This document shows, one piece after another, positions 1 to 64,000 of a DNA stretch of 64,000 bases. Both the position numbers and the translations under genes were made by a program. The stretch is from Streptomyces tateyamensis (GTDB lineage: Bacteria; Actinomycetota; Actinomycetes; Streptomycetales; Streptomycetaceae), in NCBI RefSeq assembly GCF_003205575.1, contig NZ_PYBW01000097.1, positions 1 to 64,000 on the forward strand. Direction: 5' to 3'. Every line of letters starts with the position of its first letter. The stretch's first letter is position 1. The notes below the pieces were generated by a model. That model was not told where the DNA came from. It searched no databases and saw nothing but the letters and a program-made list of their open reading frames with translations.

Positions 1-1182
1 CCCCGCCCACCGCCCCCGCGCCGCCGCGCGCCACCGGGCCGACCGGCTCCGCTGGCCCCGCTCGGGGCCGCCGGGGGCCCGACCGCGCTGCCGGGGGCCA
101 GCCGGTCCACCGCCCCGGCGCGTCCGGGTCCGTCCGCGCCCACCGGCACTGCCGCGCGCCCGGGCAGTGCCTCGGGCAGCCCCGCCGACGCCACCCCGCC
201 CGGCAGCACCCAGCCGACCGCCGGCCCGAGCGCGGCCGCCCCGGTCGCCGGGCAGCCCAGCGGGCCCGCCCTGGCCGACACCCCGCGGCCCGGGGTCTCC
301 GCCGGCACCGTGCCGGGGACCCCGGCACCGCTCCCCACCGGACCGAACGTGATCGCCGGGGCGCCCGGCAGGCCGGCGGGCGACGCGGACGCAGCCGCCG
401 ACCCCAACCCCGCCGCCGACGCCGACACCGGCGCGGTGGCCAAGGGCGGGGCGGGCGGCCAGCCCACCCCGGTCCCGGTGCCGCGCAAGCCCACCCCGCC
501 GCCGGCGCCGACCGGCAAGCCGCTGATCCCCGGTCAGCGGCCCTCGCCGGACGCCCTCACCCAGCCGAGCGACCAGGGCGATCTCACTCGGCCGACCGAC
601 CAGGACGATCTCACCCGGCCGACCGACCCGGGCGCCCTCACGCAGCCGGCCGACCAAGGCGCCCCGATTGGCACGCCTGGTCAGGGTGACCCGAGCAACT
701 CGGCGGGCCAGATCGACCAGAGCACCGATCTGGTCGGCCAGGGCACGGCCACCGACCCGGCCGACCCGGCCCGCCGGTACACGGTGGCGCTCACCGTCAG
801 CCGGCCGCTCACCGCCGTCGAGGTCGAGCTGCGCCTGGACCGGGCCACCGCCGGGGCCGGCGCGATGGCCTGGAGCACCCTGCCCGGCGCCCGGGTGACA
901 CTGGACCAGGCGGGCTCGCTGCTGGTGTACCGGTTCGCGCTGCCCGCGGGCGAGGACGTGCCGCCCGGCAGCTACACCTTCACCGTCCAGGTGGCCGGGC
1001 GTCCGGCCACGGCGGTCCCCACGGGCTCCGCGGTCCAGGGCGCAGCGGTCCGGCGCGCCGCGGCCGGCTGGTCGGCCTCCGGCTTCGCGCCGGACGGCCC
1101 GTACGCGGTGGCCGACCACGGCGGCTTCGCCGAGCCCGCCCGCCCGGCCGCGGTGGCACCGCGGCTGTCGGCGCTTCGCTGA
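1..1182 (+). CDS. Pro/Ala/Gly-rich protein of unknown function, 5'-truncated
   Basis: The frame is open from the first base to a TGA ending at 1182, so the start lies outside the window and 393 residues are visible. The first 180 or so visible residues are low-complexity Pro/Ala/Gly/Thr. They are followed by five degenerate 9-residue repeats (DQGDLTRPT type, positions 544-678). A C-terminal part of about 130 residues has alternating hydrophobic residues as in a beta-sandwich (YTVALTVSRPL, GSYTFTVQVAG). I do not recognise the family. The layout resembles a secreted or surface protein with a long disordered linker, but the N-terminus that would show a signal peptide is missing. Shadow ORFs in other frames are products of the repeated GC-rich sequence. 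Confidence 0.6.
   Translation, partial: PRPPPPRRRAPPGRPAPLAPLGAAGGPTALPGASRSTAPARPGPSAPTGTAARPGSASGSPADATPPGSTQPTAGPSAAAPVAGQPSGPALADTPRPGVSAGTVPGTPAPLPTGPNVIAGAPGRPAGDADAAADPNPAADADTGAVAKGGAGGQPTPVPVPRKPTPPPAPTGKPLIPGQRPSPDALTQPSDQGDLTRPTDQDDLTRPTDPGALTQPADQGAPIGTPGQGDPSNSAGQIDQSTDLVGQGTATDPADPARRYTVALTVSRPLTAVEVELRLDRATAGAGAMAWSTLPGARVTLDQAGSLLVYRFALPAGEDVPPGSYTFTVQVAGRPATAVPTGSAVQGAAVRRAAAGWSASGFAPDGPYAVADHGGFAEPARPAAVAPRLSALR
544..678 (+). repeat. Five degenerate 27-bp tandem repeats coding for 9-residue units
   Basis: Five units of 27 bp lie end to end at 544, 571, 598, 625 and 652. Units two and three (DQGDLTRPT and DQDDLTRPT) are almost identical; the outer ones are more diverged (SPDALTQPS, DPGALTQPA, DQGAPIGTP). 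They are in frame and extend the Pro-rich linker of the truncated protein. Confidence 0.75.
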
Positions 1183-1310
1183 AGCCACCTCAGCAACCCC
1201 GTCCCACCAGCACCTCCCGCAACGCACCACCCGGCGCAGTCCTTGGTTAGGCTGGGCGCAGACCGGCGCACACGGCCCGTTCGCGAGCCCCCGCGCGCCG
1301 GTGGCCGAGC

Positions 1311-1340
1311 CTCCCCCAGCCTTCGGCCGGGGGTGCCCCC
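1311..1340. repeat. Streptomycete-type 30-bp palindromic intergenic repeat
   Basis: This hairpin-forming element begins CTCCCCCAGCCTTCGG and continues CCGGGGGTGCCCCC. It lies in the leader of the TerD-like gene, just upstream of its GAGGA ribosome binding site. A related copy (25 of 30 positions identical) is found inside a coding sequence at 12762-12791. Elements of this shape are common between genes in Streptomyces genomes. Confidence 0.7.
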
Positions 1341-1363
1341 TGCCGCTGTGCCGAGGAGGACTG

Positions 1364-2518
1364 GTGACCACCGCCCTGACCCAGGGAGCGACCGCCCCAC
1401 TGACCGCGGTCCGGGTGACCGTGGAGGTGACGGCCCGTCAGCGACTGGACGTGGTGGGGGTGCTGCTCACCGCAGCCGGCAAGGTGCGCTCCGACGCCGA
1501 CCTGATTCGGCACCAGGCCCCGCGCGGGCCGGGCGTGTTGCACCGGCCCGCCACCGGTTCGGTGCCGCAGGCGATCACCGTGGACACCTGGGCGCTGCCG
1601 CCGGACGTCACCCGGGTGCTGGTAGCCGCCGGCCCCGCCGACCCGGCCGCCACCTTCGCCGGCACCGGCCCCACCGCGACGGTGCGGGACGCCGCCACCG
1701 GCCGGGTGCTCACCACCTTCACCCCGCCCCGGGCGCAGCGGGAGAGCGCGCTGCTGGTGGTCGAGGTCTACCGGCGCGGCGTGGAGTGGCAGTTGCGCGC
1801 GATCGGGCGCGGCTACCCGGGCGGACTGACCGGCCTGGCCGCCGAGTCCGGCGCCGCCCCGGACGAGCCGGCTCCCGCCCCGGCGGCTGCCGCCGCGCCG
1901 ACGGCGTTCACCCCCACGGCGGTCCCGCCGCCGATGCCCACCGCCCCGCCCCGGGGCAGCCTGGACAAGGGCCGGGTGAAGCTGGTCAAGGACGGCTCGG
2001 TGACCCTGGTCAAGCAGGGCCGGGCACTGCCCGGACGGCTGCGCCTGGCGGTCGGCTGGTCCCCTGCGCAGCCCGGGCGCAGCGTCGACCTGGACGTCTC
2101 CTGCCTTGCCTTCGACGCGCAGCGCGAACGGCTGGACACTGCCTGGTTCATGAAGCGCACCGTCTTCGACGGCGCGATCCAGCACGCCGGCGAACTGGCC
2201 GCCGACGACGCCGACCGGACGGCCCTCGACCTCGACCTGTCCGCGCTGCCCGCCGAGGTCTGCGGACTGGTCCTGGTCCTCAACTCCTTCTCCGGCCAAC
2301 GCTTCACCGAGGTCCGCGACACCTACTGCCGCCTGCTCGACGCCGACGAGGAGGAACTGGTCCGCTACGACCTCCCGCACACCGATCCCCACCCGGGCCT
2401 GATCCTGGCGAAGCTGGTCCGCCACTACTCGGGCGAGTGGGTGATGACGGCGCTGGCGACCTACGTGGACGCGAAGACGGCGCGCGGGATGGTGCAGCCG
2501 GCCTCCCGGCTGCTGTGA
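1364..2518 (+). CDS. TerD-family protein with an N-terminal degenerate TerD-like half
   Basis: This 384-residue protein begins at GTG 1364, preceded by GAGGA at 1353-1359. Residues 1-150 look like a weak TerD-type sandwich (VTVEVTARQRLDVVGVLL, LLVVEVYRRGVEWQLRAIGRGY). A Pro/Ala linker follows. The C-terminal half is a clear TerD domain with the LDVSCLAFD-like strand, the HAGEL turn, ALPAEV and FTEVRDTYCRL motifs. TerD domains bind calcium and take part in tellurite, phage and metal stress responses in many bacteria. The gene stands alone; no terZABC genes are adjacent, although a second TerD and a TerC are encoded near 51-52.6 kb. The frame can be extended upstream to 1301, but the RBS favours 1364. 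Confidence 0.85.
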   Translation: MTTALTQGATAPLTAVRVTVEVTARQRLDVVGVLLTAAGKVRSDADLIRHQAPRGPGVLHRPATGSVPQAITVDTWALPPDVTRVLVAAGPADPAATFAGTGPTATVRDAATGRVLTTFTPPRAQRESALLVVEVYRRGVEWQLRAIGRGYPGGLTGLAAESGAAPDEPAPAPAAAAAPTAFTPTAVPPPMPTAPPRGSLDKGRVKLVKDGSVTLVKQGRALPGRLRLAVGWSPAQPGRSVDLDVSCLAFDAQRERLDTAWFMKRTVFDGAIQHAGELAADDADRTALDLDLSALPAEVCGLVLVLNSFSGQRFTEVRDTYCRLLDADEEELVRYDLPHTDPHPGLILAKLVRHYSGEWVMTALATYVDAKTARGMVQPASRLL

Positions 2519-2611
2519 GGGTCCGTCCACGAACGGGTGAATCGCGGCTGGTCCCGAGCCGGGCGACTTGCACCGTCGATAACCTCACGGCAGCCCACGA
2601 AGGGAGGCATC

Positions 2612-3205
2612 ATGACTGCTATGACGCATGAGCGGCCGGTGGAGACGGAGTGGTCCGAGGAGCAGGTCCTCCTGGACTGGTTCCTTGAGCTGGTGACCCC
2701 CGAGGGATTCCGCGCCGAGCTCATCAACGGGGAGATCACCGTGTCGCCACCGCCTGACGGAGACCACGAGAACATCATCAGCAAGGTCATCCGGCAGGTC
2801 ATCCGGGAGTCGCTGGTGGAGATGGACGTCTCCGGTGGAAAGGGCCTCGTCCTGCCTCGCGGTAGCCGGAGCCCGAAAAACCACGTCATCCCCGACCTCA
2901 CCTTCGTGCCGGAAGAACTCGATTGCTTCAGCGGTGCGCCGAGCTGGATGGATCCGGCGGGCGTGGCCCTGGTGGTCGAGGTCACCTCCAGCAAGCCGGC
3001 CCAGGACCGGGTCGCGAAGCGGCACGCCTATGCCTCGGCAGCCATCCCGCTCTACCTCCTGGTCGATCGCGAGCTGTCCCAGGTCACGCTCTTCTCCGCG
3101 CCCGGCGGCGAGGACTACACCGAAAGCCACGTCGTGGCCCTGGGCAAGTCCCTCCCCCTCCCCGACCCCTTCGGCTTCGAGCTCGACACCTCCGACTTCC
3201 TGTGA
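2612..3205 (+). CDS. Uma2-family (DUF820) PD-(D/E)XK-fold protein
   Basis: The 197-residue product starts at ATG 2612 behind AGGGAGG (2601-2607). It has the Uma2 order: RAELINGEITVSPPP near the N-terminus, IIPDLTF-like (HVIPDLTFVPEE) in the middle, then ALVVEVTSSKPAQDRVAKRHAYASAAIPLYLLVDRE. The E-x-D-x-E/K core typical of the restriction-endonuclease fold is present. Function of the family is unknown; it is very abundant in Streptomyces, often in many paralogous copies. It may be co-transcribed with the methyltransferase 13 bp downstream, though no functional link is evident. Confidence 0.88.
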   Translation: MTAMTHERPVETEWSEEQVLLDWFLELVTPEGFRAELINGEITVSPPPDGDHENIISKVIRQVIRESLVEMDVSGGKGLVLPRGSRSPKNHVIPDLTFVPEELDCFSGAPSWMDPAGVALVVEVTSSKPAQDRVAKRHAYASAAIPLYLLVDRELSQVTLFSAPGGEDYTESHVVALGKSLPLPDPFGFELDTSDFL

Positions 3206-3218
3206 TCGACTCGCCCCC

Positions 3219-3974
3219 GTGCCCGATATCGTCGCCACCCTGCGTGCCGCCGGCTGCGTCTTCGCGGAGGAGGAGGCGGAGCTGATCCTCGCCGCCGCCG
3301 ACACCCCCGAGCAGCTCGCCGCCATGGTCGGGCGCCGAGCGGCCGGCGAGCCGCTGGAGCAGGTGGTCGGGTGGGCCGAGTTCTGCGGGCTGCGGATCGC
3401 CGTGGATCCCGGGGTCTTCGTCCCGCGCCGGCGGACCGAGTTCCTGGTCGAACAGGCCCGCGAGGTGACCCCGGTCGGCGCGGTCGTGGTGGACCTGTGC
3501 TGCGGCACCGGCGCCCTCGGCAGGGCCCTGTCGGCCGCCGCTCCCGTCGGCGCGCTGCACGCCGCCGACCTGGACCCCGCTGCCGTGGCCTGCGCCCGGC
3601 GCAACCTCGCCGAAGCCGCCACCGTGCACCAGGGCGACCTGTTCGACGCGCTCCCCGCCGAACTACGCGGCCGGGTGGACGTTTTGCTGGCCAACGTGCC
3701 CTACGTCCCGACCGCCGAGATCGCCCTGCTGCCCACCGAGGCCCGTGACCACGAGGCCCGCCTCGCCCTGGACGGCGGCTCGGACGGCCTCGCGGTGCTG
3801 CGCCGGGTGGCGGCCGGGGCGGGCGACTGGCTGCGCCCCGGCGGGCACCTGCTCTTCGAGACCAGCGAGCGCCAAGTCGCCCGGGCGGTGGCCGTGGTGA
3901 CCACTGCCGGCCTGACTGCCACGGTCGCCGTGGACGAGGACCTGGACGCCACCGTGGTGCTCGCCGCCCGCTGA
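3219..3974 (+). CDS. PrmC-related protein N5-glutamine methyltransferase
   Basis: This 251-residue SAM-dependent methyltransferase starts at GTG 3219. Residues 1-70 form the helical HemK/PrmC-type N-domain (ILAAADTPEQL, GRRAAGEPLEQVVGWAEFCG). The catalytic domain has the SAM motif VVDLCCGTGALG and the active-site loop NVPYVP. In true PrmC release-factor methyltransferases that loop is NPPY, so the second residue is changed here; this is the usual form of the PrmC-related family. The substrate is therefore uncertain. The RBS before the GTG is weak and the gene follows Uma2 closely, so translational coupling is possible. Confidence 0.82.
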   Translation: MPDIVATLRAAGCVFAEEEAELILAAADTPEQLAAMVGRRAAGEPLEQVVGWAEFCGLRIAVDPGVFVPRRRTEFLVEQAREVTPVGAVVVDLCCGTGALGRALSAAAPVGALHAADLDPAAVACARRNLAEAATVHQGDLFDALPAELRGRVDVLLANVPYVPTAEIALLPTEARDHEARLALDGGSDGLAVLRRVAAGAGDWLRPGGHLLFETSERQVARAVAVVTTAGLTATVAVDEDLDATVVLAAR

Positions 3975-4051
3975 CCGCGCTCCTGCCGGGCTCGGGCCAC
4001 CCTTCTCCGCGGTTCCCCCTTCACCGTGATTCCACTTCTCCGCGCGCGCAA

Positions 4052-4067
4052 AAAGTGATATCACTTT
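4052..4067. promoter_or_regulatory. Perfect 16-bp palindrome upstream of the SPFH operon
   Basis: AAAGTGATATCACTTT is a perfect inverted repeat 46 bp before the SPFH start codon. It stands out as AT-rich in a very GC-rich neighbourhood. The operon's second gene encodes a ribbon-helix-helix protein, a class that binds short palindromes and often autoregulates, so this is a likely operator. A second, weaker inverted repeat (CCCGC-gcta-GCGGG, 4074-4087) lies between it and the RBS. Confidence 0.6.
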
Positions 4068-4113
4068 GCTAAGCCCGCGCTAGCGGGTCACGGAGGAGAG
4101 AGGAGGCGGCCCG

Positions 4114-5043
4114 ATGGCCGCTCAGGAGTTCCAGAACGTGGAGATGCCCGCCCCCAAGGTGACCGAGCGGGTGATCACCGGCCGTGCGGGCCTGCCCGTG
4201 CTGCTGCTCTCGCTGCTGCTCTTCCTGGCCGGGCCGGCGCTGCTGGTGGTCGGCGCGGTCCAGGCGCACAACGGCGGCTCGGCCGCCCCGGCGCTGCTGA
4301 CCGCGGGCCCGGTGCTCTTCCTGCTCTCGCTGCTGCTGATGCGGGGTCTGACCGTGGTGGCCCCCGGGCAGGCCCGGGTGGTCCAGCTGCTCGGCAGCTA
4401 CCGCGGCACCCTGCGCGCCGACGGGCTGACCTTCGTCAACCCGTTCACCTCGCGCCGCCACATCTCCACCCGGATCCGCAATCACGAGACCGAGACCACC
4501 AAGGTCAACGACGCCGACGGCAACCCGATCGAGATGGCCGCGGTGGTGGTCTGGCAGGTCGAGGACACCGCCAAGGCGGTCTTCGAGGTCGACGACTTCG
4601 TCGAGTTCGTCGCCATCCAGACCGAGACCGCGGTCCGTCACATCGCCAACAGCTACCCCTACGACGCGCACCAGGAAGGCCAGTTGTCGCTGCGCGACAG
4701 CGCCGACGAGATCACCGCCAAGCTCTCGGCGGAGATCGCCAGCCGGGTCGCCTCGGCCGGCGTGAAGGTGGTCGAGTCCCGGATCACCCGGCTCGCCTAC
4801 GCGCCCGAGGTGGCCCAGGTGATGCTGCAGCGCCAGCAGGCCGGCGCCGTGGTGGCGGCCCGGCGGCTGATCGTGGAGGGTGCGGTCGGCATGGTCGAAC
4901 TGGCCCTGGACCGGCTCGCCGAGCGCGACGTGGTCGAGCTGGACGAGGAGCGCAAGGCCGCCATGGTAAGCAACCTGCTGGTGGTGCTCTGCGGTGACCG
5001 CGGCACCCAGCCGGTGGTCAACACCGGCTCCCTGTACCAGTAG
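4114..5043 (+). CDS. SPFH-domain (band 7 / flotillin-like) membrane protein
   Basis: The 309-residue protein begins at ATG 4114 behind GGAGGAGAGAGGAGG. Two close hydrophobic segments lie at about 28-52 and 60-76 ([38 protein letters not shown]). Then comes an SPFH domain: [55 protein letters not shown] helical tail contains the typical SPFH ending ([24 protein letters not shown]). Such proteins form membrane scaffolds or microdomains. The gene leads a three-gene operon with an RHH protein and a GPP34 protein. Confidence 0.9.
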
Positions 5044-5055
5044 GAGGCGCGTCCA

Positions 5056-5295
5056 GTGGCGACGGAGCGGAAGAAGATCCTGCTGCGGCTGGACCCCGCC
5101 GTGCACGACGCACTGGCCCGCTGGGCCTCGGCCGAGCTGCGCAGCACCAACGCGCAGATCGAGTTCCTGCTCCGCCGGGCGCTGGCCGAGGGCGGCCGGT
5201 TGCCCGGCGGGGTCGGCGGGCTGCCCAAACGGGGGCGCCCCGCCAAGGAGTTGGAGACGCAAACGGACCCGGACGGGGCCGGAGAGGACGAGTGA
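5056..5295 (+). CDS. Small ribbon-helix-helix DNA-binding protein
   Basis: This 79-residue protein starts at GTG 5056 behind TAGGAGG, which overlaps the SPFH stop. Residues 5-45 have an Arc/MetJ/CopG ribbon-helix-helix pattern: a basic strand [19 protein letters not shown] followed by [17 protein letters not shown]. The tail is Gly/Pro-rich and acidic. Automatic annotation often calls such proteins HicB-like antitoxins, but no toxin gene is next to it. Its position between SPFH and GPP34 suggests it regulates the operon, probably at the palindrome 4052-4067. Confidence 0.82.
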
Positions 5296-5299
5296 CCCG

Positions 5300-5932
5300 A
5301 TGGCCGAGCAACCCGGCACCCTGCCCGCCAAGCTCTACCTGCTCGCGTACGACCCCGAGCGGTCCAAGCTGACCGGTCGGCACAACCTGGACCTGCTGCT
5401 GACCGCCGGCGCGCTGGCGGAACTGCTCCAGCGCGGCCTGCTGCGCGACCTCAAGGGCCGGGCGGTGGCCACGGGTGCGGCACCGGCCGACCTGGCACCG
5501 GTGCTGGCCGACCTGCTGGCCGAGATCGCCGAGAGGCGGCCGCACTCCTGGAAGCACTGGGTCACCCGGCGGCGCGGCCTGGGCCGCATCGTGCAGCGGG
5601 AGTTGGCCGCTACCGGACTGCTGCGACTGGAGCCGTACCGGGTGCTCGGGCTGTTCACCGCCACCCGGGTGGAGCTCCGGGACCCGCGACCGCGCAAGGC
5701 GCTGCTGGCCGCCTTCTCGGCGGCGCTGCGCGGCCCGCTCTCCCAGGTCGAGCCGCAGACCGCGGCGCTGGTCGCCCTGGCCGACGCGGCCCGGCTGGGC
5801 CTGCTGCTGAACCGCCGTCAGCGGCGCGAACACCGGGAGCGGATAGGGCAGTTGGCCGCCCGTTGCGAACCGGTCCCGGGGGCGCTGCGAGCGGCGATCC
5901 GGGCCCGGGACTCGGCGACGGCGGCAAGCTGA
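5300..5932 (+). CDS. GPP34 (GOLPH3/VPS74-like) family protein
   Basis: The 210-residue protein starts at ATG 5300, four bases after the RHH stop. It follows the GPP34 fold: [37 protein letters not shown] at the start, a helical middle ([30 protein letters not shown]) and a repeat of the pattern near the end ([19 protein letters not shown]). In eukaryotes the fold binds phosphatidylinositol-4-phosphate at the Golgi. Many actinobacteria encode paralogues of unknown role. Co-transcription with a flotillin-like SPFH protein suggests a membrane role here, but that is inference. Confidence 0.85.
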
Positions 5933-5990
5933 CGCCGGACGGGAGGCGGCCCGGCAGCGGGGCCCGGACACACAGGAACCGAGCGGCCCG

Positions 5991-6056
5991 CTCCCCCACC
6001 CAGGGGACGGGCCACTCGGTTGGCGCGCCCGCACTCCCCCACCCAGGGGACGGGCC
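5991..6056. repeat. Pair of perfect 23-bp direct repeats
   Basis: The 23-bp sequence beginning CTCCCCCACCCAGGGGACGG occurs twice, at 5991-6013 and 6034-6056, 43 bp apart. Each copy contains a short CCCC/GGGG inverted repeat. They lie in the 284-bp gap between the convergent GPP34 and proline dehydrogenase genes. No ORF there looks coding. Confidence 0.75.
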
Positions 6057-6125
6057 GTTTTGGGTGAACCTGGACGCTTTCGCCCGTTCGGTCTGGGGAC
6101 GGGCGACGGGCCGCCTGGTTCACGC

Positions 6126-6165
6126 GATGACAGCTGACAGATATTGAAATCTGTCAGCTGTCATC
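6126..6165. terminator. 17-bp perfect inverted repeat with 6-nt loop, probable bidirectional terminator
   Basis: The left arm GATGACAGCTGACAGAT (6126-6142) is exactly complementary to the right arm (6149-6165), with loop ATTGAA. It lies between convergent genes, 51 bp beyond the proline dehydrogenase stop, which fits a transcription terminator without a U-tract. The arms also contain a repeated TGACAG unit, so an operator or a remnant of a small mobile element cannot be excluded. Confidence 0.6.
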
Positions 6166-6216
6166 AGACTATCACTGCCGGGGCATCCACCAACCAACCC
6201 CCACCAGGCAAAACGG

Positions 6217-7146
6217 TCAGCCCCGCGTCGCCATCGCCCGCAGGAAGAACGCCAGGTTGGCCGGACGCTCCGCCAGCCGCCGCATGAAGTAGCCGTACCA
6301 CTCCTGCCCATAGGGCAGGTAGACCCGCATGGTGTTCCCCGCCTGAGCCAGCCGCAGCTGCTCCTCGGGCCGGATGCCGAACAGCATCTGGTACTCGAAG
6401 CTGTCCCGGGTCCGCCCGTTCCAGTCGGCCAGCTGCCCGGCGATCTTGATCATGTTCGGATCGTGCGAGGCGACCATCGGGTAGCCCTCGCCCGCCATCA
6501 GCACCTTGAGGGCCCGCACGTAGGCCAGGTCGACCTCGCTCTTGCCCTGGAAGGCCACCGACTCGGGCTCCTTGTAGGCGCCCTTGCAGATCCGCACCCG
6601 GGAGCCCGCGGTCGCGAGGTCCCGGCAGTCCGCCTCGGTGCGGCGCAGGTAGGCCTGCAGCACGACACCCAGCCACGGGTAGTCGGCGCGCAGCTCCCGC
6701 GCGATCGACAGGGTGGAGTCGGTGGTGGTGTGGTCCTCCATGTCCAGGGTGACCGTGGTGCCCGCGTCCGCCGCCGCCTCGCAGATCCGCCGGGCGTTCT
6801 CCAGCGCGATCTTCTCGCCGTCCACCGGCAGGAACTGACCGACCGCCGAGAGCTTGACCGAGACCTCGGCGTTGGCCGCCAGGCCCGTCTCCTTGAGCGC
6901 GGTCAGCAGGTGCTCGTAGGCCAGCGCGGTGCCGGCGGCCTGGGCGGCGTCCTTGGTGTCCTCACCGAGGTGGTCCAGGGTGACCTTGCGGTCGGTGGCC
7001 ACCAGCTCGTCGGTGGCGGTGACGGCCTGGTCCAGCTGCTCGCCGGCGACGAAGCGCTCGACTATCGCGTGGGTCGGCGGGAACTTCTCGACCACCGTGC
7101 GCACCTGCGGGGAGCGGGAGGCGGCGAGGAGGGCGGAACGGAGCAT
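6217..7146 (-). CDS. Proline dehydrogenase (monofunctional)
   Basis: This 309-residue FAD enzyme oxidises L-proline to 1-pyrroline-5-carboxylate. It has the barrel motifs of the short actinobacterial PRODH: KLSAVGQFLPV, VTLDMEDHTTTDSTL, RVRICKGAYKEP, MVASHDPNMIKIA and the C-terminal YFMRRLAERPAN that binds substrate carboxylate. Length is normal for the monofunctional class. It lies 143 bp downstream of pruA on the same strand, so the two enzymes of proline catabolism are probably one transcript; a good RBS (AGGAG) precedes the ATG. Confidence 0.93.
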   Translation of the reverse strand: MLRSALLAASRSPQVRTVVEKFPPTHAIVERFVAGEQLDQAVTATDELVATDRKVTLDHLGEDTKDAAQAAGTALAYEHLLTALKETGLAANAEVSVKLSAVGQFLPVDGEKIALENARRICEAAADAGTTVTLDMEDHTTTDSTLSIARELRADYPWLGVVLQAYLRRTEADCRDLATAGSRVRICKGAYKEPESVAFQGKSEVDLAYVRALKVLMAGEGYPMVASHDPNMIKIAGQLADWNGRTRDSFEYQMLFGIRPEEQLRLAQAGNTMRVYLPYGQEWYGYFMRRLAERPANLAFFLRAMATRG

Positions 7147-7289
7147 CGAAGGACTCCTGTGGGGGATGGGCAGGAAGACGAGGGGCGGGGGCGGCGGCGA
7201 GGGTGTGACCGCCGCCCCCGCAGGAGGTGCCGCGCGCGGCGCGCCGTGGGACGGGTGGCGGCGGGCGGCGGGAGGGAGCCGGACGGGGG

Positions 7290-8918
7290 TCAGCCCATGT
7301 GCGGGTAGCGGTAGTCGGTCGGCGGGACCAGGGTCTCCTTGACCGAGCGGGTCGAGGTCCAGCGGGCCAGGTTCTGCTTGGCGCCGGCCTTGTCGTTGGT
7401 GCCCGAGGCCCGGCCGCCGCCGAACGGCTGCTGGCCGACCACCGCGCCGGTCGGCTTGTCGTTGATGTAGAAGTTGCCGGCCGCGAACCGCAGCTTGGCC
7501 ATCGCCTCCTGGGCGGCCGCGCGGTCCTGGGCGATGATCGAGCCGGTCAGGCCGTAGCTGGAGACGGACTCCATCTGGGCCAGCATCTGCTCGTACTCCT
7601 CGTCCTGGTACACGTACACGGCCAGGATCGGGCCGAAGTACTCGTCCTTGAAGTACTCCGCGGCCGGGTCCTTGCAGACCAGCACGGTCGGGCGGACGAA
7701 GTAGCCCACCGAGTCGTCGTAGGTCCCGCCGGCCAGCACCTCGACGTCCGGGTCGGCCTGCGCCCGGTCGATGGCGGCCTTGTTCTTGGCGAACGCGCGG
7801 TCGTCGATCACGGCGCTCATGAAGTTCGCCAGGTCGGCCACGTCACCCATGGTCAGGCCCTCGACCTCGTCGCGGAACTCGTCCTTGAGCGAGGCCCAGA
7901 TCGAGGCCGGCACGTAGGCGCGGGACAGCGCCGAGCACTTCTGGCCCTGGAACTCGAAGGCGCCGCGGGTCATCGCGGTCTTCAGCACCGCCGGGTCGGC
8001 CGACGGGTGGGCGACCAGGAAGTCCTTGCCACCGGTCTCGCCGACGATCCGCGGGTAGGTCCGGTAGTTCTGGATGTTGTTGCCGACCTCGCGCCACAGG
8101 TGCTGGAAGGTCGCGGTGGAGCCGGTGAAGTGGATGCCGGCCAGCGCCGGGTGCTTGAGCGCCACCTCGGAGACGGCCAGGCCGTCGCCGGTCACCATGT
8201 TGATGACGCCCTTGGGCAGGCCCGCCTCCTCCAGCAGCCGCATCAGGTAGTGCGCGGCGAACTGCTGGGTGGGGGACGGCTTCCAGATCACCACGTTGCC
8301 CATCAGCGCCGGGGCGGTGGGCAGGTTGCCCGCGATGGCGGTGAAGTTGAACGGGGTGATCGCGTAGACGAAGCCCTCGAGCGGGCGGTGGTCGCTGCGG
8401 TTCCACACACCGGGCGAGGAGATCGGCTGCTCGGCCATGATCTGGCGGGCGAAGTGCACGTTGAAGCGCAGGAAGTCGACCAGCTCGCAGGGGGTGTCGA
8501 TCTCCGCCTGCTGCGCGGTCTTGGACTGGCCCAGCATGGTGGCGGCGGCCAGCGTCTCGCGCCAGGGGCCGGCCAGCAGCTCGGCGGCGCGCAGGAAGAT
8601 CGCGGCGCGCGAGTCGAAGGAGAGCGCCTGCCAGGCGGGAGCGGCCGCCAGGGCAGTGTCGATGGCCTCCTGCGCGTCGGCCTGGGTGGCGTTGCGCAGG
8701 GTGCCGAGCCGTGCCGCGTGGTTGTGCGGCTGGACGACGTGGAACTCGGAGCCGCCACCCATCCGGCGGACACCGTTGATCGTCATGGTCAGCTGGACGG
8801 GCTCCTGGCCCCCCAGCTCCTTCAGCTTGGCCTCCAGGCGGGCCCGTTCCGGGCTGCCGGGGGCGTAGCTGTGGACCGGCTCGTTCACCGGCGCGGGGAC
8901 CTGGGTCACAGCGTCCAT
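7290..8918 (-). CDS. pruA: L-glutamate gamma-semialdehyde (1-pyrroline-5-carboxylate) dehydrogenase
   Basis: The 542-residue NAD-dependent aldehyde dehydrogenase converts P5C/glutamate semialdehyde to glutamate. The catalytic cysteine is Cys328 in FQGQKCSALSRAY, and VGETGGKDF supplies the general-base region. TPFNFTAIAGN and KPSPTQQF are NAD-site motifs. I chose ATG 8918 because AAGGAG lies upstream of it; an upstream in-frame extension to 8966 would place that RBS inside the gene. It is divergent from the PucR-type regulator, the likely controller of the pathway. Confidence 0.95.
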   Translation of the reverse strand: MDAVTQVPAPVNEPVHSYAPGSPERARLEAKLKELGGQEPVQLTMTINGVRRMGGGSEFHVVQPHNHAARLGTLRNATQADAQEAIDTALAAAPAWQALSFDSRAAIFLRAAELLAGPWRETLAAATMLGQSKTAQQAEIDTPCELVDFLRFNVHFARQIMAEQPISSPGVWNRSDHRPLEGFVYAITPFNFTAIAGNLPTAPALMGNVVIWKPSPTQQFAAHYLMRLLEEAGLPKGVINMVTGDGLAVSEVALKHPALAGIHFTGSTATFQHLWREVGNNIQNYRTYPRIVGETGGKDFLVAHPSADPAVLKTAMTRGAFEFQGQKCSALSRAYVPASIWASLKDEFRDEVEGLTMGDVADLANFMSAVIDDRAFAKNKAAIDRAQADPDVEVLAGGTYDDSVGYFVRPTVLVCKDPAAEYFKDEYFGPILAVYVYQDEEYEQMLAQMESVSSYGLTGSIIAQDRAAAQEAMAKLRFAAGNFYINDKPTGAVVGQQPFGGGRASGTNDKAGAKQNLARWTSTRSVKETLVPPTDYRYPHMG

Positions 8919-9069
8919 GAGGCGCACGCTCTCCTTCGTGGGGGTGGCGGACCGCGCGGTTCGCACGCCGGTCCTGAAGGAACGTTAAGCCGCGCAGGGG
9001 TCCCAGTTGGTTGGCCTGACGGCTAAAGTCATCCATACGGCATTGTTCGAACGGACGAAGGTGGGGCAG

Positions 9070-10692
9070 ATGACCGCCCCGACGACCGCGGCGGGGACCG
9101 GTCCCGCGACCGGCCTGCCGCTGCGCCGGCTGCTGATGTCCCTGGGCGAGCCGCTGGTCGAGCTGCAGGCCGCGCCGGCCGGGCTGGACGTCCTGGTGAC
9201 GGACGTGGCGATCCTCGACCCCGAGGACCCGGCCACCGCGGCGCCGGGCGAACTGGTGCTGGCGATCGGCGCCCGCGGCCGGGCCGCGCTGCCCGCGCTG
9301 CGCGCCGCGGGCCGGGCCCGGGCCGCGGCGGTGGCGGTCAAGCTGGACGCCCCCGGGCAGGCCGACGCGCTGCGCGAGGCCGCCACCGAGGCCGGGGTGG
9401 CGCTGCTCTCGGTGCGCCGCGAGACCCGCTGGGAGCACCTGGACGCGCTGGCCCGCGCGGTGCTGGCCGGCCCGGACGCGCCGGAGGCGGTGGAACCCAG
9501 CCTCGGCGACCTCTTCTCGCTGGCCCAGACCACCGCGGTGCTCACCGGCGGCATCGTCTCCATCGAGGACACCTCCAGCCGGGTGCTGGCCTACTCCCGC
9601 TCCGCCGACTCCGAGGAGGTCGACGACCTGCGCCGGCTCTCCATCCTGGGCTGGCAGGGCCCCGAGCCGTACCTGTCGAAGCTGCGCGAGTGGGGCATCT
9701 TCCAGCACCTGCGCAGCTCCGACACGGTGATCGCGGTGGAGCCGCACCCGGAGCTCGGGCTGCGCCGGCGGCTGGCGATCGGGATCCGGGCCGGGGGCCA
9801 GCCGCTGGGCACGATCTGGGTGCAGGAGGGCTCGCAGCCGCTGGCCCCGCAGGCCGAGCAGGCGCTGGTCGGGGCCGCCCGGGTAGCGGCGGCCCAGCTG
9901 GTGCGCCGGCGCCGCGAGGTCTCGGCGGACGTGCGGCTGACCCAGACCCTGCTCACCGGGCTGCTGGAGCGCAGCACCGGGCCGCAGTCGCTCGCCACCC
10001 ACCTGGGCCTGGCCACCCACCGGCCGGCCGCGGTGCTGGCCTACGCGGCGCCGGGCAACGAGCTGGGCCGCCCCGAGCTGACCGGGCTGATCTCGGTGCA
10101 CTCCGCGGCCCGGCACCGCGGCGCGCTGCTGGCCCCGATCGACGGACGGGTCTACGTACTGCTGCCCGACCTGCCGCCCGCCCTGTCGGCGGCCACCGTG
10201 CGGGCCTGGGCCCAGGAGGTGGTGGACGCGGCCCGCGACCACCTGGGCGTGCCGCTGCGGGCGGCGATCGGGGCCACGGTGCCGGGGCTGGCGGCGGTGC
10301 CGGACTCACGGACCCAGGCGGACCGGATCCTGGACGCGATGGGGCGCGGCGGGGTCGCGCTGGAGGTCGCGGCGCTGCTGGACGTGCAGGCCGAGGTGCT
10401 GGTCAGCGAGGTGCTGGCGCTGCTGCAGGAGCGGGCCGAGCTGCGCGATCCACGGCTGTCGGCGCTGACCGCGTACGACGAGCGGCACGGGACCAGGCTG
10501 GCCGAGTCGGTGCTGGCCTGGCTGGACGCGCTGGGCGAGGTCCGGGTGGCCGCCGAGGCGCTGCACATCCACCCCAACACCCTGCGCTACCGGGTGCGCC
10601 GCGCCGAACAGCTCACCGGCATCGACCTGGCCCACCCCCAGCAGCGGCTGCTCACCATGCTCCAGCTCCGCCTCCCGGCCCCGGAGGCCTAG
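9070..10692 (+). CDS. PucR-family transcriptional regulator, probable proline-utilisation activator
   Basis: The 540-residue protein starts at ATG 9070. It has a PucR-type N-terminal region, a GAF-like middle (VLTGGIVSIEDTSSRVLAYS), a GGDEF-like CdaR segment (RPAAVLAYAAPGNELG...) and a C-terminal helix-turn-helix (VRVAAEALHIHPNTLRYRVRRAEQLTGIDL). Divergence from pruA and proline dehydrogenase matches the PutR regulators described for proline use in Streptomyces. The stop codon overlaps the opposite gene's stop in a shared CTAG (10689-10692). The 151-bp intergenic region holds GTTCGAAC (9045-9052), a possible binding site. Confidence 0.88.
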   Translation: MTAPTTAAGTGPATGLPLRRLLMSLGEPLVELQAAPAGLDVLVTDVAILDPEDPATAAPGELVLAIGARGRAALPALRAAGRARAAAVAVKLDAPGQADALREAATEAGVALLSVRRETRWEHLDALARAVLAGPDAPEAVEPSLGDLFSLAQTTAVLTGGIVSIEDTSSRVLAYSRSADSEEVDDLRRLSILGWQGPEPYLSKLREWGIFQHLRSSDTVIAVEPHPELGLRRRLAIGIRAGGQPLGTIWVQEGSQPLAPQAEQALVGAARVAAAQLVRRRREVSADVRLTQTLLTGLLERSTGPQSLATHLGLATHRPAAVLAYAAPGNELGRPELTGLISVHSAARHRGALLAPIDGRVYVLLPDLPPALSAATVRAWAQEVVDAARDHLGVPLRAAIGATVPGLAAVPDSRTQADRILDAMGRGGVALEVAALLDVQAEVLVSEVLALLQERAELRDPRLSALTAYDERHGTRLAESVLAWLDALGEVRVAAEALHIHPNTLRYRVRRAEQLTGIDLAHPQQRLLTMLQLRLPAPEA

Positions 10693-11873
10693 GAGCGGGT
10701 GCGGCGCCAGTGGTCCCAGGCGGCGAGCCAGTGGGCCTCGGCGGCGGGTTCGGCGTCCGGGTCGCCGAGCCGGGCGTGCAGCTCGGCAAAGGCCAACTGG
10801 GCCGGCAGGCTGGGCACCTGGCTGGCGAAGACGGTGTACCGGATCGCCTCCTCCACCGCCGCCCGCCCCTCGGTGCTGGCCAGCAGCCAGTCCGCCCGCT
10901 CCGCCAGCCGGCACAGCTGGGACACCATCAGGTGGACGGCGGCGGCCGCCTCCCCGCGGGTCTCCGAGGCGTACCGCATCTGCTGACGGATCGCCACCGC
11001 CCACTGCTCCGGCGGCTGCCCGGCCCGCAACCGCCGGGGCAGCTTGACCCGCCCGGCCGAGGTCCGGTGCGCCCGCTCCGCCAGGGTGCGCTCCACGCTG
11101 GCCTCGATCAGCAGCCGGTGCGCGTCCAGCCCGGTGAGCGCGGCCTGCCCGCGCCGGGCCCGGGCCCGGCGGCGCAGCCGGGCCAGCTCGACCTGGCGCA
11201 GCAGTTCGGTGCGCCCGGTGATGAACCGGTCGTGGTCGCGCCCGTTCAGGTGCCGCAGCTCGACGTCGGCCGGCTCGATCCCGCGCCCGCACAGCAGCAG
11301 CACCGAGCCGTTGACCAGCAGCCGTCCGGCCCAGACCGTCCGGCCGGCCGGCCCGGTGCCACGCTCCTCGTGCAGCTGGACCGGGACCGGCTCGCCGTCC
11401 ACGGTGATCCACTCGCGCAGCGTGCGCACCCGGCCGGGGCTCTCCCCCTCGTCCACGCCCAGCTGCTCGTACACCCGGTCCCGCTCGCGCTCGATCACCT
11501 CCTCCAGCTCGGGCAGCGCCAGGTGCCGTTCGATGCCCGGCTGGTAGGTGCGCACCGTGACGTAGGGGCCGTCCAGCGAGCTCCAGTCCCCGGAGCGGAC
11601 CTCGAACCAGGACAGCTCACCGCCGAGCAGCTCGTAGTCGCCCAGCGCGTCGCTGTCCACCACCGCGTCCGCCCGGCCCGGCACGCCCGGCTGCGCGGGC
11701 ACCGGGGCGACGCCCCGCGCACCCCGCCCGCAGCGGTCCACCCCGAAGACCACGAAGTCCAGGTCGGCGAAGACCTGGCGGATCAGCCGCTCCTGGTCCT
11801 CCAGCCGCCCCTCGTCCACGGCCAGGAGGTCGTCCTCGGGTTCCGCGGCCCAGCTGTCACTGCTGATCGTCAC
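10689..11873 (-). CDS. Conserved protein of unknown function
   Basis: The predicted product has 394 residues when started at GTG 11873 (VTISSDSWAAEPEDDLLAVDE). I do not recognise a domain. The N-terminal 150 residues look like an alpha/beta domain with acidic patches. A middle strand-rich part (VWAGRLLVNGSVLLLCGRGIEPADVELRHL) is followed by a basic helix (ARLRRRARARRGQAAL). The C-terminal 130 residues are helical (VHLMVSQLCRLAERADWLLAS). A candidate -10 (TATCGT, 11957-11962) would give a leader of about 75 nt. It ends against pucR with overlapping stops. Frame and codon use look genuine; the longer frame to 12140 lacks support. Confidence 0.72.
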   Translation of the reverse strand: MTISSDSWAAEPEDDLLAVDEGRLEDQERLIRQVFADLDFVVFGVDRCGRGARGVAPVPAQPGVPGRADAVVDSDALGDYELLGGELSWFEVRSGDWSSLDGPYVTVRTYQPGIERHLALPELEEVIERERDRVYEQLGVDEGESPGRVRTLREWITVDGEPVPVQLHEERGTGPAGRTVWAGRLLVNGSVLLLCGRGIEPADVELRHLNGRDHDRFITGRTELLRQVELARLRRRARARRGQAALTGLDAHRLLIEASVERTLAERAHRTSAGRVKLPRRLRAGQPPEQWAVAIRQQMRYASETRGEAAAAVHLMVSQLCRLAERADWLLASTEGRAAVEEAIRYTVFASQVPSLPAQLAFAELHARLGDPDAEPAAEAHWLAAWDHWRRTRS

Positions 11874-12051
11874 CTTCGCCGCACCCCCGGGGCTCGCCGT
11901 CGTTCGATGCGCGGCCGGGTACCGGGGCAGGCGGTGGGTCCGGGCCGCGCTCGCCCACGATACGTGCGCGGGACCTGCTGGGCCATCAGCTTCCCTCGTA
12001 CGGTTGGCAGATCGCTCCTTGCGGCCCGTCACCCGCCTGTCGGCCCTATCG

Positions 12052-12074
12052 TTGTCGGTGCGGATGCCTACGGT
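12052..12074 (+). promoter_or_regulatory. RecA-NDp / PafBC-type DNA-damage promoter of the VOC-SRPBCC pair
   Basis: TTGTCGGTG (12052-12060), an 8-bp spacer and TACGGT (12069-12074) match the published RecA-independent DNA-damage promoter TTGTCRGTG-N8-TAnnnT at every defined position. The ATG of the VOC gene follows 7 bp after the -10, so the transcript would be leaderless or nearly so. Confidence 0.72.
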
Positions 12075-12081
12075 GGGTCGC

Positions 12082-12540
12082 ATGACAGAGCAGCACGGGA
12101 CCGCCACGACCGCGGTGCCCGCCCGGATCAGCATCGTCACCCTCGGCGTGGCCGACCTGGACGTCAGCAGCGCGTTCTACGCGGCGCTGGGCTGGCAGCG
12201 TTCGACCGCCTCCAGCCCGGAGATCGTCTGGTTCCGCACCGCCGACTCCGCGCTCGGCCTCTTCCCCGCCGACGAGCTGGCGGCCGACGCCGGGCTGCCG
12301 CCCGGCGGCGAGCCGGCCTTCCGCGGGGTGACGCTGGCGGTCAACCTGGAGTCCCCGCAGGCGGTGGACGCGGCGCTGGCGGTGGCGGTCGCGGCGGGCG
12401 GCGGAATCGTCAAACCGCCCGCGGCCACCGAGTGGGGCGGCTACTCCGGCTACTTCCAGGACCCCGACGGCCACCTGTGGGAGCTGGCGCACAACCCGTT
12501 CTTCGCATTCACCGAACAGGGGCAGCTGGACCTGCCATAG
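12082..12540 (+). CDS. VOC-family (glyoxalase/bleomycin-resistance fold) protein
   Basis: This 152-residue protein starts at ATG 12082 (MTEQHGTATT). It has the paired beta-alpha-beta-beta-beta modules of the vicinal-oxygen-chelate fold: ISIVTLGVADLDVSSAFYAALGWQ at the start and GGYSGYFQDPDGHLWELAHNPFF at the end, including the conserved DPDGHLWEL metal-site motif. The substrate cannot be read from sequence; related proteins bind metals, thiol adducts or bleomycin-like drugs. A perfect DNA-damage promoter precedes it and an SRPBCC gene follows after 7 bp. An upstream ATG at 12064 is possible but would overlap the -10. Confidence 0.88.
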   Translation: MTEQHGTATTAVPARISIVTLGVADLDVSSAFYAALGWQRSTASSPEIVWFRTADSALGLFPADELAADAGLPPGGEPAFRGVTLAVNLESPQAVDAALAVAVAAGGGIVKPPAATEWGGYSGYFQDPDGHLWELAHNPFFAFTEQGQLDLP

Positions 12541-12547
12541 TGCCCGG

Positions 12548-13030
12548 GTGGAGTTCAACCACTACCGGCTGACCAGCACCTGGCGGCTGCCCGCACCGCC
12601 GGGCCCGGTCTACCGGGCGCTGCGCGACGTGCCGGCCTACCCGCACTGGTGGCCGCAGGTGCGCCAGGTGGTCCGGCTGGACGAGCGGACGGGGCGGGTG
12701 CGGATCCGCTCGGCGCTGCCCTACCAGCTGCTGGTCACCGCGCACGAGCGGCGCCAGGACCCTCCCCGAGCCTCCGCCCGGGGGTACTCCCGGGCGGGGG
12801 TGCTGGAGGCGGAGCTGGCGGGGGACCTGGTCGGCTGGTCGCGCTGGACGGTGGGCCCGGACGGGGCCGCAGGGAGCCTGGCCGTCTTCGAGGAGGACGT
12901 CCGCCCGGGCAAGGCGCTGATGCGCCGCCTCGCGCTGCCCGGGCGCCCGCTCTTCCTGATCAACCACGCGCTGATGATGCGCTCGGGCGAGCGCGGCCTG
13001 CGCGCTCGCCTCGGCAGCACCCTGCGCTAG
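12548..13030 (+). CDS. SRPBCC (polyketide cyclase/START-like) family protein
   Basis: The 160-residue protein starts at GTG 12548, 7 bp after the VOC stop. The fold is visible in MEFNHYRLTSTWRLPAPPGPVYRALRDVPAYPHWWPQV and in the C-terminal helix RRLALPGRPLFLINHALMMRSGERGLRARL. The loop RQDPPRASARGYSRAGV in the middle is coded by a hairpin repeat (12762-12791) of the type normally found between genes, so it looks like an insertion that the fold tolerated. Function unknown; SRPBCC proteins bind hydrophobic ligands. The TAG stop overlaps the opposite gene's stop in CTAG (13027-13030). Confidence 0.85.
   Translation: MEFNHYRLTSTWRLPAPPGPVYRALRDVPAYPHWWPQVRQVVRLDERTGRVRIRSALPYQLLVTAHERRQDPPRASARGYSRAGVLEAELAGDLVGWSRWTVGPDGAAGSLAVFEEDVRPGKALMRRLALPGRPLFLINHALMMRSGERGLRARLGSTLR
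12762..12791. repeat. Streptomycete-type palindromic repeat inside a coding sequence
   Basis: The element (CTCCCCGAGCCTCCGCC... ending TACTCCC) is a diverged copy of the repeat at 1311-1340, 25 of 30 positions alike. It lies in frame within the SRPBCC gene and codes for an extra loop. Confidence 0.65.
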
Positions 13031-14631
13031 CTCTTCGAGCGCGCCTTGAAGGCCGCCTTGCGGGCCTCCTTGGCCACCGCGCGGTCCACGTGCAGCTCGC
13101 CGACCGCCTCCAGCACCTGCGCGGTGTAGGGGTGGTCGACCCGCCACAGCTCGCCGAAGAAGCTGGCCGGGTTGTCGGTGACCGGCAGTTCGGCGATCAG
13201 TTCGCGCAGCACCTCGGCGTCGCCCTCGCTGTCCAGCAACTGGGCGGCGAAGGTGTCCACCGTGGTCCACAGCACCATGCCCCGTTCCGGGGCCGGCACC
13301 CCCGCCGCGCCGTGCGAGACCAGCCAGGCCCGCGCCGCGCCGCCCAGCTCCGGGTCGGCCAGCACCTCGCGCACCACCGGCTCGACCTGCGGCCCCAGCT
13401 CGCCGAGCGCCAGCTGGGCCAGCATCCGGCGCAGCGGCGCGCTCGGGTCGCTGCCGCGCGCGGCGTCCAGCAGTTCGCGGGCCGCGCCCAGCGGCTCCCG
13501 GCCGGCCAGCCAGACCCGGATCTCCTGCTCGGGCAGCACGTTGGCCGCCTCGGCGATGCCCTGCAGCAGCGCGCTCGCGCCCCCGGTGGCGTGCTCGCCG
13601 ATCAGCGGGGCCTCGAAGCCCTCGTCCAGCAGCCACTGGCGGATCCCGTACTGGCCCAGCGGGGTGAGCCGGACCATCCCGAACCTGGCCGCCTCGGCCT
13701 CGTCCAGCTCCGCGGCCGACTCGGCCTGGGCCGCCTCCTCCTCGTCGAACAGCTCGGGGTCGATCGGCTGGTACTCCAGCAGCCCGATCTCGGCCAGGTC
13801 GGCCAGCATCGGGTCCAGGGCGACCATCACGTCGGTGATGTCGCCGAGCATCTCCTCGTCCGGCTCCTCGCCGTCGGGCACCACCAGCAGCGCGGCCAGC
13901 ACGCCCAGCGGCACCGTCTCCTGGCCCGGCTCGGCGAAGGCGGTGGTCTCGTAGAGCACCTGCAGCGCCTCGTCCAGCAGCTCGGCGGCCTCCTCCTGGA
14001 CCTCCTCGAACTGGGCCAGCAGCTCCTCGGCCCGCGCCTCGTCGGCCTGCTCGCCGGCGTCCGGCTCGGCGTCCAGCGGCTCGATCTCGGCGGCCAGCTC
14101 GGCGATCACGTCAGCCGCGGCGAGCCACAGCTCCAGCACCGCCTCCGGCTCGCCGGCCTCGACCGGCGCCAACTCCTCGCTGGGGCCGCCGGCCCGCTGC
14201 CCGGCGGCGTCGTGCGCCAGCACCACCAGCTCCAGGTCGCAGGCGAGCGACCAGGCCCGCATCGCCTCCAGCACCGCCTCCTCGGACACCTCGCCGGTGG
14301 CCGGGGCCAGCTCCAGCAGGCGGGCGGCGGCCTCCCGGTCGGCGTCCAGCAGGTCGCCCAGCTCGTCCACCGGACGGGTCGGGGCGCTCCACCGGGCCAG
14401 CCGCACCGCGCGCTGCAGCAGCGGGACGGCGAGCGCGGCCGCGGCCAGCTCCGCCTCCGGCAGCAGCCGCACCGGCGGGACCAGCACCGCCAGGTCGTCC
14501 AGGTCTTCCTCCGCGTCACTGCCGTGCGCCCCGTAGAGGTCGGCCAGTTCGAAGTCTGCGGGCAGCAGGCTCTCCGACTCCGGCTCGCCCGCCGACGGGC
14601 GGTCAGTGTTCTTGCGGCGTCGTCCGGCCAT
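13027..14631 (-). CDS. Large acidic conserved protein of unknown function
   Basis: The 534-residue product starts at ATG 14631 (MAGRRRKNTDRPSAGEPESES) behind TAGGAG. After a basic N-terminal tail it is strongly acidic, with long Glu/Asp/Ala-rich helices around residues 170-320 (EPLDAEPDAGEQADEARAEE, EEVQEEAAELLDEALQVLYE). The segment MVRLTPLGQYGIRQWLLDEGF resembles a winged-helix wing. A HEAT-like stretch (LRRMLAQLALGELGPQVEPVVREVLADPELG) follows, and the tail is Lys-rich (AVAKEARKAAFKARSKS). No catalytic motif is seen. Similar proteins are widespread in Streptomyces as hypothetical proteins. The stop overlaps that of the SRPBCC gene. Confidence 0.78.
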   Translation of the reverse strand: MAGRRRKNTDRPSAGEPESESLLPADFELADLYGAHGSDAEEDLDDLAVLVPPVRLLPEAELAAAALAVPLLQRAVRLARWSAPTRPVDELGDLLDADREAAARLLELAPATGEVSEEAVLEAMRAWSLACDLELVVLAHDAAGQRAGGPSEELAPVEAGEPEAVLELWLAAADVIAELAAEIEPLDAEPDAGEQADEARAEELLAQFEEVQEEAAELLDEALQVLYETTAFAEPGQETVPLGVLAALLVVPDGEEPDEEMLGDITDVMVALDPMLADLAEIGLLEYQPIDPELFDEEEAAQAESAAELDEAEAARFGMVRLTPLGQYGIRQWLLDEGFEAPLIGEHATGGASALLQGIAEAANVLPEQEIRVWLAGREPLGAARELLDAARGSDPSAPLRRMLAQLALGELGPQVEPVVREVLADPELGGAARAWLVSHGAAGVPAPERGMVLWTTVDTFAAQLLDSEGDAEVLRELIAELPVTDNPASFFGELWRVDHPYTAQVLEAVGELHVDRAVAKEARKAAFKARSKS

Positions 14632-14902
14632 CGGGGGCGATCTCCTAAGAAGGGCGGGGCTGCACTGCTGCCAGCGTATCGGCCGACCCCGTCAGATCGC
14701 CCGCTCGACGGGGGGCGCGTGCCACCTGCGCACGCCGTCCTTTCACCACCCCTTATCCTCATTGCGGACACCGCGCACACCCCGCGCGCGGTCCTGCCCG
14801 GGCAACGCCGCCCGGCCCTGCTCGACGCACACAGCGCCCTCCGGCCGCCGGCCCACCCCGCCGGCACCCTAGCGCGCCCGGCCCACCCAGGAGATCCCTG
14901 CC

Positions 14903-16225
14903 ATGGCGGACCTCTTCCGCGCCGGTTCCGGCCTGCCCAGCGGGCAGCTGACCGGTTCCCGGCTCTCGGAGGCCCTGCTCCCCCTGGAGCTCGCCCCTCG
15001 GACCCAGCTCCAGCTCTCCGCCGTCAGCCGGTGGAACGCGCTGCGCGGCGTGCGGGTCGGCCTGGTGGCCGGCGCCCTGCTGCTGCTGCTGGTCGGAGCC
15101 AACCTCGCCACCCCGGTCTACCCGCTGATCCAGCGGCAGCTGGGCCTGACGGCCTTCGACACCACGCTGCTCTTCACCGGCTACGTCTTCGCCCTGGTCC
15201 CGGTGCTGGCCGCGGTCGGCCACTGGTCCGACCTGCTGGGCCGCCGGGCGCTGATCCTGCCCGCGGTCGGCCTGGCCGCCAGCGGGGACGCGATCTTCGC
15301 CACCGCCGGCTCCTTCGGCCAGCTCGCGGCCGGCCGGGCGATCCAGGGCGTGGCGGTGGCGCTGGCCACCGGCGCGGCCGGCGCGGCCCTGGGCGACCTG
15401 CTGCCCGACCACCCGACGCTGGCCGCCAAGCTCACCCTGGCCTGCTCGGCCGGCGGAGTGGCGCTCGGCCCGATCGCCGGCGCGGCGCTGGCCGGCGGCG
15501 GCCACCCGCTGCTCACGCCGTTCCTGTGCCACGCCTTCGCGCTGCTGGTGCTGTGCGTGCCGCTGGCCCTGGTGCACCCGCGGATGCCCGGCGCCCGACG
15601 CCCGGCCGACGCCCCGCCGCGGATCACCACCGCCTTCCACCTCAGGCCGCGCCGGCTCGCGCTGCCCGCCCGCGCCCGCGGCGCCTTCCTGCGCGCGGCC
15701 GGCGCCGGCTTCGTCTCCTACGCGGTCTTCGGCGTCTTCCTGAGCCTGGCCCCGTCGTTCTCGGCCACCCTGCTGCACACCCGGGCGCCGATGGTCGGTT
15801 CGGTGGTGGCGGCCCTGCTGCTCGGCTCCTCGGCCACCGCCCAGCTGCTGGTACCGCCGACCCGCAGCCGGGTCCTGGTCGCCCTGGGCATGACCGGTCT
15901 GGCGCTGGGCCTGGCCCTGGTGGTGGTGGCCGCGTACGCCCACCTGCCGGCCCTGCTCTTCGTGGGCAGCGTGCTCGGCGGCGCCTGCCAGGGCATCGCG
16001 TTCCGCTCGCTGTTCACCACCGCGGTCGCCGCGATGGACCCGGCCCAGCGCGCCTCCCAGATGTCCACCCTGTGGGTGATCGTCTACCTGGGCAGCTCGG
16101 CCCCGATCGTCGCGGTCGGCGCGCTGGCCCGCAGCTACGGCCTGCTCCCGGCGGTCAGCGGCTTCGCCCTGGTCGCCGCCGCGGCCTGCCTCGCGCTGGC
16201 CCTGTCGGTGCTGCGCCGGCGCTGA
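14903..16225 (+). CDS. MFS transporter
   Basis: This 440-residue protein starts at ATG 14903 behind AGGAGAT. A 50-residue cytoplasmic N-terminus is followed by about 12 membrane segments. The MFS signature between segments 2 and 3 is seen as GHWSDLLGRRALILP. ATGAAGAALGDLLPDHPTLAAKLTLACSAGGVALGPIAGAAL forms segments 4-5, typical of drug-efflux MFS members. The substrate is not predictable. The gene stands alone and ends at a strong hairpin. The 271-bp upstream gap shows no ORF of interest. Confidence 0.88.
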   Translation: MADLFRAGSGLPSGQLTGSRLSEALLPLELAPRTQLQLSAVSRWNALRGVRVGLVAGALLLLLVGANLATPVYPLIQRQLGLTAFDTTLLFTGYVFALVPVLAAVGHWSDLLGRRALILPAVGLAASGDAIFATAGSFGQLAAGRAIQGVAVALATGAAGAALGDLLPDHPTLAAKLTLACSAGGVALGPIAGAALAGGGHPLLTPFLCHAFALLVLCVPLALVHPRMPGARRPADAPPRITTAFHLRPRRLALPARARGAFLRAAGAGFVSYAVFGVFLSLAPSFSATLLHTRAPMVGSVVAALLLGSSATAQLLVPPTRSRVLVALGMTGLALGLALVVVAAYAHLPALLFVGSVLGGACQGIAFRSLFTTAVAAMDPAQRASQMSTLWVIVYLGSSAPIVAVGALARSYGLLPAVSGFALVAAAACLALALSVLRRR

Positions 16226-16259
16226 GCGCCCGGCGGTGGGCGCTGCCGCACGACACGAC

Positions 16260-16302
16260 GCTGCCGCGCCACCTCCCCTCGGCGGGATGGTGGCGCGGCA
16301 GC
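16260..16302. terminator. Hairpin terminator between MFS gene and sufT
   Basis: A perfect 14-bp stem (GCTGCCGCGCCACC, 16260-16273, and its complement, 16289-16302) with a 15-nt loop lies between convergent genes, so it could end both transcripts. Confidence 0.75.
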
Positions 16303-16335
16303 GGTGCTGACGGCGGTTCGGCCGGTGAGGCTCCG

Positions 16336-16710
16336 TCAGACGTTGAAGCCGAGCGCGCGCAGCTGCTCGCGCCCGTCGTCGGTGATCTTGTCCGGGCCCC
16401 ACGGCGGCATCCAGACCCAGTTGATCCGCAGGTCCTGGACCAGGCCGTCGGTGGCGGTCCTGGCCTGGTCCTCGATCACGTCGGTCAGCGGGCAGGCCGC
16501 CGAGGTCAGGGTCATGTCGATGGTGGCCACATCGCTCTCGTCGATGTGGATGCCGTAGATCAGGCCCAGGTTGACCACGTCGATGCCCAGCTCGGGGTCG
16601 ACCACGTCCATCAGGGCCTCGGTGAGGTCCTCGATCGAGACGGTGCCCGCCGTGGTGCCGACGATGGCGACCGGTCCCTCGTGGGCCGGGGTGGCCTCGG
16701 TGTCGCTCAT
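16336..16710 (-). CDS. SufT-type metal-sulfur cluster assembly factor (DUF59/MIP18)
   Basis: The 124-residue protein starts at ATG 16710. It has the MIP18 pattern: IEDLTEALMDVVDPELGIDVVNLGLIYGI, IDMTLTSAACPLTDVIEDQ (conserved Cys in TSAACPL) and a C-terminal WVWMPPWGPDKITDDGREQLRALGF. These proteins help deliver Fe-S clusters to target proteins. It is the last gene of the suf operon, 38 bp after sufU. Confidence 0.93.
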   Translation of the reverse strand: MSDTEATPAHEGPVAIVGTTAGTVSIEDLTEALMDVVDPELGIDVVNLGLIYGIHIDESDVATIDMTLTSAACPLTDVIEDQARTATDGLVQDLRINWVWMPPWGPDKITDDGREQLRALGFNV

Positions 16711-16748
16711 GGGTTGCGTTCCTTGTCCGTGTGAGTCGGCCGGAGTGG

Positions 16749-17192
16749 TCAGGCCGGGTGGGCGGCCAGCGCCTGGGCGGTGGCGTCCTTCCAGGCCATC
16801 CAGCTGAGCAGCGCGCACTTGACCCGGGCCGGGTACTTGGAGACGCCGGCGAACGCGACCGCGTCCTCCAGCAGCTCCTCGTCGCCCTCGCCCTGGCCCT
16901 TGGACTGCATCAGCTCCAGGAAGGCCTCCTGGATCGCCTGCGCGTCGCCCACGGTCTTGCCGACCACCAGGTCGTTCAGCACCGAGGCACTGGCCTGGCT
17001 GATCGAGCAGCCCTGGGATTCGTACGAGATGTCCGCGACCACGGCGCCGTCCAGCTTGACCCGCAGGGTGATCTCGTCGCCGCAGGTGGGGTTGACGTGG
17101 TGCACCTCGGCGTCACCCGCCCGCAGCCCCTTGCCGTGCGGGTTGCGGTAGTGGTCCAGGATGATCTCCTGGTACATCGAGTCGAGCTTCAT
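16749..17192 (-). CDS. sufU: Fe-S assembly sulfur-transfer protein SufU
   Basis: The 147-residue SufU is IscU-like and receives sulfur from SufS through a zinc site. The ligands are all present: Cys37 and Asp39 in NPTCGDE, Cys62 in SQGCSIS and Cys126 in VKCALLSW. The SufU-type insertion between Cys62 and Cys126 (SKGQGEGDEELLEDA) is seen. It starts at ATG 17192, 14 bp after the sufS stop. The longer upstream open frame is a shadow of sufS. Confidence 0.94.
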   Translation of the reverse strand: MKLDSMYQEIILDHYRNPHGKGLRAGDAEVHHVNPTCGDEITLRVKLDGAVVADISYESQGCSISQASASVLNDLVVGKTVGDAQAIQEAFLELMQSKGQGEGDEELLEDAVAFAGVSKYPARVKCALLSWMAWKDATAQALAAHPA

Positions 17193-17206
17193 GGAGCCGT
17201 CGCCCT

Positions 17207-18466
17207 TCAGCCGAAGAAGTTGCGGACGTGGTGCAGGCCGTCGATCAGCAGGTCGACCTCGCCCGGCGTCGAGTACAGGTAGAACGACGCTCTGGTGGTC
17301 GCCGGAATTCCGTACCGCAGGCAGACCGGGCGGGCGCAGTGGTGGCCGACCCGGACCGCGATGCCCTGCTCGTCCAGCACCTGGCCTACGTCGTGCGGGT
17401 GGATGTCGCCCAGCACGAAGGAGATCGCGGCGCCCCGGTCCACGGCGGTGCGCGGACCGATGATCCGCAGGTCCGGCACCTCCTGCAGGCGGTTGACCGC
17501 GTACTCGGTGATAGCGTGCTCGTGCGCGGCGATCTTGTCCATGCCGATGTTGCCCAGGTAGTCGACGGCCGCGCCGAGCCCGACCGCCTGGGCGATCGGC
17601 GGGGTGCCGGCCTCGAACTTGTGCGGCGCCGGGGCGTAGGTGGACGAGCCCATGGTGACGGTCTCGATCATCTCGCCGCCGCCGAGGAACGGCGGCAGGT
17701 CCTCCAGCAGCTCCTGGCGGCCCCAGAGCACGCCGATGCCGGTGGGCGCCAGCATCTTGTGCCCGGTGAAGGCGACGAAGTCGGCCTCCAGCGCCTGGAC
17801 GTCCAGCACCATGTGCGGGGCCGCCTGGGAGGCGTCGATCAGCACCAGGGCGCCGACGTCCTGGGCCCGGCGGACGATCGCCTCGACCGGGTTGACCGTC
17901 CCGAGCAGGTTGGAGACCAGGGTGAAGGAGACGATCTTCGTCTTCTCGGTGATCAGCTGCTCGATGTTCGACAGGTCGAGGCGGCCCTCGTCGGTCAGCC
18001 CGAACCACTTCAGCTTCGCGCCGGTGCGCTGCGAGAGCAGCTGCCACGGCACGATGTTGGAGTGGTGCTCCATCTCGGTGATCACGATCTCCGAGTCGGC
18101 GTCCACCTTGTACGGCTCGTCGGCCCAGCCCAGCATGTTGGCGACCAGGTTCAGCGACTCCGAGGCGTTCTTGGTGAAGATCACCTCGTTGCGGCTGGGC
18201 GCGTTGATGAAGGCCGCGACCTTGTCCCGGGCGCCCTCGTACAGCGCGGTGGCCTCCTCGGCGAGCACGTGGACGCCCCGGTGGACGTTCGCGTTGTGCT
18301 GCTCGTAGTAGGCGTTCAGCGCGTCCAGCACCTGGCGCGGCTTCTGCGAGGTCGCCGCGTTGTCCAGGTAGACCAGCGGCTTGCCCTCGTGCAGCACCCG
18401 CTGCAGGACCGGGAAGTCCTTGCGGATCGCGTCGGTGTCGAGCAGTCCCGGAAGCAGGTTCGTCAC
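17207..18466 (-). CDS. sufS: Cysteine desulfurase SufS
   Basis: This 419-residue PLP enzyme removes sulfur from cysteine for cluster assembly. The PLP lysine is Lys237 in FTGHKMLAPTG and the catalytic cysteine is Cys377 in VGHHCARPVC. EMEHHSNIVPW and DASQAAPHM are other class V aminotransferase motifs. It begins at GTG 18466, overlapping the sufC stop as GTGA, so the two are translationally coupled. Confidence 0.96.
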   Translation of the reverse strand: MTNLLPGLLDTDAIRKDFPVLQRVLHEGKPLVYLDNAATSQKPRQVLDALNAYYEQHNANVHRGVHVLAEEATALYEGARDKVAAFINAPSRNEVIFTKNASESLNLVANMLGWADEPYKVDADSEIVITEMEHHSNIVPWQLLSQRTGAKLKWFGLTDEGRLDLSNIEQLITEKTKIVSFTLVSNLLGTVNPVEAIVRRAQDVGALVLIDASQAAPHMVLDVQALEADFVAFTGHKMLAPTGIGVLWGRQELLEDLPPFLGGGEMIETVTMGSSTYAPAPHKFEAGTPPIAQAVGLGAAVDYLGNIGMDKIAAHEHAITEYAVNRLQEVPDLRIIGPRTAVDRGAAISFVLGDIHPHDVGQVLDEQGIAVRVGHHCARPVCLRYGIPATTRASFYLYSTPGEVDLLIDGLHHVRNFFG

Positions 18467-19227
18467 TCGGAAGCGCCACCCTTCACGTAAGCCTCGTAGC
18501 CCTCGTTCTCCAGCTTGTCGGCGAGCTCGGCGCCGCCGGACTCGACGATCCGGCCGCCCGCGAAGACGTGCACGTAGTCGGGCTTGATGTACCGCAGGAT
18601 GCGGGTGTAGTGGGTGACCAGCAGGGTGCCCACCTCACCGGTGGAGCGGACCCGGTTGATGCCCTCCGAGACGATCCGCAGCGCGTCCACGTCGAGGCCG
18701 GAGTCGGTCTCGTCGAGGATCGCGACCTTCGGCTTGAGCAGCTCCAGCTGCAGGATCTCGTGGCGCTTCTTCTCACCGCCGGAGAAGCCCTCGTTGACGT
18801 TGCGCTCGGCGAAGGCCGGGTCCATCTGGAGTGCCGCCATGGCCTCCTTGACCTCCTTCACCCAGGTGCGCAGCTTGGGGGCCTCGCCGCGCACGGCGGT
18901 GGCCGCGGTGCGCAGGAAGTTGGAGACCGAGACGCCGGGCACCTCGACCGGGTACTGCATGGCCAGGAAGACGCCGGCCCGGGCGCGCTCGTCCACCGAC
19001 ATGGCCAGCACGTCCTCGCCGTCCAGCAGCACCTCGCCGCCGGTCACGGTGTACTTCGGGTGGCCGGCCAGCGAGTAGGCCAGGGTGGACTTGCCGGAGC
19101 CGTTGGGGCCCATGATGGCGTGGGTCTCGCCCTGCTTGACCGTCAGGTCGACGCCGCGCAGGATCTCGCGCGGGCCGTTCTCCGCCTCGACGGAGACGTG
19201 CAGGTCACGGATTTCAAGGGTAGCCAT
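18463..19227 (-). CDS. sufC: SufC ATPase of the SufBCD complex
   Basis: The 254-residue cytoplasmic ABC ATPase has Walker A GPNGSGKS at residues 40-47, the SufC signature FSGGEKKRHEI, and Walker B VAILDETDSGLD. It drives the SufB-SufD scaffold. ATG 19227 is taken as start; the RBS is close behind the Rieske gene stop (5 bp gap). Confidence 0.96.
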   Translation of the reverse strand: MATLEIRDLHVSVEAENGPREILRGVDLTVKQGETHAIMGPNGSGKSTLAYSLAGHPKYTVTGGEVLLDGEDVLAMSVDERARAGVFLAMQYPVEVPGVSVSNFLRTAATAVRGEAPKLRTWVKEVKEAMAALQMDPAFAERNVNEGFSGGEKKRHEILQLELLKPKVAILDETDSGLDVDALRIVSEGINRVRSTGEVGTLLVTHYTRILRYIKPDYVHVFAGGRIVESGGAELADKLENEGYEAYVKGGASE

Positions 19228-19232
19228 GGTGC

Positions 19233-19550
19233 TCAGGACTCCTGGGACACGGAGACGAGCACGTCGTCCCCTTCGATCTTTACGGGGTAAACGGGGACCG
19301 GCTTGGTCGCGGGCAGTCCGGAGGGCTTCCCGGTGCGCAGGTCGAAGCTGGAGCCGTGCAGCCAGCACTCGATCCGGCAGTCCTCGACCTCACCCTCGGA
19401 GAGCGAGACGTTGGCGTGCGAGCAGGTGTCGTTGATCGCGTACACCTCGCCGTCGGTGTGCACCACCGAGACCGCGACGCCGTCGACCTGGACCCGCTTG
19501 GGGGTGTCCTCGGCCAGCTCGCTCAGCGAACAGACACGCAGAAAGCTCAC
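19233..19550 (-). CDS. Rieske [2Fe-2S] ferredoxin-like protein within the suf operon
   Basis: The 105-residue protein has both Rieske ligand boxes: Cys43-X-His45 (CSHANVSL) and Cys62-X2-His65 (CWLHGSSF). It belongs to the small NirD/dioxygenase-ferredoxin-like class and has no signal peptide, so it acts in the cytoplasm. Its GTG start (19550) overlaps the sufD stop by four bases (GTGA). Genes of this type sit between sufD and sufC in many actinobacteria; a role as electron donor for cluster assembly is inferred, not shown. Confidence 0.93.
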   Translation of the reverse strand: MSFLRVCSLSELAEDTPKRVQVDGVAVSVVHTDGEVYAINDTCSHANVSLSEGEVEDCRIECWLHGSSFDLRTGKPSGLPATKPVPVYPVKIEGDDVLVSVSQES

Positions 19551-20776
19551 GCGACACCCGCCAGCTCGGCCTCGATCTTCTCCATCAGGTGGTCGTGCAG
19601 GTCGGCCACGCCGATCTGCTGGACCAGTTCGGCGAAGAAGCCGCGCACCACCAGGCGGCGGGCCTCCTCCTGGGAGATGCCGCGCGACTGCAGGTAGAAC
19701 AGCTGCTCGTCGTCGAAGCGGCCGGTCGCCGAGGCGTGTCCGGCGCCCACGATCTCGCCGGTCTCGATCTCCAGGTTGGGGATCGAGTCCACCCGGGCGC
19801 CGTCGGTGAGCACCAGGTTGCGGTTGAGCTCGTAGGTGTCGGTGCCCTCGGCGGCGGCCCGGATCAGCACGTCGCCGACCCAGACGGCGTGCGCGTCCTG
19901 GCCCTGAAGCGCGCCCTTGTAGACCACGTTGGACCGGCAGTGCGGGGTGTCGTGGTCGATCTGCAGGCGGTGCTCGAGGTGCTGGCCGGCGTCGGCGAAG
20001 TAGAGGCCGAACAGCTCGGCCTCGCCGCCGGCGGCCGCGTAGGTGACCCGCGGGTGGAGCCGGACCAGGTCGCCGCCGAAGGTCACCACGACCGACTTGA
20101 GCGAGGCGTCCCGGCCGACCAGCGCGGTGTGCTGGGCGACGTGCACCGCGTCCCGCTCCCAGTCCTGGACCGAGACGAAGGTCAGCTTGGCGCCGTCGCC
20201 GACCAGCAGCTCGACGTTGGCGGCCCGGGTGCCGGTGCCGGTGTGGCTGAGCACCACCACGGCCTCGGCGAACGGCTGGACCTCGATCACCAGGTGGTCG
20301 AAGCGCACCCCGCCCTCGCCGTGCACGTCCACCTTGACCGGCTCGGTGAGCACCGCGTCCCTGGGGACGGTGACCACGAGCGCCTGCTCGAAGGCGCTGA
20401 ACGCCTGCGCGGCGACCCGGTCGACCGGCTTGCCGGCCCGGCCGACCCGGGCGTCGTCCCGGCCGACCAGGTCGGCGGTGACGCCGGCCGGCAGGCTGAA
20501 GCCGACCTTGTTCTCGCCCCGCTCCGCAGCGGCGGCGGTGCCGTCGTGCAGGCCGGCCAGGCGGTGCAGCGGGGTGAACCGCCAGTCCTCCTCGCGGCCG
20601 GTGGGCACCGGGAAGTCGTTCACGTCGTACGAGGGCTTGACCGCGACGCGCGCGTCGATCGGCTGCTGGACCGCGGTCCGGCCGGTGCCGGGACCTGCCA
20701 GCTGCGCGCCGGCACCGGCGGTGCCGACCTCGATCGACCCGGCGGTGGTGGAGCCGGTGGTGTTCTGCTCAGCCAT
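19547..20776 (-). CDS. sufD: Fe-S cluster assembly protein SufD
   Basis: The 409-residue SufD starts at ATG 20776 (MAEQNTTGSTTAG). The N-terminal 80 residues contain the DVNDFPVPTGREEDWRFTPL motif. The beta-helix core and the C-terminal helical domain (GRFDDEQLFYLQSRGISQEEARRLVVRGFFAELVQQIG) are typical. It pairs with SufB on the scaffold. The 59-bp gap after sufB contains an RBS only. Confidence 0.95.
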   Translation of the reverse strand: MAEQNTTGSTTAGSIEVGTAGAGAQLAGPGTGRTAVQQPIDARVAVKPSYDVNDFPVPTGREEDWRFTPLHRLAGLHDGTAAAAERGENKVGFSLPAGVTADLVGRDDARVGRAGKPVDRVAAQAFSAFEQALVVTVPRDAVLTEPVKVDVHGEGGVRFDHLVIEVQPFAEAVVVLSHTGTGTRAANVELLVGDGAKLTFVSVQDWERDAVHVAQHTALVGRDASLKSVVVTFGGDLVRLHPRVTYAAAGGEAELFGLYFADAGQHLEHRLQIDHDTPHCRSNVVYKGALQGQDAHAVWVGDVLIRAAAEGTDTYELNRNLVLTDGARVDSIPNLEIETGEIVGAGHASATGRFDDEQLFYLQSRGISQEEARRLVVRGFFAELVQQIGVADLHDHLMEKIEAELAGVA

Positions 20777-20835
20777 GGCTGTTCGTGGTGCTCTCTTCGT
20801 CAAGGTTCGGGTGGGCGGGGGCAGCTGACGGCGGG

Positions 20836-22251
20836 TCAGCCGACGGAGCCCTCCATCTGCAGCTCGATCAGCCGGTTCAGCTCCAGCGCGTACTCCATCG
20901 GCAGCTCGCGCGCGATCGGCTCGACGAAGCCGCGCACGATCATCGCCATCGCCTCGAACTCGGTCATGCCGCGGCTCATCAGGTAGAAGAGCTGGTCCTC
21001 GCTGACCTTGGAGACGGTCGCCTCGTGGCCCATGGACACGTCGTCCTCGCGCACGTCCACGTACGGGTAGGTGTCCGAGCGGGAGATGGTGTCCACCAGC
21101 AGCGCGTCGCACAGCACGTTGGACTTGGCCCCCTTGGAGCCCTCGCCGATCTCGATCAGACCGCGGTACGAGGTGCGGCCGCCGCCCCGGGCCACCGACT
21201 TGGAGACGATGTTGGAGGAGGTGTTCGGCGCCAGGTGCACCATCTTGGCGCCGGCGTCCTGGTGCTGGCCCTCGCCCGCGAAGGCGATCGACAGGGTCTC
21301 GCCCTTGGCGTGCTCGCCCATCAGGTAGACGGCCGGGTACTTCATGGTGACCTTGGAGCCGATGTTGCCGTCGACCCACTCCATGGTCGCGCCCTCGTAC
21401 GCCACGGCGCGCTTGGTGACCAGGTTGTAGACGTTGTTCGACCAGTTCTGGATCGTCGTGTAGCGGCAGCGGCCGCCCTTCTTGACGATGATCTCGACCA
21501 CGGCGCTGTGCAGCGAGTCCGAGGAGTAGATCGGCGCGGTGCAGCCCTCGACGTAGTGGACGTAGGCGTCCTCGTCGACGATGATCAGCGTCCGCTCGAA
21601 CTGGCCCATGTTCTCGGTGTTGATCCGGAAGTAGGCCTGCAGCGGGATGTCCACGTGCACGCCCTTCGGCACGTAGATGAACGACCCGCCGGACCAGACC
21701 GCGGTGTTCAGCGCGGCGAACTTGTTGTCGCCGGCCGGGATCACGGTGCCGAAGTACTCCTGGAAGAGCTCCGGGTGCTGCTTGAGCGCGGTGTCGGTGT
21801 CCAGGAAGATGACACCCTGCTCCTCCAGGTCCTCGCGGATCTGGTGGTAGACCACCTCGGACTCGTACTGCGCGGCGACACCGGCGACCAGGCGCTGCTT
21901 CTCCGCCTCCGGGATGCCCAGCTTGTCGTAGGTCGCCTTGATGTCGGCGGGCAGGTCCTCCCAGGACTCGGCCTGCTTCTCGGTCGACCGGACGAAGTAC
22001 TTGATGTTGTCGAAGTCGATGCCGGTCAGGTCGGAACCCCAGGTCGGCATGGGCTTCTTGCCGAACAGCTTGAGGCCCTTGAGGCGCAGGTTGAGCATCC
22101 ACTCCGACTCGGACTTCTTCGCCGAGATGTCGCGGACGACCTCCTCGCTCAGGCCGCGCTTGGCCACCGAGCCGGCCGCGTCGGAGTCCGACCAGCCGTA
22201 TTCGTAGGTGCCCAGACCCTCGAGCTCCGGGTGGGAAACGGTGTCAGTCAT
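20836..22251 (-). CDS. sufB: Fe-S cluster assembly scaffold SufB
   Basis: This 471-residue scaffold subunit starts at ATG 22251, overlapping the sufR stop as ATGA. Key regions are [33 protein letters not shown], the beta-helix segment [21 protein letters not shown], and the C-terminal [47 protein letters not shown]. Length is normal for the family. Cluster assembly occurs on the SufBC2D complex. Confidence 0.96.
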
Positions 22252-23102
22252 GCGGGACTCCTCCGCGCGGACGTAGCGGGTGTTTCGGTCGACGTACCGG
22301 CAGTCGGCGCTGCACCGGGACCCGGACGGGGCGACGGTGCGGCACCGGGTGCCGGCACATAGGTGGTGCAGACCCCGTCGCCGTGGGCGATGGTGGCCAG
22401 CCGTTGCACGTGGGTGCCCAGCAGCTGGGAGAAGACCTCGGTCTCCGCCTCGCAGAGCTGGGGGAACTGCTCGGCGATGTGCGCCACCGGGCAGTGGTGC
22501 TGGCAGAGCTGGGCTCCGGCCGGCGCCTTGGCAGCCGTCGCGCTGGGGCCCCGCCGCACCGTGGCAGCGTACCCGTCCGCGCTCAGGGCCTCGGCCAGCG
22601 CCTCGGCCCGCCGCTCGGGGGCGGCCTCGCGCACGCTGCCCTGGTACTTCTGGCCCTGCTTGCCGAACCGGGCCCGGGCGAAGGCGGCGACCGCCTCCTC
22701 CCCGGCCTTGCCGCCGCCCACCGACTCGGCGATCCAGCGCAGCGCGTCGGCGGCGAGCTGGTCGTAGGCCTGGTAGAAGGCGTCCCGGCCGGACTCGGTG
22801 AGGGCGAAGACCTTGGCCGGGCGGCCGCGGCCGCGGCTGCCGTAGACCCGCTGCTCGCGGGACTCGACCAGGCCGGCGGCGGCCAGCCCCTCCAGGTGGC
22901 GGCGGACCGCGGCGGCCGTCAGGCCCAGCCGGCCGGCCAGGTCGGCGGCCGAGGAGGGGCCGTGGTCCAGGATCGAGCGGGCGACCCGGTCCCGGGTCGC
23001 CCGGTGGCCGTCCAGCAGGACCTCGGCCGGGGTCGCGGGCACCGGACAACCGGGGGCCGACTCGGCCTCCGGCTGCTCCAGCTGCTCCCGCACGTTTTTC
23101 AC
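22248..23102 (-). CDS. sufR: SufR, Fe-S-sensing winged-helix repressor of the suf operon
   Basis: The 284-residue protein starts at GTG 23102 ([11 protein letters not shown]). Residues 25-100 form an ArsR/DeoR-like winged helix ([35 protein letters not shown]). Three cysteines, Cys200, Cys204 and Cys217 in [19 protein letters not shown], fit a [4Fe-4S] site. SufR senses cluster demand and represses suf. A SufR-type operator (CAAC-N6-GTTG) abuts the start codon, which implies a leaderless or very short-leader transcript. An upstream in-frame start (23150) would place the operator inside the gene. Confidence 0.92.
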
Positions 23103-23115
23103 AACACCATTGTTG
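23102..23115. promoter_or_regulatory. SufR operator CAAC-N6-GTTG
   Basis: CAACACCATTGTTG lies just upstream of the sufR start codon. It matches the 14-bp motif CAAC-N6-GTTG that I recall being reported for SufR of Streptomyces avermitilis. Binding here would cover the promoter or start site of the whole suf operon and so give autoregulation. Confidence 0.8.
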
Positions 23116-23174
23116 CGTAATTCCCGCCGACCAAACAAGCCGTGACCCACGCCTCAGCGGTGTCCTCCGTCACG

Positions 23175-23193
23175 GAAGGTAAGCCTTACCTGA
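23175..23193. promoter_or_regulatory. Iron box (IdeR/DmdR1-type operator)
   Basis: The core AGGTAAGCCTTACCT (23177-23191) is a 15-bp palindrome around a central C. The 19-bp site matches 14 of 19 positions of the consensus TTAGGTTAGGCTAACCTAA when read on the minus strand. It lies about 80 bp upstream of both sufR and the divergent ABC ATPase gene. Confidence 0.65.
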
Positions 23194-23259
23194 CCTGGGC
23201 GGACGAGGACTGGGGGCCGCCGGTCCGGATCGGGGTTGCGCACTCTTAGACTCGCCGCC

Positions 23260-24185
<926 letters not shown>

Positions 24186-24189
<4 letters not shown>

Positions 24190-24971
24190 CCACCGTCGAC
24201 CACTCCCCCCGGCCCGGCGCCGCCCCGGTGGGCCGGATGCTGCTGGCGCAGACCGCCTTCGAGACCCGGATGCTGCTGCGCAACGGCGAGCAGCTGCTGC
24301 TCACCGTGGTGATCCCGACCGTGCTGCTGGTGCTGTTCAGCGCCGTGGACGTGGTGGCGGTGGCCGGGCCCGGCAAGCGGGTGGACTTCCTGGCGCCCGG
24401 GCTGCTGGCGCTGGCGGTGCTGTCCACCGCCTTCACCGGCCAGGCCATCGCCACCGGCTTCGAGCGGCGCTACGGCGTGCTGAAGCGGCTGGGCGCGAGC
24501 CCGCTGCCGCGCTGGGCGCTGCTCACCGCCAAGACCGGCTGCGTGCTGGTCACCGAGGCGCTGCAGGTGGCGCTGCTGTCGGCGATCGCGCTGGCGCTGG
24601 GCTGGTCGCCGCACGGGCTGGATACACCGTCAGGGGCGCTCGCCGTGCTCCTGCTCCTGGTACTGGGCACCGCGGCCTTCTCCGGGCTCGGGCTGCTGAT
24701 GGCCGGCACGCTCAAGGCGGAGGCCACCCTGGCGGCGGCCAACCTGGTCTTCGTCCTGCTGCTGCTCGGCGGCGGGGTGGTGGTACCGCTGGCCAAGTTC
24801 CCCGGCGCGGTGCGCCCGGTGCTGGAGGCGCTGCCGATCAGCGCGCTCTCCGACGGGCTGCGCGCGGTGCTGCAGACCGGGGCCGGGGTGCCCTGGGGCG
24901 ACCTGGGGGTGCTGGCCGGATGGGCGGTGCTGGGCCTGGCGGCCGCGGCTCGGTTCTTCCGCTGGGAGTGA
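24186..24971 (+). CDS. ABC-2-type exporter, permease
   Basis: The 261-residue membrane protein starts at GTG 24186 within the ATPase stop. Six hydrophobic segments can be drawn (LLLTVVIPTVLLVLFSAVDV through LGVLAGWAVLGLAAAARFF), with ATGFERRYGVLKRLGASPL forming the conserved cytoplasmic loop between the second and third. It forms a heterodimeric or half-size exporter with the preceding ATPase. A hairpin follows the stop. Confidence 0.9.
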
Positions 24972-24984
24972 GCCGCTGACCTGA

Positions 24985-25020
24985 CCGGCCGCCGGCACCC
25001 CGCAGGGCGCCGACGGCCGG
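24985..25020. terminator. Hairpin between convergent ABC permease and LAXTG protein genes
   Basis: A 12-bp stem with one mismatch (CCGGCCGCCGGC, 24985-24996, against 25009-25020) and a 12-nt loop lies in the 60-bp gap. Confidence 0.65.
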
Positions 25021-25031
25021 CTGTCGGGTCG

Positions 25032-25640
25032 TCAGTGGCGGTTCGCCCGACGACGGGTGGCGAAGACCAGGCCGCCACCGATCACCAGCACGCCCACGCC
25101 GATCCCGGCGATCAGGCCGCTGTTGCTGCCGCCACCGGTGGAGGCGAGCTGCGGGCCGGTCGGCGAGGGGCTGGGCGCCTTGGTCGTCGGCGCCTTGCTG
25201 GTCGGAGCCGCCGTGGGCGTCGGGGTGGGGCTCGGGGTCGGCGTCGGCGTGGGGCTGGCCGGCGGGGTGGTGGGCGGCGGGCAGACCGGCACGTCCGTGG
25301 GGAACTGACCGGTCCAGCCGTTGTGGCCCTTGAGGTCGTCCCCGGCGATGACGTCCGCCACCACGTGGACCGGCTTGGTGTGCGCCGCGATCGGGAAGTC
25401 CTGCTTGAAGGTGCCGCCGAAGGTCTGGTGGTCGACGACCACCTTGCCGTCGATCGTCACCGTCACCGTGTTGGTGACCTTGTCGTTGTAACCGGTCAGC
25501 TTGACCGTGGCCGTCGTGCAGGTGCTGGTCACCGACGGCGTGTGCGCCGACGCCGTGCCGCCCAGTGCGCCGACGCCGACCACTGCGAGGGCCGCTGCCC
25601 CGGCCAGCGTCCGGCCGGATATCCGCCCATGTCGCGCCAT
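25032..25640 (-). CDS. Secreted cell-wall-anchored protein with LAXTG sorting signal
   Basis: The 202-residue precursor starts at ATG 25640 behind GGGAGG. It has a signal peptide (basic MARHGRISGR, hydrophobic LAGAAALAVVGVGALG, likely cut after ASA), a domain of about 90 residues, a Thr/Pro/Ser repeat linker (TPTPTPSPTPTPT), and a C-terminal LASTG motif, hydrophobic helix and RRRANRH tail. LAXTG is the form used by class E sortases of Streptomyces (chaplin long forms). The domain (VKLTGYNDKVTNTVTVTIDG, GWTGQFPTDVPVC) is not one I can name. It is divergent from heme A synthase. Confidence 0.88.
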   Translation of the reverse strand: MARHGRISGRTLAGAAALAVVGVGALGGTASAHTPSVTSTCTTATVKLTGYNDKVTNTVTVTIDGKVVVDHQTFGGTFKQDFPIAAHTKPVHVVADVIAGDDLKGHNGWTGQFPTDVPVCPPPTTPPASPTPTPTPSPTPTPTAAPTSKAPTTKAPSPSPTGPQLASTGGGSNSGLIAGIGVGVLVIGGGLVFATRRRANRH

Positions 25641-26069
25641 ACTCTGATCCCTCCCAAAGGTGGTGTGCAGCACGGGCGTTGCCAGAACTGGTGAGCGACC
25701 GGCTACAAGTGGTGTGTGGGGACTCTACCGCCGCCCACCGCGGCCCACCCCCGAAACAGAACGACCGGATTCACCCTGGCGCCGGACGCACCGAGCTGCC
25801 CCGGACCCGGCGAACCCCGGCGAACGGAACTCCTCGCCGGGGCCGACCTACCGTTCTCCGAGGTGGCGTCAGGCCCGCGGGCCGACCCCGCCCGGTCATC
25901 ACCGAGTCGGGACGAGTGGGTCTGGGCGCACTTTTCGGCGCAGCCCGCCTCTTCGTCAAGACCAATATCCGGCTTGCCCGCGAACCTCCGTTTCCGGGCG
26001 GCCCGGCACCCCGTCCAGCAGCCTCGCCCCCGACGCAAGATCACCCGAACCGCCCCTTACGATGAGTCC
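25641..26069. other. 429-bp divergent intergenic region
   Basis: Between the LAXTG gene and heme A synthase I see no credible gene; the open frames on both strands lack RBS and family features. At its right end TACGAT (26058-26063) is a good -10 whose start site would be at the GTG of the heme A synthase gene. Confidence 0.5.
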
Positions 26070-27035
26070 GTGCGTACCCCCTTCTCCCTGCTCGCCGAGC
26101 GCTGGCACCCGTCCGCCGCCCAGGTCCGGGCAGCGGCCCTGACCGCGCTGGTGATGAGCGTGGTCATCGTGGTGACCGGCGGCGCGGTCCGCCTGACCGG
26201 GTCCGGCCTGGGCTGCAGCACCTGGCCCACCTGCACGGCGCAGAGCCTGACCCCGACGCCCGCGATGGGGGTGCACGGGATCATCGAGTTCACCAACCGG
26301 ATGCTCACCTACGTGCTCTGCGCGGCAGTCGGCTGGGCCATCCTGGCGGCCCGCTGTGCCCGACCGTGGCGCAGCGGCCTGACCCGGCTGGGCTGGGCGC
26401 AGTTCTGGGTGGTGATGAGCAACGCGGTGCTCGGCGGCATCACGGTGCTGGCCGGCCTCAACCCGTACGTGGTGGCCGCGCACATGCTCGCCGCGCTGGC
26501 CCTGGTCTGGGTCGCGGTGCTGACCTGGGAGCGGTCCAGTGAGGGGGACGGGCCGGCCCGGGCCCTGGTGGCCGAGCCGCTGCGGCGGCTGAGCCAGGTG
26601 CTGGTCGCGGTGACCGGCGCGCTGGTGGTGGCCGGGACCCTGGTGACCGGCGCCGGGCACCACCCGGGCGACTCCTCGGACGTGCCCCGGGTGCCGGTCG
26701 ACTACGACCGGCTGGCCCAGGTCCACGCGGACCTCGCCTTCGTCACGGTCGGCCTCGCCCTGGCGGTGATCTTCGCCCTCGCCGCGGTCAAGGCACCGCC
26801 GGCCGCCCGGGCCCGGGCCCGGGAGCTGTTCCTGGTGCTGCTGCTGCAGGGCGTGATCGGCTACGTCCAGTACTTCACCGAGGTGCCGGAGCTGCTGGTC
26901 GGCCTGCACATGCTGGGCGCCACGCTGACCTGGATCGCGGCGCTGCGGATCCCGCTGGCGCTGCGGGTGCGCGAGGACGCGGCGGCGGACCAGGCGCTCC
27001 CCGCCCAGCAGCAGCCCGCGGCCGCGGCGCTCTGA
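26070..27035 (+). CDS. ctaA: Heme A synthase (COX15/CtaA family)
   Basis: The 321-residue membrane protein starts at GTG 26070 and has eight membrane segments in two four-helix halves. Conserved pieces are VTGGAVRLTGSGLGCSTWPTC, VHGIIEFTNRMLTYVL, and LVGLHMLGATLTW, which supply heme ligands. The Cys pair (CSTWPTC) is the actinobacterial/Bacillus type extracellular site. The enzyme converts heme O to heme A for cytochrome aa3 oxidase, using the product of ctaB encoded 1.2 kb further on. No RBS is present; leaderless translation is likely. Confidence 0.92.
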   Translation: MRTPFSLLAERWHPSAAQVRAAALTALVMSVVIVVTGGAVRLTGSGLGCSTWPTCTAQSLTPTPAMGVHGIIEFTNRMLTYVLCAAVGWAILAARCARPWRSGLTRLGWAQFWVVMSNAVLGGITVLAGLNPYVVAAHMLAALALVWVAVLTWERSSEGDGPARALVAEPLRRLSQVLVAVTGALVVAGTLVTGAGHHPGDSSDVPRVPVDYDRLAQVHADLAFVTVGLALAVIFALAAVKAPPAARARARELFLVLLLQGVIGYVQYFTEVPELLVGLHMLGATLTWIAALRIPLALRVREDAAADQALPAQQQPAAAAL

Positions 27036-27068
27036 GCCGCAGCGTCCGCCCCGCCGACAGGCAGCACA

Positions 27069-27110
27069 GAGGCCCTGACCCCCACTCCGCACCCGGGGGG
27101 CCAGGGCCTC
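27069..27110. terminator. Hairpin terminator after ctaA
   Basis: The stem GAGGCCCTG (27069-27077) pairs with CAGGGCCTC (27102-27110) and continues through five C:G pairs after a mismatch. It sits between convergent genes. Confidence 0.75.
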
Positions 27111-27138
27111 GGTCATTGAGGCCGCGTCAGCTGCGGCA

Positions 27139-27468
27139 TCAGATCTGGATGCCGGCCATCCGCTTCCACTCGTACGGGCCGGTGCGCACCCGCAGCGCCA
27201 GCTCGCCCTCGAAGGACTCGTGCAGCGTCAGGCCGGCCAGCTCGGCAGCCCGCCTGCCGATCGCGTAGCTGGGCGCCACCTGGTCGCCCCAGGAGCCGTC
27301 CGCGCCGACCAGCACGATCCGGGTGGCCGCCTGGCCGACGTACTCCACCACGCCGTCGGCGCTGCCGCCGTGCCGGCGACTGAACGCGGTCAGGTTCTTG
27401 GCGATCCGCTTCGCGCGCCGCTCGGCACGGGCGTCCGCCGCGGGGGCGAGGGTCTCTGCGCTGCTCAT
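27139..27468 (-). CDS. Small conserved actinobacterial protein of unknown function
   Basis: The 109-residue protein starts at ATG 27468. A basic helix (ARAERRAKRIAKNLTAFSRRHGG) is followed by an alpha/beta domain (DGVVEYVGQAATRIVLVGADGSWGDQVAPSYAIGRRAAELAGL) and ends with GPYEWKRMAGIQI. It resembles conserved hypothetical proteins of actinomycetes. TAGCAT ends 6 bp before the ATG, suggesting a leaderless mRNA. No operon partner. Confidence 0.78.
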   Translation of the reverse strand: MSSAETLAPAADARAERRAKRIAKNLTAFSRRHGGSADGVVEYVGQAATRIVLVGADGSWGDQVAPSYAIGRRAAELAGLTLHESFEGELALRVRTGPYEWKRMAGIQI

Positions 27469-27561
27469 GCCCGCATGCTACCCACGGGTACGGGGGCTGG
27501 CGACGGGTGGGTGCTGTGCCGCGGGCCACACACCCGGTCGGCGGACTCCTAGGCTTGGACC

Positions 27562-28203
27562 ATGACCTTCCACGGCTGGCCGCTCGAGGCGCTGGACTTC
27601 TACGAGGGCCTGGAGGCCGACAACTCCAGGACCTACTGGAACGACCACAAGGAGACGTACCAGGAGGCGGTGCTGGCACCCGCCGAGGAGTTGCTGGCCC
27701 GGCTGGAGCCCGAACTAGGCGACGGCAAGATCTTCCGCCCCAACCGGGACCTGCGGTTCAGCGCCGACAAGTCCCCGTACAAGACGCACCTCGGGCTGTT
27801 CTTCGAACACGGCGGCTACGTGCAGCTGTCCGCCCGGGGGCTGGCCTCGGGGCTGGGCATGTACCACCTGGCCGCCGACCAACTGGAGCGCTACCGCGCG
27901 GCGGTGGCCGAGGAGGTCACCGGGCGCGAGCTGGAGCGGGTGGTCGCCGCGCTGACCGCGGACGGGGTCCCGGTGGTCGGCCGGGACTCACTGAAGACCG
28001 CCCCGCGCGGCTACCCGAAGGACCACCCGCGGATCGGACTGCTGCGCCACAAGGGCCTGATCGCCTGGCGGGAGTGGGAGGTCGAGCCCTGGTTGAGCAC
28101 CCCCGCGGCGGCCGAGCACCTGCTCGCCTTCCTGCGCGGGGCCCGCCCGCTCAAGGACTGGCTCGACCACCGGGTCGGGCCGAGCCAGGAGGCGCCGCGC
28201 TGA
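27562..28203 (+). CDS. DUF2461 (TIGR02453) domain protein
   Basis: This 213-residue protein has the DUF2461 features: FYEGLEADNSRTYWNDHKETYQEAVLAPAEELLARL, the basic KIFRPNRDLRFSADKSPYKTHLGLFFE, and a C-terminal PRGYPKDHPRIGLLRHKGLIAWREW. The family is widespread and of unknown function. The ATG at 27562 lacks an RBS; TAGGCT (27550-27555) ends 6 bp upstream, which suggests a leaderless mRNA. It ends 18 bp from the convergent ctaB stop. Confidence 0.88.
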   Translation: MTFHGWPLEALDFYEGLEADNSRTYWNDHKETYQEAVLAPAEELLARLEPELGDGKIFRPNRDLRFSADKSPYKTHLGLFFEHGGYVQLSARGLASGLGMYHLAADQLERYRAAVAEEVTGRELERVVAALTADGVPVVGRDSLKTAPRGYPKDHPRIGLLRHKGLIAWREWEVEPWLSTPAAAEHLLAFLRGARPLKDWLDHRVGPSQEAPR

Positions 28204-28221
28204 GCCGGGGCAGGGTCGGCG

Positions 28222-29163
28222 TCAGTGGATGAACGGGTCCACCGCGATCGCCACCATCAGCAGCGTCAAATAGGTGATCGACCAGTGGAAGAGCCGCATC
28301 TCCTTGAGCTTGGCCCCGGTGACCCCGGCCTTGGCCCGGCGCAGCAGCCCGTGCGCCTCCTTGAGCCAGCAGGCCCCCAGCAGCACCGCGGCCACCGGGT
28401 AGAGCCAGCTGGTGTGCCCCAGCGGCCACAGCGCCAGCGACACGACCACCATGACCCAGCTGTAGATGACGATCTGTCGGGCCACCGCGAGGTTCCCCGC
28501 GGTGACCGGCAGCATCGGCACCCCGGCCTTCTCGTAGTCCTCGCGGACCTTCATGGAGAGCGGCCAGTAGTGCGGCGGGGTCCAGAAGAAGACCACCAGG
28601 AAGAGCACGAACGGCGCCCAGTCCAGCGAGTTCTTCACCGCCGCCCAGCCCACCAGCACCGGCATGCAGCCGGCGATCCCGCCCCAGACGATGTTCTGGG
28701 CGGTGCGGCGCTTCAGGCCCAGGGTGTAGACGAAGACGTAGAAGAGGTAACCGGTCAGCGCCAGGCCGGCCGAGAGCCAGTTGACCAGCAGACCCAGCCA
28801 GAGCGTGGAGGCCACGCCCAGCGCGATGCCGAAGACCACCGCCTCGCGGGGCGCGACCATCCCGGTCACGATCGGCCGCTTCTCGGTGCGGGTCATCACC
28901 GCGTCGATGTCGCGGTCGATGTACATGTTGAGGGCGTTCGCCCCGCCGGCCGACAGGTACCCGCCGACCACCACCGACAGCACCGTGAGCAGGTTCGGCA
29001 CCCCGCGCTGGGCCAGGAACATCACCGGCACCGTGCTCATCAGCAGCAGCTCGATGATCCGCGGCTTGGTCAGTGCGACGAACGCCCCGACACGGGCCCC
29101 GAACGACCGGCGGCCGGGGGGTGTCCCGACTCCCCCGGCGGGGCGGGATTCGACGGCGGTCAC
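28222..29163 (-). CDS. ctaB: Heme O synthase (protoheme IX farnesyltransferase)
   Basis: The 313-residue UbiA-family membrane protein adds the farnesyl group to heme B. The first Asp-rich motif is [12 protein letters not shown]; the second region is [17 protein letters not shown]. About nine membrane helices are visible ([33 protein letters not shown] and others). I prefer GTG 29163 ([10 protein letters not shown]), 5 nt from a TTGGGG; the alternative GTG at 29169 overlaps that site. It is divergent from tkt, as in other streptomycetes. Confidence 0.94.
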
Positions 29164-29642
29164 GAACACCCCAACTGAAGATGAATCTTCGCAGGCGTCC
29201 CGGTTCCGAGGAGCTCGTGAATCCGTTCACGCTGCGCGTACCACGCCACCTTAGACGGTTCCGATCCGGCGATCGGCTCCGGGGTCTCCTGACGGGGCCG
29301 CGGGCACCCCGCCGGGTGAAGCACCCCGTTCGCCGACAAGCGATCCGGGCCGGACCGTGCCGAGGTGGGACCGGTGCCGACCGTCCGTCAGGACACCGGC
29401 CGCGTCCGCGGCGAAGCGGTGCGTGCCCGCCGCACTCCGCACAGTAGGTCCTGCAACCGAGCGCGAAACTCCCGATTGTCCCCGTACGGAAGGCGGGCCC
29501 CGGCCCGAGCGGTAGGCTCGGCCTCGAAGCGGGATCAACCCTCCGTGACCGGGCACGATCTAGCGTCAGGACCACAGCGACGTGGGCCGGACCCGGTCCC
29601 TTCACGGGGTGACACCTCAATACGGAAGGAGCCCTGAGAAGG
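29164..29642. promoter_or_regulatory. 479-bp divergent ctaB-tkt intergenic region with two inverted repeats
   Basis: Near the ctaB start lies GAAGAT-GA-ATCTTC (29177-29190), and 26 bp further CGTGAA-TCCG-TTCACG (29216-29231). Both could bind regulators of ctaB. The tkt side has GGAAGGA (29624-29630) as RBS. No credible ORF is present. Confidence 0.45.
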
Positions 29643-31742
29643 GTGAGCACGACGCCGACGAACGCAATCGAGTGGACCGCTCTCGACGAGCGCACGGTGG
29701 ACACGGCCCGGGTTCTGGCCATGGACGCCGTGCAGAAGGTCGGAAACGGCCACCCGGGCACCGCCATGGCGCTGGCCCCGGCCGCCTACGTGATCTTCCA
29801 GCGCTTCCTGCGCCACGACCCCACCGACCCCAACTGGGTCGGCCGGGACCGCTTCGTGCTGTCCCCGGGCCACACCAGCATGACGCTCTACACCCAGCTC
29901 TTCTTCTCCGGCTACGGCCTTGAGCTGGACGACCTGAAGTCCTTCCGGGTGGCCGGCAGCCGCACCCCGGGCCACCCCGAGCACGGGCACACCGCGGGCG
30001 TGGAGACCACCACCGGCCCGCTCGGCCAGGGCATCGCCAACGCGGTGGGCATGGCGATGGCGGCCCGCTACGAGCGCGGCCTGTTCGACTCCGGGGCGGC
30101 GGCCGGCGAGTCGCCGTTCGACCACACCGTCTGGGCCATCGTCTCCGACGGCGACCTGGAGGAGGGCGTCTCCGCCGAGGCCTCCTCGCTGGCCGGCCAC
30201 CAGAAGCTGGGCAACCTGGTCGCGCTCTACGACGACAACCACATCTCGATCGAGGGCAGCACCCAGACCGCCTTCTCCGAGGACGTGCTGGCCCGCTACG
30301 CCGCCTACGGCTGGCACGTGCAGCGGATCGACCAGAAGCCCAACGGCGACGTGGACGTGCAGGAGCTGGCCGCCGCACTCGCCGCCGCCAAGGCCGAGAC
30401 CGAGCGCCCCTCGCTGATCGCGATGCGCACCATCATCGCCTGGCCGGCCCCGGACGCGCAGAACACCGCCAAGGCGCACGGCTCGGCGCTCGGCGCTGCC
30501 GAGATCGCCGCCACCAAGAAGGTGCTGGGCTTCGACCCCGAGCGCACCTTCGAGGTCAGCGACGAGGTGCTGGCCCACACCCGCCAGGTGATCCAGCGCG
30601 GCAAGGCCGCCCGCGCCGAGTGGGAGAAGTCCTACCTGGCCTGGCGCGAGGCCAACCCGGCCAAGGCCGCCGAGTTCGACCGGATCCAGTCCGGCGAGCT
30701 GCCGAACGGCTGGAAGAAGCTCACCCCGGTCTTCCCGGCCGGCAAGGACGTCGCCACCCGCAAGGCCAGCGGCGACGCGCTGAAGGCCTTCGGCTCGGTG
30801 ATCCCGGAGCTGTGGGGCGGTTCGGCCGACCTGGCCGAGTCCAACCTGACCACCATCGACGAGGAGAGCTCCTTCCTCCCGGCGGGCAACCCGCTCAAGG
30901 GCGCCGACCCGTACGGCCGCACCATCCACTTCGGCATCCGCGAGCACGCCATGGGCTCGACCATGAACGGCATCGCGCTGCACGGCCGGACCCGGGTGTA
31001 CGGCGGCACCTTCCTGGTCTTCTCCGACTACATGCGCCCGGCGGTGCGACTGGCCGCGCTGATGAAGCTGCCGGTCACCTACGTCTGGACGCACGACTCG
31101 ATCGGCCTGGGCGAGGACGGCCCGACCCACCAGCCGGTCGAGCACCTGGCCGCGCTGCGCGCCATCCCCGGCCTGTCGGTGGTCCGCCCGGCCGACGCCA
31201 ACGAGACCGCGGTCGTGTGGCGCACCGTGCTGGAGCGGCACACCACCCACCCCGGCCCGGTCGGCCTGGCGCTGACCCGCCAGGGCGTGCCGACCTGGGA
31301 CCGCGAGGTCTTCGGCTCCGCCGAGGGCGCGGCCAAGGGCGGCTACGTGCTGGCCGAGGCCTCCGACGGGGTCCCGCAGGTGATCCTGATCGGCACCGGC
31401 TCCGAGGTGCAGCTCGCGATGCAGGCGCGCGAGGCACTGGAGGCCGAGGGCGTCGCCACCCGGGTCGTCTCGATGCCGTCGGTGGAGTGGTTCAACGAGC
31501 AGGACCAGGCCTACCGCGACCAGGTGCTGCCGCCCTCGGTCAAGGCCCGGGTCTCGGTCGAGGCCGGCATCGCCCAGGGCTGGCGCGAGTTCGTGGGCGA
31601 CCACGGACAGATCGTCAGCCTGGAACACTTCGGCGCCTCGGCGGACTACCAGGTGCTGTACCAGGAGTTCGGTATCACTGCGGAGGCCGTCGCGCACGCC
31701 GCGCACAAGTCGCTGCGTTCGCTCGAAGCCGTCAACCGCTGA
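29643..31742 (+). CDS. tkt: Transketolase
   Basis: The 699-residue thiamine diphosphate enzyme moves two-carbon units in the pentose phosphate pathway. Visible features are [13 protein letters not shown] near the N-terminus, the TPP motif [32 protein letters not shown], the [19 protein letters not shown] segment and [20 protein letters not shown]. It starts at GTG 29643. It heads the tkt-tal-zwf-opcA-pgl operon, the conserved actinobacterial arrangement. Confidence 0.97.
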
Positions 31743-31774
31743 CTCCGGCTCAAGACCTACAGGGGATTCGAATC

Positions 31775-32920
31775 ATGACTGACGCACTGAAGCGCCTCAG
31801 CGACGAAGGCGTGGCAATCTGGCTGGACGACCTGAGCCGGACCCGGCTGAACACCGGGAACCTGGCCGAGCTCGTGCAGAGCAAGCACGTGGTGGGCGTC
31901 ACCACCAACCCGACCATCTTCCAGAAGGCGATCGCCGGCAGCGGCGACACCTCCTACGACGGCCAGCTGCGCGACCTGGCGCTCCGTCAGGTCACCACCG
32001 AGGAGGCGATCCGCATGATCACCACCTCCGACGTGCGCGACGCGGCCGACGTGCTGCGCCCGGTCTACGACGCCAGCAACGGGCGCGACGGCCGGGTCTC
32101 GATCGAGGTCGACCCGCGGCTGGCGCACCAGACCGCCCCGACCGTGGCCGAGGCCAAGCAGCTGTGGTGGCTGGTGGACCGCCCCAACGCGTTCATCAAG
32201 ATCCCGGCCACCGAGGCGGGCCTGCCGGCGATCAGCGAGGTGATCGGGCGGGGCATCAGCGTCAACGTCACGCTGATCTTCTCGCTGGAGCGCTACAAGG
32301 CGGTGATCGACGCCTTCCTGACCGGCCTGGAGCAGGCCAAGGCCAAGGGCATCGACCTGTCCTCGATCGAGTCGGTGGCCTCCTTCTTCGTCTCCCGGGT
32401 GGACACCGAGATCGACAAGCGGCTGGACGCGATCGGCACCGACGAGGCCAAGGCGCTGCGCTCCAAGGCCGCGCTGGCCAACGCCCGCCTCGCCTACCAG
32501 GCGTACGAGGAGGTGTTCGGCTCGGTGGACGGCAAGACGGCGGCCAGCGACCGCTGGAAGGCCCTGGAGGCGGCCGGCGCCAAGCCGCAGCGCCCGCTCT
32601 GGGCCTCCACCGGGGTCAAGGACCCGGCCCTGCCGGACACCCTCTACGTGACCGAGCTGGTCGCGCCCGGCACCGTCAACACCATGCCCGAGGCCACCCT
32701 GGACGCCACCGGCGACCACGGCGTGGTGAGCGGTGACACCATCACCGGCGGCTACGCCGAGGCGCAGGGCGTGCTCGACGCGCTGGCCGCGGTGGGCGTC
32801 TCCTACGACGACGTGGTGCAGGTCCTGGAGGACGAGGGCGTCAGCAAGTTCGAGGCCTCCTGGCAGGAGCTGCTCGACACGGTGACCGCCTCGCTCGCCT
32901 CCTTCGCCGCCGGTAAGTGA
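31775..32920 (+). CDS. tal: Transaldolase
   Basis: The 381-residue enzyme transfers a dihydroxyacetone unit. The Schiff-base lysine is in [13 protein letters not shown], preceded by [13 protein letters not shown] at the N-terminus; [18 protein letters not shown] is also conserved. It belongs to the longer actinobacterial/plant-type class. Start ATG 31775 is 32 bp after tkt with AGGGG upstream; the much longer open frame is a tkt shadow. Confidence 0.96.
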
Positions 32921-32955
32921 CCCTGCTCTACGGATCTGGAAGCGGAGCCCAAGCA

Positions 32956-34542
32956 GTGAGCAATCCACAGGCATTTCCCGACCTGGAGGCGGCCGAGGGG
33001 GACCCCGGCGGCGCTCCGGAGCGGCCGGCGAACCCGCTGCGCGACCCGGCCGACCGCCGGCTGCCGCGGATCGCCGGCCCGTCCGGCCTGGTGATCTTCG
33101 GGGTCACCGGCGACCTGTCGCGCAAGAAGCTGATGCCGGCCATCTACGACCTGGCCAACCGCGGCCTGCTGCCGCCGGGCTTCTCGCTGGTGGGCTTCGC
33201 CCGCCGCGAGTGGGAGCACGAGGACTTCGCCAAGGAGGTGCACGACGCCGTCAAGGAGCACGCCCGCACCCCCTTCCGGGAGGAGGTCTGGGAGCAGCTC
33301 GCCAAGGGCATGCGGTTCGTCCAGGGCACCTTCGACGACGACGAGGCCTTCGACACCCTGCGCCGCACCATCGAGGACCTCGATGCGGCGCAGGGCACCA
33401 GCGGCAACTTCGCGTTCTACCTCTCGGTGCCGCCGAAGTTCTTCCCGACCGTGGTGCAGCAGCTGAAGAAGCACGGCCTGGCGGACCCGCCGGCCGGCTC
33501 CTGGCGCCGCGCGGTGATCGAGAAGCCCTTCGGCCACGACCTGGCGAGCGCCCAGGAGCTCAACAAGGTGGTGCACGAGGTCTTCCCCCGGGACGAGGTG
33601 TTCCGGATCGACCACTACCTGGGCAAGGAGACGGTCCAGAACATCCTGGCGCTGCGGTTCGCCAACCAGATGTTCGAGCCGATCTGGAACCGGTCCTACG
33701 TGGACCACGTGCAGATCACCATGGCCGAGGACATCGGCATCGGCGGCCGGGCCGGCTACTACGACGGCATCGGCTCGGCCCGTGACGTGATCCAGAACCA
33801 CCTGCTCCAGCTGATGGCGCTGACCGCCATCGAGGAGCCTGCCTCGTTCCACCCCAAGGCCCTGGTGGCGGAGAAGCTCAAGGTGCTCAGCGCCGTGCAG
33901 CTGCCCAAGGACCTGGGGCGGCACACGGTCCGCGGCCAGTACGCGGCCGGCTGGCAGGGCGGCGAGGAGGTGGTCGGCTACCTGGACGAGGACGGCATCA
34001 ACCCCGAGTCCAAGACCGACACCTACGCCGCGATCAAGCTGGAGATCAACAACCGCCGCTGGGCCGGGGTGCCGTTCTACCTGCGCACCGGCAAGCGGCT
34101 GGGCCGGCGGGTCACCGAGATCGCGGTGGTCTTCCAGCGCGCCCCGTACCTGCCGTTCGACTCCTACGCGACCGAGGAGCTGGGGCAGAACGCCCTGGTC
34201 ATCCGGGTGCAGCCGGACGAGGGCGTCACGGTGCGGTTCGGTTCCAAGGTCCCGGGCACCTCGATGGAGGTCCGGGACGTGACGATGGACTTCGCCTACG
34301 GCGAGTCCTTCACCGAGTCCAGCCCCGAGGCCTACGAGCGGCTGATCCTGGACGTGCTGCTGGGCGACGCCAACCTGTTCCCGCGCCACCAGGAGGTCGA
34401 GCTCTCCTGGGGGATCCTCGACCCGATCGAGCAGTACTGGGACCAGCACGGCAAGCCCGCGCAGTACCCGGCCGGCACCTGGGGCCCGGCCGAGGCGGAC
34501 GAGATGCTCGCACGAGACGGCAGGAGCTGGCGCCGGCCATGA
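32956..34542 (+). CDS. zwf: Glucose-6-phosphate dehydrogenase
   Basis: The 528-residue enzyme makes NADPH and 6-phosphogluconolactone. The Rossmann motif is FGVTGDLSRKKLMPA; the active site RIDHYLGKE contains His220 and Lys224. I chose GTG 32956 (VSNPQAFPDLE) since GGAAGCGGAG precedes it. An in-frame GTG at 32917 overlaps the tal stop and would add 13 residues by coupling. Its stop overlaps opcA as ATGA. Confidence 0.95.
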   Translation: MSNPQAFPDLEAAEGDPGGAPERPANPLRDPADRRLPRIAGPSGLVIFGVTGDLSRKKLMPAIYDLANRGLLPPGFSLVGFARREWEHEDFAKEVHDAVKEHARTPFREEVWEQLAKGMRFVQGTFDDDEAFDTLRRTIEDLDAAQGTSGNFAFYLSVPPKFFPTVVQQLKKHGLADPPAGSWRRAVIEKPFGHDLASAQELNKVVHEVFPRDEVFRIDHYLGKETVQNILALRFANQMFEPIWNRSYVDHVQITMAEDIGIGGRAGYYDGIGSARDVIQNHLLQLMALTAIEEPASFHPKALVAEKLKVLSAVQLPKDLGRHTVRGQYAAGWQGGEEVVGYLDEDGINPESKTDTYAAIKLEINNRRWAGVPFYLRTGKRLGRRVTEIAVVFQRAPYLPFDSYATEELGQNALVIRVQPDEGVTVRFGSKVPGTSMEVRDVTMDFAYGESFTESSPEAYERLILDVLLGDANLFPRHQEVELSWGILDPIEQYWDQHGKPAQYPAGTWGPAEADEMLARDGRSWRRP

Positions 34543-35585
34543 AGATCGACCTGACCGACACCACGGCAAGCAAGATCAACAGCGCCCTGATGGACGCCCG
34601 CCGGGCCAGCGGTTCCACCGCTGCCGGCATGGTCCTGACCCTGGTGATCGTGGTGGACGAAGGCAGCGCGTACGACGCCCTCAGGGCGGCGAACGACGCC
34701 TCCCGCGAGCACCCCTCGCGGATCCTCGCGGTGATCAAGCGGGCCGGGCGCTCCCCCCGGGCCCGCGCCGGGACGCGGCTGGACGCCGAGATCCTGGTCG
34801 GCTCCGACGCCGGCTCGGGCGAGACGGTGATCCTGCGGATGCACGGCGAGCTGGTCTCGCACGCGCAGTCCGTGGTGCTGCCGCTGCTGCTGCCGGACGC
34901 CCCCGTGGTGGTCTGGTGGCCGGAGAACGCGCCGCTGCACGCCGCCCAGGACCCGCTGGGCGCGATCGCCCAGCGCCGGATCACCGACGCGGTCACCGCC
35001 GAGTCGCCGGTCGACCAGCTGGCGGTCCGCGCCGACAGCTACACCCCCGGCGACACCGACCTGGCCTGGACCCGGATCACCGGCTGGCGCTCGATGCTGG
35101 CCGCCGCGCTGGACCAGAAGCCCGCCACGGTGACCGCCGCGGTGGTCGAGGGCGAGTCCTACAACCCCAGCGTCGAGCTGCTCGGCCTGTGGCTGCACGA
35201 CCGCCTGCGGGTCCCGGTGGAGCGGGTGGTCACCGGCGGTCCGGGCATCACCGCGGTGCGGATGCGCACCGCGGACGGCGACATCGTGCTGGACCGGCCG
35301 GACGGGCTGATGGGCACCCTGTCCATCCCCGGCTCGCCGGACCGGATGGTGGCGCTCAAGCGGCGCGAGACCAGCGAGCTGATCGCCGAGGAGCTGCGCA
35401 GACTCGACCCGGACGACATCTACGCCGCCGCGGTGCGCACCGGGGTGGGCCGGCTGATCGAGCGGGGCACCGTCCCGGCCGCCACCGAGGCCGCTGCGGC
35501 CGAGGCCGCCACCGAGGCGGCCGCCGAGGCCGTCGCGGCGGAGGAGCCGAAGAAGGCCGCCCCCCGGAAGCGGACCAAGGCATGA
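34539..35585 (+). CDS. opcA: Glucose-6-phosphate dehydrogenase assembly protein OpcA
   Basis: The 348-residue protein is needed for active G6PDH in actinobacteria and cyanobacteria. The core motifs are ILAVIKRAGRSPRARAGTRLDAEILVG, LLLPDAPVVVWWPENAP and ITGWRSMLAAALDQ. The C-terminal 45 residues are an Ala/Glu/Lys-rich tail (AATEAAAEAVAAEEPKKAAP) that looks disordered. Both ends overlap neighbours by ATGA. Confidence 0.95.
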   Translation: MKIDLTDTTASKINSALMDARRASGSTAAGMVLTLVIVVDEGSAYDALRAANDASREHPSRILAVIKRAGRSPRARAGTRLDAEILVGSDAGSGETVILRMHGELVSHAQSVVLPLLLPDAPVVVWWPENAPLHAAQDPLGAIAQRRITDAVTAESPVDQLAVRADSYTPGDTDLAWTRITGWRSMLAAALDQKPATVTAAVVEGESYNPSVELLGLWLHDRLRVPVERVVTGGPGITAVRMRTADGDIVLDRPDGLMGTLSIPGSPDRMVALKRRETSELIAEELRRLDPDDIYAAAVRTGVGRLIERGTVPAATEAAAAEAATEAAAEAVAAEEPKKAAPRKRTKA

Positions 35586-36370
35586 CCGCCGCCACCCCGC
35601 AGCTGGTGGTGCACCGCGACAAGGAGCTGATGGCCCAGGCGGCCGCCGCGCGACTGATCACCCGGATCGTCGATGCCCAGGCCGCCCGGGGCACCGCCTC
35701 CGTGGTGCTCACCGGCGGGCGCAACGGCAACGCGCTGCTGGCCGCGATCGCCGGCTCCCCGGCCCGGGACGCGGTGGACTGGTCCCGGCTGGAGCTGTGG
35801 TGGGGCGACGAGCGGTTCGTCCCGTCCGCCGACCCCGAGCGCAACGCGGTGCAGGCCACCGACGAGCTGCTCGGGCGGGTCCCGCTGGACCCGGCGCGGG
35901 TGCACTTCATGCCCGCCTCGGACGGGGTGGACGGCGCCGACGTGGAGGCCGCCGCCGAGCGGTACGCCGAGGAGCTGGCCAAGGCGGCCCGGCCGCAGGA
36001 CCGCCTCGGCGTGCCGGCCTTCGACGTGCTGCTGCTGGGCGTCGGCCCGGACACCCACGTGGCCTCGCTCTTCCCCGAGCACCCGGGCGTGCGGGAGACC
36101 GCGCGCACGGTGGTCGGGGTGCGCGGGGCGCCGAAGCCGCCGCCTACCCGGATCTCGCTGACCCTGCCGGCCATCCGGGCGGCCCGCGAGGTCTGGCTGC
36201 TGGCGGCCGGCGAGGACAAGGCGGACGCGGTGGCGCTGGCGCTGTCCGGCCCGGGCGAGCTGCTCGCCCCGGCCTCCGGCGCGTACGGCACCGCCCGCAC
36301 GCTCTGGCTGCTGGACCGGGCTGCGGCCGCCAAGCTGCCGCCGCAGCTCTACCCGCCGGCTTCGGCCTGA
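35582..36370 (+). CDS. pgl: 6-phosphogluconolactonase
   Basis: The 262-residue hydrolase of the NagB fold starts at ATG 35582 within the opcA stop. Signatures are VVLTGGRNGNALLAAI, LELWWGDERFVP, and FDVLLLGVGPDTHVASLFPEHP. It completes the oxidative branch. The operon ends here at a strong hairpin; no pgi gene follows, unlike the S. coelicolor cluster as I remember it. Confidence 0.95.
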   Translation: MTAATPQLVVHRDKELMAQAAAARLITRIVDAQAARGTASVVLTGGRNGNALLAAIAGSPARDAVDWSRLELWWGDERFVPSADPERNAVQATDELLGRVPLDPARVHFMPASDGVDGADVEAAAERYAEELAKAARPQDRLGVPAFDVLLLGVGPDTHVASLFPEHPGVRETARTVVGVRGAPKPPPTRISLTLPAIRAAREVWLLAAGEDKADAVALALSGPGELLAPASGAYGTARTLWLLDRAAAAKLPPQLYPPASA

Positions 36371-36390
36371 CCGGCCGTCAGAGCAGCGCA

Positions 36391-36424
36391 GAGGGGTGGT
36401 GCACCGTCAGGTGCACCACCCCTC
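36391..36424. terminator. Strong hairpin terminator after pgl
   Basis: A perfect stem of 14-15 bp (GAGGGGTGGTGCAC, 36391-36404, with 36411-36424) and a very short loop lies between convergent pgl and the RbpA-like gene. Confidence 0.85.
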
Positions 36425-36435
36425 GTCACATCGCC

Positions 36436-36771
36436 TCAGATCTCGCCGCGCAGCTTGGCCAGCGCCTCGGCCAGGATCGCCTCGCCGTCGGCGTCGCTGC
36501 GCCGCTCGCGGACGTAGGCCAGGTGCGTCTTGTACGGCTCGTTGCGCGACGGCGCCGGCGGGTTGTGCTCGTCCTGCCCGGCCGGGAACCCGCAGCGCGG
36601 GCAGTCCCAGGTCTCCGGGACGACGGCCTCGGCTGCGAAGCTCGGCCGCGTCTCGTGCTTGTTGGCGCACCAGAAGGAGATCCGGGTGCGCGGAGCGGAC
36701 TCACCACGCTCCGCCTCACCCATCGGGCCTGCCCCGACCCTGCTGCCACGGATGGCGTTGCCACTTGCCAC
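36436..36771 (-). CDS. RbpA-family RNA polymerase-binding protein (RbpB-type paralogue)
   Basis: The 111-residue protein begins at GTG 36771 (MASGNAIRGSRVGAGPMGEAERGESAPR). It has the RbpA layout: basic N-terminal tail, a zinc-ribbon core (WCANKHE and WDCPRCG, giving Cys, His and two Cys as ligands), and a sigma-interacting C-terminal helix (EPYKTHLAYVRERRSDADGEAILAEALAKLRGEI). The sequence differs clearly from the classical SCO1421 RbpA (with its SYETDRG and THWDMLMERRT), so I regard it as the paralogue. It would bind RNA polymerase holoenzyme. Confidence 0.85.
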   Translation of the reverse strand: MASGNAIRGSRVGAGPMGEAERGESAPRTRISFWCANKHETRPSFAAEAVVPETWDCPRCGFPAGQDEHNPPAPSRNEPYKTHLAYVRERRSDADGEAILAEALAKLRGEI

Positions 36772-36915
36772 GGTCTGACTCCCTGCATGCCCTGGAACCG
36801 CCTGGGATGTGCCCAGGCGCTGCCAACCGGCCGCCGACTGCGGACAGTGGCAAGTTGTCCTAGTGTACGGAGCGGATAAGGTTCTGTCCGCACCGCCTGT
36901 GGAACTGAGTCCGGA

Positions 36916-37152
36916 TCAGCCCTTGACCTTGATGAGCAGGCCCAGGACGACGATGCAGGCGAACCAGCCCAGGCCCACGATGATCGTGATCCGGTCCAGG
37001 TTGCGCTCGGCCACCGCCGAACCCCCGCCCGTGGACATCGAGCCGCCACCGAACATGTCGGACAGACCGCCGCCCTTCCCCTTGTGCAGCAGCACCAGGA
37101 GGACCATCAGCAGGCTGAAGATGATCAGGGCAATCGAGAACCCGAGAACCAC
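36916..37152 (-). CDS. secG: Protein-export membrane protein SecG
   Basis: This 78-residue protein has two membrane helices (FSIALIIFSLLMVLLVLLH and ITIIVGLGWFACIVVLGLLI) with the GKGGGLSDMFGGG loop between them, typical of SecG. It is part of the SecYEG translocon. It starts at GTG 37152. As in other actinobacteria it lies downstream of gap-pgk-tpiA. Confidence 0.95.
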   Translation of the reverse strand: MVLGFSIALIIFSLLMVLLVLLHKGKGGGLSDMFGGGSMSTGGGSAVAERNLDRITIIVGLGWFACIVVLGLLIKVKG

Positions 37153-37194
37153 GGCGGGACCAACTCTCTCGTTCTGTTTGGGTCAGGAGGCGAA

Positions 37195-37225
37195 GGGCCG
37201 GACCGCCAGGAAAGGGGTCCGGCCC
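37195..37225 (-). terminator. Hairpin between tpiA and secG
   Basis: A perfect 10-bp stem (GGGCCGGACC, 37195-37204, with 37216-37225) and 11-nt loop lies in the 97-bp gap. It could end or attenuate the gap-pgk-tpiA transcript before secG. Confidence 0.7.
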
Positions 37226-37249
37226 AAAGACTACGTTGCCAGGGGGGCG

Positions 37250-38035
37250 TTAGCCTACCGCCTGCTCGCGGTAGCGCACGATCTTGACGAACTCGTCGGC
37301 GTCCAGCGAGGCTCCGCCGATCAGGCCGCCGTCGATGTCGGGCTTGGCCATCAGGCCCGCCACGTTCCCGGCCTTCATCGAACCGCCGTACAGCACACGG
37401 ACCTTGTCGGCCAGCTCGGCGCCGTACAGCTCGGCCAGCCGGGCCCGGATCGCACCGCAGACCTCCTGCGCGTCCTCCGGGGTGGCCACCTCGCCGGTGC
37501 CGATCGCCCAGACCGGCTCGTAGGCGACGACGATCGACTCGGCGTCCGCCGCGGTCAGCCCCTCCAGCGCACCGTCCAGCTGGGCCAGCGTGTACGCGAC
37601 GTGGGTGCCGGCCTTGCGGATCTCCAGCGGCTCGCCGATGCACAGGATCGGGGTGATCGCGCTGCGGTAGGCGGCCTTGACCTTGGCGTTGACGATCTCC
37701 TCGTTCTCGCCGTGGTACTGGCGCCGCTCCGAGTGGCCGATCACCGCGTAGCTGCACTTGAGCTTGGCCAGCATCGGGCCGGAGATCTCGCCGGTGTAGG
37801 CACCGGAGTCGTGGGCCGAGATGTCCTGCGAGCCGTACTTGATCTTCAGCTTGTCGCCGTCGACCAGGGTCTGCACCGAGCGCAGGTCGGTGAACGGGGT
37901 CAGCACCGCGACCTCGACCGCCTCGTAGTCCTTGTCGGCCAGCGCGAAGGCCAGCTTCTGGGTGTGCTGGATGGCCTCGAGGTGGTTGAGGTTCATCTTC
38001 CAGTTGCCCGCCATCAGCGGGAGACGCTCAGTCAT
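37250..38035 (-). CDS. tpiA: Triosephosphate isomerase
   Basis: The 261-residue barrel enzyme has GNWKMN at residues 10-15, the catalytic His in [11 protein letters not shown], the catalytic Glu in [13 protein letters not shown] and the phosphate loop [11 protein letters not shown]. It follows pgk by 6 bp and is thus co-transcribed. Confidence 0.97.
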
Positions 38036-38041
38036 CTGCTC

Positions 38042-39247
38042 TCAGTCCTCCAGGGCGGCGATACCGGGGAGGGTCTTGCCCTCCAGGTACTCCAGGCTTG
38101 CGCCACCGCCGGTCGAAATGTGTCCGAACTCGGTCTCGTCGAAGCCGAGGGTGCGCACGGCCGCGGCCGAGTCGCCGCCGCCGACCACGGTGAAGGCCTC
38201 GGAGTCCAGCAGCGCCTGGGCCACCGCGCGGGTGCCCTCGGCGAACTGCGGGTGCTCGAAGACGCCCATCGGGCCGTTCCAGAAGACGGTCCTGGCGTCG
38301 GCCAGCTTCTCGGCGAACAGCTGCGCGGTCTTCGGGCCGATGTCCAGGCCCAGCTTGCCGGCCGGGATCGCGTCGACGTCGACCACCTCGAAGTCCGCCA
38401 CCGGGCTCTGGCCCTTGACGTCGGGGAAGCCGCCGGCCACCGCGGTGTCCACCGGGATGACGAACTCGACGCCGTTGGCCTTCGCCCGCTCCAGGTACTC
38501 CTGCACCAGCGGGATCTGGTCCTCCTGCAGCAGCGAGGCGCCCACCTCGTGGCCCTGGGCCTTGAGGAAGGTGAACATCATGCCGCCGCCGATCAGGATC
38601 CGGTCGGCCTTGCCCAGCAGGTTGTCGATCACGCCGACCTTGTCGGAGACCTTGGAGCCGCCGAGCACCACCGCGTACGGGCGGGCCACGTCCTCGGTCA
38701 GCCGCTTGAGGACGCCCAGCTCCTTCTCGATCAGCAGGCCGACCGCGTGCGGCAGCCGGGCCGGCAGGTCGAAGACGGAGGCGTGCTTGCGGTGCACCGC
38801 GCCGAAGCCGTCGCCGACGTAGCGGTCGGCCAGCCCGGCGAGCTGGTCGGCGAAGGCGCCGCGCTCGGCGTCGTCCTTGCTGGTCTCCCCCGCGTTGAAG
38901 CGCAGGTTCTCCAGCAGCACCACGCCGCCGTCGGCCAGCGCCGCGACGGCGGCCTTGGCGCTGTCGCCCACGGTGTCGGTGGCGAAGTCGACCGGGACAC
39001 CGAGGATCTCGCCCAGGCGCACCGCGACGGGCGCGAGCGAGTACTGCGGGTCCGGCTCACCCTTGGGGCGGCCGAGGTGGGAGGCGACGATCACCTTGGC
39101 GCCGCGCTCGAGCAGCGCGGCGATGGTCGGCGCGACGGCGCGGATCCGGCCGTCGTCGGTGATCGTGTCGCCGCTCAGCGGAACGTTGAGGTCGGCGCGG
39201 ACGAACACCCGCTGGCCGGACACCTCGAGGTCGTCGATGGTCTTCAC
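38042..39247 (-). CDS. pgk: Phosphoglycerate kinase
   Basis: This 401-residue kinase shows RVFVRADLNVPL at the N-terminus, the substrate segments SHLGRPKG and GDGFGAVHRKHAS, and the nucleotide-site regions NGPMGVFE and GGGDSAAAV. It is the middle gene of gap-pgk-tpiA; 160 bp separate it from gap. Confidence 0.97.
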   Translation of the reverse strand: MKTIDDLEVSGQRVFVRADLNVPLSGDTITDDGRIRAVAPTIAALLERGAKVIVASHLGRPKGEPDPQYSLAPVAVRLGEILGVPVDFATDTVGDSAKAAVAALADGGVVLLENLRFNAGETSKDDAERGAFADQLAGLADRYVGDGFGAVHRKHASVFDLPARLPHAVGLLIEKELGVLKRLTEDVARPYAVVLGGSKVSDKVGVIDNLLGKADRILIGGGMMFTFLKAQGHEVGASLLQEDQIPLVQEYLERAKANGVEFVIPVDTAVAGGFPDVKGQSPVADFEVVDVDAIPAGKLGLDIGPKTAQLFAEKLADARTVFWNGPMGVFEHPQFAEGTRAVAQALLDSEAFTVVGGGDSAAAVRTLGFDETEFGHISTGGGASLEYLEGKTLPGIAALED

Positions 39248-39338
39248 GGTCTTCGGTCTCCTGGGAGAAGGCGCTGAACAGGCGGCACGGCGCCGGGCCG
39301 CCGGGGGTTGGGGGCGAAATGAGGGGTGCGCGCAGGGA

Positions 39339-39377
39339 CAGGGCCCGGACGGCGGGTGTTCCGCCGGCCGGGCCCTG
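39339..39377 (-). terminator. Long hairpin between gap and pgk
   Basis: A 17-bp stem with one mismatch and loop GTGTT fills 39339-39377. It probably reduces read-through or stabilises the gap mRNA, so that gap is made in excess over pgk. Confidence 0.75.
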
Positions 39378-39407
39378 ACACCTCACTTCACGTCAGCTGT
39401 CGCTGCG

Positions 39408-40412
<1,005 letters not shown>

Positions 40413-40537
40413 TTACCGATCTCCTCTGAGGTACGCCGGGCTATGCCGACGGGGGTGGAGTTTGGGATGTCCCCGACCACCCACGACCCTACCCCCCGGA
40501 CGTGTTCCGGAGCACATCACCCCCCGAGGTCAAGCCC

Positions 40538-40583
40538 CTGGCGTGGCGTTGTACGCCACATTGCGTCGCAACCGCCACGCCAG
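40538..40583 (-). terminator. Nested hairpins downstream of whiA
   Basis: CTGGCGTGGCG (40538-40548) pairs with CGCCACGCCAG (40573-40583). Inside, GTGGCG-ttgta-CGCCAC and TTGCG-t-CGCAA could form alternative small stems. It begins 10 bp after the whiA stop, so termination of the uvrC-rapZ-yvcK-whiA transcript is the simplest role. Confidence 0.65.
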
Positions 40584-40592
40584 GCACACGGG

Positions 40593-41573
40593 TCAGTTGA
40601 GTGCCATCTCCTCCGTCAGGTTGGCCTCGGTGTTGGGCAGGCCCAGCTCCATCGCGCGCTTGTCGGCCATCGCCAGCAGGCGGCGGATCCGGCCGGCCAC
40701 CGCGTCCTTGGTCAGCGGCGGGTCGGCGAGCGCGCCCAGCTCCTCCAGCGAGGCCTGCTTGTGCTGCATCCGCAGTGCGCCGGCCGCTGCCAGGTGCTCG
40801 GGCACCTCCTCGCCCAGGATCTCCAGCGCGCGCTGGACCCGGGCGCCGGCCGCGACCGCGGCGCGGGCCGAGCGGCGCAGGTTGGCGTCGTCGAAGTTGG
40901 CCAGCCGGTTGGCGGTGGCCCGCACCTCGCGGCGCAGCCGGCGCTCCTCCCAGGCCAGCACCGACTCGTGCGCGCCGAGCCGGGTGAGCAGCGCGCCGAT
41001 CGCGTCGCCGTCCCGGATCACCACCCGGTCCGCGCCGCGCACCTCGCGGGCCTTGGCCGGGATGCCCAGCCGGCGGGCCGCGCCGACCAGGGCCAGGGCC
41101 GCCTCGGAGCCGGGGCAGGTGATCTCCAGCGAGGAGGACCTGCCCGGCTCGGTCAGCGAGCCGTGGGCCAGGAACGCACCGCGCCAGGCCGCCTCGGCAT
41201 CGCAGGTGGCACCCGAGACCACCGCCGGGGGCAGGCCCCGGATCGGCCGGCCCCGCCCGTCCACCAACCCCGTCTGCCGGGCCAGCAGCTCACCGTCCTT
41301 GATCACCCGGACCACGTACCGGCTGCCGCGCCGCAGCCCGCTGGGGGCCATCACCACCAGTTCGGACGCGTGGCCGAAGATCTCCAGCAGGTCCTTGCGC
41401 AGCCGCCGGGCCGCAATGCCGGTGTCCAGCTCCGCCTCGATCACGATCCGACCGCTCACAATGTGCAGTCCGCCCGCGAATCGCAGGATCGCCGACACCT
41501 CAGCCTTGCGACAGCAGGCCCGGGTGACAGGGAGCCGCGAGATTTCGTCCTTCACCGCTGCCGTCATCGCCAT
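40593..41573 (-). CDS. whiA: Sporulation regulator WhiA
   Basis: The 326-residue protein starts at ATG 41573 ([14 protein letters not shown]). It has a LAGLIDADG-like N-terminal domain ([48 protein letters not shown]) and a C-terminal helix-turn-helix ([34 protein letters not shown]). With WhiB it controls the switch from hyphal growth to spore septation in Streptomyces. It overlaps the end of yvcK by 10 bp. Confidence 0.96.
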
Positions 41574-42631
41574 GGGCCGATCCTTCCATGTGTCCGGAAA
41601 ATCCGGTCGTACGCGGCGGCCAGAAGCTCCGGGTCGTGTCGCGGGCTGCCGTCCTTGGCGGCCACCTTGTCCAGCACCAGCGCCGCCCCCATCCGCTGGG
41701 CGGCGCTGCGCAGGCCACCCAGGTCGGCCACGCCGAAGGCACCGCCGGTGACCGCGCGCTCGTCCACCAGGATCGCATCCACCCCCAACAGCGGAGCGTG
41801 GTCGGCGATCACCTCCAGGTGGCGCTGCGGGGTGAAGCCCTCGGTCTCGCCCGGCTGGGGGGCCAGGTTGAGGCAGAGCAGCCGGCGCGCCTTGGTCTCC
41901 ACCAGGGCCTTGGCCAGCTCCGGCACCAGCAGGTGCGGCAGCACGCTGGTGAACCAGGAGCCGGGGCCGAGCACCACCCAGTCGGCCTCCAGCACCGCGG
42001 TCACCGCCTCCGGCACCGCGGGCGGCTCCTCCGGCAGCAGCCGCACCGACTGCACGGTGCCCGGGGTGCCCGCCACGCTGGCCTGGCCGCGGACCGCGGC
42101 GACCAGTGCGGGGTGGGCCGGGTCGTGGCCGCGCACCTGGGCCTCGATGTCCAGCGGGACCGCCGACATCGGCAGCACCCGGCCCTGCACGTTGAGCAGC
42201 CGGGCGACCCACTCCAGGGCCGCCACCGGGTCGCCGAGCTTCTCCCACAGGGCCACGATCAGCAGGTTGCCGACCGCGTGCCCGCCCAGCTCGCCGTTGC
42301 CGGAGAACCGCTGCTGGATCACCTCGGACCAGGTGCGGCCCCACTCGTCGTCCCCGCAGAGTGCGGCCAGCGCCTTGCGCAGGTCGCCGGGCGGCAGCAC
42401 GCCGAGCTCGGACCGCAGCCGGCCGCTGGAGCCGCCGTCGTCGGCCACGGTGACCACCGCGGTCAGGTCGGAGGTGAGTCGGCGCAGTGCGGAGAGCGAG
42501 GCGGACAGCCCCTGGCCGCCGCCCAGTGCGGTGATCCGCGGCGCGGTGCCCCGCGGTGCTCTCGATGCGCCCGGGGATCCCCGCTCAGCGGCCTTGTGCT
42601 GGAGCTGCCGCCCTGGCGAGTATCCCGTCAC
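41564..42631 (-). CDS. YvcK/CofD-like gluconeogenesis factor
   Basis: The 355-residue protein has a CofD-like Rossmann fold: [50 protein letters not shown], and [22 protein letters not shown]. In Bacillus and mycobacteria YvcK/CuvA binds UDP-sugars and affects cell-wall growth and carbon use. It sits between rapZ and whiA, as in almost all Gram-positive bacteria. GTG 42631 is the start. Confidence 0.94.
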
Positions 42632-42676
42632 ACCTACCCCACGTTCCTGTCGGTCGGCGGTGCTGGGGGACCGCCG

Positions 42677-43591
42677 TTACTCCCGTCCCATGTCGCGGTG
42701 CACGAGCACCGTTTCCACGCCGTCGGCGACCAGACGCTTCGTCAGCCGCTCCGACATGGCCACGCTGCGATGCTTGCCACCGGTGCAGCCTACGGCAAGG
42801 GTCATGTGGCGCTTACCCTCTCGCCGATAACCCTCGGTGACAATACGCAGGAGGTCGGTGTAACCGTCCAGGAACGCCTGGGCGCCGGGCTGGGCGAAGA
42901 CGTAGTCGGCCACCGCCGCATCGGTGCCGGTGTGGGCCCGCAGCTCCGGGACCCAGTGCGGGTTGGGCAGGAAGCGGCAGTCGACCACCAGGTCGGCGTC
43001 GACCGGCAGGCCGTACTTGAAGCCGAAGCTCATCACGGTGCAGCGCAGCGCGGGCTCGTCGTGGTCGGCGAACTGGGCGTCCAGCTTGGCGCGCAGCTGG
43101 TGGACGTTGAGGTCGGTGGTGTCGATCACCAGGTCGGCCTCGCCGCGCAGCTCGCGCAGCAGGTCGCGCTCGCGGGCGATGCCGTCCACCAGGCGGGCAT
43201 CGCCCTGCAGCGGGTGCGGGCGGCGCACCGACTCGAAGCGGCGCACCAGCACGTCGTCGCTGGACTCCAGGTAGACGATCCGCATCCGGGTGCCGCGCTT
43301 GTCCAGCTCCTCCAGCGAGGCGCGCAGGTCGTCGAAGAACTGGCGGCCGCGGACGTCGATCACCACGCCGATCCGGGCCACCGCGCCCTGCGAGCGGGCG
43401 CCGAGGTCGACCATGGTCGGGATCAGGGCCGGCGGCAGGTTGTCGACCACGAACCAGTCGAGGTCCTCCAAGCACTTGGCGGCCGTGCTGCGGCCGGCGC
43501 CGGACATCCCGGAGATGATGACCAGCTCGGGGGCGGTCTCGTCGCCGGCCGGCTCCGGCCGGGCCGCGCGCCCCTCGTCGGACACTGTCAC
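42677..43591 (-). CDS. rapZ: RapZ/YvcJ-family nucleotide-binding protein
   Basis: The 304-residue protein starts at GTG 43591, overlapping the uvrC stop as GTGA. The P-loop is GMSGAGRS, with Arg in place of the usual Lys, as I recall for actinobacterial members. The C-terminal domain is well conserved ([44 protein letters not shown]). In E. coli RapZ is an RNA adaptor; the role in actinobacteria is less clear. Confidence 0.94.
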
Positions 43592-45624
43592 TTCGGTTCC
43601 CCGCTCTCGGTGCTGTGTTGCGTTCCCTGTGGCACTTCGTCGTCCATGATCTCGCCTGTGGCGGTGTTCAGCGCGAAGGCGGAGGGTGTCCGGGAGGCCA
43701 ACGCCGCGACAACAGTCTCCGCGGTGCGCCGGCCAATTCCCGGGACCTGGCAGATCTCCTCGACCGTGGCGGCCCGCAGCTTCTTCACCGAGCCGAAGTG
43801 CTTGAGCAGGGCGGTGCGCCTGGTCTCGCCCAGACCCGGCACCGCGTCCAGCCCGCCGGCGGTGAGCCGCTTGGCCCGCTTGCCGCGCTGGTAGGTGATG
43901 GCGAACCGGTGCGCCTCGTCGCGCACCCGCTGCAGCAGGTAGAGGCCCTCGCTGCTGCGCGGCAGCACCACCGGGTCGTCCTGGCCGGGCAGCCAGACCT
44001 CCTCCAGCCGCTTGGCCAGGCCGCACAGCGCCACGTCGTCGATGCCGAGCTCGTCGAGGGCGCGGCGGGCGGCGGCCACCTGGGGCTGGCCGCCGTCCAC
44101 CACCAGCAGCTGGGGCGGGTAGGCGAAGCGCTTGGGGCGGCCGTCCTCGGTGCGCGGGCCGTCGCCGTCGGGGCGCGCACCGTCGTCCTCGGGGCCCTCC
44201 TCGGGGACCGCCCACTCGCCGGTCTGCTCGCGCTCGCGCAGGTAGCGGCGGAACCGGCGGCTGATCACCTCGTGCATCGAGCGGACGTCGTCCTGCCCGG
44301 AGAAGCCCTTGATCTGGAACCGGCGGTACTCGCTCTTGCGGGCCAGTCCGTCCTCGAAGACCACCATCGAGGCGACCACGTCCTCGCCCTGCAGGTGGGA
44401 GATGTCGAAACACTCGATCCGCAGCGGGACGGAGTCCAGCTCCAGCGCGTCGGCGATCTCCTGCAGCGCGCGGCTGCGGGTGGTCAGGTCGGAGGCCCGC
44501 TTGGTCTTGTGCAGCGCCAGCGCGTGTTGGGCGTTGCGGGCCACCGTCTCCATCAGGTCCTTCTTGTCGCCGCGCTGCGGCACCCGCAGGTCGACCTGGG
44601 CGCCGCGCAGGCCGGTCAGCCACTCCTGGACCGGGGCCAGCGGCTCGGGCAGCGCCGGGACCAGCACCTCGCGCGGCACCGAGGCGGTGTCGCCGCCGTA
44701 GAGCTGCTGCAGCGCGTGCTCGACCAGGGCGGCGCTGTCCACGTCCTCGACCTTGTCGGTGACCCAGCCGCGCTGGCCGCGCACCCGGCCGCCGCGCACG
44801 TGGAAGATCTGCACCGCGGCCTCCAGCTCGTCCTCGGCGAGGGCGAGCAGGTCGGCGTCGGTGCCGTCGGCCAGCACGACGGCGTTCTTCTCCATCGCGC
44901 GCTTGAGCGCCTCGATGTCGTCACGCAGCCGGGCGGCCTTCTCGTACTCCGTCTCGGCGGCGGCCTGCTGCATCTGCTGCTCCAGCCGGCGCAGCTGGTT
45001 GCCGGTCCGGCCGGCCATGAAGTCGCAGAACTCCTCGGCCAGTTCGCGGTGCTCGGCGGCCGAGACCCGGCCGACGCAGGGGGCCGCGCACTTGCCGATG
45101 TAGCCGAGCAGGCAGGGGCGGCCGACCTGCTGGGCGCGCTTGAAGACGCCGGTGGAGCAGGTGCGCACCGGGAAGACCCGCAGCAGCAGGTCCACCGTCT
45201 CGCGGATCGCCCAGGCGTGGCCGTAGGGGCCGAAGTACCGCACGCCCTTGCGGTGCGCCCCGCGCATCACCTGGACCCGGGGGAACTCCTCGTTCAGGGT
45301 GACGGCGAGCTCGGGGTAGCTCTTGTCGTCGCGGTACTTGACGTTGAACCGGGGGTCGTACTCCTTGATCCAGGAGTACTCCAGCTGCAGCGCCTCGACC
45401 TCGGTGCCGACCACCGTCCACTCCACCGAGGCCGCGGTGGTGACCATGGTGGCGGTGCGCGGGTGCAGGTTGGCCAGGTCCTGGAAGTAGGAGGAGAGCC
45501 GCGGGCGCAGGCTCTTGGCCTTGCCGACGTAGATCACCCGACCGTGCGCGTCCCGGAACCGGTAGACCCCGGGGGACGTCGGAATCGCCCCCGGTGCCGG
45601 GCGGTAGGTGGACGGGTCAGCCAT
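43588..45624 (-). CDS. uvrC: Excinuclease ABC subunit C
   Basis: The 678-residue nuclease has the GIY-YIG domain ([29 protein letters not shown]), a UVR motif region ([22 protein letters not shown]), the RNase-H-like catalytic domain ([38 protein letters not shown]) and a C-terminal helix-hairpin-helix pair ([20 protein letters not shown]). It makes both incisions in nucleotide excision repair. Confidence 0.97.
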
Positions 45625-45667
45625 GCGGTTCGGTCCCCCTCGGATGGTGCTGTCGTCTGTGGAAACC

Positions 45668-46129
45668 CTACTTCTGGACCATCAGTCGGCCGTTCTCGAC
45701 GCTCACCGGGTAGGACGGCAGCGGCTTGGGTGCCGGGCCGTCCTGCACCGCGCCGTCGCCGGTGGAGAACCGGCTGCCGTGGCAGGGGCACTGGATCTGG
45801 TTGTCCTTGACCTGGTCCACGATGCAGCCGGCGTGCGTGCAGCGGGCGCTGAACGCCTTGTACTGGCCGGCGGTGGGCTGGGTCACCACGACCAACTGGT
45901 CGCGGAAGACCTTGCCGCCGCCGACCGGCACGTCGGCCGCGGCGCCGACCTCGACGGCGGCCGTGCTCCTGGCCGGCGTGGTCGCGGTCGAGCCGGAGCC
46001 GCTGCCCCCCGAGGCGCCGGCCGAGGAGCAGCCGGCCACCGCGACGGCAGAGCCGCCCGCCAGCACGGCCGCCCCGCAGCAGAGCAGGGTGCGGCGGGAG
46101 GTGGTGGGAAGCTCGGCGGACTCGGACAT
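45668..46129 (-). CDS. Rieske [2Fe-2S] Tat lipoprotein
   Basis: The 153-residue precursor has a Tat-like signal ([21 protein letters not shown]) with lipobox VAGC, then a Gly/Ser linker. The Rieske boxes are CTHAGC and CPCHGSRF, including the structural disulfide cysteines of the high-potential class. It would be exported folded and held on the outer face of the membrane. It lies 43 bp upstream of uvrC in the same direction. Its redox partner is unknown. Confidence 0.92.
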
Positions 46130-46206
46130 GGTGCGAACTCCTGGGCGGGACGGCGGCTGGGGGACGGCGGCAGTCTAGCTGCGGTCCCTCAGCGCGCCGC
46201 CGCCGC

Positions 46207-49113
<2,907 letters not shown>

Positions 49114-49377
49114 TGCTACTGGCGCCTTTCTCCGGGATCTGGCAACAAGAGAACTTCTCCAGTGTCGCCGATCAGCGTATAGCTCAGGCGTTCGATTATC
49201 GAGCTTGTCCAATGGACCCCACCCGGACGAGTGAACGCCGCACCGAGTCAACCGCATACCACTGACAGTCGGGCTGCGTCGCGCCCACTCCCCGCCCGAC
49301 CACCCGCCCGGCGATAGCCTTCGGCTGTCCAACGATCCAGGCCCTGCAAGGCAACGCCCGTCCGGAGGCCCCACCTG

Positions 49378-50145
49378 ATGACCACGCCCGCCGAGACCGC
49401 CGCCACCACCCTGCGCGAGGTGGCGGCCGCCACCGAGCACCTGCTGCACACCGTCGCCGAGCTGGACCCCGAGGCGGTGGCCGAGCCCTGCGCGCTGCCC
49501 GGCTGGACCCGCGGCCACCTGCTGGCCCACCTGTCCCGCAACGCCGACTCGCTGGTCAACCTGCTGGAGTCGGCCCGCACCGGCCAGGACATCCCGCAGT
49601 ACGCCGACGAGCAGGCCCGCGAGGACGGCATCCAGCAGGGCGCCGGCCGCCCGCTCGCCGAGCAGGCGGCCGACCTGCGGGCCAGCGCCGACCGGCTGGC
49701 CGCGGCCGCCGCCGCGCTGCCGGCCGAGGCCTGGGGGGCCGAGCTGAAGCACCGGCACGGCTACACCTTCCCGGCCAGTGAGCTGCCCTGGAAGCGGCTG
49801 TGCGAGCTGGAGTACCACCATGTCGACCTGGCCGCCGGCTACACCCCCGCGCACTGGCCGGACGGCTTCGCCACCGCCGAGTTCCGCAAGCTGACCGGCC
49901 GGTTCGCCACCCTGGACGGCCTGCCCGCGGTCGAGCTGGTCGCCGAGGACACCGGCGACCGGGCCCGGCTGGGCACCGGTGCCGGCGCCGAGGCCCCCTT
50001 CGAGCTGCGGGTGGAGGGGCCGGTGCGGGCGCTGCTGGCCTGGCTCTCCGGCCGGGCCGACGGCGACGGGCTGCAGGTGCACCGCAACGGCGAGCTGCTC
50101 ACCGACCCGCGCACCGCCCTGCCCGCGCTGCCCCCGATGGGCTGA
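49378..50145 (+). CDS. Maleylpyruvate isomerase family mycothiol-dependent enzyme
   Basis: The 255-residue protein begins at ATG 49378 behind GGAGG. The N-terminal DinB-like helical bundle contains [20 protein letters not shown] and, later, [18 protein letters not shown], which includes the conserved metal-ligand histidines. The C-terminal SCP2-like domain is [31 protein letters not shown]. Such enzymes use mycothiol as cofactor. The substrate is unknown. Confidence 0.92.
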
Positions 50146-50167
50146 CCCGGGATCATGTTCCCGTTCC

Positions 50168-50209
50168 GCTGTGCCACTCGACTGTTCTGCTGTGCCACCT
50201 GACTGTGAG
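50168..50209 (+). repeat. Two imperfect 21-bp tandem repeats
   Basis: Two 21-bp units starting GCTGTGCCAC (50168 and 50189) lie just before the RBS of the MBL hydrolase gene. Confidence 0.6.
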
Positions 50210-50218
50210 GAGTAGGTC

Positions 50219-50872
50219 TTGAGCTACCACGGAGACGTCCACGTCGGCGGTCGGCCCGACGTCCGCGAATTGGCCCACCTGATCATCACCAAGGTCGCCG
50301 TCGGCCCGACGAACAACAACGCCTACCTGCTGCGCTGCCGGGCCACCGACGAGCAGTTGCTGATCGACGCGGCCGCGGACGCCCCGGTGCTGCTGGAGAC
50401 GGTCGGCGAGGGGCTGGCCACCGTGGTCACCACCCACCGCCACCCGGACCACTGGGGCGCGCTGGCCGAGGTGGTGGCCGCCACCGGCGCCCGCACCGCG
50501 GCCGGCCGCTTCGACGCCGAGGGCATCCCGGTCCCCACCGACCTGCCGCTGTCCGACGGCGACACCGTCCGGGTCGGCCGGGCCGAGCTGACCGCCCGCC
50601 ACCTGGTCGGGCACACCCCCGGCTCGATCGCGCTGGTCTACGACGACCCGGAGGGCCACCCGCACGTCTTCACCGGCGACTGCCTCTTCCCGGGCGGGGT
50701 CGGCAACACCTGGAAGGATCCGGAGGCCTTCGCCAGCCTGCTGGACGGCGTCACCACCAAGCTCTTCGACGCGCTGCCGGACGAGACCTGGGTCTACCCG
50801 GGCCACGGCAAGGACACCACGCTCGGTGCCGAGCGCCCGCACCTGGCCGAATGGCGCGAGCGCGGCTGGTGA
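50219..50872 (+). CDS. MBL-fold metallo-hydrolase
   Basis: This 217-residue protein starts at TTG 50219 behind GAGGAG. The metal site is THRHPDH (HxHxDH), with later ligands in GHTPG and the Asp in FTGDCLF, and [10 protein letters not shown]. It resembles glyoxalase-II-like hydrolases. It is probably co-transcribed with the mycothiol-dependent enzyme upstream (73 bp), so a thiol-ester substrate is possible but unproven. Confidence 0.92.
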
Positions 50873-50878
50873 CACCCG

Positions 50879-50915
50879 CCGGTGGCCGCCGCCCGCCCGG
50901 GCCGGCGGCCACCGG
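50879..50915. terminator. Hairpin between convergent MBL and terC genes
   Basis: A perfect 13-bp stem (CCGGTGGCCGCCG, 50879-50891, with 50903-50915) and 11-nt loop fill the 51-bp gap. Confidence 0.8.
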
Positions 50916-50923
50916 GCTGCGGC

Positions 50924-51835
50924 TCAGCCGGTGAGCTCGCGCGCCGCGCCCCGGCGCGAGGCCCACAGGCTGCTGGCCGTGGTGGCCGCGAGCACCAGCA
51001 CGATGAACCCCAGCGAGAGCGGGGTGCTGATCTCCGGCACCGCCACCCCGCCCTCGTGCAGGGCGTGCAGCACCAGCTTGATCCCGATGAAGCCGAGGAT
51101 CACCGAGAGCCCGTAGCTCAGGTGCACCAGCCGCTGCAGCAGCCCGCCGAGCAGGAAGTACAGCTGGCGCAGGCCCATCAGGGCGAAGGCGTTGGCGGTG
51201 AAGACGATGTACGGGTCCTGGGTCAGGCCGAAGATCGCCGGGATCGAGTCCAGCGCGAAGAGCAGGTCGGTCAGCCCGATCGCCAGCATCACCACGGTCA
51301 TCGCGGAGATCGCCGGGAACCACCGGCGCACCGCCAGCAGCAGCGCGTTCTCCTCGAACTCGCTCTCCTGGTGGCCGGACCGGGCCTCCTTGACCAGCTT
51401 CCAGGCGGTCCAGATCAGGAACGCGCCGAACAGGTAGAAGATCCAGGAGAAGCTGGCCACCAGGGCCGCGCCGCCGGCGATGAACAGCGCCCGCAGCACC
51501 AGCGCTATCAGCACGCCGACCAGCAGCACCCGCTGCTGCTGCGCCTTGGGCACCGCGAACTTGGCCATGATCAGCACGAAGACGAAGAGGTTGTCCACGC
51601 TCAGCGACTTCTCGGTGACGTAGCCGGCGAAGAACTCCCCCGCCTTGCCGCCGCCGAACTGCCACCAGAGGAAGCCGCCGAAGGCGAGAGCCAGGGCCAC
51701 CCAGACCCCGGTCCAGATGCCGGCCTCCTTGAGCGAGACCTCGTGCGGCTTGCGGCCGCCGATGAAGAAATCGGCGGCGATCAGGGCGATCAGGACCCCG
51801 ATGGTGGCCGCCCACAGGGCGAACGAAACGTCCAC
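50924..51835 (-). CDS. TerC-family integral membrane protein, probable Mn2+ exporter
   Basis: The 303-residue protein has about eight or nine membrane helices. Two acidic TerC motifs are visible: SLSVDNLFVFVLIMAKFAVP and GLTDLLFALDSIPAIFGLTQDPYIVFTANAFALMGLRQLYFLL. TerC proteins (Alx, MeeF-like) export manganese in other bacteria. It starts at GTG 51835. The leader carries a probable manganese riboswitch and a hairpin over the RBS, which supports a role in manganese control. Confidence 0.93.
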   Translation of the reverse strand: MDVSFALWAATIGVLIALIAADFFIGGRKPHEVSLKEAGIWTGVWVALALAFGGFLWWQFGGGKAGEFFAGYVTEKSLSVDNLFVFVLIMAKFAVPKAQQQRVLLVGVLIALVLRALFIAGGAALVASFSWIFYLFGAFLIWTAWKLVKEARSGHQESEFEENALLLAVRRWFPAISAMTVVMLAIGLTDLLFALDSIPAIFGLTQDPYIVFTANAFALMGLRQLYFLLGGLLQRLVHLSYGLSVILGFIGIKLVLHALHEGGVAVPEISTPLSLGFIVLVLAATTASSLWASRRGAARELTG

Positions 51836-51844
51836 GGAACTGCT

Positions 51845-51871
51845 CCTCCGGCATGGATTCGATGCCGGAGG
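51845..51871 (-). promoter_or_regulatory. RBS-sequestering hairpin of terC
   Basis: CCTCCGGCAT pairs with ATGCCGGAGG around a 7-nt loop. On the mRNA the 3' arm contains the GGAGGA ribosome binding site 8-14 nt before the GTG, so forming the stem would block translation. Confidence 0.72.
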
Positions 51872-51917
51872 TCTCTTCCGCCCGCCTGCGGCGAGCCGGC
51901 GAACCCGGGCGACCGGT

Positions 51918-51967
51918 CGGAGGTCGCCGTGATGACGGGAAGCGCCGAGGGGGAATACTCCCCTCCG
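51918..51967 (-). promoter_or_regulatory. Probable yybP-ykoY manganese riboswitch aptamer
   Basis: On the minus strand the RNA begins CGGAGGGGAGUA and ends GCGACCUCCG, the conserved 5' and 3' halves of the yybP-ykoY class; CGGAGG and CCUCCG close the first stem. CCGU-CAUC-ACGG forms an internal hairpin, as I recall from actinobacterial members. A -10 candidate TAGCCT (51977-51982) places the transcript start about 3-7 nt upstream of the aptamer. The gene downstream encodes TerC, a frequent target of this riboswitch. Confidence 0.75.
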
Positions 51968-52011
51968 TTACTGCGAAGGCTACCAGAGAACGTCAAGCGC
52001 AGGTAAAGAAG

Positions 52012-52596
52012 TCAGAGGAACGGCGCGATGGCCGGCAGCATGTCCTGGAAGGTCCGGGCCTGCGCCACCGCCCCGATCGCCTGCATCGCCCAGCCGTCGC
52101 CGTCCGGCTCGCGGTAGACCTTGGCCATGATCTGGCCGGTGTGCGCGCCGCCGCCGGCCAGCTCGTAGCGGGCCAGCTCCTGGCCGCCGAACTCGTCCAC
52201 CAGGCGGCAGTGCGCGGCGGCCAGCTCGGTGAACGGCTGGCCGCCGTACGAGCTGACGGTGAAGACCAGCTGGGTGATCCGGGCCGGGATCCGGCTCAGG
52301 TCCACCACGATCGACTCGTCATCGCCGCCGGCCACGGCGCCGCCGACCCTGCTGTCGCCGGCGTGCCGCACCGAGCCGTCGTTGCTCACCAGGTGCTTGA
52401 AGAAGACCACGTCGGTCGGCACCCGGTCGGTGTAGAGCAGCGCGGAGGCGTCCAGGTCGATCTGCCGGGGCTTGCTGCCGAACAGGCCGCGCTTGGGCAC
52501 CGCCTGCCAGCCCAGGCCCATCCGGACCAGGGTCATTGCCTCCCCGGTCGACCGGCGCAGCCGGACCTGCTGCCCCTTGCTCAGACTCACCGACAC
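52012..52596 (-). CDS. TerD-family protein
   Basis: This 194-residue single-domain TerD starts at GTG 52596 behind GGAGGGGG. Motifs include VSLSKGQQVRLRR, GLGWQAVPKRGLFGSKPRQIDLDASALLY, the calcium-site loop region SVRHAGDSRVGGAVAGGDDESIVVDLSRIP, and FTELAAAHCRLVDEFGGQELARYEL. Its nearness to terC suggests both answer metal or envelope stress, but they have separate leaders. Confidence 0.93.
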   Translation of the reverse strand: MSVSLSKGQQVRLRRSTGEAMTLVRMGLGWQAVPKRGLFGSKPRQIDLDASALLYTDRVPTDVVFFKHLVSNDGSVRHAGDSRVGGAVAGGDDESIVVDLSRIPARITQLVFTVSSYGGQPFTELAAAHCRLVDEFGGQELARYELAGGGAHTGQIMAKVYREPDGDGWAMQAIGAVAQARTFQDMLPAIAPFL

Positions 52597-52665
52597 GGTG
52601 CGGCCCCCTCCGATGTACGCCACCCTCACCCTAGGCCCTGGGCCGGACCCCCGACCAGGGGCCCC

Positions 52666-52681
52666 GGCCCCGCGCGGGGCC
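52666..52681 (-). terminator. GC-rich palindrome between uvrB and terD
   Basis: GGCCCCGCGCGGGGCC lies 11-26 bp beyond the uvrB stop. Its position fits a terminator, but base composition is so GC-biased that chance palindromes are likely. Confidence 0.4.
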
Positions 52682-52691
52682 CCGCCCCGGG

Positions 52692-54785
<2,094 letters not shown>

Positions 54786-54791
54786 GGATCC

Positions 54792-54814
54792 ACCGTACGA
54801 CCCATCGCCGACAT
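54792..54814 (-). promoter_or_regulatory. RecA-NDp / PafBC-type promoter of uvrB
   Basis: On the minus strand ATGTCGGCG (54814-54806), 8 bp and TACGGT (54797-54792) match TTGTCRGTG-N8-TAnnnT in 7 of 9 positions of the upstream element, with exact spacing. The predicted start site is the G of the uvrB GTG. Confidence 0.6.
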
Positions 54815-54825
54815 TCAGCCGGGGA

Positions 54826-57117
54826 TCACATGTCCGGGCAGGTGAACGGGGCGAGTTCGGCCAGCCAGGGCTGCCCGTCGCCGGCCTTGTTGCCGGACGG
54901 CTGGTAGCTGAGCGGCTCGAGGAGCAGGCCGGATCCGGCCGGCGCGGTCGAGCCGGTCCACAGGTTGATCTTCTGCCAGGCCTGGCCGTCGATCACCGAG
55001 ACGGTGTCCGGCTTGCCGCCGCAGGAGTTGGCGGAGACCTGGCGCCGGCTGTGCGCGGGCGAGTCCGGCCCGGCGGCGTACACGCCGGTGTTGGCCGGCG
55101 CGGTCCAGGTCCCGGTCAGGGTGTCGGCGGTCGCGTAGCCGGTACCGGTGCCGCTGCAGAAGCCGCAGTTCTTGTCGGCGTAGGTGAGCACCCACTTGTG
55201 GCTCGCGCTGTCCTTGAACAGGCCGGTGGACTCCACGTTGCCCAGCTCGGTGCTGTCCAGCTTGCCCAGGTGGGTGATTCCGGTCCCGCTGCCGTCGGTG
55301 CCCCAGTAGCTCAGCTCCTCCAACGAGAGCGAGCCGGTGCCGGGCATCGGGCAGACCAGCGCGAGGGTGTTGTCCTCGACGCTGGTGCTCAGCCCCGCGT
55401 CACCGTTGGCGCCGTCGCACTGGTGCAGGCTCGGGCGGTGGGTGGTGCCGTAGGGCGCCCCGGCCGAGGCCCCGCACGGGCCGGTCGGGCCGTTGCAGCC
55501 CATCGTCATATAGCCGTTCGTGGCCGTGTAGGGGGCGGGCAGGTTCTTGTAGCCGGGGGCGTTGAACCACAGGATGAAGACGCCGTCGTTGGCGCCCCAG
55601 CCCGAGCGCTGGATCATCCGCGGCGAGAAGCAGCCGGAGCCGGAGCCGCAGACCGCCTGGTACGTGTGGCCCGGGTAGTACGGGTCGTCGGCGGTCGCCG
55701 AGAAGAGCAGCTGGGGCGTGGACCACGGGCCGTTCATGCTGGACGCCGTCGAGACGCCGAAGCCGCACCACTGGGTGGCGGTCGCCAGCCAGGTGTAGCC
55801 GCAGTTGTACATCGTGCCGTACAGGTAGTAGGTCGAGCCGAACTTCTGGATCTGGCCGTCGTGCAGGTCCACCCCGCTGATCGTCACCGGGGCCGGCGGT
55901 GCGGTCGCGGGCGGCGGCGCGTCGGTGCAGCCGAAGGCGGCGAGCTCGGGGCGCCAGACCTGGCCGTCACCGGCGGTGTGGCTGCTCGCCTTGAAGTTCA
56001 GCGGCTCGAACCGCAGGTTGGCGCCCTTCTCGTTCATCGCACCGGTCCACAGGTCGATCTTCTCCCAGGCCTGGCCGTCGATCACCGAGACGGTGTCCAC
56101 CTGGCCGCCGCAGGAGCCGGGCGAGAAGATCCGCCGGGCGTCGTCGGACTGGCCCACGCCCTTGTTGCCCTGCACCGTCCACGGGCCCAGCATGTGGGGC
56201 GCGGTCGCGTAACCCGCGCCGGTGCCCGCGCAGTAGCCGCAGTTGTGGTCGGCGAAGGTCATCACCCAGGTGCCGGAGGCGTCCCGGTAGGCGCCCATCG
56301 CCTCGGCGTTGGCGATGCCGGGGACCTTGTCGACACCGACCCCGGTGCCGTTGGTGCCCCACTTGTCGAGCTGCTCCACGGAGACCGAGGTGGTGCCGAC
56401 CGACGGGCAGATCAGCGCGATCGAGCTCGGCTCGCCGACGGCCACGCGCTCCGAGTCGGCGGTCAGGCCCGGGTCGCCGTTGGCGCCGTCGCACTGGTGC
56501 AGGGTCGGGCGGTGGGTGGTGCCGTAGGGCGCGCCGGCCGAGGCGCCGCACGGGCCGGTCGGACCGTTGCAGCCCATCGTCATGTAGGCGTGCGAGGCGG
56601 TGTTGGGGGCCGGCAGGCTCATGTACGCGGGTGCGTTGAACCAGAGCACGAAGACGTTGTCGCCGGCGCCCCAGCCGGACCGCTGCACCATCCGCGGCGA
56701 GAAGCAGCCGGAGCGGTGGTTTCCGCAGACGTCCTGGTAGGTGTGGCCCGGGTTGTACGGGTCGGGCGCGTCCTTCGAGAAGAGCATGACGGGCGTCGAC
56801 CAGGGCCCGCTCATGCTCGACGCCGTCGAGACGCCGAACCCGCACCACGGGGTGGGTTGCTGCTGCCAGGTGTAGCCGCAGTTGTACATCGTGCCGTACA
56901 GGTAGTACGTCGAGCCGAACTTCTGGATCTGGCCGTCGTGCAGGTCAACCCCGCTGACGGTGACTCCGGCGGGCACGGGCGCGGTGCCGGGTATGTTGGC
57001 GGGAGGGCCGATCGGGACGGCTGCCCGGGCGGCGCCCGGGAGGGCGCCGAGGAGCGCGGCGATCAGCAGCAGCAGGACTGCCACGGCCGGGCCGGGACGG
57101 CGGATGGTGCGGGGCAT
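54826..57117 (-). CDS. Secreted protein of two tandem GH43-like beta-propeller domains
   Basis: The 763-residue precursor starts at ATG 57117 with GGAG upstream. A signal peptide ([27 protein letters not shown]) is followed by two copies of a domain of about 350 residues, each starting [28 protein letters not shown]. This opening resembles the first blade of GH43 enzymes (HDPSIIKxGDTYYxF). Each copy also has [45 protein letters not shown] and SCGG. Many conserved cysteines suggest disulfides outside the cell. Substrate unknown; a glycan is likely. It differs from its housekeeping neighbours and looks accessory. Confidence 0.82.
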
Positions 57118-57214
57118 CAAGGAGCTCCAGCAGAGGGAAGGGTGACGGCCCGTCCGTCGGTGGACGACCGGTCGACACCCTAGGCAGCCGGTCTAACACC
57201 GGCCTAACGCCCCC

Positions 57215-58273
57215 TCAGCCGCGGGCGCTGTCCCGGGCCAGCGCCACCAGGCGGGAGACCGCCCGCAGGTACTTCTTGCGGTAGCCGCCCTTGAGCATCT
57301 CCGCCGAGAAGACCTGGTCGAACGGGATGCCGGAGGCGGTGATCGGCAGCTCCCGGTCGTACATCCGGTCGGCCAGCACCACCAGGCGCAGCGCGGTGGA
57401 CTGGTCCTCCACCGGGCAGACCCCCTGCAGGAAGACCGCATGCACGTCGTCCAGCAGCGCGCCGTAGCGGCTCGGGTGGACCGCCGACAGGTGCCGCAGC
57501 AGTGCCGGGAAGTCGTCCAGCGCGGCACCCGGGGCCTGCTCGGCCCGCTCGGCGACCTGCTGGTCGGTGTACGGCGGCGGGGCGGCCGGCAGGCCGCGGT
57601 GGCGGTAGTCCTGGCCGTCGATCCGCACCGACCTGAAGTGCGCCGACAGGCCCTGGATCTCCCGCATGAAGTCGGTGGCCGCGAACCGGCCCTCGCCCAG
57701 CTTCTCCGGCAGGGTGTTGGAGGTGGCGGCCAGCTTGACGCCGGCCTCGACCAGCCGGGAGAGCAGGGTGGAGACCAGCACGGTGTCGCCCGGGTCGTCC
57801 AGCTCGAACTCGTCGATGCACAGCAGCTTGTGCCCGGACAGGGTGGCCACCGCCTGCTGGAAGCCGAGCGCACCGACCAGGTTGGTCAGCTCGACGAAGG
57901 TGCCGAAGGCCTTCGGCCCGGGCACCGCGTGCCAGAGCGAGGCGAGCAGGTGGGTCTTGCCGACGCCGTAACCGCCGTCCAGGTAGACCCCGGCCGGGCC
58001 GGTCGGGGCGGGGGCGGCGCGGCGGAACCAGCCGCGCCGCGGGGCCTCGGCGGCGTTCAGGCCGGCGGCGAACTCCGCCAGCACGGTGACGGCCTCGGCC
58101 TGGCTGGGCTGGGTCGGGTCGGGCAGGTAGGAGCCGAAGCTGACCCCGGCGAACCGCGGCGGGGGCACCATCTCGGCGACCAGCCGCTCGGCGGCGACCA
58201 CCGGGCGGCGCTCGACCAGCGAGACGGGTGGGGCCGCGGTGGTTATGGCATGGGGGTGTGAGGCTGCGGACAC
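57215..58273 (-). CDS. zapE: AFG1-like ATPase / cell division protein ZapE
   Basis: This 352-residue AAA ATPase has Walker A LDGGYGVGKTHLLAS, Walker B KLLCIDEFELDDPGD, sensor-1 LAATSNTLPEKLGEGRF and the family tail PFDQVFSAEMLKGGYRKKYLRAVSRLVAL. In E. coli ZapE affects Z-ring stability under stress; mitochondrial AFG1 relatives aid protein quality control. GTG 58273 is chosen; TAGGCT lies 8 bp upstream, which suggests a leaderless mRNA. The gene is divergent from the RibD-like gene. Confidence 0.92.
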   Translation of the reverse strand: MSAASHPHAITTAAPPVSLVERRPVVAAERLVAEMVPPPRFAGVSFGSYLPDPTQPSQAEAVTVLAEFAAGLNAAEAPRRGWFRRAAPAPTGPAGVYLDGGYGVGKTHLLASLWHAVPGPKAFGTFVELTNLVGALGFQQAVATLSGHKLLCIDEFELDDPGDTVLVSTLLSRLVEAGVKLAATSNTLPEKLGEGRFAATDFMREIQGLSAHFRSVRIDGQDYRHRGLPAAPPPYTDQQVAERAEQAPGAALDDFPALLRHLSAVHPSRYGALLDDVHAVFLQGVCPVEDQSTALRLVVLADRMYDRELPITASGIPFDQVFSAEMLKGGYRKKYLRAVSRLVALARDSARG

Positions 58274-58310
58274 GGTAATAAAGCCTACGCGCCGTGGAAC
58301 ACTGCCAGTC

Positions 58311-59090
58311 ATGCGCCGACTGATCCCTGCATCACACTCCCAGGAGCTTGACCAGGACGACCTGGCCGCGCTCGCCGAGGTCTACGCGTACCCCGAGCAG
58401 GTGAACTTGGGCCGGCCCTGGCTACGCGCCAACATGGTCTCCTCGCTGGACGGGGCGGCCCGGCTGGACGGGCTCTCCGCGGGGTTGTCGAGCACCGCGG
58501 ACAAGCGGATCTTCGGGGTGCTGCGGGCCCTGTGCGACGTGGTGCTGGTGGGCGCCGAGACGGTCCGCGCCGAGGGGTATCGGCCGGCCCGGGCCCGGGA
58601 GGGGTTCGCCGCCGCCCGGGCCGCGGCCGGGCAGGCGCCGGCCCCGGCGATCGCCGTGGTCAGCCGCAGCCTGGACCTGGACCTGACCGCCCCGCTGTTC
58701 ACCGAGCCGCTGGTGCGCACCGTCGTGGTCACCACCAGGGACGCCCCCGCCGCTGCCCGGGCGGCGGTGGCCGAGGTGGCCGACCTGGTCGAGGCCGGGC
58801 ACGGCTCGGTGGACCTGGTGGCGGCCCAGCGGGAGCTGACCGCGCGCGGCTGGACCCGGCAGTTGACCGAGGGCGGTCCCCGGCTGCTGGCCGGACTGGC
58901 CGGGTCCGGGCTGCTGGACGAGCTCTGCCTCTCGCTGGCCCCGCTGATGACCGCCGGTGACGCGCCACGGATCATGCACGGACTGGAAATGCCGGACGCG
59001 CAGGCGATGCGGCTGGTCTCATTGATCGAGCAGAAAGGTTTCATCTTTACCCGCTACTGCCGAGCGGGCAATCCTGAACCGGGTCAGTGA
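58311..59090 (+). CDS. Pyrimidine reductase family protein (RibD C-terminal domain)
   Basis: The 259-residue protein has the RibD-type dihydrofolate-reductase fold: GRPWLRANMVSSLDGAARLDGLSAGLSSTADKRIFGVLRALCDVVLVGAETVRAEGY and TEGGPRLLAGLAGSGLLDELCLSLAPLM. It lacks the deaminase half of RibD. It could reduce a pyrimidine or flavin precursor with NADPH. The actual substrate is not known. ATG 58311 is the start. Confidence 0.9.
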   Translation: MRRLIPASHSQELDQDDLAALAEVYAYPEQVNLGRPWLRANMVSSLDGAARLDGLSAGLSSTADKRIFGVLRALCDVVLVGAETVRAEGYRPARAREGFAAARAAAGQAPAPAIAVVSRSLDLDLTAPLFTEPLVRTVVVTTRDAPAAARAAVAEVADLVEAGHGSVDLVAAQRELTARGWTRQLTEGGPRLLAGLAGSGLLDELCLSLAPLMTAGDAPRIMHGLEMPDAQAMRLVSLIEQKGFIFTRYCRAGNPEPGQ

Positions 59091-59200
59091 TCACTCCCAA
59101 GGGGCCGGTGTGCCGCGTGTGCCGCGTGAGGAAAGCTTCCGCCGGGCACTATGAGAGGGGACACCGGACCCCGGGGGCCTGCGACACGGAAGGGACTCTT

Positions 59201-59659
59201 GTGTTCAAGACCGTACTGATGATCGAAAAGGCGCTCTCCGACGCCGACGTGGAGCTGGTCACCACGCTCCACGGCGAGGAGAAGGTCTCCTTCGTCGTCC
59301 TGATGCAACCCCGCGGAAAGACCGACGAACTGCTGCGCGCACTGGACGACGTGGCACTCGGGCATCTGGACAAGGCGGTGCACGAGCGCACCGAGGCGGG
59401 AGCTGCGGAGGTGGCGGACGAGTCGCTCGAACACAGCCTGCGCCACCTGCGGGCGGCGGGGGCCGAGGCGGTCGGCCGGGTGGTCGTCGAGCACCCGCTG
59501 GACAGCCTGCGCGCGGTGTGCGAGGAGACCGGCGCGGACGAGGTGCTGGTGCTGACCGCACCGCACTTCGTGGAGGAGTTCTTCCACCGGGACTGGGCCT
59601 CCCAGGCCCGGCACAAGGTGGGGGTCCCGGTGCTGAAGCTGTTCGCCAGCGAGTCCTGA
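59201..59659 (+). CDS. Conserved actinobacterial alpha/beta protein of unknown function
   Basis: This 152-residue protein starts at GTG 59201 behind GGAAGGGA. It has an alternating pattern (FKTVLMIEKALSDADVELVTTLHGEEKVSFVVLMQPRG ... GAEAVGRVVVEHPLDSLRAVCEETGADEVLVLTAPHFVEEFFHRDWASQARHKVGVPVLKLF) that resembles a UspA-like fold. Databases sometimes call such proteins indole-3-glycerol phosphate synthase; the length and motifs do not support that. It lies between the RibD-like gene and murC. Confidence 0.82.
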   Translation: MFKTVLMIEKALSDADVELVTTLHGEEKVSFVVLMQPRGKTDELLRALDDVALGHLDKAVHERTEAGAAEVADESLEHSLRHLRAAGAEAVGRVVVEHPLDSLRAVCEETGADEVLVLTAPHFVEEFFHRDWASQARHKVGVPVLKLFASES

Positions 59660-59764
59660 GCGCGTCACCGGCCGCCGTCGGTGGTGCAGAATCGTCCTTG
59701 CGGGCGGCGCCCCCGGGGAGCCCGCTCGCGAGGACGATTCCGCCACTGACTACGGAGCACACCC

Positions 59765-61153
59765 TTGAACGACGCCGCCCACGACCTGCATGCCCCGCAC
59801 TTCATCGGCATCGGCGGCGCCGGCATGTCGGGCCTCGCGAAGATCCTCACGGTCCGCGGCGCCAAGGTCTCCGGGAGCGACTCCAGGGAGTCCGAGACCG
59901 TGCTGGCGCTGCGTGAGCTGGGTGCCGCGGTCCAGGTCGGACACGCGGCCGAGAACGTGCCGGACGGGGCCAGCAGCATCGTGGTCTCCAGCGCGATCCG
60001 CGAGGACAACCCGGAGCTGGCCGCCGCCCGCGAGCGCGGCATCCCGGTGGTGCACCGCTCGGACGCGCTGGCCGCGCTGATGGGCGGGCGCCGGGCGCTG
60101 GCAGTGGCCGGCACCCACGGCAAGACCACCACCACCAGCATGCTGGCGGTCTCGCTGGCCGCGCTCGGCCTGGACCCGTCCTACGCGATCGGCGGCGACC
60201 TGGACGCGCCCGGCTCCAACGCCCACCACGGCACCGGCGAGATCTTCGTGGCCGAGGCGGACGAGAGCGACCGCAGCTTCCACAAGTACGCCCCCGAGGT
60301 CGCGATCATCCTCAACGTGGAGCTGGACCACCACGCCAACTACGCCTCGCTGGACGAGATCCACGACTCCTTCGAGACCTTCGTGGGCCGGATCCAGCCC
60401 GGCGGCACCCTGGTGGTCTCCGCCGACCACCCCGGGGCCCGCGAGCTGACCGCCCGGGTGGTGGGCCGTGAGGACCTGAGCGTGGTCACCGTCGGTGCCG
60501 CCGAGGACGCCACCGTGCGGGTCCTCTCAGTGGTGCCGAACGGCATGACCAGCGAGGTCACGATCGAGCTGGAGGGCGCCGAGCTGACCTTCACCGTCTC
60601 GGTCCCGGGTCGGCACTACGCGCACAACGCGGTGGCCGCGCTGGCCGCCGGCATCGCGCTGGGCGTGCCCGGCGAGGAGCTGGCCGAGGCGCTGGCCGCC
60701 TACACCGGGGTCCGCCGCCGGCTGCAGCTCAAGGGCGAGGCGGCGGGCGTGCAGGTGATCGACACCTACGCGCACCACCCGACCGAGATGGCCGCCGACC
60801 TGGAGGCGATCCGCGAGGTGGCCCGGGGCCGGGTGCTGGTGCTCTTCCAGCCGCACCTGTTCAGCCGCACCCAGCAGTTGTCCGCGGAGATGGGCCAGGC
60901 GCTGGCGCTGGCCGACGCCTCGGTGGTGCTGGACATCTACCCGGCCCGCGAGGACCCGATCCCGGGCGTCACCAGCGAGCTGATCATCGCCGCCGCCCGC
61001 GCGGCCGGCGCCGACGTCACCGCAGAGCACGAGTTCACCGCCGCTGCCGCCCTGCTGGCCGGAATGGCCAAGCCGGGCGACCTGGTTCTCACCATGGGAG
61101 CCGGGGACGTCACGAACCTCGGCCCCGCCATCCTGGAGGAGCTGGCGCGATGA
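59765..61153 (+). CDS. murC: UDP-N-acetylmuramate--L-alanine ligase
   Basis: The 462-residue Mur ligase starts at TTG 59765. It has HFIGIGGAGMSGLAKIL (UDP-sugar site), the ATP loop GTHGKTTTTSML, EADESDRSF, and the HHPTEM substrate motif (DTYAHHPTEMAADL). It adds the first amino acid of the peptidoglycan stem. It lies away from the main mur/fts cluster, as I recall for Streptomyces, and overlaps msrB by ATGA. Confidence 0.96.
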   Translation: MNDAAHDLHAPHFIGIGGAGMSGLAKILTVRGAKVSGSDSRESETVLALRELGAAVQVGHAAENVPDGASSIVVSSAIREDNPELAAARERGIPVVHRSDALAALMGGRRALAVAGTHGKTTTTSMLAVSLAALGLDPSYAIGGDLDAPGSNAHHGTGEIFVAEADESDRSFHKYAPEVAIILNVELDHHANYASLDEIHDSFETFVGRIQPGGTLVVSADHPGARELTARVVGREDLSVVTVGAAEDATVRVLSVVPNGMTSEVTIELEGAELTFTVSVPGRHYAHNAVAALAAGIALGVPGEELAEALAAYTGVRRRLQLKGEAAGVQVIDTYAHHPTEMAADLEAIREVARGRVLVLFQPHLFSRTQQLSAEMGQALALADASVVLDIYPAREDPIPGVTSELIIAAARAAGADVTAEHEFTAAAALLAGMAKPGDLVLTMGAGDVTNLGPAILEELAR

Positions 61154-61557
61154 GCTACGAGATCGAGAAGACCGAGGCCGAGTGGCGCGAGCAGCTCAGC
61201 CCGGCCGAGTACCAGGTGCTGCGCGAGGCCGGCACCGAGCGGCCGTTCACCGGCGAGTACACCGACACCAAGACCGTCGGGGTGTACGCCTGCCGCGCCT
61301 GCGGAGCCGAACTGTTCAGCTCCGAGACCAAGTTCGACAGCCACTGCGGCTGGCCCTCGTACTTCGCGCCGCTGGCCGAGGACCGGGTGCAGTACATCCA
61401 GGACGACTCGATGGGCATGCGCCGGGTCGAGGTCCGCTGCGCGCGCTGCGGCGGCCACCTGGGCCACGTCTTCGAGGGCGAGGGGTACGGCACGCCGACC
61501 GACCAGCGGTACTGCATCAACAGCATCTCGCTCACCCTGCGGCCCGCCGAGGGCTGA
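61150..61557 (+). CDS. msrB: Peptide-methionine (R)-S-oxide reductase
   Basis: The 135-residue enzyme repairs oxidised methionine. The zinc-binding CxxC pairs are CRACGAELF and CARCGGHLGHVFEG; the catalytic Cys is in RYCINSISL. Coupled to murC by the ATGA overlap. A hairpin follows. Confidence 0.96.
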   Translation: MSYEIEKTEAEWREQLSPAEYQVLREAGTERPFTGEYTDTKTVGVYACRACGAELFSSETKFDSHCGWPSYFAPLAEDRVQYIQDDSMGMRRVEVRCARCGGHLGHVFEGEGYGTPTDQRYCINSISLTLRPAEG

Positions 61558-61586
61558 GCCGGCCGGGGCGGGCGCGCCGGGGCAGG

Positions 61587-61624
61587 CGGGTCGCGCGGAT
61601 CACGATTCGGTATCGCGCGACCCG
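61587..61624 (+). terminator. Hairpin terminator after msrB
   Basis: CGGGTCGCGCG (61587-61597) pairs with CGCGCGACCCG (61614-61624) around a 16-nt loop, 30 bp beyond the msrB stop. Confidence 0.7.
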
Positions 61625-61667
61625 TTGCCCCTGCCAGGAGGGGTGCGGGCGGTCTACAACAGGGCCC

Positions 61668-62447
61668 ATGTGGTTGCTCTTCCTGGTTCCCGCCTGTGTC
61701 GTCGCGGTGCTCTCCTGTCTGCGGCTGGTGCGGGTGGCCGCCGCCGCGGACGCGATGGCCGGGCTGGCCGAGGAGGACGCCGAGGTGGTGTTGATCGGGC
61801 TGTACGAGACCGCCTACCTGGCCGGCGGGCCGCGCCGGGTGGTGGACCTGGCACTGGTGCTGATGAGCGGGCGCGGCCGGCTGCACCTGGCGCACACCGG
61901 CTGGACCACGGTGGTCGACCCGCAGGGCCGCAGCCGGCTGGAGCGGGCGCTGATCAGCGAGATCGGCCCGGAGGGCCAGTGCCGCACCACCGAGCTGCGC
62001 GCGGCGCTGAGCGAGCACCCGACGGTGACCGAGATCGGGGTCCGGCTCTCGCTGGCCGGCCTGGCCACCCCCGCCGGGGTGCGCGAGAACACGGTGCTGG
62101 CGGTGCGTCAGGTCCGCCAGGCGCTGCTGCTGGGGGTGCTGATGCTGGTCGCCGCGGTCACCCTGACCGGCCCGGCGGACGGCAGCACCGCGGGAACCAC
62201 CCTGGCCTGGTTCTCGCTGCCGCTGATCCTCACCACCGGAACCCTGCTGATGGCCCGGGTGGACGTGCACCCGTACACCCGCTGGGCGGCGCCGGCCGGC
62301 CTTCGGGTGCTGCGCGAGATCCGGCTGCCGCGCCAGCAGAGCGGCGGGCAGTCCGGCGACGCCGAGCGCCGGCTGCTGACCGCGGTGGCCATCGACGGCA
62401 CCGACGCGGTGCCGGACGCCCGGCTGCGCGCGGCGCTGCGCGGCTGA
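61668..62447 (+). CDS. TIGR04222-type membrane protein
   Basis: This 259-residue protein starts at ATG 61668. One N-terminal membrane helix (MWLLFLVPACVVAVLSCLRLV) is followed by the typical LYETAYLAGGPRRVVDLALVLMSGRGRLHLAHTGWTTVVDP winged-helix-like segment. Two further helices come near residue 145-195 (ALLLGVLMLVAAVTLTG, LAWFSLPLILTTGTLL). The family is actinobacterial and of unknown function. Confidence 0.85.
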   Translation: MWLLFLVPACVVAVLSCLRLVRVAAAADAMAGLAEEDAEVVLIGLYETAYLAGGPRRVVDLALVLMSGRGRLHLAHTGWTTVVDPQGRSRLERALISEIGPEGQCRTTELRAALSEHPTVTEIGVRLSLAGLATPAGVRENTVLAVRQVRQALLLGVLMLVAAVTLTGPADGSTAGTTLAWFSLPLILTTGTLLMARVDVHPYTRWAAPAGLRVLREIRLPRQQSGGQSGDAERRLLTAVAIDGTDAVPDARLRAALRG

Positions 62448-62475
62448 CCGCGCAGCGCCCTCGGACCCGGCGCCG

Positions 62476-63192
62476 CTACGCCAGGCCGTTCAGCAGCTCG
62501 CTCACCGGCTTGCGGCGGCCGGTGTAGAACGGGACCTCCTCGCGCACGTGCAGCCGCGCGCGGGACGGGCGCAGGTCGCGCATCAGGTCCACGATCCGGT
62601 GCAGCTCGTCCGCCTCGAAAGCGAGCAGCCACTCGTAGTCGCCCAGCGCGAACGAGGCGACGGTGTTGGCCCGCACGTCCGGGTAGCCGCGGGCCATCTT
62701 GCCGTGTTCGGCCAGCATCCCGCGGCGCTCCTCGTCCGGCAGCAGGTACCACTCGTAGGAGCGGACGAACGGGTAGACGCAGACGTACTCGCGGGCCACC
62801 TCGTCGGCCAGGAAGGCCGGGATGTGCGACTTGTTGAACTCCGCGGGCCGGTGCAGCGCCATGTTCGACCAGACCGGCGCCAGCAGGCGGCCCAGGCCCG
62901 TGCGGCGGAACCGGTTGTAGGCCTCCTGCAGGTCGTCCGAGCTGCCGGAGTGCCACCAGATCATGATGTCCGCGTCGGCCCGCAGGCCGGAGACGTCGTA
63001 GCTGCCGCGGACCGTGACGTCCTTGGCGGCGAGCTGCTCGAACAGCTCCTCGACCTCGGTGGCCAGCGCCGAACGGTCCTCGGGGAGCACGTCCTTGAGC
63101 TTGAACACCGACCACATGGTGTAGCGGATGACCTGGTTCAGGTCGCGGGCCTTCATCTTCTGCGGCTGCTGCTCGGCGGTCGTCTCAGTCAT
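62476..63192 (-). CDS. hemQ: Coproheme decarboxylase HemQ (chlorite-dismutase-like)
   Basis: The 238-residue protein starts at ATG 63192 ([12 protein letters not shown]). It follows the HemQ/ChdC pattern: [66 protein letters not shown] and [29 protein letters not shown]. It turns coproheme into heme B, the last step of the Gram-positive heme route. It lies 4 bp after the oxidase gene of the same pathway. Confidence 0.96.
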
Positions 63193-63196
63193 GTCC

Positions 63197-64000
63197 TCAT
63201 TGTCCCTTCGCGTCCGCCGCACTCGGCAGCGGGGTCAACAGGTCGTCGACGGCGCGGCGCGCGCCCGCCACGCAGGCCGGGATGCCGACCCCGTCGTAGG
63301 CCGCGCCGGCCACCGCGAGCCGGCCGGCCCGGGCCACCGCGGCCCGGATCCGGGCCACCCGGTCCTGGTGGCCCACCGGGTACTGCGGCAGCCCGGCCCG
63401 CCAGCGGGTGACGGCGGTGGCGTACGGGCGGGCCCGCAGACCGACCGCCTCGCCGAGGTCGGCGAGCGAACGGGCGACGAGTTCGGCGTCGTCCAGCTCC
63501 AGCGCCGCCTCCTCGCGGAAGCGGCCCAGCGAGGTGCGCAGCACGAAGGCGTCGGGGGCGGCCGCGGCCAGCCAGCCCCACTTCTGCGAGGAGAAGGTGG
63601 CGGCCTTGATCGACCGGCCGTCCACCGGCGGGACCAGGAAGCCGCTGCCGGGCGGCGGGGCGGGCAGTTCGGTGCGGTGGAAGGCCATGGTGACCAGGGC
63701 CATCCCGGCGTACTCGACCGCGGCCAGCTCGGCGGCGGCCTGCGGGGCGTCGGCCGCCAGCAGCCGGGCGGCCTGCGGGGCGGGGACGGCCAGCAGCACG
63801 GCGTCGAAGCCGCGGCCGTCCACCAGCCAGCCGTCCGGGGTGCGGCGCAGCTCGGCCACCGCGGTGTTCGGGCACAGCTGGACGCCGTGCCGCTCGCAGG
63901 CAGCGGCCACCGCGCGCGGCAGGGTGCCGATCCCGCCGCGCAGGCCCTGGAACACCGGGCCGCCGGCCTGGGGCCGGTCCAGCAGCTCGTGCACGCCCTC
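63197..64000 (-). CDS. Coproporphyrinogen III / protoporphyrinogen oxidase, 5' part outside window
   Basis: The last 268 codons of this FAD oxidase are visible; the reading frame continues past the window edge. Motifs are [51 protein letters not shown], and the C-terminal FAD-binding [28 protein letters not shown]. In the Gram-positive pathway this enzyme (HemY/CgoX) oxidises coproporphyrinogen before HemQ acts. The adjacent hemQ supports that assignment. Confidence 0.94.

Follow-up and report, generated by a model that had tools for sequence, protein, structure and literature searches.

Does a small gene of the VOC superfamily, which opens 7 bp downstream of what looks like a promoter of the RecA-independent DNA-damage response, belong to that response, and what might its product do there? 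We followed this question from the locus itself, within a window of 64 kb (the whole stretch of DNA that was analysed), to the orthologues and homologues of the gene, the distribution of the motif in the family and the predicted structure of the protein.

A RecA-NDp motif directly upstream of the VOC start codon

The gene (12082..12540, + strand; stop codon 12538-12540) encodes a VOC-superfamily protein of 152 aa (PF00903 Glyoxalase, 8.3e-14). Upstream of its ATG at 12082, positions 12052-12074 (+) read TTGTCGGTG-CGGATGCC-TACGGT, a RecA-NDp motif with 0 mismatches, as the preliminary description of this DNA had claimed. The −26 element TTGTCGGTG of this RecA-NDp (PafBC-type) promoter (12052..12060, +), assigned by exact match, orthologue conservation and matrix score, is followed 8 bp 3′ by the −10 element TACGGT (12069..12074, +), and 7 bp separate the end of the hexamer at 12074 from the ATG. 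The coordinates and spacing given earlier, including a 7-bp gap between VOC and the next gene, which encodes an SRPBCC protein, were likewise correct. The site agrees at all defined positions with the consensus tTGTCRgtg-8 nt-TannnT, as printed in the part of the source available to us (PMC5656591). Because the −10 element ends 7 bp from the ATG, an mRNA initiated here would have its 5′ end on the start codon or next to it; we infer a transcription start at or near 12082 and a VOC mRNA that is probably leaderless.

The hexamer 17 bp 5′ of the VOC −10 element, CTATCG, is unlike a −35 element. A scan for σ70-type promoters over 11850-12120 returned 0 sites, which is a weak test of −35 absence as about 0.0 were expected. 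With up to 2 mismatches allowed, the motif has 5 matches in the 64-kb window against 1.15 expected, and at least 5 were obtained in 0 of 100 shuffles. The LexA box has the consensus GAAC-N4-GTTC; no box of this type with at most 1 mismatch was found near VOC (11 in the whole window, 13 expected), and LexA control of VOC was rejected on this absence. Searches of the window found no structured RNA or tRNA, and PADLOC defence families gave no match.

Distribution of the motif in the genome, genus and family

The genome itself (7.46 Mb, 439 contigs) contains four exact copies of the motif, against zero matches to the reversed pattern, and each copy stands 6-8 bp 5′ of a start codon: 7 bp before the ATG of VOC, 8 bp before the ATG of recA (named by reading its product; the orthologue L173 matches PF00154 RecA, 2.1e-143), 6 bp before the GTG of a HAD-type hydrolase gene, and 7 bp before the ATG of a gene whose DinB_2 product contains a short pentapeptide stretch. 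This DinB_2-family gene also has a mycothiol-transferase family match below the cut-off of that family. The looser pattern TTGTCRG-N10-TANNNT matches nine times in the genome and once in the control.

Across 61 genomes of the genus we counted 724 exact sites (2-32 per genome, median 12) against 4 reversed-control matches. The four sites of the present genome place it near the low end of these congeners. At the level of the family, the exact motif occurs in 101/101 genomes of 17 genera (reversed control, 0-2 per genome; S. venezuelae is not among them). The position of start codons was read from 68 distinct exact sites with flanks (4 from this genome, 1 each from 30 genus genomes and 36 from two genomes, less duplicates). 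An ATG or GTG opening an ORF of at least 100 aa stands at 6-8 bp in 31 of the 68, while six other 3-bp windows give 1-5. The counts against the control and the start-codon spacing together indicate that the motif behaves as a promoter class in the family, often a leaderless one.

The genes behind exact sites were sampled in two congeners (in G029 all 16 exact sites, in G004 20 out of 21), and 24 of the 36 downstream ORFs were scanned with Pfam. The genes recognised include polA, recA, uvrB, sbcD, rarA/mgsA, an AlkZ-like glycosylase and a family-A exonuclease/polymerase; others code for TnpB, a macrodomain protein, a VOC protein of PF06983 and an HU-like DNA-binding protein, the ORF of the last starting 104 bp from its site. 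The macrodomain protein matches PDB 5e3b (7.2e-80), which we take to be SCO6735. A RecA-NDp promoter and UV induction are reported for SCO6735 in the accessible text of its description (PMC5087735). No family was found by any search for 9 of the 24 scanned ORFs (L165, L177, L180, L183, L185, L188, L189, L191, L199). The 12 unscanned ORFs comprise six named by reading against scanned copies (L182, L184, L186, L187, L193, L200) and six left unnamed (L167, L172, L192, L194, L195, L196). The regulon list is incomplete, and some of the sites may be chance occurrences or non-coding.

Several of these loci are worth recording in their own right. In four copies in G004 (L181, L182, L187, L200; one Pfam-scanned), TnpB genes of IS605-type elements open with a GTG 6 bp behind an exact RecA-NDp site. 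The form of the site with the spacer CCTGTCGG occurs nine times in 5/61 genus genomes (L053 and L266-L273 among the loci); five of the nine are directly TnpB-like, a sixth is the L181 site and three read in another frame. A transposon under a damage-type promoter would be of interest in its own right. The PF06983 VOC-type gene of G029 (L178) has its exact site 41 bp before the ATG. A VOC paralogue in species without the orthologue (L081 of G009, L082 of G028) is preceded by TTGTCGGTG (a single mismatch over the whole site) or CTGTCGGCG (3 mismatches), with the −10 sequence CAGGAT.

The uvrB promoter as a yardstick

The window also contains uvrB (52692..54785, − strand; 697 aa), about 43 kb from the VOC gene, which is chromosomal. 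The ORF was named by reading, and its congeneric orthologue L175 matches PF17757 UvrB_inter (7.4e-34). A degenerate RecA-NDp promoter, ATGTCGGCG-N8-TACGGT (54792..54814, −), lies 6 bp before the uvrB start codon and served as our yardstick. uvrB was found in 41/41 genomes, 30 of which were taken as loci, and the element precedes the start codon in all 30 (14 exact, 11 with 1 mismatch and 5 with 2, the ATGTCGGCG site of this genome among the last). These sites are better kept than those of VOC (14/30 exact versus 3/29); drift at positions 8-9, common at VOC, affects 2/25 genus loci and 5/5 other-family loci at uvrB. A matrix built from the uvrB sites of the 29 relatives, with the genome's own site left out, gave the VOC site the top score of the window (28.4), followed by the local uvrB site (19.1). 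The VOC site scored highest of its 3.4-kb locus in 28/30 loci; the misses were L033, whose spacer is 1 bp longer and which has no matrix score, and L034.

Conservation of the site among VOC orthologues

VOC orthologues are present in 28/36 congeners besides the genome itself and lacking in 8/36. We read 30 loci, 29 of the same genus (this one included) and one, G040, of another family. Every one of the 29 same-genus orthologues keeps the site, with 0 mismatches in 3 (this locus included), 1 in 5, 2 in 18 and 3 in 3; over all 30 loci the numbers are 3, 5, 19 and 3. The preliminary description had named as a refuting outcome that near relatives retain the genes but lose the motif; this was not seen. 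In all 29 the site is 6-7 bp 5′ of the start codon, which is itself conserved (in L007 the conserved ATG is 7 bp on and another start codon stands at 0 bp).

At the −26 element (n = 29), T2, G3, T4 and G7 are found in every sequence, C5 and R6 in 28, T8 in 14 and G9 in 6, and at the −10 element the first T is found in 28, A in 28 and the final T in 29. The 5′ flank of the −26 element is near random (n = 29), and some spacer bases are conserved in the genus. The column counts point to constraint on the −26 core and drift at its 3′ end; as the mismatches fall mostly at positions 8-9, the sites of many relatives may be weak. TGTCGG stands at the same place in three other-family orthologues, with a weaker −10 element in two of the three: L077 and L078 both have CTGTCGGC 6 bp from the start, with TAGTCT and GATAGT, respectively, as −10 sequences, and G040 has ATGTCGGTG with AAGAGT. 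A second TGTCAG was observed 15-16 bp 5′ of the −26 TGTCAG in the VOC orthologues L010, L016-L019, L021, L023 and L024.

Homologues without the site

The 33 genomes of another genus of the same family (g15), presumably Streptomyces, encode a VOC homologue of 45-52% identity (matches accepted only at E 1e-30 or better). A site with at most 2 mismatches within 250 bp upstream was found in 0/33; in many, a −10-like box directly precedes the start while a −26 element is absent. In a tree with few columns and many weak forks, these homologues branch as a clade of their own, separate from the orthologues of the genus and of the other family, and they were rejected as orthologues.

Among 80 named loci taken to cover more distant homologues, six have a site with at most 3 mismatches within 150 bp upstream, four of them of the genus. 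A Nocardioides locus of unsure place in the tree (L096; 2 mismatches, 8 bp before the ATG) is the sole exception among the distant actinobacterial homologues read, and a Terriglobales site (L118; 2 mismatches) was taken as chance. The best sites of the actinobacterial loci L092, L110, L121, L137, L149, L150, L152 and L160 have 4-5 mismatches, as do those of L079 and L080. L079, L080 and L137, from other actinobacterial families, group near the other-family orthologues yet lack the site, which is not conserved beyond the order. The absence of the site from the g15 and distant homologues makes the promoter a feature of the lineage and not of the VOC family.

The proposed regulator and alternative readings of the promoter

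Two overlapping WYL/WCX genes lie at G000:C408 of the genome, which has seven WYL-domain matches. The second encodes a PF19187 HTH_PafC protein (1.2e-31); the first, behind two genes reading as FKBP-like, is assigned as PafB by position only. In mycobacteria, according to the available portions of two reports, PafBC has been placed on the motif in vivo (PMC6789036) and, once single-stranded DNA has activated it, makes contact with the −26 motif through PafB and with domain 4 of SigA through PafC (PMC11804915). If the same mechanism operates at VOC, single-stranded DNA would activate PafBC, which would dock between the −26 element and the housekeeping sigma factor (PMC11804915), and RNA polymerase would start at or beside the ATG to give a leaderless mRNA. 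In the sequence itself, conserved −26 and −10 elements with no recognisable −35 stand 6-7 bp from the VOC start, as at recA and uvrB.

The arrangement closely resembles the RecA-NDp/PafBC regulon as known from mycobacteria (and, for RecA-NDp, from Streptomyces recA and SCO6735) in its −26 TTGTCRGTG, 8-bp spacer and TANNNT; the element is shared by recA and uvrB of this genome, in which pafC has a WYL neighbour. It differs in that most VOC relatives deviate at positions 8-9, and a distance of 6-8 bp from the start is common here. The earlier proposal of a RecA-NDp/PafBC-type promoter is upheld at the level of sequence by its retention in 29/29 orthologues, by recA and uvrB promoters of the same kind and by the presence of pafC and the adjoining WYL gene. 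On these grounds we regard the VOC gene as probably belonging to the RecA/LexA-independent (RecA-NDp) DNA-damage regulon, with well-supported predicted control of a leaderless mRNA by RecA-NDp/PafBC. The gene would add a new candidate to an established regulon: in the literature as far as its text was available, we found no published link between such a VOC gene and the RecA-NDp/PafBC regulon.

Two other readings of the same bases have to be weighed. VOC could have an ordinary leaderless housekeeping promoter in which the −10 element alone matters and TGTCRG is kept by common descent; the g15 homologues, often with a −10-like box and no −26 element, suggest that such a gene can be transcribed in this way, and within the genus conservation extends to some bases of the spacer. 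However, TGTC-G is far more conserved than its 5′ flank and persists in three other-family orthologues, no −35 replaces the −26 element, and the element equals that of recA and uvrB, so that we consider this highly improbable. Alternatively, the site may be real but serve a different activator (ClgR, for instance, or a further WYL protein) or more than one. ClgR is reported to recognise the motif in mycobacteria in the available text of one study (PMC5656591), and the seven WYL-domain matches offer further candidates, but the placement of PafBC on the motif in vivo (PMC6789036), the contact of PafB with the −26 element (PMC11804915) and the pafC gene with its WYL neighbour make this unlikely.

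One WYL system bears some likeness to the present case. SiwR of Mycobacterium smegmatis, as described in the accessible text, is a WYL activator of genotoxic stress encoded beside DinB-superfamily genes, and in some Actinobacteria its locus adjoins a PF18029 glyoxalase-like gene (PMC10693628); the VOC protein here has a weak PF18029 match (6.8e-5). The SiwR locus differs in its regulator and its palindromic site, and its glyoxalase-like gene is not the VOC gene analysed here (PMC10693628).

The SRPBCC neighbour

The gene behind VOC (12548..13030, +) starts with GTG after the 7-bp gap and encodes an SRPBCC (Polyketide_cyc) protein of 160 aa (PF03364, 1.3e-6). The preliminary description treated VOC and SRPBCC as a unit, and a two-gene damage module would agree with the 7-bp gap here and with the short gaps in the 6/29 same-genus orthologues that have an SRPBCC gene within 1.5 kb behind VOC. 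In the other 23/29, all of which keep the motif, no SRPBCC match was found within 1.5 kb. The motif stays with VOC, and we rejected the pair as the main reading; a two-gene module seems quite improbable. In the tree the six SRPBCC-bearing loci occupy early branches and one inner group, a 21-row clade has none, and this distribution fits an old VOC-SRPBCC pair that was later lost. We conclude that SRPBCC is clade-limited and mostly a passenger behind VOC, probably co-transcribed with it where present and dispensable for the arrangement.

The SRPBCC protein had no significant match among solved structures, and NCBIfam gave no name to it or to the VOC protein. At about 12757-12801 its gene has an in-frame insertion of ~27 bp (~9 codons) with a G+C-rich palindrome, which is wholly absent from 4/5 other SRPBCC genes; L032 has a shorter insertion of its own. 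At 13027-13030 the stop codon of SRPBCC overlaps that of a convergent gene, 13027-14631 (−). For the protein of this gene and that of 10692-11873 (−), Pfam and NCBIfam gave no family at a threshold of 0.001.

Fold and candidate function of the VOC protein

An AlphaFold model of the protein has the VOC fold (mean pLDDT 85). By Z-score the leading structural match is the mitomycin-binding protein MRD of Streptomyces lavendulae (1kmz, Z 15.2, rmsd 2.8 over 123 residues), followed by 3rhe (14.4) and others at 11.4 or less, including methylmalonyl-CoA epimerases and a Mn-bound glyoxalase among the further structural matches; ranked by Foldseek E-value, 3bqx is first and 1kmz third. VOC chains are often domain-swapped, which biases structural rankings towards chains without the swap, and the place of 1kmz at the top may partly reflect chain topology. 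A profile search gives independent support for the resemblance to MRD: MRD entries are the first of named function (1.8e-5 to 2.5e-5), with FosA3 next (9.3e-5). The nearest solved sequences overall have names that tell no function, foremost 3bqx, a glyoxalase-related enzyme of Fulvimarina pelagi (1.7e-19). MRD (PDB 1kmz, 1kll, 2a4w) shares the VOC fold at 23% identity, while the VOC gene here is chromosomal and has a damage-type promoter.

We take the usual VOC metal-ligand positions to fall around I18, G59, G82 and E134. In our alignment the first three are non-polar and E134 is kept, a pattern that would fit loss of the metal site. The invariant W118, Y121, Y124 and W133 are candidates only for an aromatic clamp. 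Aromatic stacking is the means by which MRD and EhpR bind flat drugs, the latter probably leaving its ligand unchanged, according to the available text (PMC3175449).

As the nearest named solved protein is MRD, sequestration of a genotoxin is plausible, and the earlier suggestion of protection from a genotoxic metabolite is a reasonable guess that the nearest named relatives fit. Our preferred, tentative reading, drawn by analogy, is that the protein may be a metal-free MRD-like binder, one that sequesters a small genotoxic molecule or a metabolite arising from damage while repair enzymes act. About as likely, and in our view a real contender, is an enzyme that resembles glyoxalases, epimerases or thiol transferases and serves in the repair of metabolites or reactive aldehydes: FosA3 follows close behind MRD in the profile search, epimerases and the Mn-bound glyoxalase are among the structural matches, and the DinB_2-family gene with its sub-threshold mycothiol-transferase match has the same promoter in the same genome. 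Three non-polar residues at the four presumed ligand positions speak against it, though E134 is kept.

Possible meaning for a damage response in the family

In the available text of a study of LexA in S. venezuelae, the M. smegmatis motif seemed from a first search not to be conserved there, and a PafBC-type damage response in Streptomyces is stated as open (PMC9380542); a review, as far as its text was available, extends RecA-NDp to other Actinobacteria (PMC8223512). The exact motif in 101/101 family genomes bears on the question of such a response in Streptomyces, with S. venezuelae outside the sample. The VOC gene would offer a single-gene leaderless reporter for the PafBC-type response. 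It may further be that in Kitasatospora and a sister family the PafBC response combines DNA repair with a detoxifying arm, in which a conserved, leaderless, damage-induced VOC protein sequesters self-made or foreign genotoxins as a general chromosomal function, perhaps with the DinB_2-family protein of the same promoter; we put this forward as a doubtful possibility. The VOC gene is also a candidate link between the sensing of damage and the neutralising of its chemical cause.
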